Assembly (NCBI GenBank): GCA_021773975.1
Contig: JAJFJN010000037.1
Location: 1 to 64,000 of the forward strand
Length of the DNA stretch: 64,000 nt
From: Gammaproteobacteria bacterium
GTDB taxonomy: Bacteria > Pseudomonadota > Gammaproteobacteria > Chromatiales > Chromatiaceae
Direction: 5' to 3'
Shown: positions 1 through 64,000 of the stretch, piece after piece
Layout of the letters: each line of letters begins with the position of its first letter
How positions within the stretch are numbered: the first letter of the stretch is position 1
The notes under the pieces: model-generated
Seen by the model: only the letters and a program-made list of their open reading frames with translations
Databases searched by the model: none
Told to the model about the DNA's origin: nothing
Position numbers and translations under genes: made by a program

Positions 1-141
1 TTTCAGGCCGTACTCAGTGATGGCAAAGGCAAGGTAAAACGTTTTACCACCCCCACCCGGCTCTATTTCGATAAAAACGGCCTGTTTTACGTGGTCGAGA
101 TGTTCGCCAACCGCATCAGTGTTTACCGTATAAAATCATGA
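1..141 (+). CDS. C-terminal end of an NHL-repeat-like protein (partial)
   Basis: An open frame enters from the left edge and stops at TGA 139-141. The last 46 residues include T-R-L-Y-F-D-K-N-G-L-F-Y-V-V-E and end N-R-I-S-V-Y-R-I-K-S. This has the pattern of an NHL or six-bladed propeller strand ('D..G.lYV.e..N.RI.vf'). Its stop overlaps the ATG of the multihaem cytochrome (ATGA), so the two are probably translationally coupled. NHL-type proteins are often found beside large extracellular c-type cytochromes. Only the tail is visible, so the family call is tentative. Confidence 0.5.
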   Translation, partial: FQAVLSDGKGKVKRFTTPTRLYFDKNGLFYVVEMFANRISVYRIKS

Positions 142-3100
142 CGCAGCTGCGATTGATTTGGCTTTGCTCTCTGTTGGCGGTGCTTCTTGCACCCACCATC
201 TCATGGTCGGCACCTGAAGGTGGCGGGAACTCCTCTAAAGAGTGTTCTATGTGTCACTTTCGCTGGATGGAGGATTTTCTTGAGGATAAAGGGCAGAACT
301 ATCTACTAGAGATCCCCGAAGAACGCGCCGTCTCAAAGGAGATGATGTGCTACAGCTGCCACGATGGTTCCATTGCCGACTCCCGTTTCCGTGTATGGGA
401 AACCAATAAACACAAGGCGGGGGTCGTGCCTTCTTTAAACGTCACCATCCCCGAAGAGTATCCATTAGATCTCGATGGCAAAATGCAGTGCGTCACCTGC
501 CACTCTGCACACGGTGTGGATACCCGCATCACCATGGATTCAGCCATATTCCTGCGTGAACCCAATATTGGCTCATCCATGTGCCAGAGATGTCACAAAG
601 GTAAAAATACAGGGCCAACAAAAGGCAGCCATCCCATTGATGTTGAATTTCAAGAGTTCCCTGACGAAATAATCCAATCTGGCGGAAAAAAAGGTGCGAA
701 TAACACGGTTATCTGCGAGTCCTGCCACGCTGCACATGGTAGTACTAACGATGATTTTCTGATTATCCCAAACAGTGAAGCATCCCTCTCCCAATCCATG
801 TTATGCGAGGCATGCCATGGTGTCACACCCGACCTGACAAGTGACAAAGCACTGCGCCGCCACTCCCACCCAGTGGATATGGAGCTACCCAAAGAGGCCG
901 ATCTACCTGAAACATGGGACAACGGCGAGAAGCCACATCTGGGACAAGGCAAGTACGTTAACTGCCGTACCTGCCACTCCCCACACAATGGCATTGATGA
1001 CAATCATCTATTGGTACAACAGGCAGGAGGAGACCCGCTCTGCCTCACCTGTCACACCTCAAAAGAGTCCATCTATTACACTCGACATGACATCAGTGAA
1101 CAATTTCCAGATGATGCAAATTCAGCCGGTGTAAAAACAGCGGATAAGGGGGCATGCAATGCCTGCCACTTTATGCACAAAGGACAAGGACCAAAGATGT
1201 GGGCAAGAGAGCCAATCAAAGGCTCAATTGATGAGATGTGCATAAGCTGTCACAACGAAAAAGGCACCGCAAAAGAGGCACTGATAGGGGATAAAACACA
1301 CCCTGTCGGGGGCACGCTCAACGATGCACCTGAATCCCTCCCTCTCTTTTCAGGAGACGGCAAAAAATCCAAATATGGCGAGGTAAGGTGCGCCACTTGT
1401 CATGATGTCCATCGCTGGAGTCCTACCTCCAACAATCCCGGCCACCGAGAAGTACCTGGGGATGGAAACAACAGCTTCTTACGCCGATCGGTTACCACAG
1501 GAAATCTTTGCCAAACATGCCATACAACTCAAGCAGCCATTGCTGACACCAAACATGACCTAAGACTGGCTGCACCTGATGAAAAGAACTTCAAGGACCA
1601 AAGCCTCAAGGAGACCGGCGTCTGCGGTGCCTGCCACACCCCACATAATGCCAACCGAGATAAGCTATGGGCCAGAGATACAGGTGCTGGAGTTGAGCTC
1701 ATTGAACGCACCTGTAACAGCTGCCATAAAAAAGGCGGACTAGCCGAAGATAAAACCACTGGCAAAGAGAGCCACCCCCTACAGCTGCACGTTGATAATA
1801 TGGATCCAGCTGCAAAAGATATCATACCGCTCTTCGCCAAAGGCGGGATTAAAAGCGCTGATGGTTTTGTCAGCTGCGCTTCCTGCCATAACGTCCATCA
1901 GTGGGACCCCTCAACCACAAAAGCCCCCGGAAATATGAAGGTAGAGGGTGATCGCATGAACAGCTTTCTGCGCCTGCCTAATGATGACTCTGCCAAACTC
2001 TGCTCCTCCTGCCACCAACAGAACATTAACATTGTAGGCACAGACCACGATCTAAGCATTACAGCGCCCAACGAACGCAACATGGAGCAACAAACAGTCG
2101 CTGAAGGCGGTGTCTGTAGTGCCTGCCACGTCGTGCACAATGCCTGGGGTAACGGCTTATGGAGCCGCAGTGTCGGGCTTGGCGAAAACCGCAATGAAGC
2201 ACGTTGCAGCGGCTGCCATTGGCGCAGAAAATCCGCTGCAAAAAAGACTCTGCGCGGCCCCAACCACCCTATGAACAAACGTGTGGATGAAGCAAAGGCA
2301 TCAATGCAGGGTGAAACCGCATCCTTCTACACACTTGACGACAACACCAAGGCTGGCTATATCTATGACAGTGAAGCCAAGGTTAAAACTGAATTCCCAC
2401 TGTTTGCACGGGACGGCTTCCGCACACCAAACGGCGATATCAGCTGCCCAACCTGCCATAATGTTCACGTCTGGAATCCTGAAAAAGCAGGCCCAGGGTC
2501 AGGCGAAAAGGATCAAGAGGGTGATGGCAGCAATAGCTTCCTAAGAAAATCCAATCTACCCAATTCACAGCTCTGCACAACATGCCACACACGGAAAGCC
2601 TTCGTCCAAGGCACCGATCATGACATGTCCATCGCTGCACCTGGGAGTAGAAACAGGCTTAAACAAACCGTTGCCCAAAGCGGCATGTGCAGTGCCTGTC
2701 ATCTACCTCACGGTGCACAAAAAGATGGCTACCAACTCTGGGGACGCAATCCAGGTAAAGGCAGCGAGCTCAAACAGGAGCGTCTATGCCTGGCCTGCCA
2801 TGCTGAAAATGAAGTCGGCGACAACAAAATTGTGGCTAATTTTATTCACCCAAGAGAAGTCATAGCTTCTGAAGCACGCAAGGTTGGTAGCAAACAGTAC
2901 GCCCCGCTTTTTGACAAAGATGGCAATAAATTACAGGCTGGCATCATTACCTGCTCAACCTGTCACGAACCACATATCTGGGAGCCTAATAAAGATAAAG
3001 CAGGACCGGGCAAGCGCACAGAAGGCACTAACAGAAACAGCTTTTTACGCTTTAAAAGCTCAAAGAATATCTGCCGTAATTGTCATGGAATAGACAGCCT

Positions 3101-3194
3101 ACAAAAGTTTAAATATTTTCATTCAGCCCGCTCAAGAAAAAACGGGATCAAAGAGTCTAGGAAATCAAGGCCCAAGGGACTCATTGGGCGATAA
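138..3194 (+). CDS. 24-haem secreted cytochrome c with four tetrahaem repeats
   Basis: This 1018-residue protein begins with a Sec-type signal peptide (residues 1 to about 24, ending S-W-S-A). I count 24 CXXCH haem-binding motifs, many in the paired spacing of the doubled-CXXCH cytochrome family. Eight motifs lie in the first 310 residues. The other 16 fall into four successive tetrahaem modules starting near residues 339, 495, 658 and 850. Each module has the order C-x-A-C-H, C-x-x-C-H, C-x-T/S-C-H-x-V/P-H-x-W, then 'NSFLR' and a final CXXCH. It should be periplasmic or extracellular and act as an electron conduit; the redox partner is unknown. It overlaps the upstream NHL-like gene by 4 bases. 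The C-terminus is Lys/Arg-rich with no membrane anchor. Haem number and export are strongly supported; the pathway is inferred. Confidence 0.9.
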   Translation: MTQLRLIWLCSLLAVLLAPTISWSAPEGGGNSSKECSMCHFRWMEDFLEDKGQNYLLEIPEERAVSKEMMCYSCHDGSIADSRFRVWETNKHKAGVVPSLNVTIPEEYPLDLDGKMQCVTCHSAHGVDTRITMDSAIFLREPNIGSSMCQRCHKGKNTGPTKGSHPIDVEFQEFPDEIIQSGGKKGANNTVICESCHAAHGSTNDDFLIIPNSEASLSQSMLCEACHGVTPDLTSDKALRRHSHPVDMELPKEADLPETWDNGEKPHLGQGKYVNCRTCHSPHNGIDDNHLLVQQAGGDPLCLTCHTSKESIYYTRHDISEQFPDDANSAGVKTADKGACNACHFMHKGQGPKMWAREPIKGSIDEMCISCHNEKGTAKEALIGDKTHPVGGTLNDAPESLPLFSGDGKKSKYGEVRCATCHDVHRWSPTSNNPGHREVPGDGNNSFLRRSVTTGNLCQTCHTTQAAIADTKHDLRLAAPDEKNFKDQSLKETGVCGACHTPHNANRDKLWARDTGAGVELIERTCNSCHKKGGLAEDKTTGKESHPLQLHVDNMDPAAKDIIPLFAKGGIKSADGFVSCASCHNVHQWDPSTTKAPGNMKVEGDRMNSFLRLPNDDSAKLCSSCHQQNINIVGTDHDLSITAPNERNMEQQTVAEGGVCSACHVVHNAWGNGLWSRSVGLGENRNEARCSGCHWRRKSAAKKTLRGPNHPMNKRVDEAKASMQGETASFYTLDDNTKAGYIYDSEAKVKTEFPLFARDGFRTPNGDISCPTCHNVHVWNPEKAGPGSGEKDQEGDGSNSFLRKSNLPNSQLCTTCHTRKAFVQGTDHDMSIAAPGSRNRLKQTVAQSGMCSACHLPHGAQKDGYQLWGRNPGKGSELKQERLCLACHAENEVGDNKIVANFIHPREVIASEARKVGSKQYAPLFDKDGNKLQAGIITCSTCHEPHIWEPNKDKAGPGKRTEGTNRNSFLRFKSSKNICRNCHGIDSLQKFKYFHSARSRKNGIKESRKSRPKGLIGR

Positions 3195-3250
3195 AGGTTT
3201 TACATCAAAAACACAGACTGAATTTACTACTGCTCAGCAACGGAATAGCC

Positions 3251-3715
3251 ATGAAGCCAATAACCATTGTATTAATCACACTCTTATCTCTCTTTTTTAT
3301 CGCTACAGAAGCCCAGGCGACCAGTAATAATAAAGAGAAGCAACGGATTGTCACTCACATCCCAAAGGCAGCCAAAGAGCATGACATTGCCCTTATCACT
3401 AAGTTTATGGATCTCATCCTCAAAGGCGACGAATCTGGCGCCCGCTATCTGGCAACGGATGGCGGTGATGATGACACGGGAGCACATACCAACTACTCCA
3501 GCGAAAAAATTTCCCGACTCAATATATTTAATAACCCAAAAGCAAAAATTGATGCCATCTACTACTATCAAGACATCATTACAGAGTTCAAACACCTGCG
3601 TTACTACTTTGTGATTTATGAGAATGGCCAGCACCGATACCCTCAAGTCATGAAGATTGAAATGGTTAACTACGATGACCTCTTTTACCTAAACCGCTTT
3701 TGGGCACCACGATAG
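3251..3715 (+). CDS. small secreted protein of unknown function
   Basis: The 154-residue product has a clear signal peptide (M-K-P-I-T-I-V-L then a hydrophobic core, cleavage after about A-Q-A). The mature part is polar and rich in Tyr and Asp, with 'YYYQDIITEFKHLRYYFVIYENG' type spacing in the second half. I recognise no domain. It starts 56 bp after the 24-haem cytochrome on the same strand with no strong terminator between them, so it may be an accessory of that operon. It has no cysteine, so it is not itself a haem protein. Confidence 0.7.
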   Translation: MKPITIVLITLLSLFFIATEAQATSNNKEKQRIVTHIPKAAKEHDIALITKFMDLILKGDESGARYLATDGGDDDTGAHTNYSSEKISRLNIFNNPKAKIDAIYYYQDIITEFKHLRYYFVIYENGQHRYPQVMKIEMVNYDDLFYLNRFWAPR

Positions 3716-3793
3716 GTATACCCTATTCAACCACCACAAAAAGCATATTTTTTAGGAGCCGTTATACTTTCTGGATGACGATAGGGATGAACA

Positions 3794-4270
3794 ATGACTA
3801 AAAAAGTGCCGACCTCCACCATCCTGGTGCCAGTGGATTTCTCATCTCACTCAAAAGAGGCGCTACTATTTGCCGCTGAGCTAGCAGCTCGTCTCTCAGC
3901 GCCCTTAATAATACTCCACGTAATACACGACCCTGGTGAATCACCTGGTTATTACTCCCAAAAAGACCCCGAACACCCTCATAAAATTGCAGATGTTGCA
4001 GCCGAAATGATGGCAGAATTCATCGCCAGAATAACCAAAGAAAACCCAGAGTTGAATAGTATCCCACAGGCAAAAATCAAACTGGTCAGCGGATTGCCAG
4101 TCACCCGAATATTAGAGATGGCAGAATATTACAATCCCCAGATGGTTGTAATGGGCAGCAAAGGACGAACTGGGCTGGCTCACCTGCTACTCGGTTCCAA
4201 GGCCGAACAAGTGGTACGTCTCTGCCCCTCCCCAGTTACCATCATCAAGATGACAGAAAGCAAAGGCTAA
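3794..4270 (+). CDS. universal stress protein (UspA family)
   Basis: This is a single 158-residue Usp domain. It starts S-T-I-L-V-P-V-D-F-S, the family's first strand and Asp. It ends with the ATP-binding signature G-x2-G-x9-G-S (G-S-K-G-R-T-G-L-A-H-L-L-L-G-S) followed by V-V-R-L-C-P-S-P-V-T-I-I-K. The motif marks the nucleotide-binding subclass. It is expected to be a cytoplasmic stress protein, probably dimeric. It ends 4 bp before the Na/Pi symporter gene, so the two are very likely cotranscribed. The ligand and physiological trigger are not readable from sequence. Confidence 0.92.
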   Translation: MTKKVPTSTILVPVDFSSHSKEALLFAAELAARLSAPLIILHVIHDPGESPGYYSQKDPEHPHKIADVAAEMMAEFIARITKENPELNSIPQAKIKLVSGLPVTRILEMAEYYNPQMVVMGSKGRTGLAHLLLGSKAEQVVRLCPSPVTIIKMTESKG

Positions 4271-4274
4271 CTGC

Positions 4275-5948
4275 ATGTCTTGGGGAGCAATGGGCATTCA
4301 GTTACTTGGAGGGCTGGCTCTTTTTCTATTTGGCATGGAGCAGATGGCCTCATCCCTAAAAGCAGTGGCAGGAAAGGGAATGAAGGGCATTCTAGCCCGA
4401 CTCACAGCCAACCGCTTTATGGGTGCTATAACCGGGGCATTTATTACTGCAGTCATCCAGTCATCCTCTGTTACTACAATACTGATAGTGGGATTTATTA
4501 GTGCAGGGCTAATCTCTTTTTCACAATCAATCTGCATCATTATGGGCGCCAATATAGGCACCACCATCACCGCCCAGATTATCGCCTTCAAGATTACCGA
4601 TGCCTCCATGCTCATGATAGCCATCGGCTTTAGCATGCTATTTTTCATAAAGCAGGAGAAGATCAAACTCTATGGTGGCATATTAATGGGACTGGGCATG
4701 GTCTTTTTTGGCATGACGATTATGAGTCAAGCCATGGAGCCACTTCGCAACTACCCTCCCTTTCTCAACCTCATGATGCAGATGAGCAGCCCACTAATTA
4801 GCATCCTGATTGCCGCTGCTTTTACTGGCTTGGTTCAATCCTCATCTGCCACTACGGGCATCATTATTGTCATGGCAACCCAGGGGTTTATCTCCCTACC
4901 CACAGGCATTGCACTTGCCTTTGGTGCCAATGTTGGCACCTGTATCACTGCCTTCCTGGCCTCCATAGGCAAGCCTCGTGAAGCAGTTCGTGCCGCTGTT
5001 GTGCACATTCTCTTTAATATCTTTGGCGTACTATTATGGCTTGGCTTTATCGACCAGCTGGCACAATTTGTCAGCTGGTTCTCTCCCAGCTATGAGATGC
5101 TCACTGGTGCTGCCAAAATGGCAGCAGAAACACCACGTCAAATTGCTAACGCCCACACACTATTCAATATTGCCAACACCCTAATATTTATTGGTTTCAC
5201 CAGCCAATTCGCGCGTTTGGTGGAGAGGCTCATACCCGATAGCCCCATGGAAGAGAGCATATCCACAGCACCTAAATTTCTTAATGAAGAGCTCATCAGC
5301 ACCCCATCTCTAGCACTCGACCGCACCCGCCTTGAGATCGGACAAATGGGTGAGCAAGTGAAAACAATGCTAGCGCAGGTCATGCCTACCATCCTCTCTG
5401 GCAGCCGCGTCTCACTCAATCAAATTGCTGCAATGGATGATGCCGTAGACATCACCTATAGAAACGTTATTACTTACCTTGGGCAGATTAGTAAGCAATC
5501 ACTAACCAATGATCAGAACCATGAATTTACAGCCTTCATGGGGGCGGCCAATAATCTAGAATATATTGGTGACATCATTGAGACTGACCTGGTAGAACTA
5601 GGCCACAAACGCCTGGATGAAGATGTAACCATCAGCCAAAACACCCAGGAGGTGCTCATCAACCTGCACGAGACCGTCTCAAAAGCAGTAGACCTGGCCA
5701 TTCAGGCAGCAATAGAGAACGATCATGAAGCCGCTCAGCAAGTCATAACCATGAAGGCCAGCATCAACCGTCAAGCTGATGCCGCTGCACTCTACGAAGC
5801 TAAACGACTCGTCGCTGAAGAGCCTAAACGCCTCCAGGCCTACACCATCGAAATGGATGCGATCGAGAAGCTAAAACGTATCTACTATTTTGCTAAACGT
5901 ATCGCCAAAACCAGCACACTTGACAAAAAACCTCAGCATTGTGACTAA
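4275..5948 (+). CDS. Na+/phosphate symporter with C-terminal PhoU-like domain (NptA/YjbB type)
   Basis: The 557-residue membrane protein has the inverted-repeat Na/Pi cotransporter fold. The paired QSSS signatures are both present ('VIQSSSVTT' in the first repeat and 'LVQSSSATTG' in the second), each followed by further hydrophobic helices. Residues from about 340 onward form a soluble helical PhoU-like region. It should move inorganic phosphate across the inner membrane with Na+; in YjbB-type proteins export has been proposed, so direction is uncertain. It follows uspA by 4 bp and is followed after 73 bp by phoB, so it sits in a phosphate-response setting. No Pho box was seen before uspA. 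Confidence 0.9.
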   Translation: MSWGAMGIQLLGGLALFLFGMEQMASSLKAVAGKGMKGILARLTANRFMGAITGAFITAVIQSSSVTTILIVGFISAGLISFSQSICIIMGANIGTTITAQIIAFKITDASMLMIAIGFSMLFFIKQEKIKLYGGILMGLGMVFFGMTIMSQAMEPLRNYPPFLNLMMQMSSPLISILIAAAFTGLVQSSSATTGIIIVMATQGFISLPTGIALAFGANVGTCITAFLASIGKPREAVRAAVVHILFNIFGVLLWLGFIDQLAQFVSWFSPSYEMLTGAAKMAAETPRQIANAHTLFNIANTLIFIGFTSQFARLVERLIPDSPMEESISTAPKFLNEELISTPSLALDRTRLEIGQMGEQVKTMLAQVMPTILSGSRVSLNQIAAMDDAVDITYRNVITYLGQISKQSLTNDQNHEFTAFMGAANNLEYIGDIIETDLVELGHKRLDEDVTISQNTQEVLINLHETVSKAVDLAIQAAIENDHEAAQQVITMKASINRQADAAALYEAKRLVAEEPKRLQAYTIEMDAIEKLKRIYYFAKRIAKTSTLDKKPQHCD

Positions 5949-5950
5949 CA

Positions 5951-5987
5951 TTGTCATATGTCTGAAACATAACTAGGGTGTAATAAT
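5951..5987 (+). promoter_or_regulatory. putative Pho box and -10 element for phoB
   Basis: Two 7-bp half-sites, TTGTCAT (5951-5957) and CTGAAAC (5962-5968), are spaced 11 bp apart as in PhoB operators (CTGTCAT-N4-CTGTCAT). A -10-like TAATAAT lies at 5981-5987, about 12 bp after the box, as in PhoB-activated promoters where the box replaces the -35. This suggests phoB autoregulation. Confidence 0.6.
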
Positions 5988-6021
5988 AAGTTCCACAATA
6001 TATGAATATGCACACAACATA

Positions 6022-6714
6022 ATGACCACCCCGACTATTCTTATCGTCGAAGATGAATCTGCTGTACGGCAGATGTTACGCTTTGCACTCCAACAGCAAG
6101 ACCTCAATATAATAGAAGCTGTAGAGACGATCAAAGCCGAACAACTGATCTCTCAAAACCCACCTGACCTAATCCTACTGGACTGGATGCTGCCAGGAAA
6201 AAGCGGTATTGAATTCGCTCGCCAACTCAAGCGCAACCCTGACACACAGAATATCCCCATTATCATGCTCACCGCACGAGGTGAAGAGAATGACAAGGTA
6301 CAAGGCTTAGAAAGCGGCGCAGATGACTACATCACCAAACCCTTCTCAACACGCGAATTGATAGCCCGTATCCGTGTCATTCTACGTCGTACTACACCCA
6401 TCACGAATGACGAAAAAATTGAGATGGAAGGGCTATCACTAGATACTGCCACCCACCGCGTGCTGGCTAATAAAAAACCAATCGAACTGGGGCCTACAGA
6501 ATTTCGCCTACTCCACTTCTTCATGACCCACACCGAGCGTGTCTACAATCGCACGCAACTACTGGATCAAGTCTGGGGTAGCAACGTCTACATTGAAGAG
6601 CGCACCGTCGATGTCCACATCCGCCGCCTACGCAAAATACTAGAACCCAGCAAGCACGACTCACTATTACAAACTGTGCGTGGCGCTGGCTACCGTTTTT
6701 CGAGTGGAGAGTAG
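6022..6714 (+). CDS. phoB: phosphate regulon response regulator PhoB
   Basis: A 230-residue OmpR-family regulator. The receiver domain (1-120) has the acidic pair E10-D11, phosphoacceptor D54 in '[10 protein letters not shown]', and the Thr/Lys switch residues in 'MLTARGEE' and 'YITKPFS'. The winged-helix output domain (about 130-228) contains '[14 protein letters not shown]' and '[14 protein letters not shown]', close to PhoB. When phosphorylated it should bind Pho boxes such as those at 5951, 8213 and 10650. No phoR sensor-kinase gene follows: the next gene is an oppositely oriented helicase. The partner kinase must therefore be encoded elsewhere. The family is certain; the PhoB identity is supported by sequence and by the surrounding phosphate genes. 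Confidence 0.9.
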
Positions 6715-6905
6715 CTGATTAATAGCCCTAAAATGGTTAGATCAACAATTCATCCAGATCTACAGGCTTCTGACTAAACACCTTCTTCCCCGTAAACATA
6801 GCTGAATTTCACGCAACTCTGATGCAACCACACCAACCAGATGCGCCAAGATTGCGCTTATTATCCTAACAAAATCAACCGCTCACTTATCCATTTAACC
6901 TTCCG

Positions 6906-8120
6906 TTATTTTTCTCCTTTAATTTTTTGTTTCTTTGGCTTTTTTGGTTTCTTTGGTCGATTAATTAGTTTAGTCAGCGGGACATTATGTGTTGGAACAA
7001 AACCCACCTCAGTTTTGCGTACCAAAGTCTGGTGAATCAAACTCTCAATATCAGAGAGCAGCTTAACCTCATCAGCACTAACCAAAGAGATCGCCTCGCC
7101 CTCTAAACCAGCACGCCCCGTACGCCCAATACGATGAATATAGTTTTCAGAAACCTTGGGCAATTCAAAATTAATCACATGGGGCAGTTCACTGATATCA
7201 ATACCGCGCGCCACGATATCTGTAGCGACTAAAACAGAAACATTGTTTGCCTTAAAATCAGCCAACGCACGGGTACGCGCACCTTGGCTCTTGTTCCCGT
7301 GGATTGCCACTGCACTAACACCATCGCCTGTTAATCGCTGCGTCAGTCGATTTGCATCCTGCTTGGTGTTAACAAATACCAGCAGCTGATTCCATTTATT
7401 ACTACGCACTAGATGACTGAGTAGCGCTATTTTTTTACTCTTATCTACCTCAATAATCCACTGCCGCACACTCTGTGCTGTTGTATTTTGCTGACAAAAT
7501 CCAATCTGCACGGGGTCATTAAGCAGCTCATCAACAAGCCCACGCACCTCATCAGAAAAGGTCGCAGAGAAAAGAAGATTCTGTCGACTCTTTGGTAACA
7601 GAGTAATTATTTTGTGAACATCAGAAATAAAACCCAGATCAAGCATGCGATCCGCTTCATCCAGTACCAGAACTTCCAGCTGAGAAAACCTCAGCGCATT
7701 CTGACGATAGAGATCAAGCAAGCGCCCTGGCGTCGCTACCAGTAGATCCGTCCCCCCGCGTAGCTTCATCATCTGCGGGTTGATCTTTACACCACCAAAA
7801 ACCACCTCTGACTTTACTGAAAGATACTTACCATAAGTTGCAACACTATCCGCAACCTGCACCGCTAACTCACGCGTCGGCACCAGCACAAGTGCACGGA
7901 TATTATTTGCCTTTACCTTCTGACCACCAGAAAGCAGCTGCAACAGTGGCAATGTAAAACCGGCGGTTTTACCTGTACCCGTCTGTGCCGCAGCCATCAG
8001 ATCCCTGCCAGAAAGAACGACAGGAATAGCCTCAACCTGAATAGGATAAGGTGAGGCATAACCCTCTTCATCAACTGCGCGAAGAAGCGGTTCAGAAAGC
8101 CCGAGAGAAGAGAATGACAT
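6906..8120 (-). CDS. rhlE: DEAD-box ATP-dependent RNA helicase, RhlE type
   Basis: A 404-residue DEAD-box helicase with the full motif set. It has the Q-motif region (Y-P-I-Q-V-E-A-I-P), motif I A-Q-T-G-T-G-K-T, Ia 'PTRELA', II D-E-A-D, III S-A-T, V '[12 protein letters not shown]' and [12 protein letters not shown]. The start '[16 protein letters not shown]' is typical of RhlE. The C-terminal tail is a short lysine/proline-rich basic stretch that could bind RNA non-specifically. It should unwind structured RNA in ribosome maturation or mRNA turnover. It is divergent from the PilZ-like gene and transcribed toward phoB. No frame damage is seen. Confidence 0.93.
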
Positions 8121-8212
8121 AGGGTATTTTAATTACCGACAGATACAAATCATGATACTAGCAACTCAATTATACGCGACTACAGATACCACCCAACTCA
8201 CCGTCAAACAAT

Positions 8213-8259
8213 CTTTAACAAAACTGTCATTAAACTGAAACCAGCCGGTCATCTATTAG
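8213..8259 (+). promoter_or_regulatory. putative triple Pho box and -10 upstream of the PilZ-like gene
   Basis: Three half-sites in 11-bp register are visible: CTTTAAC (8213-8219), CTGTCAT (8224-8230) and CTGAAAC (8235-8241). A TATTAG -10-like element lies at 8254-8259, the same distance from the box as at the phoB promoter. Orientation matches the gene at 8305. Confidence 0.62.
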
Positions 8260-8304
8260 CACCACAATATCAGGCGTAGAGAATAAATTAATTGGAGAAA
8301 AACA

Positions 8305-8760
8305 GTGAATCTACGCAACAAACAACCACACAAAACGAGCATCTTAGTACAAGTAAATTACGGGAGGCGGCGCTGCTTTCATACACAAGCCAACTCTATA
8401 TCAGCAAACGGTATGTTTCTCTCAACACGCACGCTCAGCCTACCCATTAACAGCAACATAAGTCTAAAATTTTCTATCGACAACAGCTGTTATGAAATAC
8501 CTGCTATCGTTACAGGAGACTGCTCTGATGGAATCTATGTCGGTTTCCACAGACTTCAACCCGATGCCTATGACTCTTTTTGCAAGCAAAATAACCCACA
8601 AGAGCATACTTCACCCCCTGCATTCTCTCCCGAGTCCGTGATAACTGTCCCTAAGTGGAAAAAACAAAACAGGCAGGAACCACTGAATAGCAACAAAAAA
8701 ATCCCAATCTATTCATTAAAAAGTTCAACGGGCCAGCACCTCAATTTAATAGATCGCTAG
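8305..8760 (+). CDS. PilZ-like domain protein (putative c-di-GMP receptor)
   Basis: A 151-residue soluble protein starting at GTG 8305, with a GGAG ribosome site about 10 bp upstream. Residues about 10-95 look like a PilZ domain. There is an arginine cluster R21-R22-R23, then S-I-S-A-N-G-M-F-L matching the [DN]xSxxG motif with Ser in the first position, then alternating strands ending 'IYVGFHRL'. The Arg cluster lies closer to SxSxxG than the usual RxxxR spacing, so c-di-GMP binding is plausible but not assured. The last 55 residues are Pro/Lys/Asn-rich and probably disordered. The upstream Pho boxes suggest induction under phosphate limitation. Confidence 0.65.
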   Translation: MNLRNKQPHKTSILVQVNYGRRRCFHTQANSISANGMFLSTRTLSLPINSNISLKFSIDNSCYEIPAIVTGDCSDGIYVGFHRLQPDAYDSFCKQNNPQEHTSPPAFSPESVITVPKWKKQNRQEPLNSNKKIPIYSLKSSTGQHLNLIDR

Positions 8761-8794
8761 TTTTGCTGGCTATTAAAAACAATAGATAGCAAAA
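8761..8794. terminator. A/T-rich hairpin after the PilZ-like gene
   Basis: An imperfect inverted repeat (TTTTGCTGGCTATT at 8761-8774 pairing with AATAGATAGCAAAA at 8781-8794, two mismatches) begins directly after the stop codon. It ends in an A-run and could terminate transcription on either strand. It is weak because the stem is A/T-rich. Confidence 0.35.
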
Positions 8795-8974
8795 AGAGGT
8801 ACACTAACGGGCTTAGCTTTACCCTAGATCCAACAGAAGAGAATTGCCAATGCTTAAATCCAATTATGCATTTACAAAACACCCTTGAATCACCATAAAC
8901 ACCCAGCAATAAGATACATACCATCACATCAACCTGCTTGCCATGGCGCTATCTAACAACAAGCAAAGAGCTAA

Positions 8975-9832
8975 ATGAAAATACCAAAAAGATTACACCC
9001 ACTTGTTGAAGAAGGCTTGATCAATGAGATTATCTGCCAATTACAGAGTGGCAAAGAAGCTAAAGTCTATATGGTTCGCTGTGGTAAAGATGTACGCTGT
9101 GCCAAGGTGTATAAAGAGGCCAACAAACGCAGCTTTAAACAAGCCGTGCAGTATCAAGAGGGTCGAACAGGGCGCAACAGCCGCCGCAACCGTGCCATGC
9201 AAAAGCGCACCCGCTACGGCCAAAAAGAGAGCGAAGAGGCTTGGCTAAGTGCTGAAGTTGACGCACTTTATCGACTTGCTGCCGCCGGTGTACGCGTACC
9301 TCAACCCTATGGCTTTGTCGACGGTGTATTGCTGATGGAGCTAATCACTGATAGCAACGGCCATGCCGCACCTCGCCTTAATGATGTAAGTTTCAGCCAC
9401 GAGCAGGCACTGGAAGACCACGACAAAATCATCCACGAGGTTGTGCGCATGCTATGTGCAGGACTGGTTCATGGTGATCTTTCTGAGTTTAATGTACTAC
9501 TCGACCAAAATGGCCCGGTCATCATTGACCTGCCTCAAGCCGTTAATGCCGCAGGCAATAACAGTGCCCGCATGATGCTGGAACGCGATGTAAACAATAT
9601 GAGCAGCTACTTTGGCCGCTACGCGCCGGAGTTACTTACAACAGCTTACGCTAAAGAGATTTGGGCGCACTTTGAAAGTGGTAACCTCTATCCTGAGATC
9701 AAACTAACCGGCCACTTTGTAGAGAGCACCGTTGCTGCTGATGTTGATGGTGTAATGACGGTAATTGATGCCGCACTAAAAGAGGAATATGAGCGCCTAC
9801 TTCGCAAACAAGCCGCAAACCAGGAAGAATAA
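8975..9832 (+). CDS. RIO1-like atypical serine kinase (PA4780-type)
   Basis: A 285-residue RIO-family kinase/ATPase. It starts 'MKIPKRLHPLVEEGLI' with an N-terminal segment before the ATP-binding region 'LQSGKEAKVYMVRCG'. The catalytic loop is L-V-H-G-D-L-S-E-F-N-V-L and the metal-binding loop is V-I-I-D-L-P-Q-A-V, both as expected for RIO1. A basic, Arg-rich insert after 'KQAVQYQEGR' is usual in this bacterial subfamily. The natural substrate of bacterial RIO proteins is not established. It stands alone, about 215 bp from its upstream neighbour. Confidence 0.88.
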   Translation: MKIPKRLHPLVEEGLINEIICQLQSGKEAKVYMVRCGKDVRCAKVYKEANKRSFKQAVQYQEGRTGRNSRRNRAMQKRTRYGQKESEEAWLSAEVDALYRLAAAGVRVPQPYGFVDGVLLMELITDSNGHAAPRLNDVSFSHEQALEDHDKIIHEVVRMLCAGLVHGDLSEFNVLLDQNGPVIIDLPQAVNAAGNNSARMMLERDVNNMSSYFGRYAPELLTTAYAKEIWAHFESGNLYPEIKLTGHFVESTVAADVDGVMTVIDAALKEEYERLLRKQAANQEE

Positions 9833-9974
9833 ACACCCTCCGCCACAAAAATTAAAGTACTTAAGAAATCAGTACCAGGCCAGCTAACTACAGCTAACCA
9901 TCACATTTTGAATTTATTCCGCACAACTTGTGCTGTAATATATCCACTCACCGGATAATGAATAAATTAATTTT

Positions 9975-10577
9975 GTGACGGCAATCAATATGCATAATAA
10001 AGCCCGCTATGCCCATACCTTCTTTACCCTGCTATTTGCTGGGCTTTTATTTCCAATAGCTATTGTTAACGCCGGGCCACCATCTTCTGTTCCTTATGTA
10101 CCTTGGATAGTTTCTTCACCTTTTGAGCCTGAAGCCTGGTCTTTTGAAGCGTGCAAAAGCTGTCATTATGACTATGCAAATCTAACACCCTTAAAAACAT
10201 CAAACCCCAATAGACACCATGTTTTAGTGGGAACAAAGATCAAAACGAAGGCAGATTGGAATACCACAGGTGAGTGGCCATACCCCACCGCCCCCAATTA
10301 TTATAATGATGAAGACGGCCTGTATGACTGCCTAACTTGCCATGTCATCACCAAGAGCTCTTTAGGCTTTATAGATGTAACAGCCCCAAGAGACTGCATC
10401 GGCTGTCACGAACTGACTACAGTTGCAAATAATGTACCTGGAAATCGCCATCACGGCACTGAGACCGCAGTGAATGGACAATGCGTCGTTTGCCATTGCA
10501 GGATGCCTGAACCCCACGTTCAAATAATGCAGGGAGGGCCGTTTAGCCCATGCAGCCTCTATTTATCTGGGCAATAA
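9975..10577 (+). CDS. small secreted tetrahaem cytochrome c
   Basis: The product is about 200 residues and has four CXXCH motifs (C-K-S-C-H, C-L-T-C-H, C-I-G-C-H, C-V-V-C-H). A hydrophobic signal segment (about residues 15-35) ends near N-A-G-P. Extra conserved-looking His pairs (N-R-H-H twice) could be distal haem ligands. It should be a periplasmic electron carrier. The listed start is GTG 9975; ATG 9990 would shorten it by five residues, and neither has a strong ribosome site, so the start is uncertain. It is monocistronic, ending in a perfect hairpin at 10584. I could not match it to a named cytochrome family. Confidence 0.8.
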   Translation: MTAINMHNKARYAHTFFTLLFAGLLFPIAIVNAGPPSSVPYVPWIVSSPFEPEAWSFEACKSCHYDYANLTPLKTSNPNRHHVLVGTKIKTKADWNTTGEWPYPTAPNYYNDEDGLYDCLTCHVITKSSLGFIDVTAPRDCIGCHELTTVANNVPGNRHHGTETAVNGQCVVCHCRMPEPHVQIMQGGPFSPCSLYLSGQ

Positions 10578-10583
10578 ATAACC

Positions 10584-10608
10584 AAGGGACTCTTACCAAG
10601 AGTCCCTT
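10584..10608 (+). terminator. perfect 11-bp hairpin after the tetrahaem cytochrome gene
   Basis: AAGGGACTCTT (10584-10594), loop ACC, then AAGAGTCCCTT (10598-10608). The stem is perfect but followed by only a weak T/C stretch. It separates the cytochrome gene from the pst promoter. Confidence 0.65.
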
Positions 10609-10649
10609 AACTTCTACCCCGCCTCCTCTACCCCACCACATAGAACCCT

Positions 10650-10689
10650 CTGTAACAAAACTGTAATATTTCTGTCATTTTCACGTCAT
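10650..10689 (+). promoter_or_regulatory. tandem Pho boxes upstream of pstS
   Basis: Four half-sites lie in exact 11-bp register: CTGTAAC (10650), CTGTAAT (10661), CTGTCAT (10672) and ACGTCAT (10683), separated by A/T-rich 4-bp spacers. This equals two overlapping Pho boxes and is the clearest operator in the window. It predicts strong PhoB activation of the pst operon under phosphate starvation. Confidence 0.85.
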
Positions 10690-10779
10690 TTTTCCCCATC
10701 ACAATTCATTCCGCTAAAAGCAAAAAACTTAAATCTGCTGATCTAGAAAAAATCAACGCACAAAAGGTAAAACGGAAAA

Positions 10780-11649
10780 ATGAAATCAAAATTGCTTATC
10801 GCAGCTATCATTGCAACCAGCACACTTATTACCCTCAATGCTGAGGCTCGTACCCTAATTCAAAATAAGGGTTCCGATACCTTAGTAAACGTCGCCCAGG
10901 CTTGGGCAGAAAAATACCGTGATGCGAACCCTGAAGTGGCAGTGGCTGTTTCTGGTGGTGGCTCTGGCACAGGTATCGCAGCCATGATCAATGGCACTGT
11001 CGATATCGCCAATGCCAGCCGCAAGATGAAAAAGAAAGAGCTAAAGTCAGCTAAAAAACAGGGTCAAAATCCCGTAGAGCATGTCGTAGGATATGACGCT
11101 TTAGCTGTCTACCTTCACTCTGATAATCCAGCAAAGTCTCTTACCATTGCTCAACTTGCTGATATCTATGGTCGTAAGGGAAAAGCCAAAAAATGGACTG
11201 ATCTCGGCCTTAATGTCCCTGGTTGTAAGGGACAAAAAATTATTGTTGTCAGTCGCCAAAACAACTCCGGCACCTATGTGTACTTCAAAAAGGCCGTGCT
11301 GGGTAAGAAAGGCAAATACCGCATGGGCACACTGGACATGCACGGCTCCAAAGATGTTGTCGATCTGGTTGAGAATACCCCTTGCGCCATTGGTTACAGC
11401 GGTTTGGCTTATGCCACAGATCACGTCAAACTGGCCTGTATCTCAAGTAATGGTGCAGCCTGTGTTAGCCCCAGCGTAGCAACGGCAAGTGATGGCAGCT
11501 ATCCTGTTGCCCGCCCGCTTTTTATGTACACCAATGGTGAGCCTAAGGGTGCCATCAAAGGCTATCTGGATTGGATTAACAGCGATATCGGCCAGTGCAT
11601 TATCTTGAATAAAGGCTATGCCCCAATCAAGAAGGTAAGCTGTAAATAA
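10780..11649 (+). CDS. pstS: periplasmic phosphate-binding protein PstS
   Basis: A 289-residue substrate-binding protein with a signal peptide (M-K-S-K-L-L-I-A-A..., cleavage near A-E-A). The mature start 'QNKGSDTLVNVAQAWAEKY' and the 'SGGGSGTGIAAMINGTVDIANASR' region carry the Ser/Gly/Asp contacts typical of PstS-type phosphate binding. 'NSGTYVYFKK' and 'PCAIGYSGLAYA' match the family. It feeds phosphate to PstC-PstA. It is preceded by tandem Pho boxes and is the first gene of the operon. A large hairpin lies between it and phoU, which may allow more PstS than transporter to be made. Confidence 0.93.
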   Translation: MKSKLLIAAIIATSTLITLNAEARTLIQNKGSDTLVNVAQAWAEKYRDANPEVAVAVSGGGSGTGIAAMINGTVDIANASRKMKKKELKSAKKQGQNPVEHVVGYDALAVYLHSDNPAKSLTIAQLADIYGRKGKAKKWTDLGLNVPGCKGQKIIVVSRQNNSGTYVYFKKAVLGKKGKYRMGTLDMHGSKDVVDLVENTPCAIGYSGLAYATDHVKLACISSNGAACVSPSVATASDGSYPVARPLFMYTNGEPKGAIKGYLDWINSDIGQCIILNKGYAPIKKVSCK

Positions 11650-11686
11650 ATATAACCCATAACAAACTTTAGTCGTTTGTTACAGC

Positions 11687-11717
11687 CGGCTTGGGAGGGG
11701 CAACCCCACCCAAGCCG
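11687..11717 (+). terminator. strong GC hairpin between pstS and the phoU fusion (attenuator or mRNA stabiliser)
   Basis: CGGCTTGGG-A-GGGG (11687-11700) pairs with CCCC-A-CCCAAGCCG (11704-11717) around a CAA loop, with one A/A mismatch. No long T-run follows, so it is more likely a partial terminator or a 3' end stabiliser of pstS mRNA than a full stop. Confidence 0.6.
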
Positions 11718-11762
11718 CAACCCTTTTAAACACGGCCTAGCCACTCAATACTTGGAGACAAT

Positions 11763-12848
11763 ATGAGCCATTACGAACAACGTCTGGAACAGGATCTTAA
11801 ACAAATCCGAGAACAGGTGGCTGAAGTGGCCGAGCGAGTAGAGGTTGGGCTAAAAGATGCAATGCATGCACTGTTATCAGGCAACAAAAAACTGGCCTAC
11901 GCCACCATTCTAGGCGATCTACCTATCAATCGACGGGTACGTCGAATTGACCAGTTGTGTCACAGCTTTATCGCACTACATCTACCCAGCGCGGGGCATC
12001 TAAGGCTGATCTCATCCATTATTCGCACCAATATTGAGTTGGAACGCATTGGCGATTATGCCGTAACGATCTGCCGTGAAGCGGTGCAGATGTCACAGCC
12101 ACCGCAAGAGCTGATTGCAGATAAGTTGGGACTCATATCTGAAGAGTCTCGCCACATGCTCTCACAATCCATCAGCGCCCTAAATGAAGGGAATGCAGAG
12201 GCTGCAAAGGCAACCAAAGGGATGGCGGCACAGATTGATCACATCTTTAGCACCGCCTTTGCTGATCTGACATCAGAAAAGAGCAAACTTGATCTTAAAG
12301 ATCTCATGCGGCTCTTTAATATCTTTCATCGGTTGGAACGGGTTGCCGCACAAGCCAAAAATATCTGCGAAGAGACTATTTTTGCAGCAACCGGTGAAAC
12401 CAAAGCACCCAAGGTTTATCGCATCCTATTCCTTGATGAGGATAACAGCGGCCTGAGCCAGATGGCTGAAGCCATCACTCATCGCAATTTCCCCAACAGT
12501 GGTCACTACAGCAGTGCCGGGCGCTATGCCAGCACAGAACTTAACCCTGTAGTCACTGAATTCATGCAAGGTCATGGCTTCGACCTGAGTGAGTCTCATC
12601 CCAAACAGCTAGATATGACCCCCAATGAACTGGGTGAGCTACACGTCATCATTAGCCTGCAAGGCGCAGTCAAAAACTATATTCCAGAGATCCCCTTCCA
12701 CACCGTTGCGATGGAGTGGGATATTGGCAGCGTACCCACAGGTCTGACCCCAGAGCAGACCAACCAGCAGCAAGAAGCGATCTATCGTGAGATTGCCGTG
12801 CATGTACAAGATCTCATGCAGACACTGCGTGGTAGAGGAGCCTCATAA
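11763..12848 (+). CDS. phoU: PhoU fused to a catalytically dead LMW-phosphatase/ArsC-like domain
   Basis: The 361-residue protein has two parts. Residues 1-210 are PhoU: the first repeat has the E/D metal motif I-E-L-E-R-I-G-D-Y-A (91-100). The second repeat has L-E-R-V-A-A-Q-A-K-N-I, where Ala replaces the usual Asp. Residues about 217-355 align with low-molecular-weight phosphatase/arsenate reductase: Y-R-I-L-F-L, then N-S-G-L-S-Q-M-A-E-A, S-A-G-R, L-N-P-V-V and a typical last helix. The catalytic C-x5-R loop is changed: D225 stands where Cys belongs and L231 where Arg belongs. The late Asp-Pro acid motif is also missing. It therefore probably senses or binds rather than hydrolyses. It lies between pstS and pstC and should restrain PhoR/PhoB signalling and Pst activity. 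Confidence 0.85.
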   Translation: MSHYEQRLEQDLKQIREQVAEVAERVEVGLKDAMHALLSGNKKLAYATILGDLPINRRVRRIDQLCHSFIALHLPSAGHLRLISSIIRTNIELERIGDYAVTICREAVQMSQPPQELIADKLGLISEESRHMLSQSISALNEGNAEAAKATKGMAAQIDHIFSTAFADLTSEKSKLDLKDLMRLFNIFHRLERVAAQAKNICEETIFAATGETKAPKVYRILFLDEDNSGLSQMAEAITHRNFPNSGHYSSAGRYASTELNPVVTEFMQGHGFDLSESHPKQLDMTPNELGELHVIISLQGAVKNYIPEIPFHTVAMEWDIGSVPTGLTPEQTNQQQEAIYREIAVHVQDLMQTLRGRGAS

Positions 12849-12849
12849 G

Positions 12850-13782
12850 ATGCTCGCTCCTTCAAATCTAAGCTCAGGTTGTGATCAGGCATTTGATCAA
12901 CGCAACCTGGACTGGTACATCGATAAGGCCGTTCAAGTAGTGGTCTTTATGGGGGGTATCTCGGCCATCATCTTCATTGTTGGCATCTTTCTCTTTATCA
13001 CCAAAGAGGGGATGGGGTTCCTGATTGATACACTCGATTTACAAGAGTTTTTTGGCTCTCCCTACTGGGAACCCAGCGACGAAGACGCCCCCGAATATGG
13101 CATTCTCGCCCTGATGGCAGGCACCGCCAGTGTCACCGGCCTGGCCATGTTGATTGCTATCCCCTTCTCACTGGGAACCGCCATCTACATCGCCGAATTT
13201 GCCACCGGCAAAACCCGCGAATGGCTAAAAATCCTGGTGGAACTACTGGCCGCCATCCCATCTGTTGTCTGGGGCTTTATTGGCCTGACCATCATGAATC
13301 CACTGATCATCGAGCTGTTCGATGTGCCAGTGGGACTGACCGTACTCAATGCCGGAATCATCTTGGGATTGATGGCCGCCCCCATCATGACCTCTATTGC
13401 AGAAGATGCCCTCAAAGCCGTACCCGACCGCTACCGTGAGGCCGCTGAAGCCATGGGAGCCACCCGCTGGCAGGTGGTCTTCAAGACGGTGTTGCCTGCT
13501 GCCAAAAACGGGCTGCTGGGCGCAATTCTGCTCGGTGTTGGCCGCGGCTTTGGCGAGACCATGGCTGTGCTGATGGCTACCGGCCATGCCGTCAACATCC
13601 CTGGCAGTGTATTCGATTCAGTACGCGCACTGACTGCCACCATCGCCGCTGAACTGGGCGAAACAGCGGTTGGGTCAGACCATTATCAGGTGCTATTCAC
13701 CATTGGCATCTTCCTCTTCCTGATTACCTTTCTGATCAACCTGACAGCCGACCTCATCGTGCGTGGCATTAGGAAAAGCTAA
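12850..13782 (+). CDS. pstC: phosphate ABC transporter permease PstC
   Basis: A 310-residue inner-membrane permease with about six hydrophobic segments and the binding-protein-dependent transport signature E-A-A-E-A-M-G-A-T-R-W-Q-V-V-F near residue 200, which docks to the ATPase. The start at ATG 12850 (M-L-A-P-S-N-L) is preferred over an upstream in-frame ATG at 12787, which would overlap phoU by 62 bp. The gene begins one base after the phoU stop and its own stop overlaps the pstA start, so translation is coupled. Together with PstA it forms the membrane channel. Confidence 0.93.
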   Translation: MLAPSNLSSGCDQAFDQRNLDWYIDKAVQVVVFMGGISAIIFIVGIFLFITKEGMGFLIDTLDLQEFFGSPYWEPSDEDAPEYGILALMAGTASVTGLAMLIAIPFSLGTAIYIAEFATGKTREWLKILVELLAAIPSVVWGFIGLTIMNPLIIELFDVPVGLTVLNAGIILGLMAAPIMTSIAEDALKAVPDRYREAAEAMGATRWQVVFKTVLPAAKNGLLGAILLGVGRGFGETMAVLMATGHAVNIPGSVFDSVRALTATIAAELGETAVGSDHYQVLFTIGIFLFLITFLINLTADLIVRGIRKS

Positions 13783-14663
13783 TGAATAACCAAATGTTTG
13801 CAGCAACCCAACTTAATCAAAAAAACCAGCGTACCGAAAAACTGGTACAGCTCCTTTTCATCCTAATGGCTAGCCTGTTGATTCTTCCAGTGCTGGTGAT
13901 CCTGGCCACACTGGTCGTTAAAGGTGGTTCAATCCTCTCAATTGACTTTCTCTTTACCGACCCCACCAATGGCATGACCGAAGGTGGCATCTTCCCTGCT
14001 CTACTGGGAACCATCTGGCTGGTCGCTGTGGCACTGATAATCTCTGTACCCCTGGGCATCGCTGCCGCCATCTACCTCAGTGAATATGCACCAGACAACT
14101 GGTTTACCCGACTGATCAATCTAGCCATCATCAACCTGGCAGGTGTACCCTCCATCGTGCATGCCCTGTTTGGCCTAGGGGCCTTTGTAGTCTTTTTTGG
14201 ATTTGGCACCAGCATCCTCTCTGCCAGCCTCACATTGGCTATCATGACACTACCGGTGGTGATCGTCTCTACCCGTGAAGCACTACAGGCTGTACCCCAC
14301 TCCTTTCGCGAGGCCTGCTGGAATATGGGCGCAACCCGCTGGCAGACCATTCGCCGCGTCGTGCTGCCCAATGCTGTCAGCGGTATTTTGACCGGCATTA
14401 TTTTGGAGGTCTCCCGCACCGCAGGTGAAACCGCCCCCATCATGTTTACCGGTGCTGTCTTTTTTAGCCCCTTTCTACCGCAGGGCATCATGGATCAAAC
14501 CATGGCCATGTCGCTGCACCTGTTTGTGGTCTCCACCCAAGTACCAGGCGTTCCAGAGAATCTACCCTACGGTGTTGCCTTGGTACTGATTGGTATGGTG
14601 CTGCTGATGAACAGCGTCTCCATCGCCTTTCGCATGCACCTGCGAGGTAAAAAGAAATGGTAA
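13782..14663 (+). CDS. pstA: phosphate ABC transporter permease PstA
   Basis: A 293-residue permease with about six transmembrane helices. The N-terminal soluble stretch is followed by 'LLFILMASLLILPVLVIL', and the EAA loop reads E-A-C-W-N-M-G-A-T-R-W-Q-T-I. The ATG shares a base with the pstC stop (TAATG) and its stop lies inside the first codons of the first pstB gene, so the operon is tightly packed. It pairs with PstC. Nothing in the sequence looks degenerate. Confidence 0.93.
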   Translation: MNNQMFAATQLNQKNQRTEKLVQLLFILMASLLILPVLVILATLVVKGGSILSIDFLFTDPTNGMTEGGIFPALLGTIWLVAVALIISVPLGIAAAIYLSEYAPDNWFTRLINLAIINLAGVPSIVHALFGLGAFVVFFGFGTSILSASLTLAIMTLPVVIVSTREALQAVPHSFREACWNMGATRWQTIRRVVLPNAVSGILTGIILEVSRTAGETAPIMFTGAVFFSPFLPQGIMDQTMAMSLHLFVVSTQVPGVPENLPYGVALVLIGMVLLMNSVSIAFRMHLRGKKKW

Positions 14664-15427
14664 CGGAAGCAAGCCCCATCAAACTTGAGATTAAGGATTT
14701 AGCCGTCAGCTATGGCGGCCAAACCGCCATCAGCGGTGTCAACCTGAGCATCCGCGAGCATGAGATCTTTGGCATCATCGGCCCCGCCAATGCAGGCAAG
14801 ACCTCATTTCTGAAGGCCATCAATCGCATGGATATGTTTGATACCAACATGCAGGTTGAGGGCAACGTGCTGTTTAACGGCCAGGATGTGCGCAAATGGC
14901 GCAATGTCTATGCCCTGCGCTCTCGTATTGGGGTGGTCTTTCCACTACCCGTTGGGCTGCCGATGTCGGTCTACGACAATGTGGCACTCTCACCTCAGCT
15001 ACGCGGCATTAAAGAGAAGGCAGAGCTGGATGTTATCGTTGAACGATGCCTCACCCGCGCTGCCCTGTGGGATGAGGTAAAAGATCGGCTGGACACGCTT
15101 GGCAGTCTGCTCTCTGGCGGACAACAGCAACGTCTCACCATTGCCCGCGCCCTCTCACAGGAGCCAGAGCTACTGATACTGGATGAGTTCTCTATCGCCG
15201 TCGACCCCGTCACCACCATGCGTATTGAGGATGTACTCAAAGAGCTAAAGAGTGAGATGACCATCATTCTGGTCACCAACCTGGTTCAACAGGCTCGACG
15301 ACTGGCTGACCGCACCGCCTTCTTTTTAGATGGTGAATGTGTGGAGATTGCTGAGACCGAAGCGCTGTTTACCCGTCAGGCCAGTGACTCGCGTACCCGT
15401 GATTATGTAGAAGGGAGATTTGGGTAA
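14657..15427 (+). CDS. pstB: PstB-type ATPase with degenerate Q-loop, D-loop and H-loop (first of two)
   Basis: This 256-residue ABC ATPase is PstB-like throughout. Walker A is intact (G-P-A-N-A-G-K-T-S, 42-50), the signature is canonical (L-S-G-G-Q, 152-156) and Walker B ends D176-E177. Three key sites are altered. The Q-loop Gln is P96 ('VVFPLP' for the usual 'MVFQKP'). The D-loop S-A-L-D is I-A-V-D (180-183). The H-loop His is N208 ('VTNLVQQ' for 'VTHNMQQ'). It should bind ATP but hydrolyse poorly on its own side. It overlaps pstA and is followed 26 bp later by a second PstB-like gene whose defects are the mirror image, so a heterodimer is likely. Confidence 0.88.
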   Translation: MVTEASPIKLEIKDLAVSYGGQTAISGVNLSIREHEIFGIIGPANAGKTSFLKAINRMDMFDTNMQVEGNVLFNGQDVRKWRNVYALRSRIGVVFPLPVGLPMSVYDNVALSPQLRGIKEKAELDVIVERCLTRAALWDEVKDRLDTLGSLLSGGQQQRLTIARALSQEPELLILDEFSIAVDPVTTMRIEDVLKELKSEMTIILVTNLVQQARRLADRTAFFLDGECVEIAETEALFTRQASDSRTRDYVEGRFG

Positions 15428-15453
15428 GCAACCGCTCCCATACACAAAAAATC

Positions 15454-16242
15454 ATGAATATAGCTTCCAAAGAAAAACCCGTAAAACTTGCCATCCGTGC
15501 CAAGCAGTTGAACCTCTGGTACGGCACATTTCAGGCGCTATTTGATGTTGATCTAAACATCAAAAAAGGGATGATCACCTCTCTCATTGGCCCCTCTGGT
15601 TGCGGCAAATCCACCTTTCTGCGCAGTATCAATCGCATCAATGAACGGCTGGGTTATGTGCGTATCGATGGCAGCGTGGAGGTGTTTGACCAAAATATCT
15701 ATGCCCCAGAGGTAGAGCTGGTTCAACTGCGTAAACAGGTTGGGATGGTATTCCAGCGCCCCAATCCACTGCCCGTCTCAATTCGAGAAAACATCCTGTT
15801 TGGCCACAAGATTCACAACAAAAAGAGCGGCAACCGCCAACAGCAGGACGAGATTGTCGAACAGGCGCTGCAACAGGTACTGTTATGGGATAAGGTCAAA
15901 GATCGGCTGCATCACAAGGCGACCAGTCTCTCACTGGAAGAGCAGCAGAAGCTCTGCATCGCCCGCCTGCTGCCCGTCAAACCCCGCATCCTGCTGATGG
16001 ATGAACCCTGCTCTGCCCTCGACCCTAAGGGCACCGAAGCAGTAGAAGAGCTGATCTGGGAGCTACGAGGCAAATACAGCATTCTCATCGTTACTCACAA
16101 CATGGCTCAAGCACGCCGTGCCAGCGAAGAGTGCATCTTCATGCTCATGGGCAAAGTGGTGGAACACACACCCACCAATCAAATGTTTGTTACCCCAGCA
16201 CAGCAGGAAACCGCTGATTATATTGAGGGACGCTATGGATAG
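15454..16242 (+). CDS. pstB: PstB-type ATPase with degenerate ABC signature (second of two)
   Basis: A 262-residue PstB-like ATPase. Walker A G-P-S-G-C-G-K-S-T (46-54), the Q-loop Gln Q101 in 'MVFQRPNP', Walker B D183-E184, D-loop S-A-L-D and H-loop H215 in 'VTHNMAQ' are all canonical. The ABC signature is not: the expected L-S-G-G-Q reads L-S-L-E-E (159-163). In an ABC dimer this subunit's Walker A, Walker B and His would face the intact signature of the first ATPase, giving one complete catalytic site and one defective site. It is the last gene of the pst operon, and the next gene starts 542 bp downstream. A homodimer of this protein would have no good signature. Confidence 0.88.
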   Translation: MNIASKEKPVKLAIRAKQLNLWYGTFQALFDVDLNIKKGMITSLIGPSGCGKSTFLRSINRINERLGYVRIDGSVEVFDQNIYAPEVELVQLRKQVGMVFQRPNPLPVSIRENILFGHKIHNKKSGNRQQQDEIVEQALQQVLLWDKVKDRLHHKATSLSLEEQQKLCIARLLPVKPRILLMDEPCSALDPKGTEAVEELIWELRGKYSILIVTHNMAQARRASEECIFMLMGKVVEHTPTNQMFVTPAQQETADYIEGRYG

Positions 16243-16784
16243 AGACTTTCCACTTCCAGCCATACTGCACAGCAGACACACTGGATTATGCGTTGAAAAA
16301 AATTGGTGCTACTCCAGCTAGCCGCTATGACTAAGGGTGCCAAACAACCATCTGCACCCCTAACCCAGCATAAAACCAATCCAAACCCACATACAGAACA
16401 ATAAGTATGTTTGCCTGTGAAAATTTTGCCTCACCTGCAAATAATCCCTGAACATTCGTATTGCAGACTTTCTCTTCAGAAAACAATAATATTGGCGACA
16501 CAGGGTTTTGAATACCTCAGAACCTGCCGGTTCAAAAGGAGGTCATTATCTTCCCTGCACGCCGGAATGGCAGAGTCTTTTCGAGTCTCACCGCCAGAGG
16601 CGGCAGTTTACCTAAATTGAATTATCGTTTTTTCGGAACTATTTAACTCAACACCTACATAAAGTAACCAAATATGTCATTCATGAAATGACATACCTAT
16701 CCTGTTTTTGAGTGAGTAGATCAACTATGCTCCGGTATATGCTATTACGCTGAAGTTAAACCATTCTCTAAGGCGGGGTTGTCT
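16243..16784. other. 542-bp intergenic region before cbpA
   Basis: I see no convincing gene here. A 69-codon open frame at 16411-16620 lacks a ribosome site and recognisable features. A short perfect hairpin CCGCC-AGA-GGCGG lies at 16591-16603 in a locally GC-richer stretch (about 16540-16610) that could belong to a structured RNA, but it matches no riboswitch or small-RNA class I know. The region probably holds the pst operon's 3' end and the cbpA promoter. Confidence 0.4.
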
Positions 16785-17735
16785 GTGGAATACAAAGACT
16801 ATTACAAAATCATGGGCCTGAAGCGTGATGCTTCTCAGGATGATATTAAACGCGCTCACCGTAAGTTGGCGCGAAAGTATCATCCCGATGTCAGCAAAGA
16901 GTCTAATGCCGAAGCAAAGTTTAAAGAGGCCGGCGAGGCCTATGAGGTGCTTAAAGACCCTGAAAAGCGTGCTGCTTATGATCGGCTCGGTGACAACTTG
17001 AAGGCAGGGCAGGAGTTTCACCCGCCGCCTAACTGGGATTCCGGCTTTGAGTTTCGCGGTGGTGGTTTTACCCAGGCGGATATGGGCGGCTTTAGTGACT
17101 TCTTTGAAGAGCTGTTTGGTCGGCAGGGGCACGGCGGCACTTACTCCACTTATGGATCACAATTCAACGCCCGTGGTCAAGATCATCACGCCAAGGTGGT
17201 GGTGGATCTGGAAGCTGCTTTTCATGCAGCAACGCGCAGTATCAGCCTGCAATCGCCAGAGCTGGATACGCATGGCCAAATGCGTTTAACAAACCGCACG
17301 CTTAACGTGAAGATCCCCAAGGGCATCAAAGAGGGTCAACAGATTCGCCTCACGGGACAAGGATCTCCCGGCATGGGACAAGGAGTGAAAGGCGACCTCT
17401 ATCTGGAGATTCATTTCAAACCCCATCCGCTCTACCGTGCGGAGGGGCGTGATCTGCATATGCAGCTACCCGTCGCTCCCTGGGAGGTGGCGCTTGGTGC
17501 AACGGTAAAAGCACCAACCCCCAATGGGGCCGTGGATCTTAAAATTCCAGCGGGTTCAAACAGCGGAAACAAGCTTCGCCTTAAAGGACGAGGTATACCT
17601 GGCAATCCCGCAGGTGATATCTATGTAACCTTAAGCGTGGCAACACCACCCGCTGACAGCGAACAGGCCAAGACGCTCTACAAAGAGATGGCAAGTAAAC
17701 TGGCATTCAATCCAAGAGCTGGCATGGGGGTATAG
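16785..17735 (+). CDS. cbpA: DnaJ-family co-chaperone CbpA
   Basis: A 316-residue J-domain protein. It starts at GTG 16785 (M-E-Y-K-D-Y-Y-K), which matches the CbpA N-terminus and sits 6 bp after a GGGG ribosome site; a TTG two codons earlier is less likely. The J-domain (1-70) contains H-P-D, followed by a Gly/Phe-rich linker (about 75-125) and the two C-terminal substrate-binding domains (about 150-310). There is no zinc finger, as expected for CbpA rather than DnaJ. It should stimulate DnaK and bind curved DNA. It is followed 3 bp later by its modulator cbpM. Confidence 0.92.
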
Positions 17736-17738
17736 CGC

Positions 17739-18047
17739 ATGACCAAACAAACCATATTAACCGGCATCATTGTTGAAGAAAGCACCGAGTTTACCTTGGG
17801 CGAACTCAGCCGTGCTTGTGGTAAGCCTGCTGAGTGGATATTGGCATTGGTGGAAGAGGGGGTGCTTGAGCCGGTGGGAGAGGATCAAACTCATTGGCAA
17901 TTTCGTGACCGCTGCCTGCGCCGTGTGCGCATTGTCCAGCGGCTAGAGTCAGATCTCGGTCTTAACCTGGCGGGTGCGGCATTGGCACTGGAGTTGTTGG
18001 AAGAGGTGGAGACCCTTCGTAATCGAATTGCAGTATTGGAGAGATAA
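17739..18047 (+). CDS. cbpM: chaperone modulator CbpM
   Basis: A 102-residue MerR-like helical protein: 'FTLGELSRACGKPAEWILALVEEGVLEP' forms the wing-helix part and the C-terminus is a coiled segment 'ALALELLEEVETLRNRIAVLER'. CbpM binds the CbpA J-domain and blocks its action on DnaK. The position directly after cbpA and the length fit the family exactly. Sequence after the stop (18048-18197) shows no further gene. Confidence 0.88.
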   Translation: MTKQTILTGIIVEESTEFTLGELSRACGKPAEWILALVEEGVLEPVGEDQTHWQFRDRCLRRVRIVQRLESDLGLNLAGAALALELLEEVETLRNRIAVLER

Positions 18048-18197
18048 AGCGAGCATCCATTGGGCAACAGCGCACAACCCACATCCTGAATATCCTGAAT
18101 ATCTAGGCCAGGAATGCGGGTATATGCCTAAGCTGTCACTCAATAAAAATAATCGGGGCAAGTAAAAATGAGGTTCTTGGCTTTTTAACTATTCAAT

Positions 18198-19052
18198 CTA
18201 CAACCCTGCTGCCGCTTTCTTCTCATATTGAGGCATTGGCGGCGCTAATAGCTGTGGATCGATTCGTGTCTTAAAGAGATTCATGCGCCAATCCAAATGA
18301 GCACCCGTTACACGCCCAGTTGCACCCACCTCTGCAATCTCATCCCCCTGTTTAATCATCTGCCCCTCTTTAACCAGAATACGGCTCAGATGCAAAAAAG
18401 AGGAGGAGAGACCATGGCCATGATCCAGAATCAGCGTGCCGCCTGAAAAAAACATATCTGGATGAGCCATCGTCACCACCCCAGCAGCTGGAGCCTTTAC
18501 AGGTGTGCCTGTAGGTCTGGCAATGTCGACACCAAAGTGAGGTCGTCTTGGCTGGCCATTGAGAATACGCTGACTGCCGTAAACCCCTGAGATACGCCCC
18601 TCCACCGGCCAGATGAAATCCACCAAAAAATCTGTGCGAGGATCATCCAATGTACGCGCCTTGCGTGATAGTGCCGCCTCTTTGCGAATACGCTCCAGAT
18701 CTTTCTTTGATCGGGGGGTGACCTTATCCTTTGGCAGGCCATCTATACGTTGTATCTTGTACTCCCGCTTCAAAGGCTTAAGCACCTGCTGAGCCATGTT
18801 GCCATCTGGATAACGCACCTGAACCACTGAGTCAGTCTTCACATCACGCCCAAATGCCACAAGAAACACCCCCGTCTCAGAAACCCGCACCGGTTTTCCA
18901 TCGACCTTTACTGTTGAGCCAGGTAGGGTCTTTCCCTGCACCAAACCACCCTGACTAAAAGTGCCAGTGAATGCCAGATCAGGTTTCGCCTCTGCCCAGA
19001 GCAAGCCAGGCAGCAACAGGATGGTCATACATAATTGAAACATTTGATTCAT
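18198..19052 (-). CDS. secreted M23-family (LytM) peptidase
   Basis: A 284-residue protein with a signal peptide (ending L-L-W-A-E-A). The middle part forms small beta modules around 'GSTVKVDGKPV' (about 50-100), and the C-terminal M23 domain spans about residues 150-270. Zinc-site motifs are H-F-G-V-D, 'SSFLHLS' and 'GAHLDWRMN'; the last has H-L-D instead of the textbook H-x-H, a variant I associate with this subfamily rather than a sign of decay. It should cut peptidoglycan cross-links or act as a LytM-type factor in the periplasm. It is single-gene and convergent with cbpM. Confidence 0.88.
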   Translation of the reverse strand: MNQMFQLCMTILLLPGLLWAEAKPDLAFTGTFSQGGLVQGKTLPGSTVKVDGKPVRVSETGVFLVAFGRDVKTDSVVQVRYPDGNMAQQVLKPLKREYKIQRIDGLPKDKVTPRSKKDLERIRKEAALSRKARTLDDPRTDFLVDFIWPVEGRISGVYGSQRILNGQPRRPHFGVDIARPTGTPVKAPAAGVVTMAHPDMFFSGGTLILDHGHGLSSSFLHLSRILVKEGQMIKQGDEIAEVGATGRVTGAHLDWRMNLFKTRIDPQLLAPPMPQYEKKAAAGL

Positions 19053-19210
19053 AAGTTTTCGTCGATTGCTTGTCTAAAATAGCAGGACAGCTAGTATCTC
19101 TTATTTCTACCACAACACATAACCCATGCCAGGGATGCATGCTGTTTCCCACACAGGATGGCCCATTTTAAGCTACAATCGCCTTCGCCTTAAACCAGTC
19201 ATTGATCATC

Positions 19211-21037
19211 ATGCCAGCAGACAGCAAAGCCTCCCAAACCGACCCCTCAACCATTCGCAGCACCGATTTTAGCTGGCGCGAACTGATCGAAATGATCAAA
19301 AGCCATAAACGGGAACTGGTGATGGCTAACTTTATTGCCATCCTTGGGGCCGTTGTCAGCGTGCCTATCCCGCTGTTTATTCCATTGTTAGTGGATGAGG
19401 TACTACTCGGACAACCTGGGACATCTGTTGAGATCATTAATGGGATTTTCCCCGAGAGCTGGCAAGGGCCTGCACTTTATATCTCTGCCATCCTGGTTCT
19501 GACTCTCATGCTGCGGCTGCTCGCCCTGATTTTGGGTGTCTGGCAGATGCGTCAATTTACGCTCATCTCAAAAGATGTGATTTTTCGTATGCGTCGTGCA
19601 CTGCTGCTGCGCCTGGAACGCATCTCCATGGCCGAGTATGAAACCATGGGCAGTAGCACCGTGGCCTCACACCTGGTTACCGATTTAGATGCTGTTGACC
19701 AGTTTATTGGCATCGCGACCAGCAAATTTTTGGTTGCTCTGCTCAGCATCTTTGGCACAGCTATCGTGCTGCTTTGGATGAACTGGCAACTGGCGCTCTT
19801 CATCCTTATTCTAAATCCTGTGGTCATCTACGTCACCACCGTCTTTGGACGCAAGGTCAAAAAACTCAAGCGCAGTGAAAATAGCGCCTATCAGGCCTTT
19901 CAAGAATCACTGGCTGAAACACTGGATGCCATCCAGCAGGTCCGCGCCAGCAACCGTGAACGCCACTACATCCACCGCATCATCGATCAGGCTGCTGAGA
20001 TTCGTCGCCACTCTGCCGCCTTTACCTGGAAGAGCGATGCCGCTGCGCGCCTCTCCTTCGTCATCTTTTTGTTTGGCTTTGATACCTTCCGTGCTGTCAG
20101 CATGTTCATGGTGCTCTACTCCGATCTCTCCATCGGGCAGATGATGGCAGTATTTGCCTATCTCTGGTTTATGATGGGGCCGGTGCAAGAGGTACTGGCC
20201 ATTCAATACACCTACAACGGTGCCTGCGCTGCGCTGGGGCGCATCAACAACCTGATCCGGGTAGATCTGGAGCCAGAGCACCCTCATCGACACAATCCTT
20301 TCTCAGAGAATGCCACCACTTCTGTAGAGCTAAAAGAGATCTGCTTTGCATACGGTGATGGCCCTCAGGTGCTGGATAATGTCTCACTCAAGATCAACAG
20401 CGGCGAAAAGGTCGCGCTGGTCGGTGCCAGTGGTGGCGGCAAAACCACATTAGTGCAAGTACTACTGGGGCTTTATCCTGCCAAATCAGGTGAACTCTAT
20501 TTCAGCGACATCCCCGTCACCCAGATCGGCATGGATGTAGTGAGAGACAACGTAGCTACCGTGCTTCAACACCCAGCCCTGTTCAATGACACCATTCGCC
20601 AAAATCTCACACTGGGACGGGATGTATCAGAGGAGGCACTCTGGAGCGCTCTGGAGATCGCTCAGCTAAGCGAAACCATCCATGAGTTAGAGGAAGGATT
20701 AGAGACCCAGGTTGGACGCTTTGGTATTCGTCTATCCGGTGGTCAGCGACAGCGTCTGGCTGTCGCTAGAATGGTGTTAAGTGACCCCAAGATTGTGATT
20801 CTGGATGAGGCCACCTCAGCCCTCGACACAGCTACCGAAAGCCGTCTGCACAGCGCCCTGCAAAAATTCTTGCATGGCCGCACCACCATCATCATTGCGC
20901 ATCGATTGAGCGCCGTAAAACAGGCTGACCGGGTACTGGTATTTGAAGATGGCCGCATCGTGGAAGAGGGACGGCATGATGAGCTGATCGATAATGACGG
21001 CCTCTACGCCTCACTCTACGGGCGGCAGGAGCACTAA
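19211..21037 (+). CDS. ABC exporter, fused permease-ATPase (MsbA/LapB-like half transporter)
   Basis: A 608-residue half-transporter; ATG 19211 is preferred over an upstream TTG at 19202. The N-terminal part has about six membrane helices (about 40-330), and the ATPase domain has Walker A 'GASGGGKTT', signature L-S-G-G-Q, Walker B 'VILDEATSALD' and H-loop 'IIAHRL', all canonical. It should form a homodimer that exports a lipid, peptide or drug. There is no substrate gene nearby: neighbours are an M23 peptidase and the TIR gene, both on the other strand. Substrate is unknown. Confidence 0.88.
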   Translation: MPADSKASQTDPSTIRSTDFSWRELIEMIKSHKRELVMANFIAILGAVVSVPIPLFIPLLVDEVLLGQPGTSVEIINGIFPESWQGPALYISAILVLTLMLRLLALILGVWQMRQFTLISKDVIFRMRRALLLRLERISMAEYETMGSSTVASHLVTDLDAVDQFIGIATSKFLVALLSIFGTAIVLLWMNWQLALFILILNPVVIYVTTVFGRKVKKLKRSENSAYQAFQESLAETLDAIQQVRASNRERHYIHRIIDQAAEIRRHSAAFTWKSDAAARLSFVIFLFGFDTFRAVSMFMVLYSDLSIGQMMAVFAYLWFMMGPVQEVLAIQYTYNGACAALGRINNLIRVDLEPEHPHRHNPFSENATTSVELKEICFAYGDGPQVLDNVSLKINSGEKVALVGASGGGKTTLVQVLLGLYPAKSGELYFSDIPVTQIGMDVVRDNVATVLQHPALFNDTIRQNLTLGRDVSEEALWSALEIAQLSETIHELEEGLETQVGRFGIRLSGGQRQRLAVARMVLSDPKIVILDEATSALDTATESRLHSALQKFLHGRTTIIIAHRLSAVKQADRVLVFEDGRIVEEGRHDELIDNDGLYASLYGRQEH

Positions 21038-21061
21038 AAAGCCTTTTGCCTAAAAATAAAA

Positions 21062-22366
21062 CTACTGTTGCATATGCTCTTTATGCAGCACTCCAGACTC
21101 TTGAAGGCCAGTCCCCAGGTCAGTAGCCACATAATTCATATGCAGGCCGTCCTCTGCGATAGTTCCCCGACCCGCACCCTGAGTGCCATCCGCCACCACA
21201 TAACGGTACTCCAGAGTGCGGCCATTTAGGCTCCCCTCTCCCATGCCTACTGCTGTTCCCAATATGGGAATAGTGGCCTGGTAGCGGATCATATTTCCCT
21301 CTTGCACGATAAAATACTGATAACCATCATTGTCATACCAAGTCCCTGTCATATTAACCATCGGGGAAGAAGCGGGCATGCGGCCTGCTGCAGGACTCTG
21401 CTGGTGCTGGATAAAAGTCTCATTCAATATGCCAACCAGTCTCTCAGTCACCTGCCCATCCGGCACCAATCCCCGGTCTCGCTGGAAAGCCTGGATTGCC
21501 CGGTTGGTCTGACCACCTGGCTGCCCATCAATGGGGCCAGGACGATAGCCCATTTCTGTTAATAGCTCCTGCACCATCTCAACTATCTCTGCTGCTGGAC
21601 CATGCCTAGGCTTTGGAGCTGGCACAGAGCTGAACTCCTCAACACCGATATCATCTTTTCTAGGCTCTACCATCGGTCTATGTTCAGACTCAGCTGCCGT
21701 TGTAAACACAACATCTACAGGCTCCGGTTCCAAGTCCAATAAAAGAGCGGCACCAGAAACAAGGATCACAATCGCAGCGGCCCCTCCAAGTAGTCGCATC
21801 CCCCATCCACTAGATTTAACCGCCAACCTTGGTGTTGGTTTTGAGGGTTCAGGATGCAGGGTTTCCGGTTTTTCACTGAACTCTGGAGCAGCATTTGCCA
21901 CTATACCCAGAGTCTTTTCCAATGCAGTGATCAGCCTTTCAATATCGGCACTCCAGCGGTCATGGTGAAGCTCAAGGGCCTGCCGCCGGGTGAGAAGCCG
22001 CAGCTCTTCCGGCAACTGCTCTGGCTTTGGCATGGCACCTCCACGCACCAGAACAGGGATGACACGCACATTCCGATGCAGTGCCGAAGCCACCTCCATG
22101 CGGACAAAATCTTCAGGATTATCAAGCCGTGGTTGGCCATCCTCATCAACGCAGCTAAGCCACTCTTTGCCAATCAATACCAGTAATACACCACAGGAGG
22201 TAAGGCTCTTGTCTATGGCTTCTACAAAATCCAGTCCCAGCTCAATATCCTCCACATCCATGAATACCTGATCAGAGCCAAAACGCACCGTTAAGCTCTG
22301 AAACAGGCCTCTGGCAAAACCTGCGGAGTCTTCACGGCGATAGCTGATAAAGATCCCATTTTTCAT
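21062..22366 (-). CDS. TIR-domain protein with TM helix, peptidoglycan-binding domain and C-terminal beta domain
   Basis: The 434-residue protein has four parts. A bacterial TIR domain (1-150) starts 'GIFISYRREDSAGFA' and keeps the glutamate (E91 in 'FVRMEVASAL') at the place of the catalytic Glu of NAD-cleaving TIRs. A Pro-rich linker leads to one transmembrane helix (188-211). A PG_binding_1 domain follows (260-318; G-Y-x-P-G-P-I-D-G and A-I-x-A-F-Q). A beta-rich C-terminal domain (335-434) starts 'MTGTWYDNDGYQY'. Topology should put TIR in the cytoplasm and the rest in the periplasm, giving an envelope sensor coupled to a possible NADase. Its start overlaps the stop of the membrane gene before it (ATGA). 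Function as defence is inferred. Confidence 0.85.
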   Translation of the reverse strand: MKNGIFISYRREDSAGFARGLFQSLTVRFGSDQVFMDVEDIELGLDFVEAIDKSLTSCGVLLVLIGKEWLSCVDEDGQPRLDNPEDFVRMEVASALHRNVRVIPVLVRGGAMPKPEQLPEELRLLTRRQALELHHDRWSADIERLITALEKTLGIVANAAPEFSEKPETLHPEPSKPTPRLAVKSSGWGMRLLGGAAAIVILVSGAALLLDLEPEPVDVVFTTAAESEHRPMVEPRKDDIGVEEFSSVPAPKPRHGPAAEIVEMVQELLTEMGYRPGPIDGQPGGQTNRAIQAFQRDRGLVPDGQVTERLVGILNETFIQHQQSPAAGRMPASSPMVNMTGTWYDNDGYQYFIVQEGNMIRYQATIPILGTAVGMGEGSLNGRTLEYRYVVADGTQGAGRGTIAEDGLHMNYVATDLGTGLQESGVLHKEHMQQ

Positions 22367-22812
22367 GTTGATGATTCCTTCTCCTTACTTTCCGCCCCCG
22401 CATACTGATGCCACTCTGTGTTCTCCTTGGAAATCATGGACTCCACTCTTTGCACCAGCAGGGCAAAAGCATTAGGACTCTCATAGGGTTTTGACTGGGT
22501 TGCATGGAGGAATTTTTCATGGCGCAAAGTTTCGCAGGTGGTGCGATAAGCGACCCAGTTTTCCTCAAATTTATACAGGGAAATAACGCTGGCCACTACA
22601 GCCACAATCACGCCAAAAAGACCCGCCAACCCTGTCATCACAACATTGTTGGAAGCAAAACTAAGGATAAATGGGATACTGCAGGCACAGATGATCTCAA
22701 TAAGTCGCAAGCGCTTATGCCATTGCTGATTCCATTGGCTCTTCCGGTCGTACCACGCTATCTGGTCATCAAGGCGCTGCTCTATGTACTCTCTCTCTTC
22801 CATCAGCGTCAT
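22363..22812 (-). CDS. DUF4231/SLATT-like two-helix membrane protein
   Basis: A 149-residue protein with two close hydrophobic helices (about 36-54 and 58-80, 'IICACSIPFILSFA' and 'GLAGLFGVIVAVVASVISLY'). The pattern W-x-x-Y-R-x-T-C-E-x-L-R-x-E-K-F-L follows them and is characteristic of DUF4231 within the SLATT-like group. SLATT proteins are predicted pore-forming effectors in nucleotide-signalled conflict systems (established in comparative genomics, not shown here). Start may be ATG 22812 or ATG 22803; the second is better spaced from AAGG. It is translationally coupled to the TIR gene and lies 173 bp after the giant surface gene. Confidence 0.72.
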   Translation of the reverse strand: MTLMEEREYIEQRLDDQIAWYDRKSQWNQQWHKRLRLIEIICACSIPFILSFASNNVVMTGLAGLFGVIVAVVASVISLYKFEENWVAYRTTCETLRHEKFLHATQSKPYESPNAFALLVQRVESMISKENTEWHQYAGAESKEKESST

Positions 22813-22985
22813 CCTTATCGATTGGATGTTTCATAGGAAACTATAGCAGCCTGATAGCCACCATAAAAGGAAGTGCGACTATCCGTGGTTAATTACATGC
22901 TTTATAGGCATGCAACCCAACTCAAAGAGCTGCCAAACAATGGAGGGAGCTTTAAGCAATAGATTAAGAGGGAAGACACCTGTTT

Positions 22986-25900
22986 TTACTGAATCCGAAC
23001 CCGGAATTTCAAGGTAAAGCTTGGATCTGGCACACCACCAAAGGCAAAGGTACCGGTGGTTGTTATTTTGATGCTGGTGATACTGCTGTCATACCCATCC
23101 CCATCAGGCAGTGGGGTATAGTCATAAACATAGGGGCCTGGCGAAGCTGTGCTTGAATAGGTTACGGCACCTAAAGCCAGCGCCGAGCTTGTTGTGCCAT
23201 CTGTAAAACTCACACCACCTGTTGCATAAAACTCGACCATTGTCGTATCAATTGGATCAGTGACAAAAACACTGTTGGCATCTGGCGATGCATCACCAGA
23301 GTTGCTTGGGGAAACCATATATTCAATAACCGCCCCCGGAATACGCTTTGGATTTGAACCGCCATTAAATGGGTCTGATATCACCAGTGACATCTTTGTC
23401 ACCGTAATGGTTGGTGAGCCACTGGCAAACCAATCTGTAGTATCCCCACCATCTGTTGAATTAGTGGGAGCAATAGGCTTTTGTGTTGCATGCGAGCCGG
23501 AGGCATCAGACCAGGAGACGCTGACATAATCGATGGCCTTAGTAACCGTTGCATCCGTCAATACAAAATTCCAGGCACTTGAACCTGTGCTTGAAGCCAG
23601 CGTTAACAGCTGCCCTGAAGCGCCATTCAACGTTACGGTACCACCCGAAGCAATCGTTGTAGTTTCAGTAGCTTCAAGAGTGAGGGTATCGGCTGCTGCA
23701 ACAGATTTTGTTAGATTATAAAAGGTCGTTGATCCATTAATATTTTGGGTCGTGCCATTCAAGGTTACCGTACCAGTGCCCGCAGTAAGGCTGCCACTAT
23801 TGGCCCAATCACCAGCAAGAGTAATATTGTAGTTACTGCCCGTTGTTGTAAGCGTGGCATCGGCCTCAATGGTTACATCACCTGTTAATGCATTGCCTCC
23901 AGTGAGGTGGCCAGTGAGTGAATAGGTGGTTGCAGCAGTCGGAGTAAGCTGCAAGCTGCTATAAGGTAGCGTAGCAATATTGGTTGCTGTAGTTGTACCT
24001 GTGTATTTAACCGTGGAGGTCCCTGCAGTAAAGGTGCCGCTATTGCTCAGCGGTGTACCTGTGCCATCAATTTCCAATACGTAACTGCTGCTCCCCAAGC
24101 CTAAAGTACCGGCAGATACCGTCATAGTTTGCACCTTGGCATTGCTGCCCAGGGTCAAGCTGGTGCCATTGACGACAACATCTTCAAAGTCCTGCCCAGC
24201 CGATGAGTCGGTGAGGGTAGTAGTGCCATCAAAGGTCCAGTTGGCGGTGCGTGCTGTTACATCGATGGAGCCACTGGCGCCGACGGTGAGAGCCGCTGCG
24301 GTATTGACCGTTGGATCATTGGTGCTGATATCCAGGTCACCATCGGTGATTGTAAGAGCACCGTTAACATTGATGGCATCGGCGATGATGATGTCGTCAC
24401 TGCCACCGGCACCGGTGTTGTTTAGGGTCAGGTTGTTAAAGGCGCTGCCGCTGCTGGTGACGGTCTGATCCGCAGTACCGTTCAGGGTGACGGTGCTGGT
24501 ACCGGGGTTGAAAACGGCTTGAGTGGAGCCACCACCCACGGGTGCAACAATTATGTGTCTACCGACAGTAATGGCACTGCTACCTGCATTGAATGTTTTC
24601 GGTAGTGTATCGCCACCGCTACCAACTCTTAGGTCACCGCCCACATTCAGGGCAAAGTTATTGGTATTGTAGGTGACTGCTCGGTTTGGTTGCCAATAGC
24701 CATGAATAAAGAGTACGCGTGAACCATTAATGGTGACATCGCCAGTTTGATTGACGGTCATACCGTTAGCAGCCAGCATAATGTCGCAGTCGTAACCGTT
24801 GGTTAATGTTGGAAGATTGAGTGTGCTGGCAGAGTTAAGCGTTAACTGGGTAATCGTTAAGTTGGACGCAGGATCAAAACTCAGTACGTTCGGGCCTGCG
24901 CCGGTGAGGAATATTTCCGTTGCGCCGGCATCGGCTAGTTCACCTGAACCAACGCTAAGTAGATTCAATATTGAAAGTGTGCTGTTTAGTGTGTCGGTGA
25001 CACCACTTTGGCCTGCAGTTAGGTTGGAGAAACCGTTGTACCAATTCCCAGTGAGATTGTTATAAGTGATGCTGCTGCCTGCACCATTTATAACAATACT
25101 GGCGTTGTTGTAGTCCGTGCTGTCAATGCTGCCATCAACGGATAAACTTCCTGCGACGGTGATGGTTGATGAATTGGCTTCGACCTGGCCCGCTGCGGCC
25201 TGACTGAAATTGCCACCGACAATCACGGCGTAGTTGCTACCCGTCGTATTAACGATGCCGTCGGTAACGGTGAAGTCGCCATCCACATCAATCGCACCTG
25301 CCAGTTGGAAGGTCGCACTGCCGGCCGCATCATTAAAGACGATATTCTGGAAGTCGTGATTTACATCCACACCGCCGGGGGTGATGGTGTTGGTGCCGCT
25401 AGCGGCATCAAAGGTCACGGTGCCGGTAGAGCTGAAGACACCCGCTGCATCCACATCCCAACTACCGGAAACATTGATGGCATTCGCTGCCGCATCAAGT
25501 GTACCGACGATATCCATATGCACGGTGTCGATAGTGGCGCCCGGCGCATAGGTATCGCCCGTCCAGACATACAACTCTGTCGCACTGCCACCAACGGTTA
25601 GATTGTCGCTGCCGTCGGTGGTGTAGAGAATCTCTGCATCACTATAGGCACCCAATGCCGTGGTCATATTGGCATTGGTGAGAGTGCCACCATTATCATG
25701 CCGCACAATTAAACGGTCGGCATAGATATTCAAGCCTGCCAAGGCATTGCCATTGGAAACAGTAACTGTGGTGCCATCACTGGCATGACCGTCGATGTAG
25801 ACGATCATGGCGTCGGTTGCACTCACCGAGGCATTGATGGAGTAGGCACCAGTGACCGTTGTGTCGGTACCCACACTGCTACCGTTAACAATCAAACGTA

Positions 25901-28900
25901 CGGTTGCACCATCGGCAATCGGGGTGGTGCCTTCATCGGTATAAACCGTGCCGGAGATAGCGACACCCACGACAACATATTCGTAGGCGCCCACATCGCA
26001 GGAAGCGTTTTGTGGACGGGCAGTACCGCGTACGTCGGTGGTGACGGTGGTGCCACAGCCGTTGGTGCCATTTGGAATTTGGTCGAGGGCAAAGCTGCCT
26101 GCGGCCAAGGCATGGGTCTGGAACAGGCCGCCGTTACTGGCCAGTGCCCCCATGTTGAGGTTCCCGGATGTGACACTATTTTGATCCCCGGTTCCGGCAA
26201 AACTACAGGTGCTGGTAATGGTTTCCAGGTTATAACCACCACTGGTGATGCTGCCGAAACAGTTGCCACCGGGGTTATCACCAATGATGGAGTTGCTGAT
26301 ATTGATGGTGCCGCCATTTCTACGGTATGCAGGAAACCCACTATGATTGCTAATGGTGACATTGGTTAAAGTAGTGGTTCCACCAGAGGTGGTAAATGCA
26401 GGGCCACTTGAGGTAGCGGAGTTACCGCTGAAGGTAACATTGGTGGCAGTAAAATCAGAGCTGTTGCGTATTGAGCCACCATTAGAGGCCGAGTTGCCAC
26501 TGGCAACACCACCCGTCCAGGTCACTGTTGGGCCAATCGCATAGATTGCACCGCCGTTACCAGTGCCGGTGGCGCTGTTGCCACTCAATTCCACATCGGT
26601 CATGGTAATGGTATTGGTTGTTACACTGCTGATACCCGCACCATGACCGGAAGTGGTGTTGTTCTTAATCGCGACACGAGTCAGGTCAAGGGTGGTCCCT
26701 TGGTGATAGATACCGGCGCCGGTACCGCTACCGGAATTGGCATTTTGCAGAGCCAGGTCGTTCAGGGTGACGGTGGCAGCACCTGCAATGATATCCAGTA
26801 TCCGTTCATTTAGAACACCGGCATTACCGTCGATAAGGGTGGTGGTAATACTGTCACCGTTGATGGTGACGCTTTCGGTGATATCCAGGTCACCGTCGCT
26901 ATTATCGTTATCCGCTCCAGCGGTTCGGGTGAGGGTGTAGGTGGCAGCTGCGAGGGTAATGGTATCGGTACCGATATTGGCATTGGCGGCGCTGATGGCC
27001 TCACGCAGAGAACAGTCAGCCGTATCACAACTACCATCATGGGTATCAGCAGTTTTGGTAACAACATAGGTAACAGCCCCGGTATCGATAGGGGCATCCG
27101 CAACACCATCCGTTATGGCCGCATTACCTACAACATCCTTGCTAAAGCCCGCAGTAACATCCAGGGTATCGGCCTCGTTGATACCTCCAAATCCAGTGGT
27201 ACCTTCCAATGCTGTTGCCTTAGCACCCGCCAATACCATTGTGAGGGTAGTAGCATCAGTAACTGTCAGACTGGTGACATCAGCTTCAGCAAAAGTGATA
27301 TTTGCAGTGGTAGCACCATCCCCATTGATATCCCAAACAAACTTGGTCCAATCGACATAGGATTTGATATCGGTAGATGCAGTAGCAATGGTGGTGAAAT
27401 TGGTGCCGGTAATCACCATGGTGTCGCTGGCTGCGGTGTAGGTAGCCGAGGTGATGGTAGCCGTTGGCGCAACATCATCCACCTGGAAGTTTTGCGAGGT
27501 GGCGGCCACTGCGCTATCCACTGTGCCATCGTTAACGGTGAAACGAATTTGAATATCACTCTGGTCGGTGCCACTGATGCCGGTGACATCGGCATGATCA
27601 CTATCAAAGGTGAAGCTATGCACCGTACCAGTCCAGTCTGTTGCAGAGGAGTAGCTGCTGCCGTTGTCTTCCCAATTTGTTGAAAGAGATGCAGAGGCAT
27701 CCGCATTGGTGGGCGCATTCCAGACGGAGCCACCGTCAACAGAGTATTCAAATGTATTCAGTGTCACATTATCGCTATCAGCATCCTGAGCGCGGAAGTT
27801 GATGGTGACGATGCCATCGCCATTGGCGGACTGAGTGACCTGTGCAGTTGGGATGACGTTGTCCGCCGTATAACCACCCATCGGCGCACCGTTGTAGGCA
27901 TTGAATCTGGCCAGTGCTTGGGAGCTGGTCAGCGTGGTGTTATAGACCAGAACTTCATCAATGAGGCCGTTATAGTTTATGTGTCGGTCTGAGCCACCGA
28001 TCCCAATCTTTTGTGTACCACCCGCCATGTTGTCATAGCTATTCACCGACAAGGATTGCGCAACACCGTTAACATATAGCTCACCGCTGTAGGTGCCACT
28101 GACGTCACGGTAAGTGCCGACAATGTGATACCAGGTGCCGGCGGTCCAGCTTGCCTGGGTACTCTGGATATTTCCTCCCATGGAACCCATGTGAAGTTTG
28201 CCGTCGCCATTTATGGTGACGAAATATGAGTCAATATTGGCACTCCATTGTCTTTCAAGGAGGATGACATAATCCGACAACGAGGAGTTATAGGTCACTG
28301 CCGGTTTAAACCATAATTCGACCGTGACCTCTTCAGTGATATTAAGCGGCGCGCTGTTTGGCACCTCCACATAATCACCGGTGCCGTCAAAGCTTAGGGC
28401 GTAGCCGGATTTGCCGGATGCAGTCCAGGTGGCATTGTAGACCGTACCGTCATTGCTACCGATGCTGTCTGCTGCTGTGCTGCCGCTGGTTTCGTCAAAC
28501 TTCCAGTAGGCGACGGCACCGGGGGTGATGCCGGGGAATATGTTGCTAATTGTTTGAACCGCTGTTCCGGTAACACCGTCTGTGTCAACGTAGGTGACAC
28601 GTACGTCGTAGGACGTGCTGACGATGAGACCTGTGATGGTGGTTGTGTAAGGGCTTGCAGCGTTTGGCGCTGTGGTTACCCAATTGGTCCAGGTGGTCGG
28701 CTCGGATGAGAGTTTATAATCGACGGTATAGGTGCTGTCGTTATCTTCATCATCGGTGTAAGGCATGCTGACATCAATGCTGTTGTTGCCACCCGACACA
28801 GCCGTGGCAGTGCCTGCCGCCGTTGAGTTGATGGCGGTAGTCAACGGTGCATCGGCTACCCCGTCAGTGGTGGCGGCATTGCCAGCCAGGTCTTTCGAGA

Positions 28901-31900
28901 ATCCGGCAGTCACATCCAAAGTGTCCACTCCACCGGTTGCACCGTAACCCGCAGACCCTTCCAGGCTTGTGCCTTTAGCACCGGCAAGCACCAGGGTGAG
29001 GGTAGTGGCATCGGTCACGGTCAGGCTGGTGACATCACCCACAACAAACGTAACGTTGGCGGTGGTGGCGTTATCACCGTTGATGTCCCAAACAAATTTG
29101 GTCCAATCCACATAGGATTTAATATCGGTACTGGTTGCTGCAATGGTGGTGAAGTTGGTGCCGGTAATCACCAGAGTGTCACTTGCTGCGGTGTAGGCGG
29201 CCGAGGTGATGGTGGCGGTAGGCGTAACATCATCTACCTGAAAATTTTGTGAGGTGGCCGGGGCCGTGCTGTCTAGTGTGCCATCATTAACAGTAAACCG
29301 TACTTGGATGTCCGATTGATCGGTGCCTGCAATGCCGGTGACATCCGCATGGTCGGCATCAAAGGTGAAACTGTGCACCGTACCAGTCCAATCGGTTGCA
29401 GAGGAGTAGCTGCTGCCGTTGTCTTCCCAATTTGTTGAAAGAGATGCAGAGGCATCCGCATTGGTGGGCGCATTCCAGACGGAGCCACCATCCACAGAGT
29501 ATTCAAAGGTGTTCAGTGTTACGCCATCACCATTAGTGTCTTTTATACGGAACTGTACCGTGACAATGGCATCACCATTTGATAACTGTGTCACTTGAGC
29601 CGTAGGAATCACATTGTTGGCCGTGTAACCACCAAAAGGCGCACTATTGCTGGGTAGATATTCATAGGCGCCAATATCGCAGGTAGCCGTGAGGTCTCCA
29701 TCACCATCATAAGGACGTGCCCCACCACGTTGATCAACATTACCTACATCGGCATCGGCACAGGTGGCATTATCACCCGCATCAATCGCAGGACTGATAG
29801 TGGGCGTGAGCGGCAGTGCATGGGTCATGGTTGGGCCACCGTTGTCGGCCAGGGTGGCGTTGATCAGCGAATCAGTATTTATATCGCCGGTACCATGGGT
29901 GAAACACTCGGTATTATCGGTATCAAGCCCATCACCATCGTGATGCAGGTTATAACCACCCGAGGTAACGCCGGTACACATGCTGGTGGTGGTGCTGGTT
30001 TGAGTCACGATGGAGTTGGTCATAGTACAGCTGTTACCACGAATCGCATCGGCTGTTGCCGTACCCTCATTGCTATAGAAGGTTGAGTTTTTAATGGTGC
30101 AGCTTGAGTTGCTGTAGATCGCGCCGCCGTCGCTGACGGCCGTGTTGGCCGAGAAGGTGGAGTTGATGAACTTGACACCGGCACCGGCACTGTAAATAGC
30201 GCCACCATCATCGAATAACGATTTATTATTGCTGAATGTTGAGCCGCTAATGGTGCCAACCTGCATGTAAATGGCACCGCCCATTTTCTTGGCATCAAAA
30301 TCCTTGAACGTTGAATTGGTGACATTCAGATTAACAGCGCCACCATTGATGTAGATGGCGCCACCTCTGTTGGCATCATAACTGGCGCCGCTCCGGCCGG
30401 TAAACACGCCGTTTGTAATATTGAGGTTGCCACTACTATAGATGTGTCCGCCAGAATCACCTGAATCATAATTACCGTCTTCAACCCAGTTGTTGCTGAA
30501 GATATTGGTGCCGCTGGTGGTAGTAATGGTCAGGGCATTAGCACCGTTGTATATGGCTCCGCCCAGATTGTTGGAATAGGTATTGGTGACATCTACATCG
30601 GTCAGGGTACCGCCGTTCATGAAGATGGCGCCGCCGTTGCCATTGGTTCTGAACTCATCAAAGGTGGCATTGTTGAGTGCCAGGGTATTGGTGCCGTTTA
30701 CATAGATGGCGCCACCATTGTAGGCATCCAGACTTGTACCGGCCCGGCCGCTAAAATCGGCGTTTGTGACCGTGAGGTCGGCATCACTATAGATGTGACC
30801 GCCGTAATCCCAGGTGCTGTCTGCGCCGTTTTCCGCCCAGTTGTTGCTAAAGATATTGCTGCCGCTGGTGGTGGTAATGGTGAGGGCATTGTTGTAGTTG
30901 ACAATGGCGCCGCCGCGATTATTGGTCGTGTTGTTGGTGAAATCCACATCGGTCAGGGTGCCGCCGGTCATATAGAGGGCACCACCGTGTCCGGCGGTAT
31001 AGAAGCTGTCAAAGGTGGCGTTGGTGATATTCAGGGTACGGGTGGTGCCCGCGATGTAGACCGCGCCACCCACATAGGCATCATAGCCTGACGCCCGGCC
31101 GGTAAAGTCGGCATTGGTGATGGTAACGTCGGCATCACTATAGATATGGCCGCCGTAATCCCAGGTACTGTCCGTACCGCTTTCAGCCCAGTTGTTGGTG
31201 AAGATATTGCTGCCGCTGGTGGTGGTAATGGTCAGGGCGTTGGTGTAGTTGACAATGGCGCCGCCACGATTATTGGAGACGTTGTTGGTGAAATCCACAT
31301 CGGTCAGGGTGCCGCCACTCATATAGAGCGCGCCACCGTGTCCGGCAGCATAGAAGCTGTCAAAGGTGGCGTTGGTGATATTCAGGGTATGGGTGGTGCC
31401 AACCATATAGATCGCGCCGCCCACATAAGCGTCATAACCTGTAGTCCGGCCGGTAAAGACGGCGTTTTCAATGGTGAGGTCGGCATCACTATAGATCTGG
31501 CCGCCATAATCCCAGGTGCTATTTGTACCGTTTTCGGCCCAGTTGTTAGTGAAGGCATTGGTGCCACTGGTGGTGGTGATGGTGAGGGCGTTGGTGAGGT
31601 TGACAATGGCCCCGCCCCGGTTATTCGACACATTGTTGGTGAAATCCACATCGGTCAGGATGCCGCCGCTCATATAGAGGACACCACCATGCCCATTGGC
31701 ATAGAAGCTGTCAAAGGTGGCGTTGGTGATATTCAGCGTATGGGTGGTGCCATTCATATAGATGGCGCCACCTGAGTAAGCGTCATAACCTGAAGCCCGG
31801 CCGTTAAAGGTGGCGTTGGTGATGGTAACGTCGGCATCACTCCAGATGTGGCCGCCAAAGTCGTTGGTTTGGGTGCTGTTGTTGAGATAGTTGTAGTTAA

Positions 31901-34900
31901 GGGTGTTGGCGGTGCCGTTGATGGTCAGGGCATTGGTAATGTTGTGGACACCACCACCGGTAATATCCGAGTAGCTGTTGGTGATGGTGACATCGGTCAG
32001 CGTTGCACCATTGGTGTAGATCGCGCCACCGGCGTTTTGCGCCTTACAGTTATCCAGCGTGCTGCCGGTCACGGTGAGGTTGATATCTGAATAGATACAG
32101 CCGCCATTCAGTGTTAAGGCTTCACCGTTAATAATCTTTACATCATCGATCTGCGAGCCGGTGGCTGTGGCCTGGAAGTGGAAGATACGATCACCGTTAT
32201 TACCGCTGATGATGGTATTGGCGATGCCGTTACCAGCGATGGTCACCGGATAGACAATATCCAGGTCACCAGAGTTGTTTGAATCCTCGCCAGCGCTACC
32301 GGTGAGGGTAAAGGTGCCATTGGGGATAAAATCGATGGTGTTGAGATCGGATAAGGCATTGGCCGCAGCAACCGCTTCGCGCAAAGAGCAGTCGGCATCA
32401 CAGGTACCATCATTGGTATCCGCCGTTTTGGTCACGGTGTAAGAGACGACCGGTGTGCTGATCGCCGCATCCGCCACGGCATCGGTGCTGGAAACATTTC
32501 CCACCACATCGATACTAAAACCTGCAGTGACATCCAGGGTATCTGCACCGCCCGTTGTGCCGTAACCCGCAGTACCTTCAAGTGCTGTGCCTTTGGCGCC
32601 GGTGAATATGATGGTCAGGGTGGTGGCGTTGGTAACAGTGGCGCTGGTGATGTCACCCTCTACAAAGGTGACGTTAGCGGTGGTGGCATTATCACCATTG
32701 ATATCCCAGACAAATTTTGTCCAATCCACATAGGATTTAACATCGGTGGCAGCATCCGCAATGGTGGTGAAATTTGTGCCGGTGACCACCAGGGTATCAG
32801 CTCCCGGCGTATAGGCGGCCGAGGTAATGGTTACGGTCGGCGAGACATTATCCACCTGGAAGTTCTGGGAAGTAGCCGCTGCCGCACTGTCCAACACCGC
32901 ATCATTTACGGTAAAGCGCACCTGTACATCGGATTGATCCACGCCCGCCATGCCGGCCACGTCCGCATGGTCGGTATCGAAGGTAAAGCTGTGTACGGTT
33001 CCGCTCCAATCCGCGGCAGAAGAGTAGCTGCTGCCGTTGTCTTCCCAATTTACAGAGAGCGAGTTGGATGCGTCTGCGTTGGTAGGCGCATTCCAGATGG
33101 AACCGCCATCCACTGAGTATTCAAAGGTATTGAGTGTTGTGGTATCGGTCTGACCATCCTTGATGCGGAAGTTGATGGTCATGATGCCATCACCGCTGCC
33201 GGACTGGGTGACCTGCGCGGTGGGGATGACGTTATCGGCCGTATAACCACCGAACGGCGCACTGTTGGTAATCAGCGTGCCATCCGCCACACCATCGGTG
33301 GTGGCGGCATTGCCCACCACATCTTTGGAAAATCCTGCGGTGACATCCAGCGTATCTGCGCCGCCGGTTGAACCATACCCAGCTGTGCCTTCAATCGCTG
33401 TCCCCTTGGCACCGGTGAAGAGCAGGGTGAGGGTGGTGGCATCGGTTACGGTCAGGCTGGTAACGTCGCCTTCGACAAAGGTGATATTGGCGGTGGTGGC
33501 ATTGTCACCGTTGATATCCCAAACAAATTTGCTCCAATCCACATAGGATTTGATATCCGTGCTGGCTGTGGCAATGGTGGTGAAGTTGGTGCCGGTAATG
33601 GTCAGTGTATCGCTGTTTTTATTGTAACCGGCCGAGGTGATGGTGGCGGTGGGAGCCACATCATCCACCTGGAAGTTCTCAGAGGTAGCAGGGGCAGCGC
33701 TATTCGCGGTGCCGTCATTAAGGGTAAAACGAACCTGGATATCCGATTGATCGGTACCGGCAATGCCGGTGACATCAGCATGGTCGGTATCGAAGGTAAA
33801 GTTGTGCACCGTACCGGTCCAGTCCGTGGCCGAGCTGTAGCCACCGCCGCCGTTATTGTTCCAGTTGGTGGAGAGTGAAGTGGAGGCATCACCGTTAGTG
33901 GGCGCATTCCAGGTAGAACCACCATCCACCGAGTATTGAAAGGTGTTTAGCGTGGTATTTTCACCGTCATTGTCTTTGGAGCGGAAGTTAATGGTAACAA
34001 TGGCATCACCGCTTGAAGACTGCGAGACCTGCGCGGTTGGGATGACATCGTTGGCGGTATAACCACCATAGGGCGGGAAGTTGCCGCCGTATTCATCGGC
34101 ACCTATATCGTAGCCTGATCCGGCCGGACGACCACCGCCATCGATATCATTAGCAGGTGCGCCCGTGGAGGTGGCCTGATCGATAATGGTGGAGGTGATT
34201 TGAAGATGGAAATCACCCGTATCTGTGGGAGACCCCAGGGTGGCAAACTGATAATCGACAAACACCGGATCAACATCAAAGTTGCTGCCACCACCGCCGG
34301 AACCTTCCACGTCAGAGTAGGTAATGGTTGGCGTGCCGCCATACTGTTTGAGTACCGCATCACCCGCAGTATTGCCGTACATGATGCTGTTGGTAATGGT
34401 GCCGTTGGTCCAGATACCACCGCCATCATCATAGGCATAGTTACCGGAGAATGTGCTGTTCATGATGATGGTGGTGCCGCTGGCATAGATACCGCCACCA
34501 TCGTTGGTGGTGGCGCGGTCGGCGACGTTACCGCTAATAATGGAGTTGGTCACGGTTAATGTATTGCTGGTATTGAGGCCTGCGCCCTGACTACCCCGGT
34601 TGCCGATGAGGTAGCTGCGGTCGATCTGCAGTTTCATATTGGTGGCGATGGCACCACCGGCGTAGTTCTCATTTTCAACGTTATTCTTGATGGTTGAATC
34701 GGCGATGGTGTCAGTAGTGGCATATACGCCAGTAATGAACATGGCTGCACCCGCACGGCCAGAGGTGTTGGCCGAGAAGGTGCTATTGCTAATGCTCAGC
34801 GGTGAACCAGTAGCATAGAGACCACCACCATTATTGCCGGCAGAAGTAACATTGCTGCTCACGGTAACATTATCAAAGGTTGTGGTATCCGAGACACTCG

Positions 34901-37900
34901 CCAAATAGATTCCACCACCACTGCTGCCACTGTTATTGGAGACTGTTGCCCCCCCGCTAAAAGCCATGGGCAAGGCATTGGAATAGATACCACCACCGGT
35001 GTAATTGCTGGAGGCATTGGCATCAATGGTGGTACCGGAAATGGTGGTCTTGGTACCTGGGGCAAAAGCGGCATAACTGCCGGTCAAATAGATGCCACCA
35101 CCGTTACGACTACCACTGTTATTGGAGATGGTGCCGCCGGTGATGGTCATGGGTGATGAACTGGAATAGACGCCACCACCCGGTTGTGCGGTACCCGTAT
35201 TGCTATTGATGTTGGTATTGGTAATCACCGTGACCAAGGGTGCACTGACCAGCCGCAGACCGGAGCCGGACTGTCCCGAGTTATTGGTAATGGTACTGCC
35301 GGTGATCTCAACAGGTGATCCATTGGAATAGACACCACCACCTACATAGCCCTGTGCATTGTTGCCATTGATGGTGGTGCTATCGATAGTGGTCTTGGTG
35401 TTGGCTGGAAAACCGGCATAGGCGCCGGTCATATTGATACCGGCACCATCGCGTGAGACATTGCTATTGATGGTGGTGCCATTGCTGATGTCCATCGGTG
35501 AATCGATGGAGTAGATACCACCGGCGATAGTGGCCCCGGCAGCATTGGAATTGATAGCCACGTTATTGATGATGGTGATAGTCGGTACATTTTCCAGACG
35601 CAGACCGGCGCCGAAGGTACCTGAGTTATTCGAGATAGAACCGCCAGTAATCGAGATCGAGCTGGCATTGGCATAAATGCCGCCGACGTTATAGCCGTTG
35701 GCATTATTGTTGTCGACATTGGTATTAGTCAGGGTAGAGGTGCCTGACATGCTTTGCAGGTAAATACCGGCATAAGTGCGACCGGAGTTAAAAGTAACAT
35801 TAGAGTTGTTGAGCGTAATGCTGGTGCCGTTAAGGGCGTAGATGCCGGAACCTTTGTTGGCTTGGTTAGCCGTACCACTCTGACCGATGGTGGTACTGAT
35901 GATCGTGGCGCCGCCGGTATTGATGTAGATGCCGCCGCCATAGTTTGGATCACTGTTGGTAACAATCGTTAACACATTACCTTCGATGATGCTGTTTTGG
36001 ATGGTTGGCTCCGAACTGGCAATGATCTTGATACCACGCGCACTTGCGCCGCTGCCCTGGTTATCGATGGTGAAGCCATCCAGTACCGCGCTGGATGTCT
36101 CACCACTATCAAAGGTAACAACCGCATCGGCCGCACCGGTGCCTTGGATCTTGGTCAGAGCGGCACCGTTTTCTGACACAAGGGTAACCAGCTTGCCGTT
36201 GAAATTGATGTTTTCGCTATAGGTGCCATTTTTAACGGTGATGGTTTCGCCATTGCTGGAGGCATCAATGGCAGCCTGGATGGTCGTGTAGGTACATCCC
36301 GAGGCACAAACCGTCATGGTTGCTATAGTCAGCGCCCCATCAGCCACGACATCTGTCGTGGCTGCATTGCCCGCCGCATCTTTACTGAACCCGGCAGTGA
36401 CATCTATTGAGTCAGTGCCACCGGTATCACCGTATCCGCTGGTAGCTTCAATAGCCGTCCCTTTCGCGCCAGTGAAGATCAGGGTAAGGGTGGTGGCGTC
36501 TGTGACAGTCAGACTGGTGACATCCGCCTCGACAAAGGTGGTGTTGGCGGTAGTGGCATTATCGGCATTGATATCCCAGACAAACTTGGCCCAATCCACA
36601 TAGGATTTTATATCAGTGCTAGCGGTGGCAATGGTGGTGAAGTTGGTGCCGGTAATAACAAGGGTATCTGAGCTGGCAGTATATTCCGCTGAAGTAAAGG
36701 TTGCAGTGGGTGCAACATCATCTACCTGAAAACTTTGTGAGGTAGCCGCTGCAGCACTGTCATCGGTACCGTCATTAAGCGTAAAGCGAATTTGAATATC
36801 ACTTTGATCCGTACCTGATATACCGGTGACATCAGCATGATCGGTATCGAAGGTGAAGCTGTGTACAGTACCCGTCCAGTCGGTGGCCGAGGTGTAGCTG
36901 CTGCCGTTATCTTCCCAGTTGGTTGAGAGTGATGTTGACACATCAGCATTGGTGGGTGCATTCCAGGTAGAACCACCATCGACAGAATATTCAAAGGTAT
37001 TCAGGGTAACGCCTTCCGTTTCAGCATCCTGGGCACGGAAGTTGATAGTGATGACGGCATCGCCACTGCTGGACTGAGTGACCTGGGCCGTGGGAATAAC
37101 ATTGTCTGCCGTATAACCGCCCAGAGGGGCGGTGTTGCCGCCACCTCCTACACCGTATTCGTAGGCACCTTTGTCGTACAGTGCATTGATAGGCCGTGAG
37201 GTGCCATCAATATCATCAGCCGGTGCGTTGGTGGCATCGCCGGTATCGATAGAGTTGGAGCTGGCTTGCAGATCGTAGTTGCCGGTGGTGGTGGGGGTGC
37301 CCCCGGTAGCTGGAGCATTGGTGACAAATGTTGGATCAGTTATTTGCACGTTTGTGCGGGTTCCGCTGGGGGCTATCTCATATATGCCAGCGGTGCCGTG
37401 ATCAGAAAGGTTGCCGTAAACGATGCTGTTAGAAATATTCTCGGTGCCTCCAGCATAGATACCGCCACCATGATTGTAGGCATAGTTGTCGGCAACAGTA
37501 CTGAAGTAGAGATTTAAGGTTGCGCCAGCTTCTACATATATACCACCACCGTCAGCTTGCCAGGCACTTTTGGTAACGTTACCGGCAATGACCGTATTGG
37601 TAATGGTCGCTGTGCCTGAAGCGATCTTAATACCACCGGCATCAGAGTTGTTACTGCCACCATCTGTCCAGTTCCCCAGAATATGGCTTTTTGACAGAGT
37701 CAAAGAGGGAGATGTACCCCCCATGTAGATAGCTCCACCACCGTTATCAGCGTTGTTGGTATTGGACTTAAAAGTAGTGGTGCTGATATTGGCGGTTGAT
37801 GATTCCATATACAAACCACCGCCACCCTTATTACCCAGGTTACTTTCAAAGATACTGCCAGTGATGGTCAGGGTGCTACTCCCTATGTGGTAGATACCCC

Positions 37901-38477
37901 CACCTTTTTCACCACTGGTGCCAACCGAGTTATTTTGGATGATGGTATCGATAATGGTGGCACCACCCGTGCCGGTGATCTTGATGCCAGCACCCTGACC
38001 GGGTGAGGCATAGTACGCTTGGTTGTTTTCTATGATGCAGTTTTGAATGGTGGGGGTAGCGTTGGTAATGGTAATACCACGGGTGTTTGATGCATTCGAC
38101 GTATTGTTATCGAGAGTAAAGCCATCCAATACAGCACTGGATGTTTCACCACTTATGAAGCTAACAACCGGATTGTTATTATAGCCACTTGTGCCGCGTA
38201 TCAACGTAGTGGCTGCTCCACTGACAGACTGAATGGTAATGTCTTTGCCACCAAAGTCGATGTTTTCATTGTAGGTGCCGGCTGATACATCAATAACATC
38301 ACCACTGCTTGATGCCGTAATCGCAGCTGAAATTGTGGCGTGTTCGGCAGGCACTGTGCGGGTGACGGCGAAACTATTGACGGAAAAAAAGAACATCAGG
38401 AGAAAACAGACGCACACAGCAAACGCCATGCACCCTTTGGTTTTATTCGCCTGTCGAATGTTCAAATTTCTTATCAT
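22986..38477 (-). CDS. 5163-residue secreted repetitive beta-helix surface protein
   Basis: The frame is open for 15.5 kb. A signal peptide (about 1-37, ending V-N-S-F-A) is followed by right-handed beta-helix regions (about 40-450, 720-1460, 2010-2940, 3800-4160) full of 'GGGIY', 'GGAIY' and 'N-N-x-S/A-x-x-x-G' turns. Two helices open with the C-S-L-R-E-A motif. A 265-residue Ig-like module occurs five times. There is an Fn3-like stretch (about 3216-3315) and a LamG-like domain (about 3315-3525, 'AYWKFDETSGS'). A long beta-rich part (about 4160-4990) precedes a DUF11-type domain at the end (about 5025-5163), finishing F-R-V-R-I-Q. It is probably an adhesin or matrix protein. How it is exported and anchored is unknown; the 1965-residue barrel gene just upstream is the obvious candidate partner. 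Confidence 0.85.
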   Translation of the reverse strand: MIRNLNIRQANKTKGCMAFAVCVCFLLMFFFSVNSFAVTRTVPAEHATISAAITASSSGDVIDVSAGTYNENIDFGGKDITIQSVSGAATTLIRGTSGYNNNPVVSFISGETSSAVLDGFTLDNNTSNASNTRGITITNATPTIQNCIIENNQAYYASPGQGAGIKITGTGGATIIDTIIQNNSVGTSGEKGGGIYHIGSSTLTITGSIFESNLGNKGGGGLYMESSTANISTTTFKSNTNNADNGGGAIYMGGTSPSLTLSKSHILGNWTDGGSNNSDAGGIKIASGTATITNTVIAGNVTKSAWQADGGGIYVEAGATLNLYFSTVADNYAYNHGGGIYAGGTENISNSIVYGNLSDHGTAGIYEIAPSGTRTNVQITDPTFVTNAPATGGTPTTTGNYDLQASSNSIDTGDATNAPADDIDGTSRPINALYDKGAYEYGVGGGGNTAPLGGYTADNVIPTAQVTQSSSGDAVITINFRAQDAETEGVTLNTFEYSVDGGSTWNAPTNADVSTSLSTNWEDNGSSYTSATDWTGTVHSFTFDTDHADVTGISGTDQSDIQIRFTLNDGTDDSAAAATSQSFQVDDVAPTATFTSAEYTASSDTLVITGTNFTTIATASTDIKSYVDWAKFVWDINADNATTANTTFVEADVTSLTVTDATTLTLIFTGAKGTAIEATSGYGDTGGTDSIDVTAGFSKDAAGNAATTDVVADGALTIATMTVCASGCTYTTIQAAIDASSNGETITVKNGTYSENINFNGKLVTLVSENGAALTKIQGTGAADAVVTFDSGETSSAVLDGFTIDNQGSGASARGIKIIASSEPTIQNSIIEGNVLTIVTNSDPNYGGGIYINTGGATIISTTIGQSGTANQANKGSGIYALNGTSITLNNSNVTFNSGRTYAGIYLQSMSGTSTLTNTNVDNNNANGYNVGGIYANASSISITGGSISNNSGTFGAGLRLENVPTITIINNVAINSNAAGATIAGGIYSIDSPMDISNGTTINSNVSRDGAGINMTGAYAGFPANTKTTIDSTTINGNNAQGYVGGGVYSNGSPVEITGSTITNNSGQSGSGLRLVSAPLVTVITNTNINSNTGTAQPGGGVYSSSSPMTITGGTISNNSGSRNGGGIYLTGSYAAFAPGTKTTISGTTIDANASSNYTGGGIYSNALPMAFSGGATVSNNSGSSGGGIYLASVSDTTTFDNVTVSSNVTSAGNNGGGLYATGSPLSISNSTFSANTSGRAGAAMFITGVYATTDTIADSTIKNNVENENYAGGAIATNMKLQIDRSYLIGNRGSQGAGLNTSNTLTVTNSIISGNVADRATTNDGGGIYASGTTIIMNSTFSGNYAYDDGGGIWTNGTITNSIMYGNTAGDAVLKQYGGTPTITYSDVEGSGGGGSNFDVDPVFVDYQFATLGSPTDTGDFHLQITSTIIDQATSTGAPANDIDGGGRPAGSGYDIGADEYGGNFPPYGGYTANDVIPTAQVSQSSSGDAIVTINFRSKDNDGENTTLNTFQYSVDGGSTWNAPTNGDASTSLSTNWNNNGGGGYSSATDWTGTVHNFTFDTDHADVTGIAGTDQSDIQVRFTLNDGTANSAAPATSENFQVDDVAPTATITSAGYNKNSDTLTITGTNFTTIATASTDIKSYVDWSKFVWDINGDNATTANITFVEGDVTSLTVTDATTLTLLFTGAKGTAIEGTAGYGSTGGADTLDVTAGFSKDVVGNAATTDGVADGTLITNSAPFGGYTADNVIPTAQVTQSGSGDGIMTINFRIKDGQTDTTTLNTFEYSVDGGSIWNAPTNADASNSLSVNWEDNGSSYSSAADWSGTVHSFTFDTDHADVAGMAGVDQSDVQVRFTVNDAVLDSAAAATSQNFQVDNVSPTVTITSAAYTPGADTLVVTGTNFTTIADAATDVKSYVDWTKFVWDINGDNATTANVTFVEGDITSATVTNATTLTIIFTGAKGTALEGTAGYGTTGGADTLDVTAGFSIDVVGNVSSTDAVADAAISTPVVSYTVTKTADTNDGTCDADCSLREAVAAANALSDLNTIDFIPNGTFTLTGSAGEDSNNSGDLDIVYPVTIAGNGIANTIISGNNGDRIFHFQATATGSQIDDVKIINGEALTLNGGCIYSDINLTVTGSTLDNCKAQNAGGAIYTNGATLTDVTITNSYSDITGGGVHNITNALTINGTANTLNYNYLNNSTQTNDFGGHIWSDADVTITNATFNGRASGYDAYSGGAIYMNGTTHTLNITNATFDSFYANGHGGVLYMSGGILTDVDFTNNVSNNRGGAIVNLTNALTITTTSGTNAFTNNWAENGTNSTWDYGGQIYSDADLTIENAVFTGRTTGYDAYVGGAIYMVGTTHTLNITNATFDSFYAAGHGGALYMSGGTLTDVDFTNNVSNNRGGAIVNYTNALTITTTSGSNIFTNNWAESGTDSTWDYGGHIYSDADVTITNADFTGRASGYDAYVGGAVYIAGTTRTLNITNATFDSFYTAGHGGALYMTGGTLTDVDFTNNTTNNRGGAIVNYNNALTITTTSGSNIFSNNWAENGADSTWDYGGHIYSDADLTVTNADFSGRAGTSLDAYNGGAIYVNGTNTLALNNATFDEFRTNGNGGAIFMNGGTLTDVDVTNTYSNNLGGAIYNGANALTITTTSGTNIFSNNWVEDGNYDSGDSGGHIYSSGNLNITNGVFTGRSGASYDANRGGAIYINGGAVNLNVTNSTFKDFDAKKMGGAIYMQVGTISGSTFSNNKSLFDDGGAIYSAGAGVKFINSTFSANTAVSDGGAIYSNSSCTIKNSTFYSNEGTATADAIRGNSCTMTNSIVTQTSTTTSMCTGVTSGGYNLHHDGDGLDTDNTECFTHGTGDINTDSLINATLADNGGPTMTHALPLTPTISPAIDAGDNATCADADVGNVDQRGGARPYDGDGDLTATCDIGAYEYLPSNSAPFGGYTANNVIPTAQVTQLSNGDAIVTVQFRIKDTNGDGVTLNTFEYSVDGGSVWNAPTNADASASLSTNWEDNGSSYSSATDWTGTVHSFTFDADHADVTGIAGTDQSDIQVRFTVNDGTLDSTAPATSQNFQVDDVTPTATITSAAYTAASDTLVITGTNFTTIAATSTDIKSYVDWTKFVWDINGDNATTANVTFVVGDVTSLTVTDATTLTLVLAGAKGTSLEGSAGYGATGGVDTLDVTAGFSKDLAGNAATTDGVADAPLTTAINSTAAGTATAVSGGNNSIDVSMPYTDDEDNDSTYTVDYKLSSEPTTWTNWVTTAPNAASPYTTTITGLIVSTSYDVRVTYVDTDGVTGTAVQTISNIFPGITPGAVAYWKFDETSGSTAADSIGSNDGTVYNATWTASGKSGYALSFDGTGDYVEVPNSAPLNITEEVTVELWFKPAVTYNSSLSDYVILLERQWSANIDSYFVTINGDGKLHMGSMGGNIQSTQASWTAGTWYHIVGTYRDVSGTYSGELYVNGVAQSLSVNSYDNMAGGTQKIGIGGSDRHINYNGLIDEVLVYNTTLTSSQALARFNAYNGAPMGGYTADNVIPTAQVTQSANGDGIVTINFRAQDADSDNVTLNTFEYSVDGGSVWNAPTNADASASLSTNWEDNGSSYSSATDWTGTVHSFTFDSDHADVTGISGTDQSDIQIRFTVNDGTVDSAVAATSQNFQVDDVAPTATITSATYTAASDTMVITGTNFTTIATASTDIKSYVDWTKFVWDINGDGATTANITFAEADVTSLTVTDATTLTMVLAGAKATALEGTTGFGGINEADTLDVTAGFSKDVVGNAAITDGVADAPIDTGAVTYVVTKTADTHDGSCDTADCSLREAISAANANIGTDTITLAAATYTLTRTAGADNDNSDGDLDITESVTINGDSITTTLIDGNAGVLNERILDIIAGAATVTLNDLALQNANSGSGTGAGIYHQGTTLDLTRVAIKNNTTSGHGAGISSVTTNTITMTDVELSGNSATGTGNGGAIYAIGPTVTWTGGVASGNSASNGGSIRNSSDFTATNVTFSGNSATSSGPAFTTSGGTTTLTNVTISNHSGFPAYRRNGGTINISNSIIGDNPGGNCFGSITSGGYNLETITSTCSFAGTGDQNSVTSGNLNMGALASNGGLFQTHALAAGSFALDQIPNGTNGCGTTVTTDVRGTARPQNASCDVGAYEYVVVGVAISGTVYTDEGTTPIADGATVRLIVNGSSVGTDTTVTGAYSINASVSATDAMIVYIDGHASDGTTVTVSNGNALAGLNIYADRLIVRHDNGGTLTNANMTTALGAYSDAEILYTTDGSDNLTVGGSATELYVWTGDTYAPGATIDTVHMDIVGTLDAAANAINVSGSWDVDAAGVFSSTGTVTFDAASGTNTITPGGVDVNHDFQNIVFNDAAGSATFQLAGAIDVDGDFTVTDGIVNTTGSNYAVIVGGNFSQAAAGQVEANSSTITVAGSLSVDGSIDSTDYNNASIVINGAGSSITYNNLTGNWYNGFSNLTAGQSGVTDTLNSTLSILNLLSVGSGELADAGATEIFLTGAGPNVLSFDPASNLTITQLTLNSASTLNLPTLTNGYDCDIMLAANGMTVNQTGDVTINGSRVLFIHGYWQPNRAVTYNTNNFALNVGGDLRVGSGGDTLPKTFNAGSSAITVGRHIIVAPVGGGSTQAVFNPGTSTVTLNGTADQTVTSSGSAFNNLTLNNTGAGGSDDIIIADAINVNGALTITDGDLDISTNDPTVNTAAALTVGASGSIDVTARTANWTFDGTTTLTDSSAGQDFEDVVVNGTSLTLGSNAKVQTMTVSAGTLGLGSSSYVLEIDGTGTPLSNSGTFTAGTSTVKYTGTTTATNIATLPYSSLQLTPTAATTYSLTGHLTGGNALTGDVTIEADATLTTTGSNYNITLAGDWANSGSLTAGTGTVTLNGTTQNINGSTTFYNLTKSVAAADTLTLEATETTTIASGGTVTLNGASGQLLTLASSTGSSAWNFVLTDATVTKAIDYVSVSWSDASGSHATQKPIAPTNSTDGGDTTDWFASGSPTITVTKMSLVISDPFNGGSNPKRIPGAVIEYMVSPSNSGDASPDANSVFVTDPIDTTMVEFYATGGVSFTDGTTSSALALGAVTYSSTASPGPYVYDYTPLPDGDGYDSSITSIKITTTGTFAFGGVPDPSFTLKFRVRIQ
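27100..27885 (-). repeat. 265-residue Ig-like module, copy 5 of 5
   Basis: The encoded module starts G-G-Y-T-A-D-N-V-I-P-T-A-Q-V and ends 'TLDVTAGFSKDVVGNAA'. It shares a 95-bp block identical in DNA (27640-27734) with copy 4 (29395-29489). Limits are approximate. Confidence 0.8.
28845..29645 (-). repeat. 265-residue Ig-like module, copy 4 of 5
   Basis: Same module (G-G-Y-T-A-N-N-V-I-P-T-A-Q-V to 'TLDVTAGFSKDLAGNAA'). It follows the 117-residue tandem array region and precedes the Fn3-like and LamG-like domains. Limits are approximate. Confidence 0.8.
30438..31841 (-). repeat. tandem array of 351-bp units (four exact-length units plus degenerate flanks)
   Basis: The same landmark (ATAGATGTG-x-CCGCC and variants) occurs at 30438, 30789, 31140, 31491 and 31842, each exactly 351 bp apart. 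This encodes 117-residue beta-helix units containing 'DYGGHIYSDADVTITNA', 'YDAYVGGAIY' and 'TLTDVDFTNN'. Degenerate partial units continue on both sides (about 30240-32100). Confidence 0.9.
32470..33255 (-). repeat. 265-residue Ig-like module, copy 3 of 5
   Basis: Module starting G-G-Y-T-A-D-N-V-I-P-T-A-Q-V. It is directly adjacent to copy 2 with only a few residues between. Limits are approximate. Confidence 0.8.
33280..34075 (-). repeat. 265-residue Ig-like module, copy 2 of 5
   Basis: Module starting G-G-Y-T-A-N-D-V-I-P-T-A-Q-V. It follows a beta-helix region and sits head-to-tail with copy 3. Limits are approximate. Confidence 0.8.
36330..37130 (-). repeat. 265-residue Ig-like module, copy 1 of 5
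   Basis: The copy nearest the N-terminus, starting G-G-Y-T-A-D-N-V-I-P-T-A-Q-V. It ends before 'VCASGCTYTTIQAAIDAS', which opens the second beta-helix. Limits are approximate. Confidence 0.8.
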
Positions 38478-38505
38478 TAAATTCTCATTTCAATATTATG
38501 ATTCA

Positions 38506-41500
38506 TTATTTTTCCAGCCAGTCCATTCCACTTTCCATAGAGGTTTGATCAAACTTCATACGGAACTGCACATAAACACCCTTGCTGGTGAAATCACTAC
38601 CGGTAAAATCTTCGTCCCTAAACCCTATAAAGTTATAGCCGACACTTACCCAGACATCTTTATTAAAGCGATAGCCAAGCGAGAGGCCTGAAGAGACATC
38701 AAACTGATTGATGTCCCAGGCATGCAATACGCTTGCCCTACCACCAACATCCCATCGACCTGAAAATTTATAACGTGATTCAAGCCCAACCAAATCGGTA
38801 TAGCCACTGTATTTTTTCTTATCAATCGTGTCTTGTGCGAGCTTGAAAGCATATTGGAGTGAAGACTGCCATAGGCCACTGTGACGATAGCTGGCATTCA
38901 GGTTATTAATGACATTCCAATTAGAGCTATCGAAATCTGAGCCGGTGGATTTATCATGGATGAGATCCAGCTTGTCCAGCACAATCCATTTGCTGTTTGT
39001 GGGTCGATAGGCCAATCCTAAACGCAAGCCACTATTCAGTGTTTTGCTGCCTGTGATTGATTTGCTTCCGTTGATTGTCAATGAAGCTATTAAACCAAGA
39101 TCATTAGATGGCTGTGTTTGTGCAGAGGTAGCCACACCCCAGCTGTCATCATTATCAGATTGGCGCAGCTCAAGGCGGGCATTCCAGATCCAGTCACCCG
39201 GCGTATAATTTGCACCAATGGTATAGGCAGCAAAATCATTTGTTGAGCCACTTGAAGTAGGCACATTGGTGTTAAACGGCGATAATGATTTATCACTCAA
39301 AGTAACACTTCGTTCTGTACCTCCATCAAAGCTCCATTTTTCATTCATCTTATATTGTTGGCGAAAGCCACTGGTCATCGTAGACGTTTCACTTACATCG
39401 GCTGTGAATTTTCTAGAGAGCGTTGTAAATGATTCTGCTCCTTCCCAAAGCGTTCGTTTAAGCCCGATCGAGGTGGTTTCTGTTTTTCTATCATCACCTG
39501 TTGTCCACTCATGCTCACCAAATAACGTCACTTTATCTGTAATAACATAATCGATACCCACTCGGGTTTTTGCAGGGTAATCAATACTCTTCTTAGAACC
39601 CAATGACATTTCATGTTCAATTTTAAGTTTAAGTTTGTTATCCAGCATGGCATAGGCTGCCCCAGCCGTTAAAAGCCTTGATCTTTTTTTAGTACCATCA
39701 CCTAGCTTATCTGTAACTGCCTTCACGCCACCATTCAACTGAATGTTACCCATATAGTAAGTGGCTTTCGTATCAACATGGTCTCTTACCGCTTTAGTTG
39801 CCAAGTTGGTATCTTTGTATGCTGATATGTTGACTCTTAAGTCATCAGTAATTTTATATCCACCATCAACACCGACTTTACGTGTTCCGGTTTCAGAGCC
39901 ATTGGTTTGACCAATACCAAAGGCGCCTTTTTGCTCTTGCACATAGCCTCGCACATTCAAGTCACCACTCTTATGGTCGACCTCTGCTAGATACGCTGTA
40001 CCTGTTGCACTATTTTCATTGTCACTGGAATCTGTTTCTGCTACCTCTACATGCAGTGATGTATTTTTGTTAATTGCATAGGTTGCATCAACACCCGTAA
40101 GTTTTGCTTTAGCGCCAACACGACCTTCATTAACATGTGTTACACCGAGTGTTAGCTCATCACTTAACTGCATTTGAATGCGCCCACCATAGGTAAGCTT
40201 TCTATCTGACTCATCAAATGATTCATATTTCACTATGATAAAAACCGGATTAAGATTCTCATCCCGATTAAACACAGGTTCACGAAATGTGATTGTGCCT
40301 GTTTCATAATTAATGTCGTAATCTGAATGCCTTGCCATCTCTGTTGATGAGACAATGATTTCACTTCTAAACCGATCACGCACCTCAATTACCACCTTCT
40401 CAGTATTCATCATCAGGGCTTTACGAGACAAGGTATAAGGCCCTGTAATGCCATCACCACGCAGCTCATCTTTAACATAACCATGATTTGATTCACTGGC
40501 GAAAACAACCACTTCATATGTCTCATCACGGTAACGGGATTTAAGCCCCGTAAGGCTGCGACTGTAAGGTGCTAATTTAGTTTTAGTCAGCCCTGTTTCA
40601 TAGTCACCAAACATGGCATAGAAATCATCCTTTTCAATCTTTATGTAGAGTTTTTCCCTGCTGACAGCATCATTGCGCTGCTTTGAATTATCACCGTAGA
40701 TTGTGTAATAGGTGCCGGGATCAATAGTTCCATGTAAGCTGTTTGCCCTCTCCTTGGTATTGTCATAAGCGACTGTCAGTAACCACTCTCCAGCAACCTT
40801 GCCTTTTGCATAGAATGCGATTCTGTCATCCGTATAGATATGCTCTTCTGCATCTGTGCCTGAAAGCGGCTCTGCATTACCACTGATGGTGTTGTAACCG
40901 ACAGACCCTTCTGCCAACCCAACCAGTATCCAGTCACGGGCATGAGGCTGCATGGTAGCTGAGATTTCATGCTCACCATTGACCAGGGGTAACACTACGG
41001 TGAGATCACCAGACTCAGCCGTTGGCTCCAGATAGATCAATGCCACACCATCTTTGCCAACCCTGTAGGTGTACCGTTCAGCTGAGGCACCTGCCAACTG
41101 CTCAGTGCTGTAATCTATATTGGATTTGGCGTTATAGGGTGGATTTACATGATATTCACCCTTGCTATTTTCACGGGCAGGCGCCCCATCCTTATCTGTA
41201 AGATAGACAGCAATTACTGGTGGCGTTTTGCCATCTGCAGCCAATACCGAACGTTCAGAGATGAATTCTGCACGAACTGGTGGCCCCGAATAGTGAACCA
41301 CCCTGCTCTCGCGCCTCAACTCAGCGCCTTGTTTGTCTGTTACGATAACCTCCAGCCTGTTATCCCCCTCCACAACACTCACACCACGCCAGTAGCTAAA
41401 GGCTACTGTTCTTGCCTTGTTTTTACGTAGATGCTCAAAGTTCAAAGCAGAAACAGGCTCACCATTAAGCATCATGGCAACCTTCTCCTGAGGCGCATGC

Positions 41501-44403
41501 TTAACGCCAATATGGATAGCCGGGATGGCTGGCAGATGACCATCTTGTGGGAAGATCCATTCAAATCCTGGCTGCTGCTGTTGCAACCAGGCAGGACCAT
41601 ACTCACTCTTGCCCTTATCATCTTCTTTGGTTTTAACAACATCCAGTACAGACTCTTCTGCCCGAACGCCGATGATTTCTACACTACTTGGAGTGCTAGC
41701 CTGCTTTGCAGCCTCACCCTCAGACTTAAGCAACAGCACATTTTCAATGGGGGCAATTCTTAGATTTTTCTTGGTTGGGGTATTCACCATCACCATAGCT
41801 TTACTGGCCAGTTTCCCCTCTGTACTCATTGGGTCAATGTCTGCACTGAACTTGATAACATTAGGTTTATCAGCTGGGAGATCACCCAGGCGGAAGGTCA
41901 ACATGCTGGAAGGATCTTTTGGATCAGTAATAGCCTTGCTATTCACCAGGCTACTGCCCGCTTGATATTTTGCGCCATCTGGCAGCATGACAATAAGCCG
42001 TGCATTTTTAACGGGGACGACGCTGTTATCCAGCTTGATCTCAAAATGCTGCTGTGTCTGATTGGCATCTACACGACTACTCATACCCAGGCTTAGCTGC
42101 CCTTTTGGTATAGCCTTGCGGGCCAGATCAAAATTCACCTGCCACAGGGTTCCTCCCTGAAGATCAACAAATCGAGAAAAGCCACCCTCTGAGACATGGG
42201 CATCTAAACCAGGATCAGCAATTTCATAGCCAAGCGGCAAGGTATCCAGGTCCAGCTGCACCACATGGGTACCTGGCTTGACACCCTCAAAGTGATACAT
42301 GCCCCTCTGATCCGTCAGAACATAGGTACCATCCTCCATAAAGATGCGCACACCAGCAATTCCACGCATTTCTTCCGAATCTGTTTCAACATTCTTAGTC
42401 GCTACACGCCCCATCAAAACAGCACGGCTACGCATAAAATCTTCTTTTATTTTTACTTTTGTCTTTGCAATATTTGAAGTGGCCAGACCAGCATCCGCTA
42501 TTGCATAAGCTGTATTAATCGCCTCTTTCTGACGTACTGCACCGACTCGTGTTACATAACTGACGGCAGCTGTTCCAGATGCAGCAAAGTTACCAAGAGG
42601 GAAGGTTAACGTACGTCCATTAGATGCAATAGCAGGATCAGGTATGGTGGCACCATCCATCTTTGCTGATCCCTTTTCATAACGAAATCCATGGGGTAAT
42701 ACATCCGTCATAATGAGTGATGCCAGTGGATTCAATGCACTCGTATTTTCCAGTTCAACTTTGTACTGAAGAAAATCACCACTGGCCACCTCCGACTTGC
42801 TAGCTGTTTTACGAACATAGATATGTGTTGTAACAAGATCAACTGGCAGATCAAGATTTACTGGAGGCCCCGCAATTACTGGGAATACCTCTCCCCGAGA
42901 TCCCACATCAATTGCAAAGGGTGCGCCAGGTAGGGTTTGTATCTTTTCACTGCTAACTGTTGATGGCCAGGTATGTCCAGAGTCAGCAGGTAATGTTACA
43001 TCCAGCCTGTAATTTCCTGGGGCCACCAATGGGAAACGGAATCCACCTTGGGTCATATAAAAAAGTGTTCCACCACTATCAGTGACTACACTACCTGTCA
43101 CAATAGTAGATGGATAGCTGGTTACACCATCATCACTAAAGACTATTGCAGGCAACCCCGTATCAGTATTTATAAGGTCAACAGTAATACCATCCAACCC
43201 TTTTCCTGTTGTTGAATCGAAGACCACACCATAGGGATCTACTAAAACAACAACCTCAACACTATCAGATATATCTGCAGTATCCTGATACTTCATATCC
43301 ACTCTGTCATTGGTGGATGAGCCTATTGTTCCATCATTGGCAGTTGCACCACCTCTGGTTGTTGGAATATATCCACGGAATATGCCTGTATTTACACCTG
43401 TCTCACGTAACCGCAAAATCTCACTATCGGTCACTGTAGAAACACCCTCTTGCCCTATCGTTACCGTGATAATAATTGAGTCTAGTGCAGTATCATCTTT
43501 ATTCTGATCAGGGTCACTAACATCCAAAAACATGGTCTGCCCACCACTAAATGCGTCCGTTGCACTCAATGTTATAGGGTGATCTGTAACCTTATCACTA
43601 CTATCTGCCAGATCTGGTGGTGGAATATCAACAAAGACACCGCCACCACTATCATACTGAGTAACAGGAACCATATAGGCAGGCCCATGGCCACCAATCT
43701 CATAAAACTCCATACGTGCTTCTGCATAAGTACGCGCTTCAACATCAACATCAACGCTGAATGTATTAATGCTTACTGCATTTGCCTGGAAATCAAAAGG
43801 AACGGTGAGAAGCCCTGCATCCATTACGATGGGAAAATCAAGAAAAAGCTTAAAACCCAGATCAGCCCCCTCAACAATTTCTGGCAGTGCAATTGTTATG
43901 CTATCGCCATTTACTGCCATTGCATAACCTGCATCATTTGTAACTACTGTTTCAGCAGGAACTTGCAAAATCAACTTACCATCAGCAAGTCCATTAGCCC
44001 CTGTATTGGTAATATTAATATCTACTGCAAGCACATCACCAACATAGAGATTTGACGGAGTTGAACTAACGACGACATCCGCCATGTTAACTCCCAGCAC
44101 AGTGAATTGTTCATTGTTAGAATCAAGCGTTATAACAACACCTTCAAAATAACTTGCCTGTGCCTGATTACTAATTACCGTGCCCGGTGGTGTAGCGGCC
44201 CTAACCTCATAAACCATTGCAAAGCATATAAGCACGGCATAAATTAAAGCCTTGCCTAAAGACGAGAGAATGACAACATTACCCCGATTTCTATAGCAGC
44301 TGGAATGGCACAAATAGGAAGTTAAGAAAGACGGGATGAGTAATCCCACAACGCCTGAGAAAAGGCATTTTATTACTGAATGAAGGCTGATGCCTGCGTA
44401 CAT
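38506..44403 (-). CDS. 1965-residue DUF11 and beta-barrel outer-membrane protein
   Basis: A possible signal sequence is internal: the hydrophobic core 'ALIYAVLICFAMVYEVRA' sits at about residues 50-67 after an unusual N-terminal extension, so the true start may be later. The next about 1100 residues are beta-rich. They include a DUF11-like domain from about residue 538 ('KTASKSEVASGDFLQYKVE') and a carboxypeptidase-regulatory-like domain (about 658-725, 'TDQRGMYHFEGVKPGTHVV'), plus Ig-like segments. From about residue 1150 onward it alternates aromatic strands ('YYTIYGDNSKQRNDAV', 'YEVVVFASES', 'VWVSVGYNF') to a final 'YVQFRMKF' and a 13-residue tail, the pattern of a large outer-membrane barrel. 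It starts the pair with the giant protein, 28 bp apart. A role in exporting or anchoring the giant is inferred only. Confidence 0.78.
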   Translation of the reverse strand: MYAGISLHSVIKCLFSGVVGLLIPSFLTSYLCHSSCYRNRGNVVILSSLGKALIYAVLICFAMVYEVRAATPPGTVISNQAQASYFEGVVITLDSNNEQFTVLGVNMADVVVSSTPSNLYVGDVLAVDINITNTGANGLADGKLILQVPAETVVTNDAGYAMAVNGDSITIALPEIVEGADLGFKLFLDFPIVMDAGLLTVPFDFQANAVSINTFSVDVDVEARTYAEARMEFYEIGGHGPAYMVPVTQYDSGGGVFVDIPPPDLADSSDKVTDHPITLSATDAFSGGQTMFLDVSDPDQNKDDTALDSIIITVTIGQEGVSTVTDSEILRLRETGVNTGIFRGYIPTTRGGATANDGTIGSSTNDRVDMKYQDTADISDSVEVVVLVDPYGVVFDSTTGKGLDGITVDLINTDTGLPAIVFSDDGVTSYPSTIVTGSVVTDSGGTLFYMTQGGFRFPLVAPGNYRLDVTLPADSGHTWPSTVSSEKIQTLPGAPFAIDVGSRGEVFPVIAGPPVNLDLPVDLVTTHIYVRKTASKSEVASGDFLQYKVELENTSALNPLASLIMTDVLPHGFRYEKGSAKMDGATIPDPAIASNGRTLTFPLGNFAASGTAAVSYVTRVGAVRQKEAINTAYAIADAGLATSNIAKTKVKIKEDFMRSRAVLMGRVATKNVETDSEEMRGIAGVRIFMEDGTYVLTDQRGMYHFEGVKPGTHVVQLDLDTLPLGYEIADPGLDAHVSEGGFSRFVDLQGGTLWQVNFDLARKAIPKGQLSLGMSSRVDANQTQQHFEIKLDNSVVPVKNARLIVMLPDGAKYQAGSSLVNSKAITDPKDPSSMLTFRLGDLPADKPNVIKFSADIDPMSTEGKLASKAMVMVNTPTKKNLRIAPIENVLLLKSEGEAAKQASTPSSVEIIGVRAEESVLDVVKTKEDDKGKSEYGPAWLQQQQPGFEWIFPQDGHLPAIPAIHIGVKHAPQEKVAMMLNGEPVSALNFEHLRKNKARTVAFSYWRGVSVVEGDNRLEVIVTDKQGAELRRESRVVHYSGPPVRAEFISERSVLAADGKTPPVIAVYLTDKDGAPARENSKGEYHVNPPYNAKSNIDYSTEQLAGASAERYTYRVGKDGVALIYLEPTAESGDLTVVLPLVNGEHEISATMQPHARDWILVGLAEGSVGYNTISGNAEPLSGTDAEEHIYTDDRIAFYAKGKVAGEWLLTVAYDNTKERANSLHGTIDPGTYYTIYGDNSKQRNDAVSREKLYIKIEKDDFYAMFGDYETGLTKTKLAPYSRSLTGLKSRYRDETYEVVVFASESNHGYVKDELRGDGITGPYTLSRKALMMNTEKVVIEVRDRFRSEIIVSSTEMARHSDYDINYETGTITFREPVFNRDENLNPVFIIVKYESFDESDRKLTYGGRIQMQLSDELTLGVTHVNEGRVGAKAKLTGVDATYAINKNTSLHVEVAETDSSDNENSATGTAYLAEVDHKSGDLNVRGYVQEQKGAFGIGQTNGSETGTRKVGVDGGYKITDDLRVNISAYKDTNLATKAVRDHVDTKATYYMGNIQLNGGVKAVTDKLGDGTKKRSRLLTAGAAYAMLDNKLKLKIEHEMSLGSKKSIDYPAKTRVGIDYVITDKVTLFGEHEWTTGDDRKTETTSIGLKRTLWEGAESFTTLSRKFTADVSETSTMTSGFRQQYKMNEKWSFDGGTERSVTLSDKSLSPFNTNVPTSSGSTNDFAAYTIGANYTPGDWIWNARLELRQSDNDDSWGVATSAQTQPSNDLGLIASLTINGSKSITGSKTLNSGLRLGLAYRPTNSKWIVLDKLDLIHDKSTGSDFDSSNWNVINNLNASYRHSGLWQSSLQYAFKLAQDTIDKKKYSGYTDLVGLESRYKFSGRWDVGGRASVLHAWDINQFDVSSGLSLGYRFNKDVWVSVGYNFIGFRDEDFTGSDFTSKGVYVQFRMKFDQTSMESGMDWLEK

Positions 44404-44421
44404 AGAAGCCTGTTAGCTTCT
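44404..44421 (-). promoter_or_regulatory. hairpin immediately before the barrel gene start
   Basis: AGAAGC (44404-44409) and GCTTCT (44416-44421) can pair around a 6-base loop that includes the ribosome-binding region directly upstream of ATG 44403. It could limit translation initiation. The rest of 44422-44589 shows nothing else recognisable. Confidence 0.3.
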
Positions 44422-44589
44422 TACCCTGAGCTTACCCGCATTGTTGTTTTAAATTAACACCCATTTGACTTGTGCATCACTATATCAATGCACTATTTGT
44501 CTAACACATGCCATTTAAACTATTTCACACAAAAATGTGTGGGTGATGCATCCATGCATCACCCTAATGCGAATATCCCTTAGGTAATG

Positions 44590-45774
44590 CTACTGTATCT
44601 CTACCTGAAATCTGATAGTGACTACCTCACCTGCAGCCAATGAGACACCAGAAACAGTCAACACATTTGCTGTAGTAGCACCAAAGTCAGCGGTTACTCC
44701 ATCCTTTGTTTCACCCGTACTTAGAAAGGTATCACCCACTGTACCACCATCAGTTACCTCATTATCTCCATCTGCTGGGTGATCAATCCAGACTTCATCA
44801 GCAGCAGCCCATGTATCCATATTTAATACCAACCTCCCGGCTGTAATTTCAGTATCAAGATTATCTACAATACCGATATTGGTCGCTGTTGCAGCACTGC
44901 CCCCATTGGTGATTTCGATCTGATACTGAACAATCGCAAGCGGGATCCGTTTTGGATCACTGGTACCATTAAATGGATCTGAAATAACAGTTGAGGTTTT
45001 GCTAATGCTCAAGCTAGCACCCGAGACCTCATAATCATCCTGGCTGGAGTGCTTGGCATCACGACTGGCATCATCAGCACCCGCACCATCACCATCAATA
45101 TCAGCAAATACAATATCTACACTGCCTTCAGTATCTGCCACTGCTGTTTGTGTAAGCGCACCACCTAAAGTAGCTGCCCCATCATTGATGCGTGCTTCTG
45201 CCAGCAGATAATAGGACGCAAATTCTCCATCTGTAAAATTGGCAGCCGTTGCAAAGCTAGCCACAATAAAGACTGTTGCCGTTGCATCTGCTGCCAATGC
45301 ATCAATATGAACATCGGTATCACCTGCGTTATAAGTACCACTGGCATCCACATCTTCATACACAGCAACACTATCGGCATTTTCGTTATCCGTATCACCA
45401 AACTTGCCCGTTCCACCCACCAACGTCACAATGCTAAGCCCAAAATCTTGGGTAGCATTACCATTGTTTGTAACAGTGAATTCCAAGACCTGGTCAACAC
45501 TTCCCGGTGTAATCTTGACTGTAGCAACATCAACAGTTGCCACAGTCAGATTGATCTTGGTATCCACAACAAACGTATAGTCAACACCACCATTACTTTC
45601 CACTGCTGGTTGGACTATGAGATTGACTTTATAGTTAATAGTCGCCACACCACTATTGATAGTCGTGCCAGAGGCTGTGCCTGCTGCTAGGGTATTTCCT
45701 GAAAAAACCCCAAACAACAACATGACTAATATAGCCATGACCAACCTTGGGCTGAAGGATTGCGTTTTTATCAT
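44590..45774 (-). CDS. secreted protein with C-terminal DUF11-type domain
   Basis: ATG 45774 (M-I-K-T-Q-S-F) is chosen because AGGAG lies 6 bp before it; the ATG six bases earlier directly abuts AGGAG. The 394-residue product has a signal peptide (ending T-L-A-A-G). A beta-rich N-terminal half with many Val/Thr/Asp residues has stretches such as 'DIDGDGAGADDASRD' that could bind calcium. The C-terminal domain (about 260-394) starts 'VISDPFNGTSDPKRIP' and ends F-Q-V-E-I-Q. That domain is clearly related to the end of the 5163-residue giant. It is the second gene of the cluster on this strand, 186 bp before the barrel gene. Function unknown; probably exported surface material. Confidence 0.75.
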   Translation of the reverse strand: MIKTQSFSPRLVMAILVMLLFGVFSGNTLAAGTASGTTINSGVATINYKVNLIVQPAVESNGGVDYTFVVDTKINLTVATVDVATVKITPGSVDQVLEFTVTNNGNATQDFGLSIVTLVGGTGKFGDTDNENADSVAVYEDVDASGTYNAGDTDVHIDALAADATATVFIVASFATAANFTDGEFASYYLLAEARINDGAATLGGALTQTAVADTEGSVDIVFADIDGDGAGADDASRDAKHSSQDDYEVSGASLSISKTSTVISDPFNGTSDPKRIPLAIVQYQIEITNGGSAATATNIGIVDNLDTEITAGRLVLNMDTWAAADEVWIDHPADGDNEVTDGGTVGDTFLSTGETKDGVTADFGATTANVLTVSGVSLAAGEVVTIRFQVEIQ

Positions 45775-46077
45775 CTTCATCTCCTAAGGAACTTCGCATT
45801 AATAAAAAATATTCAGCAGCATCAACTACTGAAGCACTAAATCCGATGCCATTTCACTACTCCGGCACCAGCCTTCTGCCAAATCCTTATTGACACTGAC
45901 CCCCTGTCTCACAACACTGTGAAATTTATTGGCTTAACCATCCAATAAACCCTTCTATTTAACTGCGCTACAAAATCTGCACATCCCTGTTCTTTACTTA
46001 ATGCAGCCTATAGCCGAATGGATGCCCCCTCCTGCATCTAAATTAACCCTTCTATAAATCAATCAGGTTAATAACTC
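45775..46077. other. 303-bp intergenic region inside the surface cluster
   Basis: Besides the AGGAG ribosome site for the downstream gene (about 45781), I see no gene, strong hairpin or clear promoter. Composition is A/T-rich with short runs typical of an untranslated leader. Confidence 0.4.
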
Positions 46078-46572
46078 TCATCTAACTATGGCCCGAAAGC
46101 CCACTTGCCCATGCCCTTTGGGGGCTAGCGGTTTATTTAGAACCCAACGAACATTAGTGTAATCAGACTCATTAGCCGGACGTTCTTTCCCATCTGGCAT
46201 CTTCACAATCAGGTTTTCAGGAGTATCAAACATACTGCCGTTATCTACTGAGAAACTAATCTGAACATCCTTGCCGTAAGCTGAGCCAGCGTTGTACAGC
46301 GTATGTTTTGGGATAATGTCGTTGATCACCACATTGTCTGCAGACGCCTTGCCATTATTGGTATAGCGAAGGATAAAGATCACCTCATCACCTGGCAGCA
46401 CTGTTTTAGGAGGCACACGTTTGATAATCATCTTGCCGCTCTGATCCTTGACCTTAATCTCCATCTCCACAACCTTCTTCAATTTCACCGCCCCTTCATC
46501 AGCCAAAGCCGGCATTCCTGTAGTAAATGCCAGTAGAAACAAACCTGCTGTAAATGCCCTAAAATGTGACAT
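46078..46572 (-). CDS. small secreted DUF11-domain protein
   Basis: A 164-residue protein with a signal peptide (ending M-P-A-L-A-D) followed by essentially one DUF11 domain: 'VLPGDEVIFILRYTNNGKASADNVVINDIIP' type sequence, ending G-F-R-A-I-V-R. DUF11 domains are Ig-like beta sandwiches of envelope and surface proteins. It is the first gene of the minus-strand surface cluster, preceded by a 551-bp intergenic region that should contain the promoter. It could be a periplasmic or surface accessory of the larger proteins. Confidence 0.85.
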   Translation of the reverse strand: MSHFRAFTAGLFLLAFTTGMPALADEGAVKLKKVVEMEIKVKDQSGKMIIKRVPPKTVLPGDEVIFILRYTNNGKASADNVVINDIIPKHTLYNAGSAYGKDVQISFSVDNGSMFDTPENLIVKMPDGKERPANESDYTNVRWVLNKPLAPKGHGQVGFRAIVR

Positions 46573-46750
46573 GGTTCACACTCCTATTATTTTAAATGGG
46601 ATAAAGTTGTCTTTGATTTATTATTAATAACCATATAATTCACGCACTATTTACCAATAAATAATTTTTCAGTGCTATTTTTTTACTTCTTATTAACCCC
46701 CAAAACAGCCCTTATAAACCCATACGACCGTTTCACCACGCCAGATAGAT

Positions 46751-46814
46751 CTAAGCTATCTTTTTGTATTACCATGCTTTTTTAAGAAAAAAAGCATGGC
46801 TACCAGCAGCTTAG
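46751..46814. terminator. nested inverted repeats in the pit/DUF11 intergenic region
   Basis: An inner stem CCATGCTTTTTT (46772-46783) pairs with the A-run and GCATGG up to 46799. An outer pair CTAAGCT (46751-46757) and AGCTTAG (46808-46814) encloses it. The T-run/A-run arms could act as a bidirectional terminator, but a regulatory leader structure for the surface cluster is equally possible. Confidence 0.4.
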
Positions 46815-47032
46815 GCTACTGACAAAGAGTGTCTCATCCATGAATAATTACTACTCACAAGATACATACAGGGAGGGTAAATAATAGCCCTACACTATAT
46901 AACGACATATAAGCATATAACTTTATTAGGTTTTTCTTGATGGGGCCACATCAACATCATGACAAAAATCATGCTGCATAAGTAGTCAATAGCGGAAATT
47001 GAACGAGTGAAGCAACTCAAGTAATCGCACTA

Positions 47033-47070
47033 AGCTTTGAATTGAAATGTTTAAATATCACTTCAAAGCT
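47033..47070 (-). terminator. possible terminator of the pit operon
   Basis: AGCTTTGAA (47033-47041) and TTCAAAGCT (47062-47070) form a perfect 9-bp stem with a 20-base A/T-rich loop, 54 bp beyond the pit stop codon. There is no clear T-run, so confidence is low. Confidence 0.35.
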
Positions 47071-47123
47071 GAGATTCAAGGTTGTATCAAATACATACCG
47101 TCTCTGGCTTATACATCTGATTG

Positions 47124-48389
47124 CTAGCCAAACACGCCTTTTAATATGAAGAAGAAGAGCATAGATAAAAAGGCGCCAACAGGAAGTGTGACAACCCATG
47201 AAATGATAATCCCACCGATCACTCTTAGATCGATAGCACCAATACCACGCGCTAGCCCCACGCCAATCACTGCGCCCACGGCAATATGAGTCGTTGAGAC
47301 TGGCAGGCCTGTACGTGAAGCCATAACAACTGTTGCAGCTGCAGCTAAGGTGGCACAAAATCCACGACTGGGAGTCAGTTCAGTAATTTGTGTGCCAATG
47401 GTCTGCATAACCTTATAGCCCATCGTCGCCAAGCCAACCACAATACCTATGCCACCCAATACTAATATCCAAATAGGCAGACCTGCTTTTTGAGTCACCA
47501 TGCCACCTGACTGCACAATACTGACAACAGCCGCCATGGGGCCAATACCATTAGCCACATCATTGGAACCATGTGCAAAAGCCATTGCACAGGCGGTAAA
47601 TATCATCATTGGAGTAAATACTTTTTCTACGCTGGCAAAGTGAAAATCCCGATCTGCTACCGGATCCACTTTTACTTTATTGATTAATACCCAACCAGCC
47701 ACAGCAATCGCCAGCCCAATAATCACAGCCAGGACAAAACTCATATTCACAGAGAGATCGATATTGAGGTGTTTTAAACCTTTGAAAATTGTTATCAGTG
47801 AGATGATAAAACCAACTAAAAAGATATAGACTGGCCCCCATCTCTTGGCGCTTTGAAAAGGATTGTCTGTATTAAGGATCAGCTTACGGATACTCATCAT
47901 TAATAGAAAAGCGATGGTTCCACCCAGTAGTGGTGATACCGCCCAGCTGGCAACTATCTGCCCAATCTTGCCCCAATTAACGGCATCTACACCAATCCCA
48001 GCAACAGCAAAACCAACAACAGCACCTACAATCGAATGGGTCGTGGAGACCGGCCAGCCTTTATGTGAAGCAATCATTAACCAGACTGCGGCAGCCAACA
48101 GCGCCGCCAGCATGCCAAACACCAGTATCTCGGGCGTATCTACAATAGAGCTGGGGTCAATGATCCCCTTACGGATGGTTTTGGTAACATGCCCACCGGC
48201 CAGAAAAGCCCCGGCAAACTCAAATATAGCGGCAATGATTATGGCCTGTTTAACCGTGATAGCCCCCGATCCCACTGAGGTTCCCATGGCATTGGCTACA
48301 TCATTGGCACCAATACCCCAAGTCATATACAACCCAAAAATCACAGCCAATATAATTAAGACTGTCCCGTGTTCAGCTAGGATTTCCAC
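47124..48389 (-). CDS. pit: low-affinity phosphate transporter, PiT family
   Basis: A 421-residue membrane protein with the PiT signatures in both halves: G-A-N-D-V-A-N-A-M-G-T-S-V-G near residue 27 and G-S-N-D-V-A-N-G-I-G-P near residue 275. About ten hydrophobic helices and the conserved 'KGWPVSTTHSIVGAVVG' and 'GLPVSTTHIAVGAVIG' repeats are present. It imports phosphate, usually as a metal-phosphate complex with H+ or Na+. It follows a TIGR00153 PhoU-like gene by 21 bp on the same strand, the common pairing. No Pho box is seen upstream, consistent with constitutive use when phosphate is plentiful. Confidence 0.93.
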   Translation of the reverse strand: MEILAEHGTVLIILAVIFGLYMTWGIGANDVANAMGTSVGSGAITVKQAIIIAAIFEFAGAFLAGGHVTKTIRKGIIDPSSIVDTPEILVFGMLAALLAAAVWLMIASHKGWPVSTTHSIVGAVVGFAVAGIGVDAVNWGKIGQIVASWAVSPLLGGTIAFLLMMSIRKLILNTDNPFQSAKRWGPVYIFLVGFIISLITIFKGLKHLNIDLSVNMSFVLAVIIGLAIAVAGWVLINKVKVDPVADRDFHFASVEKVFTPMMIFTACAMAFAHGSNDVANGIGPMAAVVSIVQSGGMVTQKAGLPIWILVLGGIGIVVGLATMGYKVMQTIGTQITELTPSRGFCATLAAAATVVMASRTGLPVSTTHIAVGAVIGVGLARGIGAIDLRVIGGIIISWVVTLPVGAFLSMLFFFILKGVFG

Positions 48390-48410
48390 AATGCTTCCCC
48401 AATCTCAAAA

Positions 48411-49091
48411 TTAGCGTGCAATGAGCAGGCGCAGACGATTGCCCACTTTTTTAGAATAGTCTGCCAAATCTCCCGTCCACTCAATCAGCCGATACCACAT
48501 CATGACAGAGATTGGATTAATCTCACCTTCATGCTTAAACAGTATCCGTGTCAGCTGAAGCTCCAGCTTATCGGCATCGTCTTCAATCCGACTCAATTCA
48601 TCCACCATGGCCTCAACCTGTGTGGCTTCCCGCCCTCTAAAGCCCATCTCTAACAGCTCATCCAACTCTTCAATCACCTTGGCAGACTGCTCACACGCAT
48701 CAATGCATCGTGCCGTTAGCAACATCAAAGGTTTTTTCATGGGTTCGGGTACTTCCATCGGACGCTCTACCAACAGGCCGGCAATGTCCTGAGCGGTATC
48801 TGCAATGGAGTCCTGCATTTGTAGCACCTCTAGCAGGTCACGACGATCCACTGGCATAAACAGACTTCTGGGTAGATTAGCCCTTAGTTTATTTTTGATC
48901 TGATCTGCCCGGTCTTCCGCCTCAAAGATCTTCTCTTTGATCACTTCAACCTCATCCTGATTTCCTGCAATCAGCGCTTCATAAAGAGGGGTTACCAGGC
49001 GCGCACACTCAACTGAACAACGCATATGTTCCTGCATCGCTTTAAAAGGTGAGCGCTTAAATAGTGCAGCAAGCGGATTGGTCGACGCCAT
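48411..49091 (-). CDS. PhoU-like DUF47/TIGR00153 regulator of Pit
   Basis: A 226-residue all-helical protein. ATG 49091 is chosen over an ATG at 49127 because homologues start M-A-x-x-N-P-L-x-x-L-F-x-R-S-P-F and because GGAG lies 9 bp before it. Two PhoU-like helical repeats carry acidic metal-binding patterns ('IFEAEDRADQIKNKLR' and 'LSRIEDDADKLELQL'). Proteins of this family usually partner and control Pit transporters. It is the first gene of the pit operon and divergent from the 2-phosphoglycerate-kinase-like gene. Confidence 0.9.
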   Translation of the reverse strand: MASTNPLAALFKRSPFKAMQEHMRCSVECARLVTPLYEALIAGNQDEVEVIKEKIFEAEDRADQIKNKLRANLPRSLFMPVDRRDLLEVLQMQDSIADTAQDIAGLLVERPMEVPEPMKKPLMLLTARCIDACEQSAKVIEELDELLEMGFRGREATQVEAMVDELSRIEDDADKLELQLTRILFKHEGEINPISVMMWYRLIEWTGDLADYSKKVGNRLRLLIAR

Positions 49092-49224
49092 ATTTTCTAC
49101 TCCATCACTTTCTTGGGATTTATCCAAAACCTATTTTATTGTAACAAGAAATATCAAACCTCTTCACTTTAAGTCAGGTTGATCGTACAGTGCCATTAAG
49201 CACAACCAAAGCGCACAGATACCT

Positions 49225-50409
49225 ATGGCAAAAACGCTCATTATTGACCTGGCAGCGGGCAGAAGGACCCCATTCTTAAGAGGGATTCTTACCCGTTCAC
49301 TGCAAGCAGCAGGGCTATCTTTTGAAGAGGCCTTTAATACCGCATCATCCATCCGTCAGTTATTAGCGGGGAGGAGTGAAGTCTCCACCAGCGATCTACG
49401 CACACTCGTAATACAAAAGCTGGAAGAGTCTCATGGCAAAGCAGCTGTACATCGCTATCAAAACCCTACTCACACTCCTGCAACCATTCTGGTAGAACGC
49501 TCCAACATGCAAAGCATCCCCTTCTCCAGAGGGGAGTTAAGACGCAGCTTAGAGTGTTGCGGGTTAACCGAAGAAGGTGCTACAAAGATCGTCGCAAAGA
49601 TCTACGACTACCTTGTCAGCATTGATACAAAACGCATTAGCTCCCGCGATTTAGGGCTATTAACCCACAGCTATCTCAGAAGAGAGCTGAGTGCTGAGGC
49701 AGCAAAGCGCTACCTGGTCTGGACAGATTATCACCACGGCAATCGCCCCCTGCTCATTTTAATCGGCGGCACACCAGGCTGCGGAAAAAGTACCATGGCT
49801 ACAGAGCTGGCCACCCGGCTTGACATTGTGCGCACCCAATCTACCGACATGTTACGCGAAGTGATGCGCATGATGTTATCCAGCCGCCTGCTACCCATAC
49901 TGCACACCTCATCATTTGATGCCTGGAAGGCACTACCTGCACCCGCCGAATCACTTACTGACCGCAATAGCTTGGTGGCGGAGGGCTATCTCACGCAGGT
50001 AGAGCTTCTCTCCGTTGCTGGAGAGGCTGTATTACATCGCGCGCTCAAAGAACGGGTTTCATTAATACTTGAAGGCGTGCATATGCACCCCTCTTTTCTT
50101 GACAATATTCCAAATGAAGACAATGCCATTGTCGTCCCCATCATGCTTTGTGTGACGGATGAAGAGCTTTTACAGCTGCGTTTTACAGGGCGGGGGCAAC
50201 AAGCCCCAAATCGGCGGGCTAAACGTTATCTGGATAATTTTGATGCCATCTGGCGATTGCAAGCATTTCTAATAGCTGAAGCAGAACGGGCCGGCTTTAA
50301 TGTCATCATCAATAACAATAAGGAAGAGGCTCTTAGTAATGTTATGGCTGCTATTATCAACGCCCTATCCAAAGATTTTTCTAGCACACCCGAAGAGGTG
50401 TTTACATGA
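49225..50409 (+). CDS. 2-phosphoglycerate kinase-like protein with ATP-cone-like N-terminus
   Basis: A 394-residue protein. Residues 1-165 contain two related helical segments ('TPFLRGILTRSLQAAGLSFE' and 'IPFSRGELRRSLECCGL'-like) resembling ATP-cone domains. Residues about 175-390 are a P-loop kinase with Walker A G-G-T-P-G-C-G-K-S-T (181-190) and 'LILEGVHMHP'. This layout matches archaeal and some bacterial 2-phosphoglycerate kinases, which make 2,3-bisphosphoglycerate from 2-phosphoglycerate and ATP, the first step to cyclic 2,3-diphosphoglycerate. Its stop overlaps the start of a phosphoglycerate mutase (ATGA), supporting that substrate. The activity itself is inferred from family and context. 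Confidence 0.8.
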   Translation: MAKTLIIDLAAGRRTPFLRGILTRSLQAAGLSFEEAFNTASSIRQLLAGRSEVSTSDLRTLVIQKLEESHGKAAVHRYQNPTHTPATILVERSNMQSIPFSRGELRRSLECCGLTEEGATKIVAKIYDYLVSIDTKRISSRDLGLLTHSYLRRELSAEAAKRYLVWTDYHHGNRPLLILIGGTPGCGKSTMATELATRLDIVRTQSTDMLREVMRMMLSSRLLPILHTSSFDAWKALPAPAESLTDRNSLVAEGYLTQVELLSVAGEAVLHRALKERVSLILEGVHMHPSFLDNIPNEDNAIVVPIMLCVTDEELLQLRFTGRGQQAPNRRAKRYLDNFDAIWRLQAFLIAEAERAGFNVIINNNKEEALSNVMAAIINALSKDFSSTPEEVFT

Positions 50410-51689
50410 ATCTGCGCTACAAAGGTTTGATTATTGTCTTAGATGGCCTGGGTGACCGGCCTTGTGCAGAACTCAATGGTGCAACACCCTTGGAAGCAGC
50501 ACACACTCCAAATTTAGATCAACTAGCCACTAAAGGGTTATGCGGACTGGTAGACCCTCTGGCTCCTGGTGTGCCTGTCTCAACCCATACCGGAACAGGT
50601 ATCATGCTTGGCCTCATCCCTACAGACGCAGCCAAGCTATCTCGCGGCCCTGTTGAAGCAGCAGGCATTGGTCTCCCCATGGCAGCCGGGGACATCGCAA
50701 TTCGCTGTAACTTTGCAACACTAAAAAATGATGGTGGCCAACTAACTGTTGTAGACCGCCGCGCTGGGCGCATTAATGAACATACCGATCAACTAGCCAA
50801 TTCACTGCAAGATATCGCTGTTGGAGAGGGAATTACAGCCACCATTAAACCAGCCACACAACACCGGGCTGTATTACAACTATCAGGTGAAGGATTATCA
50901 GCAGACATTAGCGACACCGACCCAGACGATACCTACAACCTTGGAAAAACACTGCAATGCACTCCTCTCAATCCAAATGACAGCGCAGCAATTCGAACAG
51001 CCAATGCCATCAACAGTTTCATTGCAAAGGCACATGAACGACTGGAAAGCCACCCAGTCAATGAGCAACGCAAACAACAAGGACTGCTACCCGCCAATGG
51101 AATCATTACCCGTGGTGCAGGAATGTTTCATAAAAGTCGCACTATTATAAATCACCTACAGCTTAAGGCAGCACTTATAGCAGGTGAAAACAGTGTTTGC
51201 GGGCTTGGTAAACTATTCGGATTTACCGTTATCACAGAGCCAGGATTTACTGCCCTGGCTAACACAGATCTAACAGCGAAAATCACTGCCACACAAAAAG
51301 CACTTGAAAGCCACGATATCGTCTTTCTGCACATCAAAGCACCCGACATCTGTGCACATGATCTAATGCCCACCGAAAAACGCGACGTCCTTGAGCATCT
51401 TGATAAAGCACTGTCACCACTGCTCTCTGATAATCTTGTAATTGGAGTCTCTGGCGACCATTCAACAAACTCCACCTATGGGAATCACTGTGCTGACCCT
51501 GTTCCCACACTGCTTCATTATCCAGAATCACGCAGGGACGGCTGTAAAGACTTTGGAGAGACCAGTTGCATGCAGGGCGGCCTGGGCCGCATAACCGCTA
51601 ATGGATTTTTAATGTCTGCACTGGATGCCATGGGTGCCATGCATAACTATCGCACTGAAGATCAGGGGTTCTTTACTGCTGATTACTAA
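50406..51689 (+). CDS. apgM: archaeal-type 2,3-BPG-independent phosphoglycerate mutase
   Basis: A 427-residue alkaline-phosphatase-superfamily enzyme of the ApgM type. It starts 'GLIIVLDGLGDRP' with the metal-binding Asp, then 'TPLEAAHTPNLDQLA', 'THTGTGIMLG' and the 'SRGPVEAAGIGL' region, and ends with the metal-binding 'SGDHSTNSTYGNHCADPVP'. It interconverts 3- and 2-phosphoglycerate without a bisphosphate cofactor, using two divalent metals. It is translationally coupled to the 2-phosphoglycerate-kinase-like gene, so one pair could supply 2-PG and phosphorylate it. No damage is seen. Confidence 0.92.
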   Translation: MNLRYKGLIIVLDGLGDRPCAELNGATPLEAAHTPNLDQLATKGLCGLVDPLAPGVPVSTHTGTGIMLGLIPTDAAKLSRGPVEAAGIGLPMAAGDIAIRCNFATLKNDGGQLTVVDRRAGRINEHTDQLANSLQDIAVGEGITATIKPATQHRAVLQLSGEGLSADISDTDPDDTYNLGKTLQCTPLNPNDSAAIRTANAINSFIAKAHERLESHPVNEQRKQQGLLPANGIITRGAGMFHKSRTIINHLQLKAALIAGENSVCGLGKLFGFTVITEPGFTALANTDLTAKITATQKALESHDIVFLHIKAPDICAHDLMPTEKRDVLEHLDKALSPLLSDNLVIGVSGDHSTNSTYGNHCADPVPTLLHYPESRRDGCKDFGETSCMQGGLGRITANGFLMSALDAMGAMHNYRTEDQGFFTADY

Positions 51690-51731
51690 TAGATATAACA
51701 ATTATGCTGCTGTTAGATGCAGATAAGATAT

Positions 51732-52124
51732 TCAGCTCTTCGCCTTTGTCGCAAACTCACCAAACTTTTTATCATCTGTTAACACGTGGCGAACAGCCCA
51801 CGCAGAAACATATTTAACGATCTCTTCCGCATCTAGCATGTCCATGAGATAGAGCCCAATCTGCCCGTGTAGCTTCTCAAGCAGATCCTGATGTATTTTA
51901 CAGTGGTCTTCTAAGCCAGGGTAACCCAGCTTGTACATGAAGTTTTCTTCAGCAGTAAAGTGTTGCCGAGCATAACTGCCTAGTTCGTCAATGAGTCTTG
52001 CCTGATAAGCAGAATCATGCCCTTCTAATTCGATCGAGAGTCGGTTGATCAGATCCAGTAGATAGCGATGCTGGAGATCTATACTCTCAACACCAACACT
52101 CAACTTCTGGTTCCACTCAAGCAT
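51732..52124 (-). CDS. bacteriohaemerythrin
   Basis: A 130-residue four-helix protein with all di-iron ligands: H19, H55 and E59 in 'HFTAEE', H74, H78 ('HCKIH'), H113 and D118 in 'HVLTDD'. It binds O2 reversibly and may deliver or scavenge oxygen in the cytoplasm. It lies directly after the rnf genes on the same strand, 9 bp after the small Cys-rich protein, so it could protect the oxygen-sensitive ferredoxin system upstream; that role is inferred. Confidence 0.93.
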   Translation of the reverse strand: MLEWNQKLSVGVESIDLQHRYLLDLINRLSIELEGHDSAYQARLIDELGSYARQHFTAEENFMYKLGYPGLEDHCKIHQDLLEKLHGQIGLYLMDMLDAEEIVKYVSAWAVRHVLTDDKKFGEFATKAKS

Positions 52125-52133
52125 TGGATAGGC

Positions 52134-52328
52134 TCACTGGCTCGATTGTTTCGCTTTTTTAATCTTATTCTCTACGCATTTGGATTTAGTGGTATGACAA
52201 CCACACCCTTTCGTTTCAAACTTTGGTTTGGCCGGATCCTGTTTATTCAACCACATCTGAAAAGCAATCCAACCAGCACAGAGTGCTATCAGGCCAATTA
52301 AAGCAATGAGGTGATTCCAGATAGACAT
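52134..52328 (-). CDS. small Cys-rich membrane protein after rnfA
   Basis: A 64-residue protein starting at ATG 52328 (M-S-I-W-N-H-L), 4 bp after the rnfA stop. A longer start at 52358 would overlap rnfA. It has one transmembrane helix (about 5-26) and a short tail with 'KGCGCHTTKSKC' and a basic C-terminus. The cysteine/histidine cluster could bind metal or help Fe-S or flavin assembly. It occupies the place where rnfB would be expected in a CDGEAB-type operon but is much too small to be RnfB. Family not recognised. Confidence 0.6.
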   Translation of the reverse strand: MSIWNHLIALIGLIALCAGWIAFQMWLNKQDPAKPKFETKGCGCHTTKSKCVENKIKKAKQSSQ

Positions 52329-52332
52329 AGTA

Positions 52333-52914
52333 TTAACTTGAGCTAAAGAGTCCTGCAAAACCCATGAAAGCCATGGATAAGATGCCGGAGATAATCAGGT
52401 TAAATGCAAATCCCTTAATCAATTTAGGCATTGCGTTTGCTTTTTCAACCTCTTGACGCATACCAGCCATGAGTACAATGGCAAGTGTAAAACCCATACC
52501 TGCACCTAAGGCGTAAACCAGACCTTCCCAGAGGCCATAACCTTTGTTGGTGGCAAAGATGGCAAGCCCGAGGATCGCACAGTTGGTGGTGATCAGTGGC
52601 AGAAAAATACCCAAGGCGCGAAAGAGTGTTGGACTCAGTTTTTTGATCGCCATCTCAATCAACTGCACTACACTGGCAATCACTACAATAAAGCTGATCA
52701 GTCGCAGATAGGGCGCATAGATCAAGACATAGGTATTCAGAATCCAGGCACATAGCGCAGTGACCACCATCACAAAGATGGTTGCCAGACCGAGACGGAA
52801 CGAGACCTCTAGTTTGTTGGATACTCCCAGAAAAGGGCAAAGTCCAAGAAAGTAAGCCAGTACAAAGTTATTGATCAGCAGCGTGCTGATAAAAATCCAA
52901 CCGAGATCACCCAT
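52333..52914 (-). CDS. rnfA: Rnf complex membrane subunit RnfA
   Basis: A 193-residue protein with six transmembrane helices. The N-terminus 'LLINNFVLAYFLGLCPFLGVS' and the mid motif 'PLITTNCAILGLAIF' hold the two conserved Cys residues that ligand the RnfA/RnfE membrane [2Fe-2S] cluster. It pairs with RnfE in the antiparallel core of the ion-pumping ferredoxin:NAD+ oxidoreductase. It starts 1 bp after rnfE. Confidence 0.93.
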   Translation of the reverse strand: MGDLGWIFISTLLINNFVLAYFLGLCPFLGVSNKLEVSFRLGLATIFVMVVTALCAWILNTYVLIYAPYLRLISFIVVIASVVQLIEMAIKKLSPTLFRALGIFLPLITTNCAILGLAIFATNKGYGLWEGLVYALGAGMGFTLAIVLMAGMRQEVEKANAMPKLIKGFAFNLIISGILSMAFMGFAGLFSSS

Positions 52915-52915
52915 G

Positions 52916-53560
52916 TCAGTTTACTCCAGCTTCAGCAGCCAGCTGCTTATCCAGCTTGTTCTTCTTCTCTTCAACCCAGTTGAAGTAGAGCAGCATGACA
53001 CCCAACGTGATAAAGCCACCAGGGGGTAAAATCATAATAACCCATGGTTCAAAATTCGGCCCAAACAAGGAGATACCAAAGAGTTCACCAACACCCAGAA
53101 TCTCACGGACACCACCCAATGCGACCAGGGCGAAGAGAAAACCAGCCCCCATACCAAAAGCATCCGCAATCGACATGCGCAAGGTATTACGTGATGCAAA
53201 TGCCTCCATACGACCCAGAATCAAGCAGTTACACACAATCAGAGGAATAAATGCACCCAACTCTTTGTGGATAACAGGCATCGCCGCTGCCAATGAGTAA
53301 TCCACAACGGTAACAAAGGTGGCAATTATGATAATAAAGCAGGAGATACGCACCTGCTTAGGGATGTAGCTTTTTAACAGTGAGACCAGAATACTGGAGC
53401 CGAGCAATACGAAAAAACTGGCAAGCCCCATCGCCAAGCCGTTGATAGCCGAGTTGGTTACCGCAAGCAGTGGACACAACCCCAAGACCTGCACAAAAAC
53501 GGGGTTTTCGCGCCAGAGGCCCTTCATAAATTCTTCGTATGCGTGTTGTTCTTTAGCCAT
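52916..53560 (-). CDS. rnfE: Rnf complex membrane subunit RnfE
   Basis: A 214-residue six-helix membrane protein related to RnfA. It starts 'FMKGLWRENPVFVQVLGLCPLLAV' and has 'GAFIPLIVCNCLILGRMEAFAS', with the cluster-binding Cys residues in both halves. It forms the core with RnfA. It lies 40 bp after rnfG and ends one base before rnfA. Confidence 0.93.
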   Translation of the reverse strand: MAKEQHAYEEFMKGLWRENPVFVQVLGLCPLLAVTNSAINGLAMGLASFFVLLGSSILVSLLKSYIPKQVRISCFIIIIATFVTVVDYSLAAAMPVIHKELGAFIPLIVCNCLILGRMEAFASRNTLRMSIADAFGMGAGFLFALVALGGVREILGVGELFGISLFGPNFEPWVIMILPPGGFITLGVMLLYFNWVEEKKNKLDKQLAAEAGVN

Positions 53561-53600
53561 GATTAGTGCTTCTAATTAAGTCGATCATTTTCAGGTTCTA

Positions 53601-54302
53601 CTACTGCGCCTTAGCCTCTCCGGCCTCGGATGGAGGCGGTGTCACCTCTATATAGACTGGTTCAGAGCCAGGCTCTGGCAGTTTCGAAACCCAATAGTCA
53701 TTACCCTTGTTGATAATCCTTACCACTGCTACCGAGGAGATTGTGGCACCGGTAATTGCATCTATCTCATTCGGCTTCTTTTTCCCTTTCTTCGTTGCAA
53801 CAATAGGCGGCTCAATGGCCAGATCATCAAAGTCAGCAACAAACTTGGCATCCTTATAGATCTTGTCACCCAGCCCAGGGGTTTCACGGCTAGCAAGGAT
53901 CCACATACCAATCACTTTTCGGTCCGCTGGACGATAGCCATAAAGTACACTGATGGTATCCGCAAACCCTGGCCCATCACTTGGGATGGCATACCCCATG
54001 AATTTGCCACTCTCATCGTAACCTGCATAGATAGGTTCTTCGCCCTTCTCTTCCTCATAAGAGACCACCAGCTTGCCCTCTTTGAGCAGCAGCTTCTGCA
54101 TCTTGGTCACATCAGGAATCACCCGAAAAACAGACTCACGCAGCTCTCTCGCCTTGTTCTCTTTGATGGTTTCAAAGGTGACCAGGTAGATCGCAATGAT
54201 AATAACGCCAGAAAGTAATCCAGCAATTGCAAGCGTACCAATCAGGCGAGCCGGACTAGGCTCTTCTGCTCCAGCAACTTGCTCTATTTTATCTTCACTC
54301 AT
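53601..54302 (-). CDS. rnfG: Rnf complex FMN subunit RnfG
   Basis: A 233-residue protein with one N-terminal transmembrane helix (about 20-45) and a periplasmic FMN-binding domain. The flavinylation motif Dxx(S/T)GAT is present as D-A-I-T-G-A-T, with covalent FMN expected on the last Thr. The C-terminus is Pro/Glu-rich. It should carry electrons on the outer face of the membrane. Its start overlaps the rnfD stop by 4 bases. A flavin transferase (ApbE) gene is not present in this window. Confidence 0.92.
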   Translation of the reverse strand: MSEDKIEQVAGAEEPSPARLIGTLAIAGLLSGVIIIAIYLVTFETIKENKARELRESVFRVIPDVTKMQKLLLKEGKLVVSYEEEKGEEPIYAGYDESGKFMGYAIPSDGPGFADTISVLYGYRPADRKVIGMWILASRETPGLGDKIYKDAKFVADFDDLAIEPPIVATKKGKKKPNEIDAITGATISSVAVVRIINKGNDYWVSKLPEPGSEPVYIEVTPPPSEAGEAKAQ

Positions 54303-55309
54303 TTCGAGTCCAGCTCCCGTCCAAATACCCGTGGCTGGGTGTATAGATCTATCAAAGGTGTTGCAGCATTCATCAGCAGAATGGCGTACATCATCCCCTC
54401 AGGGAAACCACCAAAGACACGAATGAGCACCACCAAAATCCCAATGCCAATTGCAAAGATCCAGGTTCCTTTCTTTGTCAACGGTGAGGTAACCGGATCA
54501 GTGGCCATAAAGAGCGCACCAAGCAACATGCCGCCAGAGAAGGTGGTAAAGATTGGCCCTGGATACTTATCAGCATCAACGATAAAGAGTATCAATGAGA
54601 AGATCATCGCAGTACCAAGAATACCAATGGGGATGCGCCAATCAAGATCACGTCGCCACCAAAGATAGCCGCCACCAAGAATTAACAGCAGCCCGCTGGT
54701 CTCACCCAGTGAGCCTGAGGTATTGCCGAACAACAGATCAAAAAATGGGGTATCAATATGTTCAAACTTCATCAAGCCTAATGGAGAGGCCTGCGTAACC
54801 GTATCAACCACACCCTGCATCAGTGGTAGTGCAAAGACAGATGAAGGGATGGTGAAAAAATCACCTGGAGCTGTCCAGGTCGTCATCGCAATTGGGAAGG
54901 TAGCCAGCAAAAATGCGCGACCAACCAACGCGGGATTAAATATGTTTGCACCCATACCACCCCACATGGTCTTTCCAATGCCAACGGCTACCACACCACC
55001 AATAAAGGCCATCCATAACGGCAGCGCTGGTGGCAAGGTGAGTCCCAATAGCCAGCCCGTAAGGATGGCCGTGCCATCACCCAAAAAATAGCCACGCTTC
55101 TCTTCGGGTGCAAAATACCACTCTGTTAAGACGGCGCCTGCAATACATGTCAGCAGCACCAGAAGCGCGCCCAGACCAAAGAACCAGACACCTGCCAAGG
55201 TTGCAGGTGTTAGCGCGTACCAAACATCGCGCATTACGACCGGTGTGGTCATCTGCTGTCGCAGTTGTGGCCCGGGCTGTATTAGGAGTTTTGGATCCTT
55301 CTGTGTCAC
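54299..55309 (-). CDS. rnfD: Rnf complex membrane FMN subunit RnfD
   Basis: A 336-residue protein with about ten membrane helices. The conserved N-terminal 'PGPQLRQQMTTPVVMRDVWYAL', 'NIFNPALVGRAFLL' and the FMN-site region 'SGSLGETSGL' are present. It binds FMN covalently and forms part of the ion channel. It overlaps both neighbours by 4 bases (rnfC stop/rnfD start and rnfD stop/rnfG start). Confidence 0.93.
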   Translation of the reverse strand: MTQKDPKLLIQPGPQLRQQMTTPVVMRDVWYALTPATLAGVWFFGLGALLVLLTCIAGAVLTEWYFAPEEKRGYFLGDGTAILTGWLLGLTLPPALPLWMAFIGGVVAVGIGKTMWGGMGANIFNPALVGRAFLLATFPIAMTTWTAPGDFFTIPSSVFALPLMQGVVDTVTQASPLGLMKFEHIDTPFFDLLFGNTSGSLGETSGLLLILGGGYLWWRRDLDWRIPIGILGTAMIFSLILFIVDADKYPGPIFTTFSGGMLLGALFMATDPVTSPLTKKGTWIFAIGIGILVVLIRVFGGFPEGMMYAILLMNAATPLIDLYTQPRVFGRELDSK

Positions 55310-56667
55310 TGAACCTTCCCCTTCATTGATCGCAGATGATCTTTAGCAGTGCGAATATGCTGCACAATTGGAATACCTGAAGGACATGAGTAGGTGCAAC
55401 AACCACACTCTACACAATCCATAACGTTATAGGATTCGGCCATCTCTTCATACATTCGCGATTTTGCCAGCCGTGCAAAGCGGGCTGGATTCAGAAAATA
55501 TGGGCAGGCTTCAACACAGCGACCGCAGCGTATGCAGTTATACTCTTGCGGGCGCCCTGTCTCATTTTCAGTCAGCGCCAATACGCCGGAGCTGCCTTTC
55601 ATCATCGGCGCATCGAGATCAGCAATCGATTCACCCATCATTGGGCCACCCAATACAACCTGGCGCGTCTCTTCTGTCAGTCCACCGGCAAAATCAAGCA
55701 CCTCACGTATCGAGGTACCGAGCGGTACAATCAGATTAGCAGGATAGGAAACACCAGGGCCAGAGACCGTAACAACACGCTCAATCAATGGCTTACCGGT
55801 TTGAAAATACTCAGCAATGGCGATGATGGTTCCCACATTGTTGACAGCCACCTCAACATCACGTGGCAACTTACCTGCTGGAACCTCCACATCAAACACG
55901 GATTTGATCAGCATTTTCTCCGCACCCTGAGGGTATTTAACCTCAAGTGGAACTACCCGTACTGGCTGTCCAGGCTTGATCGTATCTTGTAACGCTTTTA
56001 TAGCTTGCGGCTTGTTTTTCTCAACCCCGATAACGATCTCTTCAGCATTCAGCTTTTGGCGAACAATCTCAGCGCCATAGAGCAACTCTTCAGTCTGCTC
56101 CATCATCTGACGATGATCATTGGTTAGATAAGGCTCGCACTCAGCACCATTGATCAACAGATAGCGAATATTATGACCATCAGGAATGGCATATTTCACA
56201 TGGCAAGGGAATGCGGCACCGCCCATCCCCACGATGCCCGCCTTCTGCACCTCACCAATAAAATCCTCGATCGAAAGGCTCTCCCAATCGATGGGATTAA
56301 CATCCACCTGCTGGGTATCGTACTGATCAGCCTCAATCACAATCGCATCCTGAAAGGTGCCATCAGCATAGCGCTCAGAGCCAATAGCAGTAACCCGCCC
56401 AGTGACCGGGCTATGCAGCGCAACAGAGACAAAGCCACCTGGCTCTGCAATCATCTGGCCACGCTTTACTGCATCACCTGTCTGCACAATTGCTTTAGCG
56501 GGCGCACCAATATGCTGACCGAGCGGTATCACAAAACGCTTACCAAAAGGCAGGCGCTGGATTGCGAGTTGCTCAGTCTGTCCCTTGTGATGACGAGGAT
56601 GCACCCCGTGATCAAAGCTACCAAGGCTGCTGCTTAAGCTCTTACTTATTTGCCGAAATAGATTCAT
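55306..56667 (-). CDS. rnfC: Rnf complex NADH-binding subunit RnfC
   Basis: A 453-residue protein starting at ATG 56667 (M-N-L-F-R-Q-I-S), preferred over an ATG at 56718 because homologues begin near this point. It has the nucleotide/FMN-binding part (about 120-300) with 'VGMGGAAFPCHVK' and 'NGAECEPYLTNDH', a SLBB-like segment, and two [4Fe-4S] motifs 'CIRCGRCVEACP' and 'CVECGCCTYSCP'. It lacks the long Ala/Lys-rich C-terminal repeat of the E. coli protein. It couples NAD(H) to the membrane subunits. It heads the rnfCDGEA order and follows sucD by about 70 bp. Confidence 0.93.
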   Translation of the reverse strand: MNLFRQISKSLSSSLGSFDHGVHPRHHKGQTEQLAIQRLPFGKRFVIPLGQHIGAPAKAIVQTGDAVKRGQMIAEPGGFVSVALHSPVTGRVTAIGSERYADGTFQDAIVIEADQYDTQQVDVNPIDWESLSIEDFIGEVQKAGIVGMGGAAFPCHVKYAIPDGHNIRYLLINGAECEPYLTNDHRQMMEQTEELLYGAEIVRQKLNAEEIVIGVEKNKPQAIKALQDTIKPGQPVRVVPLEVKYPQGAEKMLIKSVFDVEVPAGKLPRDVEVAVNNVGTIIAIAEYFQTGKPLIERVVTVSGPGVSYPANLIVPLGTSIREVLDFAGGLTEETRQVVLGGPMMGESIADLDAPMMKGSSGVLALTENETGRPQEYNCIRCGRCVEACPYFLNPARFARLAKSRMYEEMAESYNVMDCVECGCCTYSCPSGIPIVQHIRTAKDHLRSMKGKVQ

Positions 56668-56736
56668 ATTAAAACAGTTGTCAGTTACTACGCGGCAGGG
56701 TGAGTACAGAAACTGCACTCACCCTACGGACAGCTA

Positions 56737-57612
56737 TTAGCCATTCATCAGCTTAGCCATGTGCTCACCCATATCCGCAGGTGAACGGGAGACAGTCACA
56801 CCCGCAGCTTCAAGCGCGGCGATCTTATCGGTAGCGGTACCTTTGCCACCAGAGATGATGGCACCCGCATGACCCATGCGACGACCTGGGGGTGCAGTCA
56901 AACCAGCAATATAGGAGACAACCGGCTTGGTAACATGGGCCTTAATGAACTCAGCAGCCTCTTCCTCTTTGCTACCGCCGATCTCGCCAACCATGATAAT
57001 ACCTTCGGTCTGTGGATCTTCCTGGAACAGTTTCAGACAGTCGATAAAGCTCATGCCATGGATAGGATCACCACCAATACCCACACAGGTGGATTGTCCC
57101 AGACCAGTCAGAGTGGTCTGGCGCACGGCTTCATAGGTCAAAGTACCGGAGCGTGAAACAACACCAATTTTGCCCGGCTGATGAATGGATCCTGGCATAA
57201 TGCCGATTTTGCATTCGCCTGGAGTGATAACGCCAGGGCAGTTAGGGCCAATCAGATAAGGTCTGTTATGACCACGTAGTGCAGCCTTCACCTTTAGCAT
57301 GTCTATAACCGGAATACCTTCGGTGATGCAGACGATAACCTTAACGCCGGCATCAGCTGCTTCCAAAATAGCATCAGCCGCAAAGGCGGGTGGCACATAG
57401 ATCATACTGGCATCAGCACCGGTTGCATCAACCGCATCAGCCACTGTGTTAAACACAGGGCGATCCAGGTGAGACTGACCGCCTTTACCGGGGGTTACAC
57501 CACCAATGATGTTGGTGCCATATGCGATGGCCTGTTCAGCGTGGAAGGTACCCTGCTTTCCAGTGTAACCCTGGACGACAACCTTGGTGTCTTTATTGAT
57601 CAAAATACTCAT
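56737..57612 (-). CDS. sucD: succinyl-CoA synthetase alpha subunit
   Basis: A 291-residue subunit with the CoA-binding Rossmann start '[20 protein letters not shown]', the '[14 protein letters not shown]' and '[10 protein letters not shown]' motifs, and the phospho-histidine in '[10 protein letters not shown]' near residue 246. It interconverts succinyl-CoA and succinate with SucC. It is separated from sucC by a small lipoprotein gene, which is unusual because sucC and sucD are normally adjacent or overlapping. It ends just before rnfC on the same strand. Confidence 0.95.
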
Positions 57613-57657
57613 TTTTAGATTCCTGTATCAGCATTCAGCTAAAGTCGTGGTAGATGA

Positions 57658-58035
57658 TTAAAAACTCTTAACAATCATCCAACCATTATCTTCTTTCACC
57701 ATTCGTATACTGGCCTGCCGCTTCTGGCGCTTGGCGGGAGGATAGGTTATATCCATCTCCACCTTACAACGATACTCCTGTTTCCCGTCCACTTCGCTCT
57801 GTTTGCACTTGAGCTTGTCGAGGGTGTGGATCGTTGTCGCAACCGCAGCACCCGCTTCATTGCCTAGCATGGTTTGCGCCAGTTCATTGGCTCTATCCAT
57901 CTCAGCTTGAAGCGCTTTTTTCAGATCAGCTTCTGTTGGCTCTCCAGAACAACCTGTCAGAGCCAACCCCAGTAGTACAATGGTGATGCCGGTAAATAGA
58001 GTCTTTACTTTAGTCTCTACATTAGTAACCGACAT
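57658..58035 (-). CDS. small lipoprotein inserted between sucC and sucD
   Basis: A 125-residue protein with a lipoprotein signal (hydrophobic core then L-T-G-C-S) and a mature domain rich in Lys and Glu. It has two Cys residues ('KCKQSE' and 'YRCKVEM') that could form a disulfide, and a C-terminal strand pattern ('RQASIRMVKEDNGWMIVKSF'). I do not recognise the family. It starts 20 bp after sucC and ends 45 bp before sucD, so it is probably cotranscribed. A link to succinyl-CoA synthetase is not evident. Confidence 0.75.
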   Translation of the reverse strand: MSVTNVETKVKTLFTGITIVLLGLALTGCSGEPTEADLKKALQAEMDRANELAQTMLGNEAGAAVATTIHTLDKLKCKQSEVDGKQEYRCKVEMDITYPPAKRQKRQASIRMVKEDNGWMIVKSF

Positions 58036-58055
58036 CGATAATATGCAACCGTTAA

Positions 58056-59216
58056 TTAAGCGACAGATGCGACGACTTTCTCAGCCGCATCAGTCAAACC
58101 TTCAGCAGAGATCAGATTCAAACCACTCTGATCCAGCAACTCACGACCCTGAGTAGCGTTGGTGCCTTCCAGCCTCACAACCACGGGGATTGAAATCCCA
58201 ACCTCTTTAACCGCTGCGATGATACCTTCAGCAATCAGATCACAACGAACGATGCCACCAAAGATATTAACCAGAATGGCTTCTACCTTAGAGTCACTCA
58301 GAATCAATTTGAAAGCAGCGGCTACGCGCGCAGCCGTGGTGCCACCACCAACATCCAGGAAGTTAGCTGGATCGCCACCATGCAGCTTGATTAGATCCAT
58401 GGTCGCCATAGCCAACCCCGCGCCATTTACCATGCAGCCGATATTGCCATCCAGGGTGATGTAGTTGAGGTCATGCTTCTGTGCCTCACACTCTTGTGCA
58501 TCTTCCTGTGTCTCGTCACGCATCTCCAGCAAATCTGGACGACGGTAGAGGGCGTTATCATCGATGTTGATCTTGCCATCCAGTGCCAACAGATCGCCAT
58601 CACCGGTTACGATCAAAGGATTGATCTCAACCAGGCTCATATCCTTTTCATCAAACAGCCGATAGAGGCCCAGCATGATCTTGGTCAGCGCACCGACCTG
58701 CTTGCCTTCTAGGCCCATCTTAAATGCGGCCTGGCGGCACTGATAAGGCTGTAGACCTGCGGCAGGATTAGCACAAACGGTGACAATCTTTTCAGGGGTT
58801 GTCTCTGCAACCTCTTCAATGTCCATTCCGCCGGATGCAGAGGCCATGAAGACAACGCGCTCTGTTGCACGATCAACCACAGCGCTCAGATAGAGTTCGC
58901 GGTCAATATCCAGTGTCTGCTCAATCAAGACCTGACTGATCGGCAGTTTATTACCATGCGTCTGAAAAGTAGCCAGACTGCTGCCCAGCATGTTGTCAGT
59001 TTCTGTCTTCAGCTCATCTATGCTTTTGACCAGTTTTACACCACCGGCTTTACCACGGCCACCTGCATGTATCTGAGCCTTCACGACCCAGGCATCACCA
59101 CCAATATTATTGGCGGCAGATTCGGCATCATTCACTGAGTCAATCATCTGCCCAGCAGGGATGGGGATTCCATACTCTGCAAACAGACTCTTAGCTTGAT
59201 ATTCATGTAAGTTCAT
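58056..59216 (-). CDS. sucC: succinyl-CoA synthetase beta subunit
   Basis: A 386-residue ATP-grasp protein. It starts '[20 protein letters not shown]' and has '[15 protein letters not shown]', '[19 protein letters not shown]' and '[16 protein letters not shown]' in the expected order. It supplies the nucleotide-binding site of the enzyme. Its place directly after a 2-oxoacid:ferredoxin-oxidoreductase-like gene suggests a local 2-oxoglutarate/succinyl-CoA module, which could run in the oxidative or reductive TCA direction. Confidence 0.95.
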
Positions 59217-59303
59217 AGGCTTTCACTCAAGTTGTCGGTAAATTCATTAAAGCTATCAGCAGTGAAAAATAACGCATTCTCTCTGCGATAACTCTCCCTT
59301 ATC

Positions 59304-62300
59304 TTAATAACCTGCCAGCTTTAACAAGTGCTCGCGCACACGCGCGGATGCCTCTGCTTGCGCACTGCTCTGCTGCGCACTGCTTTGCTGCTGGTGCTCA
59401 CTCTTCAAGGCCACCAATACGGCCTCATGCTCTTTTGTCAGATTCTCTTCTGTCGCTTGGGCAATTGCTGCTGCGAATGGCGTTTTAATACCTGCCAACT
59501 CCTGCAAGGTGCGCCAGGTTTGGGCACGCTCAGCAATCTCACCAGCGAGTTCAGCATCAACCCGAATACGCTGAACCTCTTCACCATCACTGGATACCAG
59601 GATGAAAGGTGTCTTGCCCTGGCGCGCTCCACTCTCCAGCCCCAACCAGGCATCCAACGCTGTTGGCGCGGGATCTTCGCTGGTAACTGGAGCAAAACGA
59701 CCCGCAAAACGACGCTCGCTCAAAGCCCATTGTGCAGGGGTAAAGGGTGTGCCATTCTCATTTGCAAGCCAAGACATCTCCAGCTCTGGATTGCCTTCCA
59801 ATGTAATACGCGAACCAAATACACCCTCAGCAGCTGGATCATAACGAAACAGCGGAAAGGCGCGGCTATTCAGCGCAAGCTCAGCCTGCTGCATCGTCTG
59901 ATTCACAGAGAATCCATGCCGCTCCGGACTGGGCACATGCGCATGAATCAGAGCAGGCCCTTTATATTTGAGTGCTTCACGGACGCTTTGACGAAAATGT
60001 CCTGATGCGGCTACAGAGGTTTGAGCCACATAGGCACCGCGTTGTGCCATTGCCATCAATCCGAGATCAGCTTTCGGATCACGTGCCGATGCCAATGCCG
60101 CATCTGTCAAATTACCGCTGTCCAGACCTAAGCCCAGGTCAGCTAGCACCAGAATTTTAATCGGTAGTTTAGACTTTAACAGCCAGGCAATCTGGGAGAA
60201 CCCACGGCCAGCCAGCGCCTCATCATTGCCAACCAATATTAACGGCGGGCAGAGTGCTCGTTCCTGATCTGTCAAATTCTGCCAACGCAGAGCATCCAGT
60301 TCTGCACGCAATTGTTGAATACCTGTTGGCTGATCCAGCTCCAGTTTTGCGCGGCGAAGCAGGCGTTGCGCATCGGTTGATTCACGCAACTGACCTTGCA
60401 GTAGCCCTGCGCCCATCTGCCCTGTATCACCTGTGGTATCCACAGCTACAGGCACCTGAAATGGATTATTTGGGAAGGTTCCAGCCCAGGTTGTTACTGT
60501 GCCTGGGGCGACCGCCAGGCCAAAACGTGCACGACCCAGCCCTGTCTCACCTTCAGTCAGTCGCCAGTGCAGTTCACCTAATGCTTTAGCCAAGTCAACC
60601 AATCGACGTAGATGCAGAGCATTAACATTACCCTCTTCTACCGAGGTTTCAATCTTGATTGTCAGCTCGCCAACATCAACCATCCCATCCTTCAGCTGAT
60701 CCAGACCGGCTGTCAGTGCATCAAGGTTCTTCACTGGCAGGGCTGATGCCATCTCCTCGCGGATCTGCACTTTGAGTCGTTCCAGGGTCTCTGCAACATC
60801 TTTGGTAAAGTTGTGTAGCAGCGGTTGTTGTTGATATTCGGTTGCCGCCAATGCCATGCGGACAGCGAGCTTCTCACCTGATCCAGACTCAGCACCATCG
60901 CCCCCAGCCACTGCCATTGCGCAGAAGCGCGACAGCATGACGGCAGCCATTGCGCCAATCTCTGGATTATCGCTAACCTTTTCAATAATCTCTGAAGGCG
61001 TATCAGGGGTTGCGCCCCAGATATCCCATATCTCACGCGCCTGTTGCAGACGTGCCTCGTCCTGCTTCTCAGCCTTCATTGCGCCCGGCTCGCACACCGA
61101 AACACAGATGCCGCAATTCTTGCAGGCATTAGGGTTTATCGCCAGCGCAAGCAACACACCACTGTCTTTTTTCTCTGATTCAAGATCAGCAAAGAATGGA
61201 GCGGTGACCGCAACAGGGAGGGATCCAATCTTGGCATTGACGGCATTAAAGGCATCGTCCATCGCCTGCTTGCGATCTTCGGGTAGCGGCATCTTCTCTT
61301 GCAACCAGCCATAGGCCTCTTCCAGTAGCGCACTCGTTGATCCACTTTTAGCTTTACCGCTACGTACCTGACTACAGATGCGTCCCGCTAGCTTTGAACC
61401 ATTTGGACGTAATGCATCACCACCCGCAATCTTGATGCCCGCATCGATTAGCGCACCAGGAGCAACAGCTACCGCACCAATGGCTCCATCAGGGCAGCTG
61501 CTCCAGCACTTTCCGCAACCTGAACAATCGGTAGGGTCAAACGCGGGCAACATGCGACGAGTGTCACTCAAATCACGAAAGGTGGAACTTAATGGAGGAA
61601 CCGTGCCGGCTGCGATATAAGGATCAGCAGTCTGTGTCTCCGCCTCACCTTTGCGATAAAGAATACCTACCTGATCCCAAAATCGGGGCAGACTGTCATG
61701 ACACTCATGTTTCGATTTCAGCTGGCGCACAGCTATTGGTGTGGCATCAGCTTTAGCTGCTTTCTGAGCAGGCTCGCTCAATGTTGAATAATCAATCTTT
61801 CGAACGGCCGCCATACCCGTTTGGAATGAAGCAAGCAGCGCATTGCTCAGCTCGTCAGCAAGATTGTCCAGTGCCTCTTCACGCGCAGGGATAAGGCGAC
61901 GTGCCTTTACATCAACAGCTTCTGCATCCAGTAACGCTTTAAATAGAGCGCCCAGTAGATGTTCGCGTGTCAAATCGGCCGCTGGAATGCCGGGTATTTT
62001 GGCACCTTTACCGCGTGGCATTACTGCATAAAGGGTTAAATTCTTCTGTTTAACTGCAGCGCGAGTCTCAGCTGAAAGCCCTTGCCATACAGCCTTATCC
62101 GTACCCGCTGCCAGCACCATCAACGCGCCACCCTCTCGCACATGAGCATGCGGCTTTAACAGTGGGTTAGGGCGCTTTGCCACTACAACAGAAAAGTCAA
62201 CTGTGGCGTCATCGCCAGCATCCATCAATCCAGAATCTGCGTGTGTTACTACATCGGAACAGTAGGCACCCCAGCGCTCCCAACTCAAGCCTGTACGGCT

Positions 62301-63965
62301 ACGCAGTTGACCGCCAACCAGCTGATACAGGTAGCTTCCTGCCTCATCAGCTAAGCCTTCGCCGCCTTGGCCGGTCATACGATGTACCGCAATGGTCAAT
62401 GCATTTTCAGGTCGCAGATCAGGTGCCGCTGTTTTTGCACAGATGCCTTGCTTGGCAATCTCAGGATAGGCGCGGTTTAGGTTGTCCAGCAAAACCTGGC
62501 GCTTTGGATAGCCCGTTGATCTCTGCGCCAGATCGACACCCAAGTAATGGCGTGTACCCGTCAATTGATCAACACTGTTACACAGCGCGATAAGATCAGC
62601 CGCTCTTACCGGTTGGCCGCCAATACCATAGATGGCAGTGCGAAGACGCGGCCGTGATTTCTCATCCATTGCAGGGATGCCTGGGTGCGTTTGATCACCG
62701 TAACGACTATTCTCTTGCGCCTGATCAAAGGCAGCGCGAATCTCTCGTGTCAAAGGGGCATCACCAGCTAAAGGCGTTTCGACACGCTCTAAAACAACCA
62801 CGTTTACACGTCCGCGCAATAGGCGAACAATTTCAGCTGAAGGGAATGGACGCACGGCATGTACTCCGACCACGCCAACCCGTTGCTCTGACTCAGCCAG
62901 GATATTTGCTGCAACAGCCTTTGCTGTTTCGATAGCCGAACCCTGCGCTACCAATACCAGTCTGGCATCATCTGCTGAGTAGTGAGGCCATTCTGCTGCA
63001 TCAGTGCCCAGCTCATAACTTGATACGCTAGAATAATTTCTGCCTGTCTGTTCTGCAAAGTCGGCAATAGCCTCTTGCAGAATGGCGGCAACATGCTGCT
63101 CAAAAAAAGCTGTTTGGCCAATGACACCCAAGGCGTAAACCTCAGAACCTTGCAGTGCGCCATGCATGACCGGGTTATCTAAATCATGCCAATTAGGTAC
63201 TTGACGACGCATCTCACCAAATAACATTTTTTGTGCATCAGTGGGTGACGGTATGCTGGCATCTGCAGCGCCAATGAAACGCTCTGCCAGCTCCTGTGAT
63301 GCCAACCGAACATTTTGCAATGAACGCGCTGTCTGCTCCCCATCCATTGCCACCACACCCGGTATCAGGGCGCGCTCTGCAACACGACGGGCAATCAGTG
63401 AGAAATCAACCGCTTCCTGAACAGAGGATGCAGTCAGTGTAAAGACACCGGTATCCGCACAGAGATGAATGGCCTCATGGCCAGTACCCAACGCCGGGCC
63501 TTGACCTGAGACCGCACTATTTTCAAGATGAATAACCAGAGGAAGGTGACGAGCTGCAGCAGTACGCAATAGATCCTGGACAGCAGAGATATCTTGACCC
63601 GAAACAAAGGCCGTTGCTCGTCCTCCCGACATGGAAAGCCCCATCGCAGCAGCCAGCGTTCCACGTGGGCCATCGGTTTCACAAGAGACAACCAATCCAC
63701 CGAAAGCATCCGTATCACGCTGCTCCTGCTCAGACCGCCACGCTTGGTTGGCTCCATCTCCAGGAAAAGTGCTACCCAATGCGGCAGTTCCGGAAATACC
63801 CGCTTCGGTTACAGCAACCGCTGTATTTCCGTCCAGAACTGTCTCTATCCCATCTTCCTTTACTGCTTTCTCGGAAGAAGCAAATAAACGCCGGTACAGG
63901 CGTATGGCCATGGTCTCGTTACTAGGCATGTCGTTTCTGGCTCTTGTCTTGGCTATTTTCTTCAA
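59304..63965 (-). CDS. 1553-residue pyruvate:ferredoxin-oxidoreductase-like fusion with degenerate TPP domain
   Basis: A single polypeptide with NifJ-like order. An alpha-type region spans about 30-480 and a gamma-type domain about 530-710 ('VHRMTGQGGEGLADEA'). A ferredoxin domain (about 806-955) has two CxxCxxCxxxC motifs ('CSGCGKCWSSCP' and 'CKNCGICVSVCE'), and a beta-like region runs about 1000-1470 with 'FPLFRYDP'. Key elements of real PFORs are missing. The Mg-TPP motif G-D-G...N-T-G-G-Q reads G-N-D near residue 1242 with no N-T-G-G-Q. The proximal-cluster C-x-G-C-G-E and T-G-C-S cysteines are absent. The N-terminal Y-P-I-T-P-S is not present. The TTG start at 63965 has a good GGAAGG site 7 bp upstream; ATG 63929 is the alternative. 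Position before sucC suggests 2-oxoglutarate chemistry, but catalysis is doubtful. Confidence 0.75.
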   Translation of the reverse strand: MKKIAKTRARNDMPSNETMAIRLYRRLFASSEKAVKEDGIETVLDGNTAVAVTEAGISGTAALGSTFPGDGANQAWRSEQEQRDTDAFGGLVVSCETDGPRGTLAAAMGLSMSGGRATAFVSGQDISAVQDLLRTAAARHLPLVIHLENSAVSGQGPALGTGHEAIHLCADTGVFTLTASSVQEAVDFSLIARRVAERALIPGVVAMDGEQTARSLQNVRLASQELAERFIGAADASIPSPTDAQKMLFGEMRRQVPNWHDLDNPVMHGALQGSEVYALGVIGQTAFFEQHVAAILQEAIADFAEQTGRNYSSVSSYELGTDAAEWPHYSADDARLVLVAQGSAIETAKAVAANILAESEQRVGVVGVHAVRPFPSAEIVRLLRGRVNVVVLERVETPLAGDAPLTREIRAAFDQAQENSRYGDQTHPGIPAMDEKSRPRLRTAIYGIGGQPVRAADLIALCNSVDQLTGTRHYLGVDLAQRSTGYPKRQVLLDNLNRAYPEIAKQGICAKTAAPDLRPENALTIAVHRMTGQGGEGLADEAGSYLYQLVGGQLRSRTGLSWERWGAYCSDVVTHADSGLMDAGDDATVDFSVVVAKRPNPLLKPHAHVREGGALMVLAAGTDKAVWQGLSAETRAAVKQKNLTLYAVMPRGKGAKIPGIPAADLTREHLLGALFKALLDAEAVDVKARRLIPAREEALDNLADELSNALLASFQTGMAAVRKIDYSTLSEPAQKAAKADATPIAVRQLKSKHECHDSLPRFWDQVGILYRKGEAETQTADPYIAAGTVPPLSSTFRDLSDTRRMLPAFDPTDCSGCGKCWSSCPDGAIGAVAVAPGALIDAGIKIAGGDALRPNGSKLAGRICSQVRSGKAKSGSTSALLEEAYGWLQEKMPLPEDRKQAMDDAFNAVNAKIGSLPVAVTAPFFADLESEKKDSGVLLALAINPNACKNCGICVSVCEPGAMKAEKQDEARLQQAREIWDIWGATPDTPSEIIEKVSDNPEIGAMAAVMLSRFCAMAVAGGDGAESGSGEKLAVRMALAATEYQQQPLLHNFTKDVAETLERLKVQIREEMASALPVKNLDALTAGLDQLKDGMVDVGELTIKIETSVEEGNVNALHLRRLVDLAKALGELHWRLTEGETGLGRARFGLAVAPGTVTTWAGTFPNNPFQVPVAVDTTGDTGQMGAGLLQGQLRESTDAQRLLRRAKLELDQPTGIQQLRAELDALRWQNLTDQERALCPPLILVGNDEALAGRGFSQIAWLLKSKLPIKILVLADLGLGLDSGNLTDAALASARDPKADLGLMAMAQRGAYVAQTSVAASGHFRQSVREALKYKGPALIHAHVPSPERHGFSVNQTMQQAELALNSRAFPLFRYDPAAEGVFGSRITLEGNPELEMSWLANENGTPFTPAQWALSERRFAGRFAPVTSEDPAPTALDAWLGLESGARQGKTPFILVSSDGEEVQRIRVDAELAGEIAERAQTWRTLQELAGIKTPFAAAIAQATEENLTKEHEAVLVALKSEHQQQSSAQQSSAQAEASARVREHLLKLAGY

Positions 63966-64000
63966 ACTGGTTACCTTCCAGCCACTTTATCGCCCCTGTT

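Follow-up and report, generated by a model that had tools for sequence, protein, structure and literature searches.

Why should a PhoU protein encoded within a phosphate importer operon carry the fold of an arsenate reductase without its catalytic residues? This question is raised by an open reading frame, here named phoUL, in a stretch of 64,000 nucleotides from a gammaproteobacterial contig assigned to the Chromatiaceae (JAJFJN010000037.1), hereafter called the window. A first-pass annotation, made from the sequence alone, had proposed that the dead domain keeps an oxyanion pocket for binding. The features on which the present analysis is based are collected in Table 1.

Profile matches and structure prediction agreed on the composition of the protein. 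Pfam recognised PhoU in two stretches (84.4 bits versus a cut-off of 23.5) and scored LMWPc at residues 221-309 slightly below its cut-off (21.7 versus 23.2 bits). The best NCBIfam match to the second half was arsC_pI258_fam (33.9 bits, residues 221-348), whose cut-off is far higher (174.3), and the equivalog cut-off of phoU_full was missed (126.9 versus 130.25 bits). The AlphaFold2 model, built from a 56-row alignment, had a mean pLDDT of 94.0 and a pTM of 0.83. By VIA-align, its residues 5-212 corresponded to P. aeruginosa PhoU (4q25, Z 30.0) and its residues 217-354 to the ArsC of pI258 (1jf8, Z 19.8, rmsd 1.6). Two PhoU domains with the PhoU fold are followed by a C-terminal domain with the ArsC/LMW-PTP fold in the predicted model, as the first-pass annotation had described. 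Chains of T. brucei mitoribosome assembly intermediates also matched this domain (7pua_FW, Z 18.9); HAD or receiver folds did not appear among the 50 matches listed per structure listing, which is not evidence of their absence. No C-x5-R loop is present, and alignment to the solved ArsC 3t38 bore out the earlier placing of D225 and L231 at the sites of the catalytic Cys and Arg. Nor does any Asp-Pro follow W319 in the window protein, which lacks the general acid as already noted. The E(D)xxxD metal motif does not occur in both PhoU repeats of this protein. PhoUL is almost certainly a PhoU joined to a dead ArsC fold.

Relatives were collected by a scan of an 84,980-species genome collection with six peptide patterns, which returned 101 loci, the best 80 of the 101 being kept. 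According to their record titles, they came from Gammaproteobacteria, Candidatus Accumulibacter, Acidobacteriota, Planctomycetota, Nitrospirales, Anaerolineae, Gemmatimonadaceae, Myxococcota, Rhodothermia, Thermodesulfobacteriota and Limisphaerales; some of these labels may be wrong, since nearly all records are metagenome-assembled. Profile searches found a PhoUL match at E <= 1e-50 in 23 of 398 genomes of the window's phylum, and a match in 21 of 246 genomes of the phylum of a Planctomycetota-titled locus. The pseudo-ArsC domain is kept in about nine phyla, or ten if Verrucomicrobiota are counted, and outside the genus PhoUL is mostly 38-55% identical to that of the window. Spread by plasmids was also considered, and PhoUL had no match at E 1e-20 in 72,556 plasmid records. 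Pattern scan and profile searches together gave a main-clade set of 126 rows, 123 of them distinct. One locus broken by a stop (L128) was omitted, and four others, with an early stop (L037), a contig edge (L056), a 320-aa frame (L082) or a sequence gap (L114), were used for residue counts and left out of alignment A1. The patterns included QAKNICEE and one ending at W319, and none contained D225. The conservation of QAKNICEE in 81/81 rows is thus partly a product of selection, this motif having been a search pattern, and Q197 drops to 99 in the wider 126-row set; W319 was still invariant among the rows found by profile.

Within the domain, Asp225 is among the best conserved residues. Asp occupies this position in 119 of the 123 distinct rows, Gly in three and Glu in one, and Cys in none; the three rows with Gly have Asp at the next residue. 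Among the 134 ranked domain columns it stands sixth and is the only charged residue within the top 17. Together with P311-F312 and W319, its conservation is far above that of most domain columns, many of which are strongly variable. The conservation check suggested by the first-pass annotation for both replacements thus held for the Asp and broke down for the Leu, which is found in 51/123 rows and is not a conserved feature since its position ranks only 87th. The Arg expected there is missing in 117/123 distinct rows and kept in six. Asp-Pro letters occur soon after W319 in seven of 123 rows, not all at the right place, and a single main-clade row keeps both Arg and Asp-Pro. Because of these six rows, and of the one with both, the loss of the pocket is not complete everywhere. 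In the PhoU half, E94 and D98 of the first repeat (E-xxx-D) are intact in 123/123. The second-repeat metal-ligand Asp, reported earlier as lost, is indeed replaced by A196 in the window, but it is missing in 55/123 rows and its loss is not a family trait, Asp being the residue at position 196 in the other 68. A recent mutation or a sequencing error at position 225 was considered and rejected, Asp225 being common to nearly all distinct rows.

Table 1. Features of the phoUL locus, with positions in the window
Feature	Position	Strand	Remarks
Tandem Pho box upstream of pstS	10650-10689	+	four CTGTMAT-like half-sites, 11-bp spacing
pstS (phosphate-binding protein)	10780-11649	+	TIGR02136 238.2 bits, cut-off 206.6
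phoUL	11763-12848	+	PhoU fused to inactive ArsC-fold domain, 361 aa, ATG start
PhoU domain pair, residues 1-212	11763-12398	+	two Pfam PhoU stretches; 4q25 Z 30.0
A196 codon, place of second-repeat metal-ligand Asp	12348-12350	+	D 68, H 25, N 19, A 10, G 1 of 123
Pseudo-ArsC domain, residues 217-356	12411-12830	+	1jf8 Z 19.8, rmsd 1.6, 129 aligned; 1jl3 to residue 356
D225 codon, place of catalytic Cys	12435-12437	+	alignment to ArsC 3t38
L231 codon, place of P-loop Arg, not conserved	12453-12455	+	L 51, R 6 of 123; rank 87 of 134 columns
W319 codon, invariant Trp preceding the lost Asp-Pro loop	12717-12719	+	W 123/123
pstC	12850-13782	+	TIGR02138 272.1 bits, cut-off 196.45; ATG 12850 preferred over GTG 12787
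pstA	13782-14663	+	TIGR00974 267.7 bits, cut-off 193.45
pstB1	14657-15427	+	LSGGQ intact, H-loop His replaced by Asn208, DEF for DEP
pstB2	15454-16242	+	H-loop His intact; signature LSGGQ replaced by LSLEE at 15928-15942

The setting of the gene in a pst operon, part of the first description, agreed with the Pfam and NCBIfam assignments of its neighbours. The order pstS-phoUL-pstC-pstA-pstB1-pstB2 is near-invariant: at loci with enough contig, pstS was found upstream in 72/73, and downstream pstC in 75/77, pstA in 70/71, pstB1 in 64/64 and pstB2 in 54/54. At one of the loci without pstC (L114), the PhoUL frame passes through a sequence gap into pstC. The other misses all belong to L088, where no pst gene flanks phoUL over the roughly 7 kb before it and the 2.4 kb after it. 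PstC, PstA and the PstBs are mostly 60-90% identical to those of the window across phyla, far more alike than PhoUL. Before pstS, the tandem array comprises three overlapping matches within 40 bp to the E. coli-type Pho box consensus, the best with 1 mismatch in 14. It lies about 90 bp before the gene, and the window scores 13/14 (shuffle mean 8.6). Over the whole window such matches were not above chance (10 versus 7.5 expected, with 24 of 100 shuffles reaching 10), and the evidence at this site consists of the clustering and the one-mismatch core. The tandem box suggests that the window operon is under PhoB control. Nine of 74 upstream regions scored at least 11 of 14 for the E. coli-type box, 0.9 being expected from mononucleotide shuffles, and six of these nine belong to the window and its closest relatives.

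Other genes of the window were also inspected. A Na/Pi symporter with a C-terminal PhoU domain (4275-5948) is encoded about 4 kb before the pst operon and is directly followed by a PhoB-type regulator gene (6022-6714); none of the four open reading frames of at least 150 aa in positions 1-4300 looked PhoR-like. A weak Pho-box-like array of three half-sites, with 3 mismatches per pair, occurs at 8213-8241, about 64 bp before the open reading frame at 8305. By eye, many CxxCH haem motifs were seen in a 1018-aa protein, a multihaem cytochrome (138-3194), and a shorter CxxCH protein of multihaem type is encoded at 9975-10577.

The two ATPase genes that close the operon have lost complementary motifs. 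In PstB1, the H-loop His is replaced by Asn and DEP by DEF while LSGGQ is intact, each in 67/67 sequences. In PstB2, the GG of the signature is replaced by LE in 64/64 (63 LSLE and one LQLE), and the H-loop His is present in all 63 sequences covering that site. A second count gave the same result, with His to Asn in 26/26 PstB1 and GG to LE in 26/26 PstB2. Ten additional PstB2s read LSLEE, six before M or R and four before Q. Neither change was found in the canonical PstB control, formed by the best 30 of 40 sequences above the cut-off among relatives and by three located beside the intact fusions described below; LSGGQ and the H-loop His were intact in 33/33, without exception. The TIGR00972 cut-off (343.2 bits) was missed by both PstB1 (284.5) and PstB2 (330.4), the canonical PstB of the same genome scoring 407.6. 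PstB1 and PstB2 each formed one clade that includes the Verrucomicrobiota counterparts, with a support of 100 in a quick tree. LSGGQ and the H-loop His do not occur together in either subunit, and the pair has the features of two nucleotide-binding domains with complementary motif loss. As the defects are complementary, only one of the two ATP sites of a PstB1-PstB2 dimer would be normal: if the two are paired, the Walker motifs of PstB2 and the LSGGQ of PstB1 would form the complete site and the other would be degenerate. Such a heterodimer with one degenerate site is, from these motifs, the probable arrangement. The motif losses at 14657-16242, kept across phyla, are arguably more surprising than the PhoU fusion itself; the first-pass annotation of phoUL had made no mention of them.

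The asymmetric pair and PhoUL tend to occur together. Two adjacent PstBs with sub-cut-off scores in the PstB1 and PstB2 ranges were found in 13 of 52 relatives, assigned by score and position, with motifs read in some of them; the same 13 genomes are those with a full-length PhoUL among the 55 searched. In one further genome, G010, which is 69% complete, a PstB2-like gene stands by itself. Of the 13, nine, that of the window included, also have a canonical PstB above the cut-off, and in the window genome a separate canonical pstSCAB-phoU set is located on another contig (C58, 1-11000, locus L162). The other four (G016, G017, G019 and G025) have no PstB above the canonical cut-off, and their only PhoU-like protein at E <= 1e-5 was the fusion, although distant PhoUs could escape this threshold. 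The exact PstB2 signature pattern was found in nine of the 398 genomes of the phylum, seven of these being among the 23 with PhoUL. The other 16 PhoUL genomes gave no exact match; six full operons among them were checked and all have M or R where the pattern needs Q, and for G383 the atypical second copy described below was the one examined. The two remaining exact-signature genomes are G582, in which the match reads LTLEE, and G430, which has two asymmetric pst operons (L255 and L256) without PhoUL; the ATPase asymmetry thus does not need PhoUL. Two PhoB-like regulators are encoded downstream of one of these two operons. A converse case is found in G383, where, at 6444-9077 of L263, a second PhoUL is followed by a PstC-like gene and by a PstB-like gene with DDP for DEP and LTDEE for LSGGQ, neither PstA nor PstS being found in the 13 kb examined. 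Since this copy lies beside decayed PstB-like genes and no PstA or PstS turned up, PhoUL may have a role without an active pump too, and the locus is perhaps a sensor-only Pst remnant. Genes nearby look like Pit transporters by eye.

The origin of the fusion was approached through further PhoU-ArsC proteins. In four full-length Verrucomicrobiota relatives (L116, L125, L126 and L127), the Cys position is occupied by D, D, E and D, respectively, both Arg and Asp-Pro are kept in three of the four, and phoUL precedes pstS in all four. They form one clade with the main family in a careful PhoU-domain tree of 40 rows (support 100/99). L116 comes from genome G055, which is titled Limisphaerales; among 288 genomes of the phylum to which G055 belongs, PhoU-ArsC fusions with an intact C-x5-R loop and Asp-Pro numbered three (L129, L130 and L131). 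These are 28-30% identical to L116 and end ordinary pstSCAB-phoU operons with one normal PstB (wider loci L158, L159 and L160). The first-pass annotation had taken homologues with an intact loop as the sign of a recent mutation in the window; those found branch among canonical PhoUs in the PhoU-domain trees, outside the clade of the window protein, and do not support that view. Their ArsC domains group with standalone ArsC (support 94) in a quick domain tree, in which the joint branch of the main and Verrucomicrobiota forms had a support of only 91 and from which five of 30 standalone loci, having no usable protein, were dropped. The 92-row PhoU tree was likewise a quick one and warns of long branches meeting at L129 and L130. 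For the careful tree, one row in three of the main clade and one in two of the canonical PhoUs were used, and four long or odd rows were removed, the window genome's own canonical PhoU among them; L131 was still a long branch. A single clade of all PhoU-ArsC fusions was not rejected (p-AU 0.076), and for this reason separate fusion events are not claimed as proven. The simplest reading of the sequences, the trees being unrooted, is that the Cys would have been lost first, before the Arg and the Asp-Pro acid. It is possible that the three intact proteins are active PhoU-ArsC enzymes.

Several known systems share part of these features. Canonical PhoU (E. coli, P. aeruginosa 4q25) has the same two repeats, fold, first-repeat E-xxx-D and pst operon setting, but PhoUL carries the extra pseudo-ArsC domain, has often lost the second-repeat Asp, and is encoded between pstS and pstC whereas canonical phoU comes last. 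Thioredoxin-type ArsC (pI258, B. subtilis) has the same fold as the PhoUL domain (rmsd 1.6 over 129 residues); the latter lacks the Cys, the Arg and the Asp-Pro acid, is fused to PhoU, and has pst genes as operon partners. Complementary loss of ATPase motifs is best known from exporters. In descriptions of the heterodimeric ABC exporters BmrCD and PatAB, one consensus site is combined with one degenerate site, as would be the case here if the subunits pair, but the present system imports phosphate and has its membrane and ATPase parts on separate subunits. Adjacent non-identical pstB genes within one pst operon are described for Enterococcus faecalis, whose PstB1 and PstB2 have non-overlapping roles and, in the passages devoted to them, each keep all four ATPase motifs (PMC12096839), whereas here each has lost one in a complementary manner. 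The kinetoplastid ArsC-like proteins, as portrayed in passages of PMC2175518, also lack the catalytic Cys; unlike in PhoUL, it is replaced by Gly, and Arg and Asp are kept. Accessory regulators such as PhoU, PitR and NptA-PhoU are, like PhoUL, tied to one importer family in the sections of a survey that treat them (PMC13170248). As defined there, the PhoU set of that survey admitted a protein if it had two PhoU domains and lacked any further known Pfam domain, which left recognised PhoU fusions outside. Within the titles and passages of the open-access literature searched, no description of a PhoU-dead-ArsC fusion or of an asymmetric PstB pair was found.

A domain that has lost its catalytic residues and is nevertheless conserved probably has a role other than catalysis. 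This part of the initial proposal is upheld, the catalytic residues being missing and Asp225 ranking near the top of the domain. As to the nature of this role, the reading that we prefer, and to which we give an even chance as a whole, takes PhoUL as the PhoU dedicated to an asymmetric Pst importer and its dead ArsC domain as a surface for docking or regulation. That PhoUL acts on the PstB1-PstB2 importer is quite likely; the docking role of the dead domain is plausible, if a little doubtful. Passages of PMC5775613 report that in E. coli both PstB and PhoR are binding partners of PhoU and that the signal is set by PstB mutants locked in a single state. By extension from E. coli, PhoUL should bind the PstB1-PstB2 pair. 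The sequence of events would begin with an ArsC fold, fused to PhoU, that lost its catalytic Cys early in favour of Asp; the Arg and the Asp-Pro acid would have been lost later in most lineages, a folded non-catalytic module being kept. PstB1 and PstB2 would pair, with their normal and degenerate ATP sites, and PhoUL would attach to the resulting asymmetric pair in the way that E. coli PhoU attaches to PstB, and relay or throttle the transport state of the importer. As the two faces of the pair are unlike, the added domain could restrict PhoUL to a single binding orientation, and the pseudo-ArsC domain may be the surface by which PhoUL docks or is oriented on one face of the pump, or on PhoR. 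The side chain of Asp225 may occupy the former oxyanion site and so mimic a ligand from within, which would explain its strong conservation without a ligand. A more specific version can be put forward only tentatively: in a widespread importer, the PstB1-PstB2 dimer would be obligate, with one dead ATP site, and the dead domain, with Asp225 as a permanent anion mimic, would serve PhoUL to read the asymmetric pump or to lock it in one orientation.

Other explanations of the conserved Asp are conceivable. It may be a functional acid, either in a cation site or as a phospho-acceptor as in receiver or HAD domains, which would make PhoUL a new kind of switch. Its near-invariance and its position at the end of strand 219-225 of the AlphaFold2 model are in keeping with this, and the loop is acidic on average and hence better suited to a metal than to an anion; however, the loop has no second conserved acidic residue, positions 226 and 227 being variable across PhoUL rows, and we regard such a function as improbable.

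The oxyanion pocket of the first-pass annotation would make the dead domain a sensor that still binds phosphate or arsenate and informs PhoU directly. The ArsC fold is intact in the model, N228 is kept in 103/123 rows and S251 in 109/122, and Arg with Asp-Pro persists in most Verrucomicrobiota forms and one main-clade form. Against this, the Arg has gone from nearly all rows, an acidic residue stands in the place of the thiolate, and the net charge of the eight loop residues 225-232 averages -1.73 across the 123 rows and is -3 in the window protein, compared with +1 in the three intact fusions. The claim of a retained pocket was therefore not borne out, and a direct sensor of this kind seems a poor prospect; judging from the residues present, most PhoUL members are unlikely to have a site for phosphate or arsenate, and the few that keep the Arg could differ. 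Nothing observed favours the discrimination of arsenate from phosphate that the annotation had offered as an alternative. Finally, a passive stabilising or dimerising appendage without a specific signal would agree with the many variable columns of the domain and with the asymmetric importer of G430, which does without PhoUL, but it is hardly probable given the conservation of Asp225, W319 and P311-F312 far above most domain columns and the retention of the domain across so many phyla.

If PhoUL is indeed the dedicated PhoU of an asymmetric importer, the system bears on a long-standing open question, namely how PhoU senses the state of the Pst importer. The complementary loss of ATPase motifs is met here in an importer, and a system in which unlike ATPase faces are combined with a dead-domain PhoU would offer a handle on which face PhoU binds and on what the added domain contributes.
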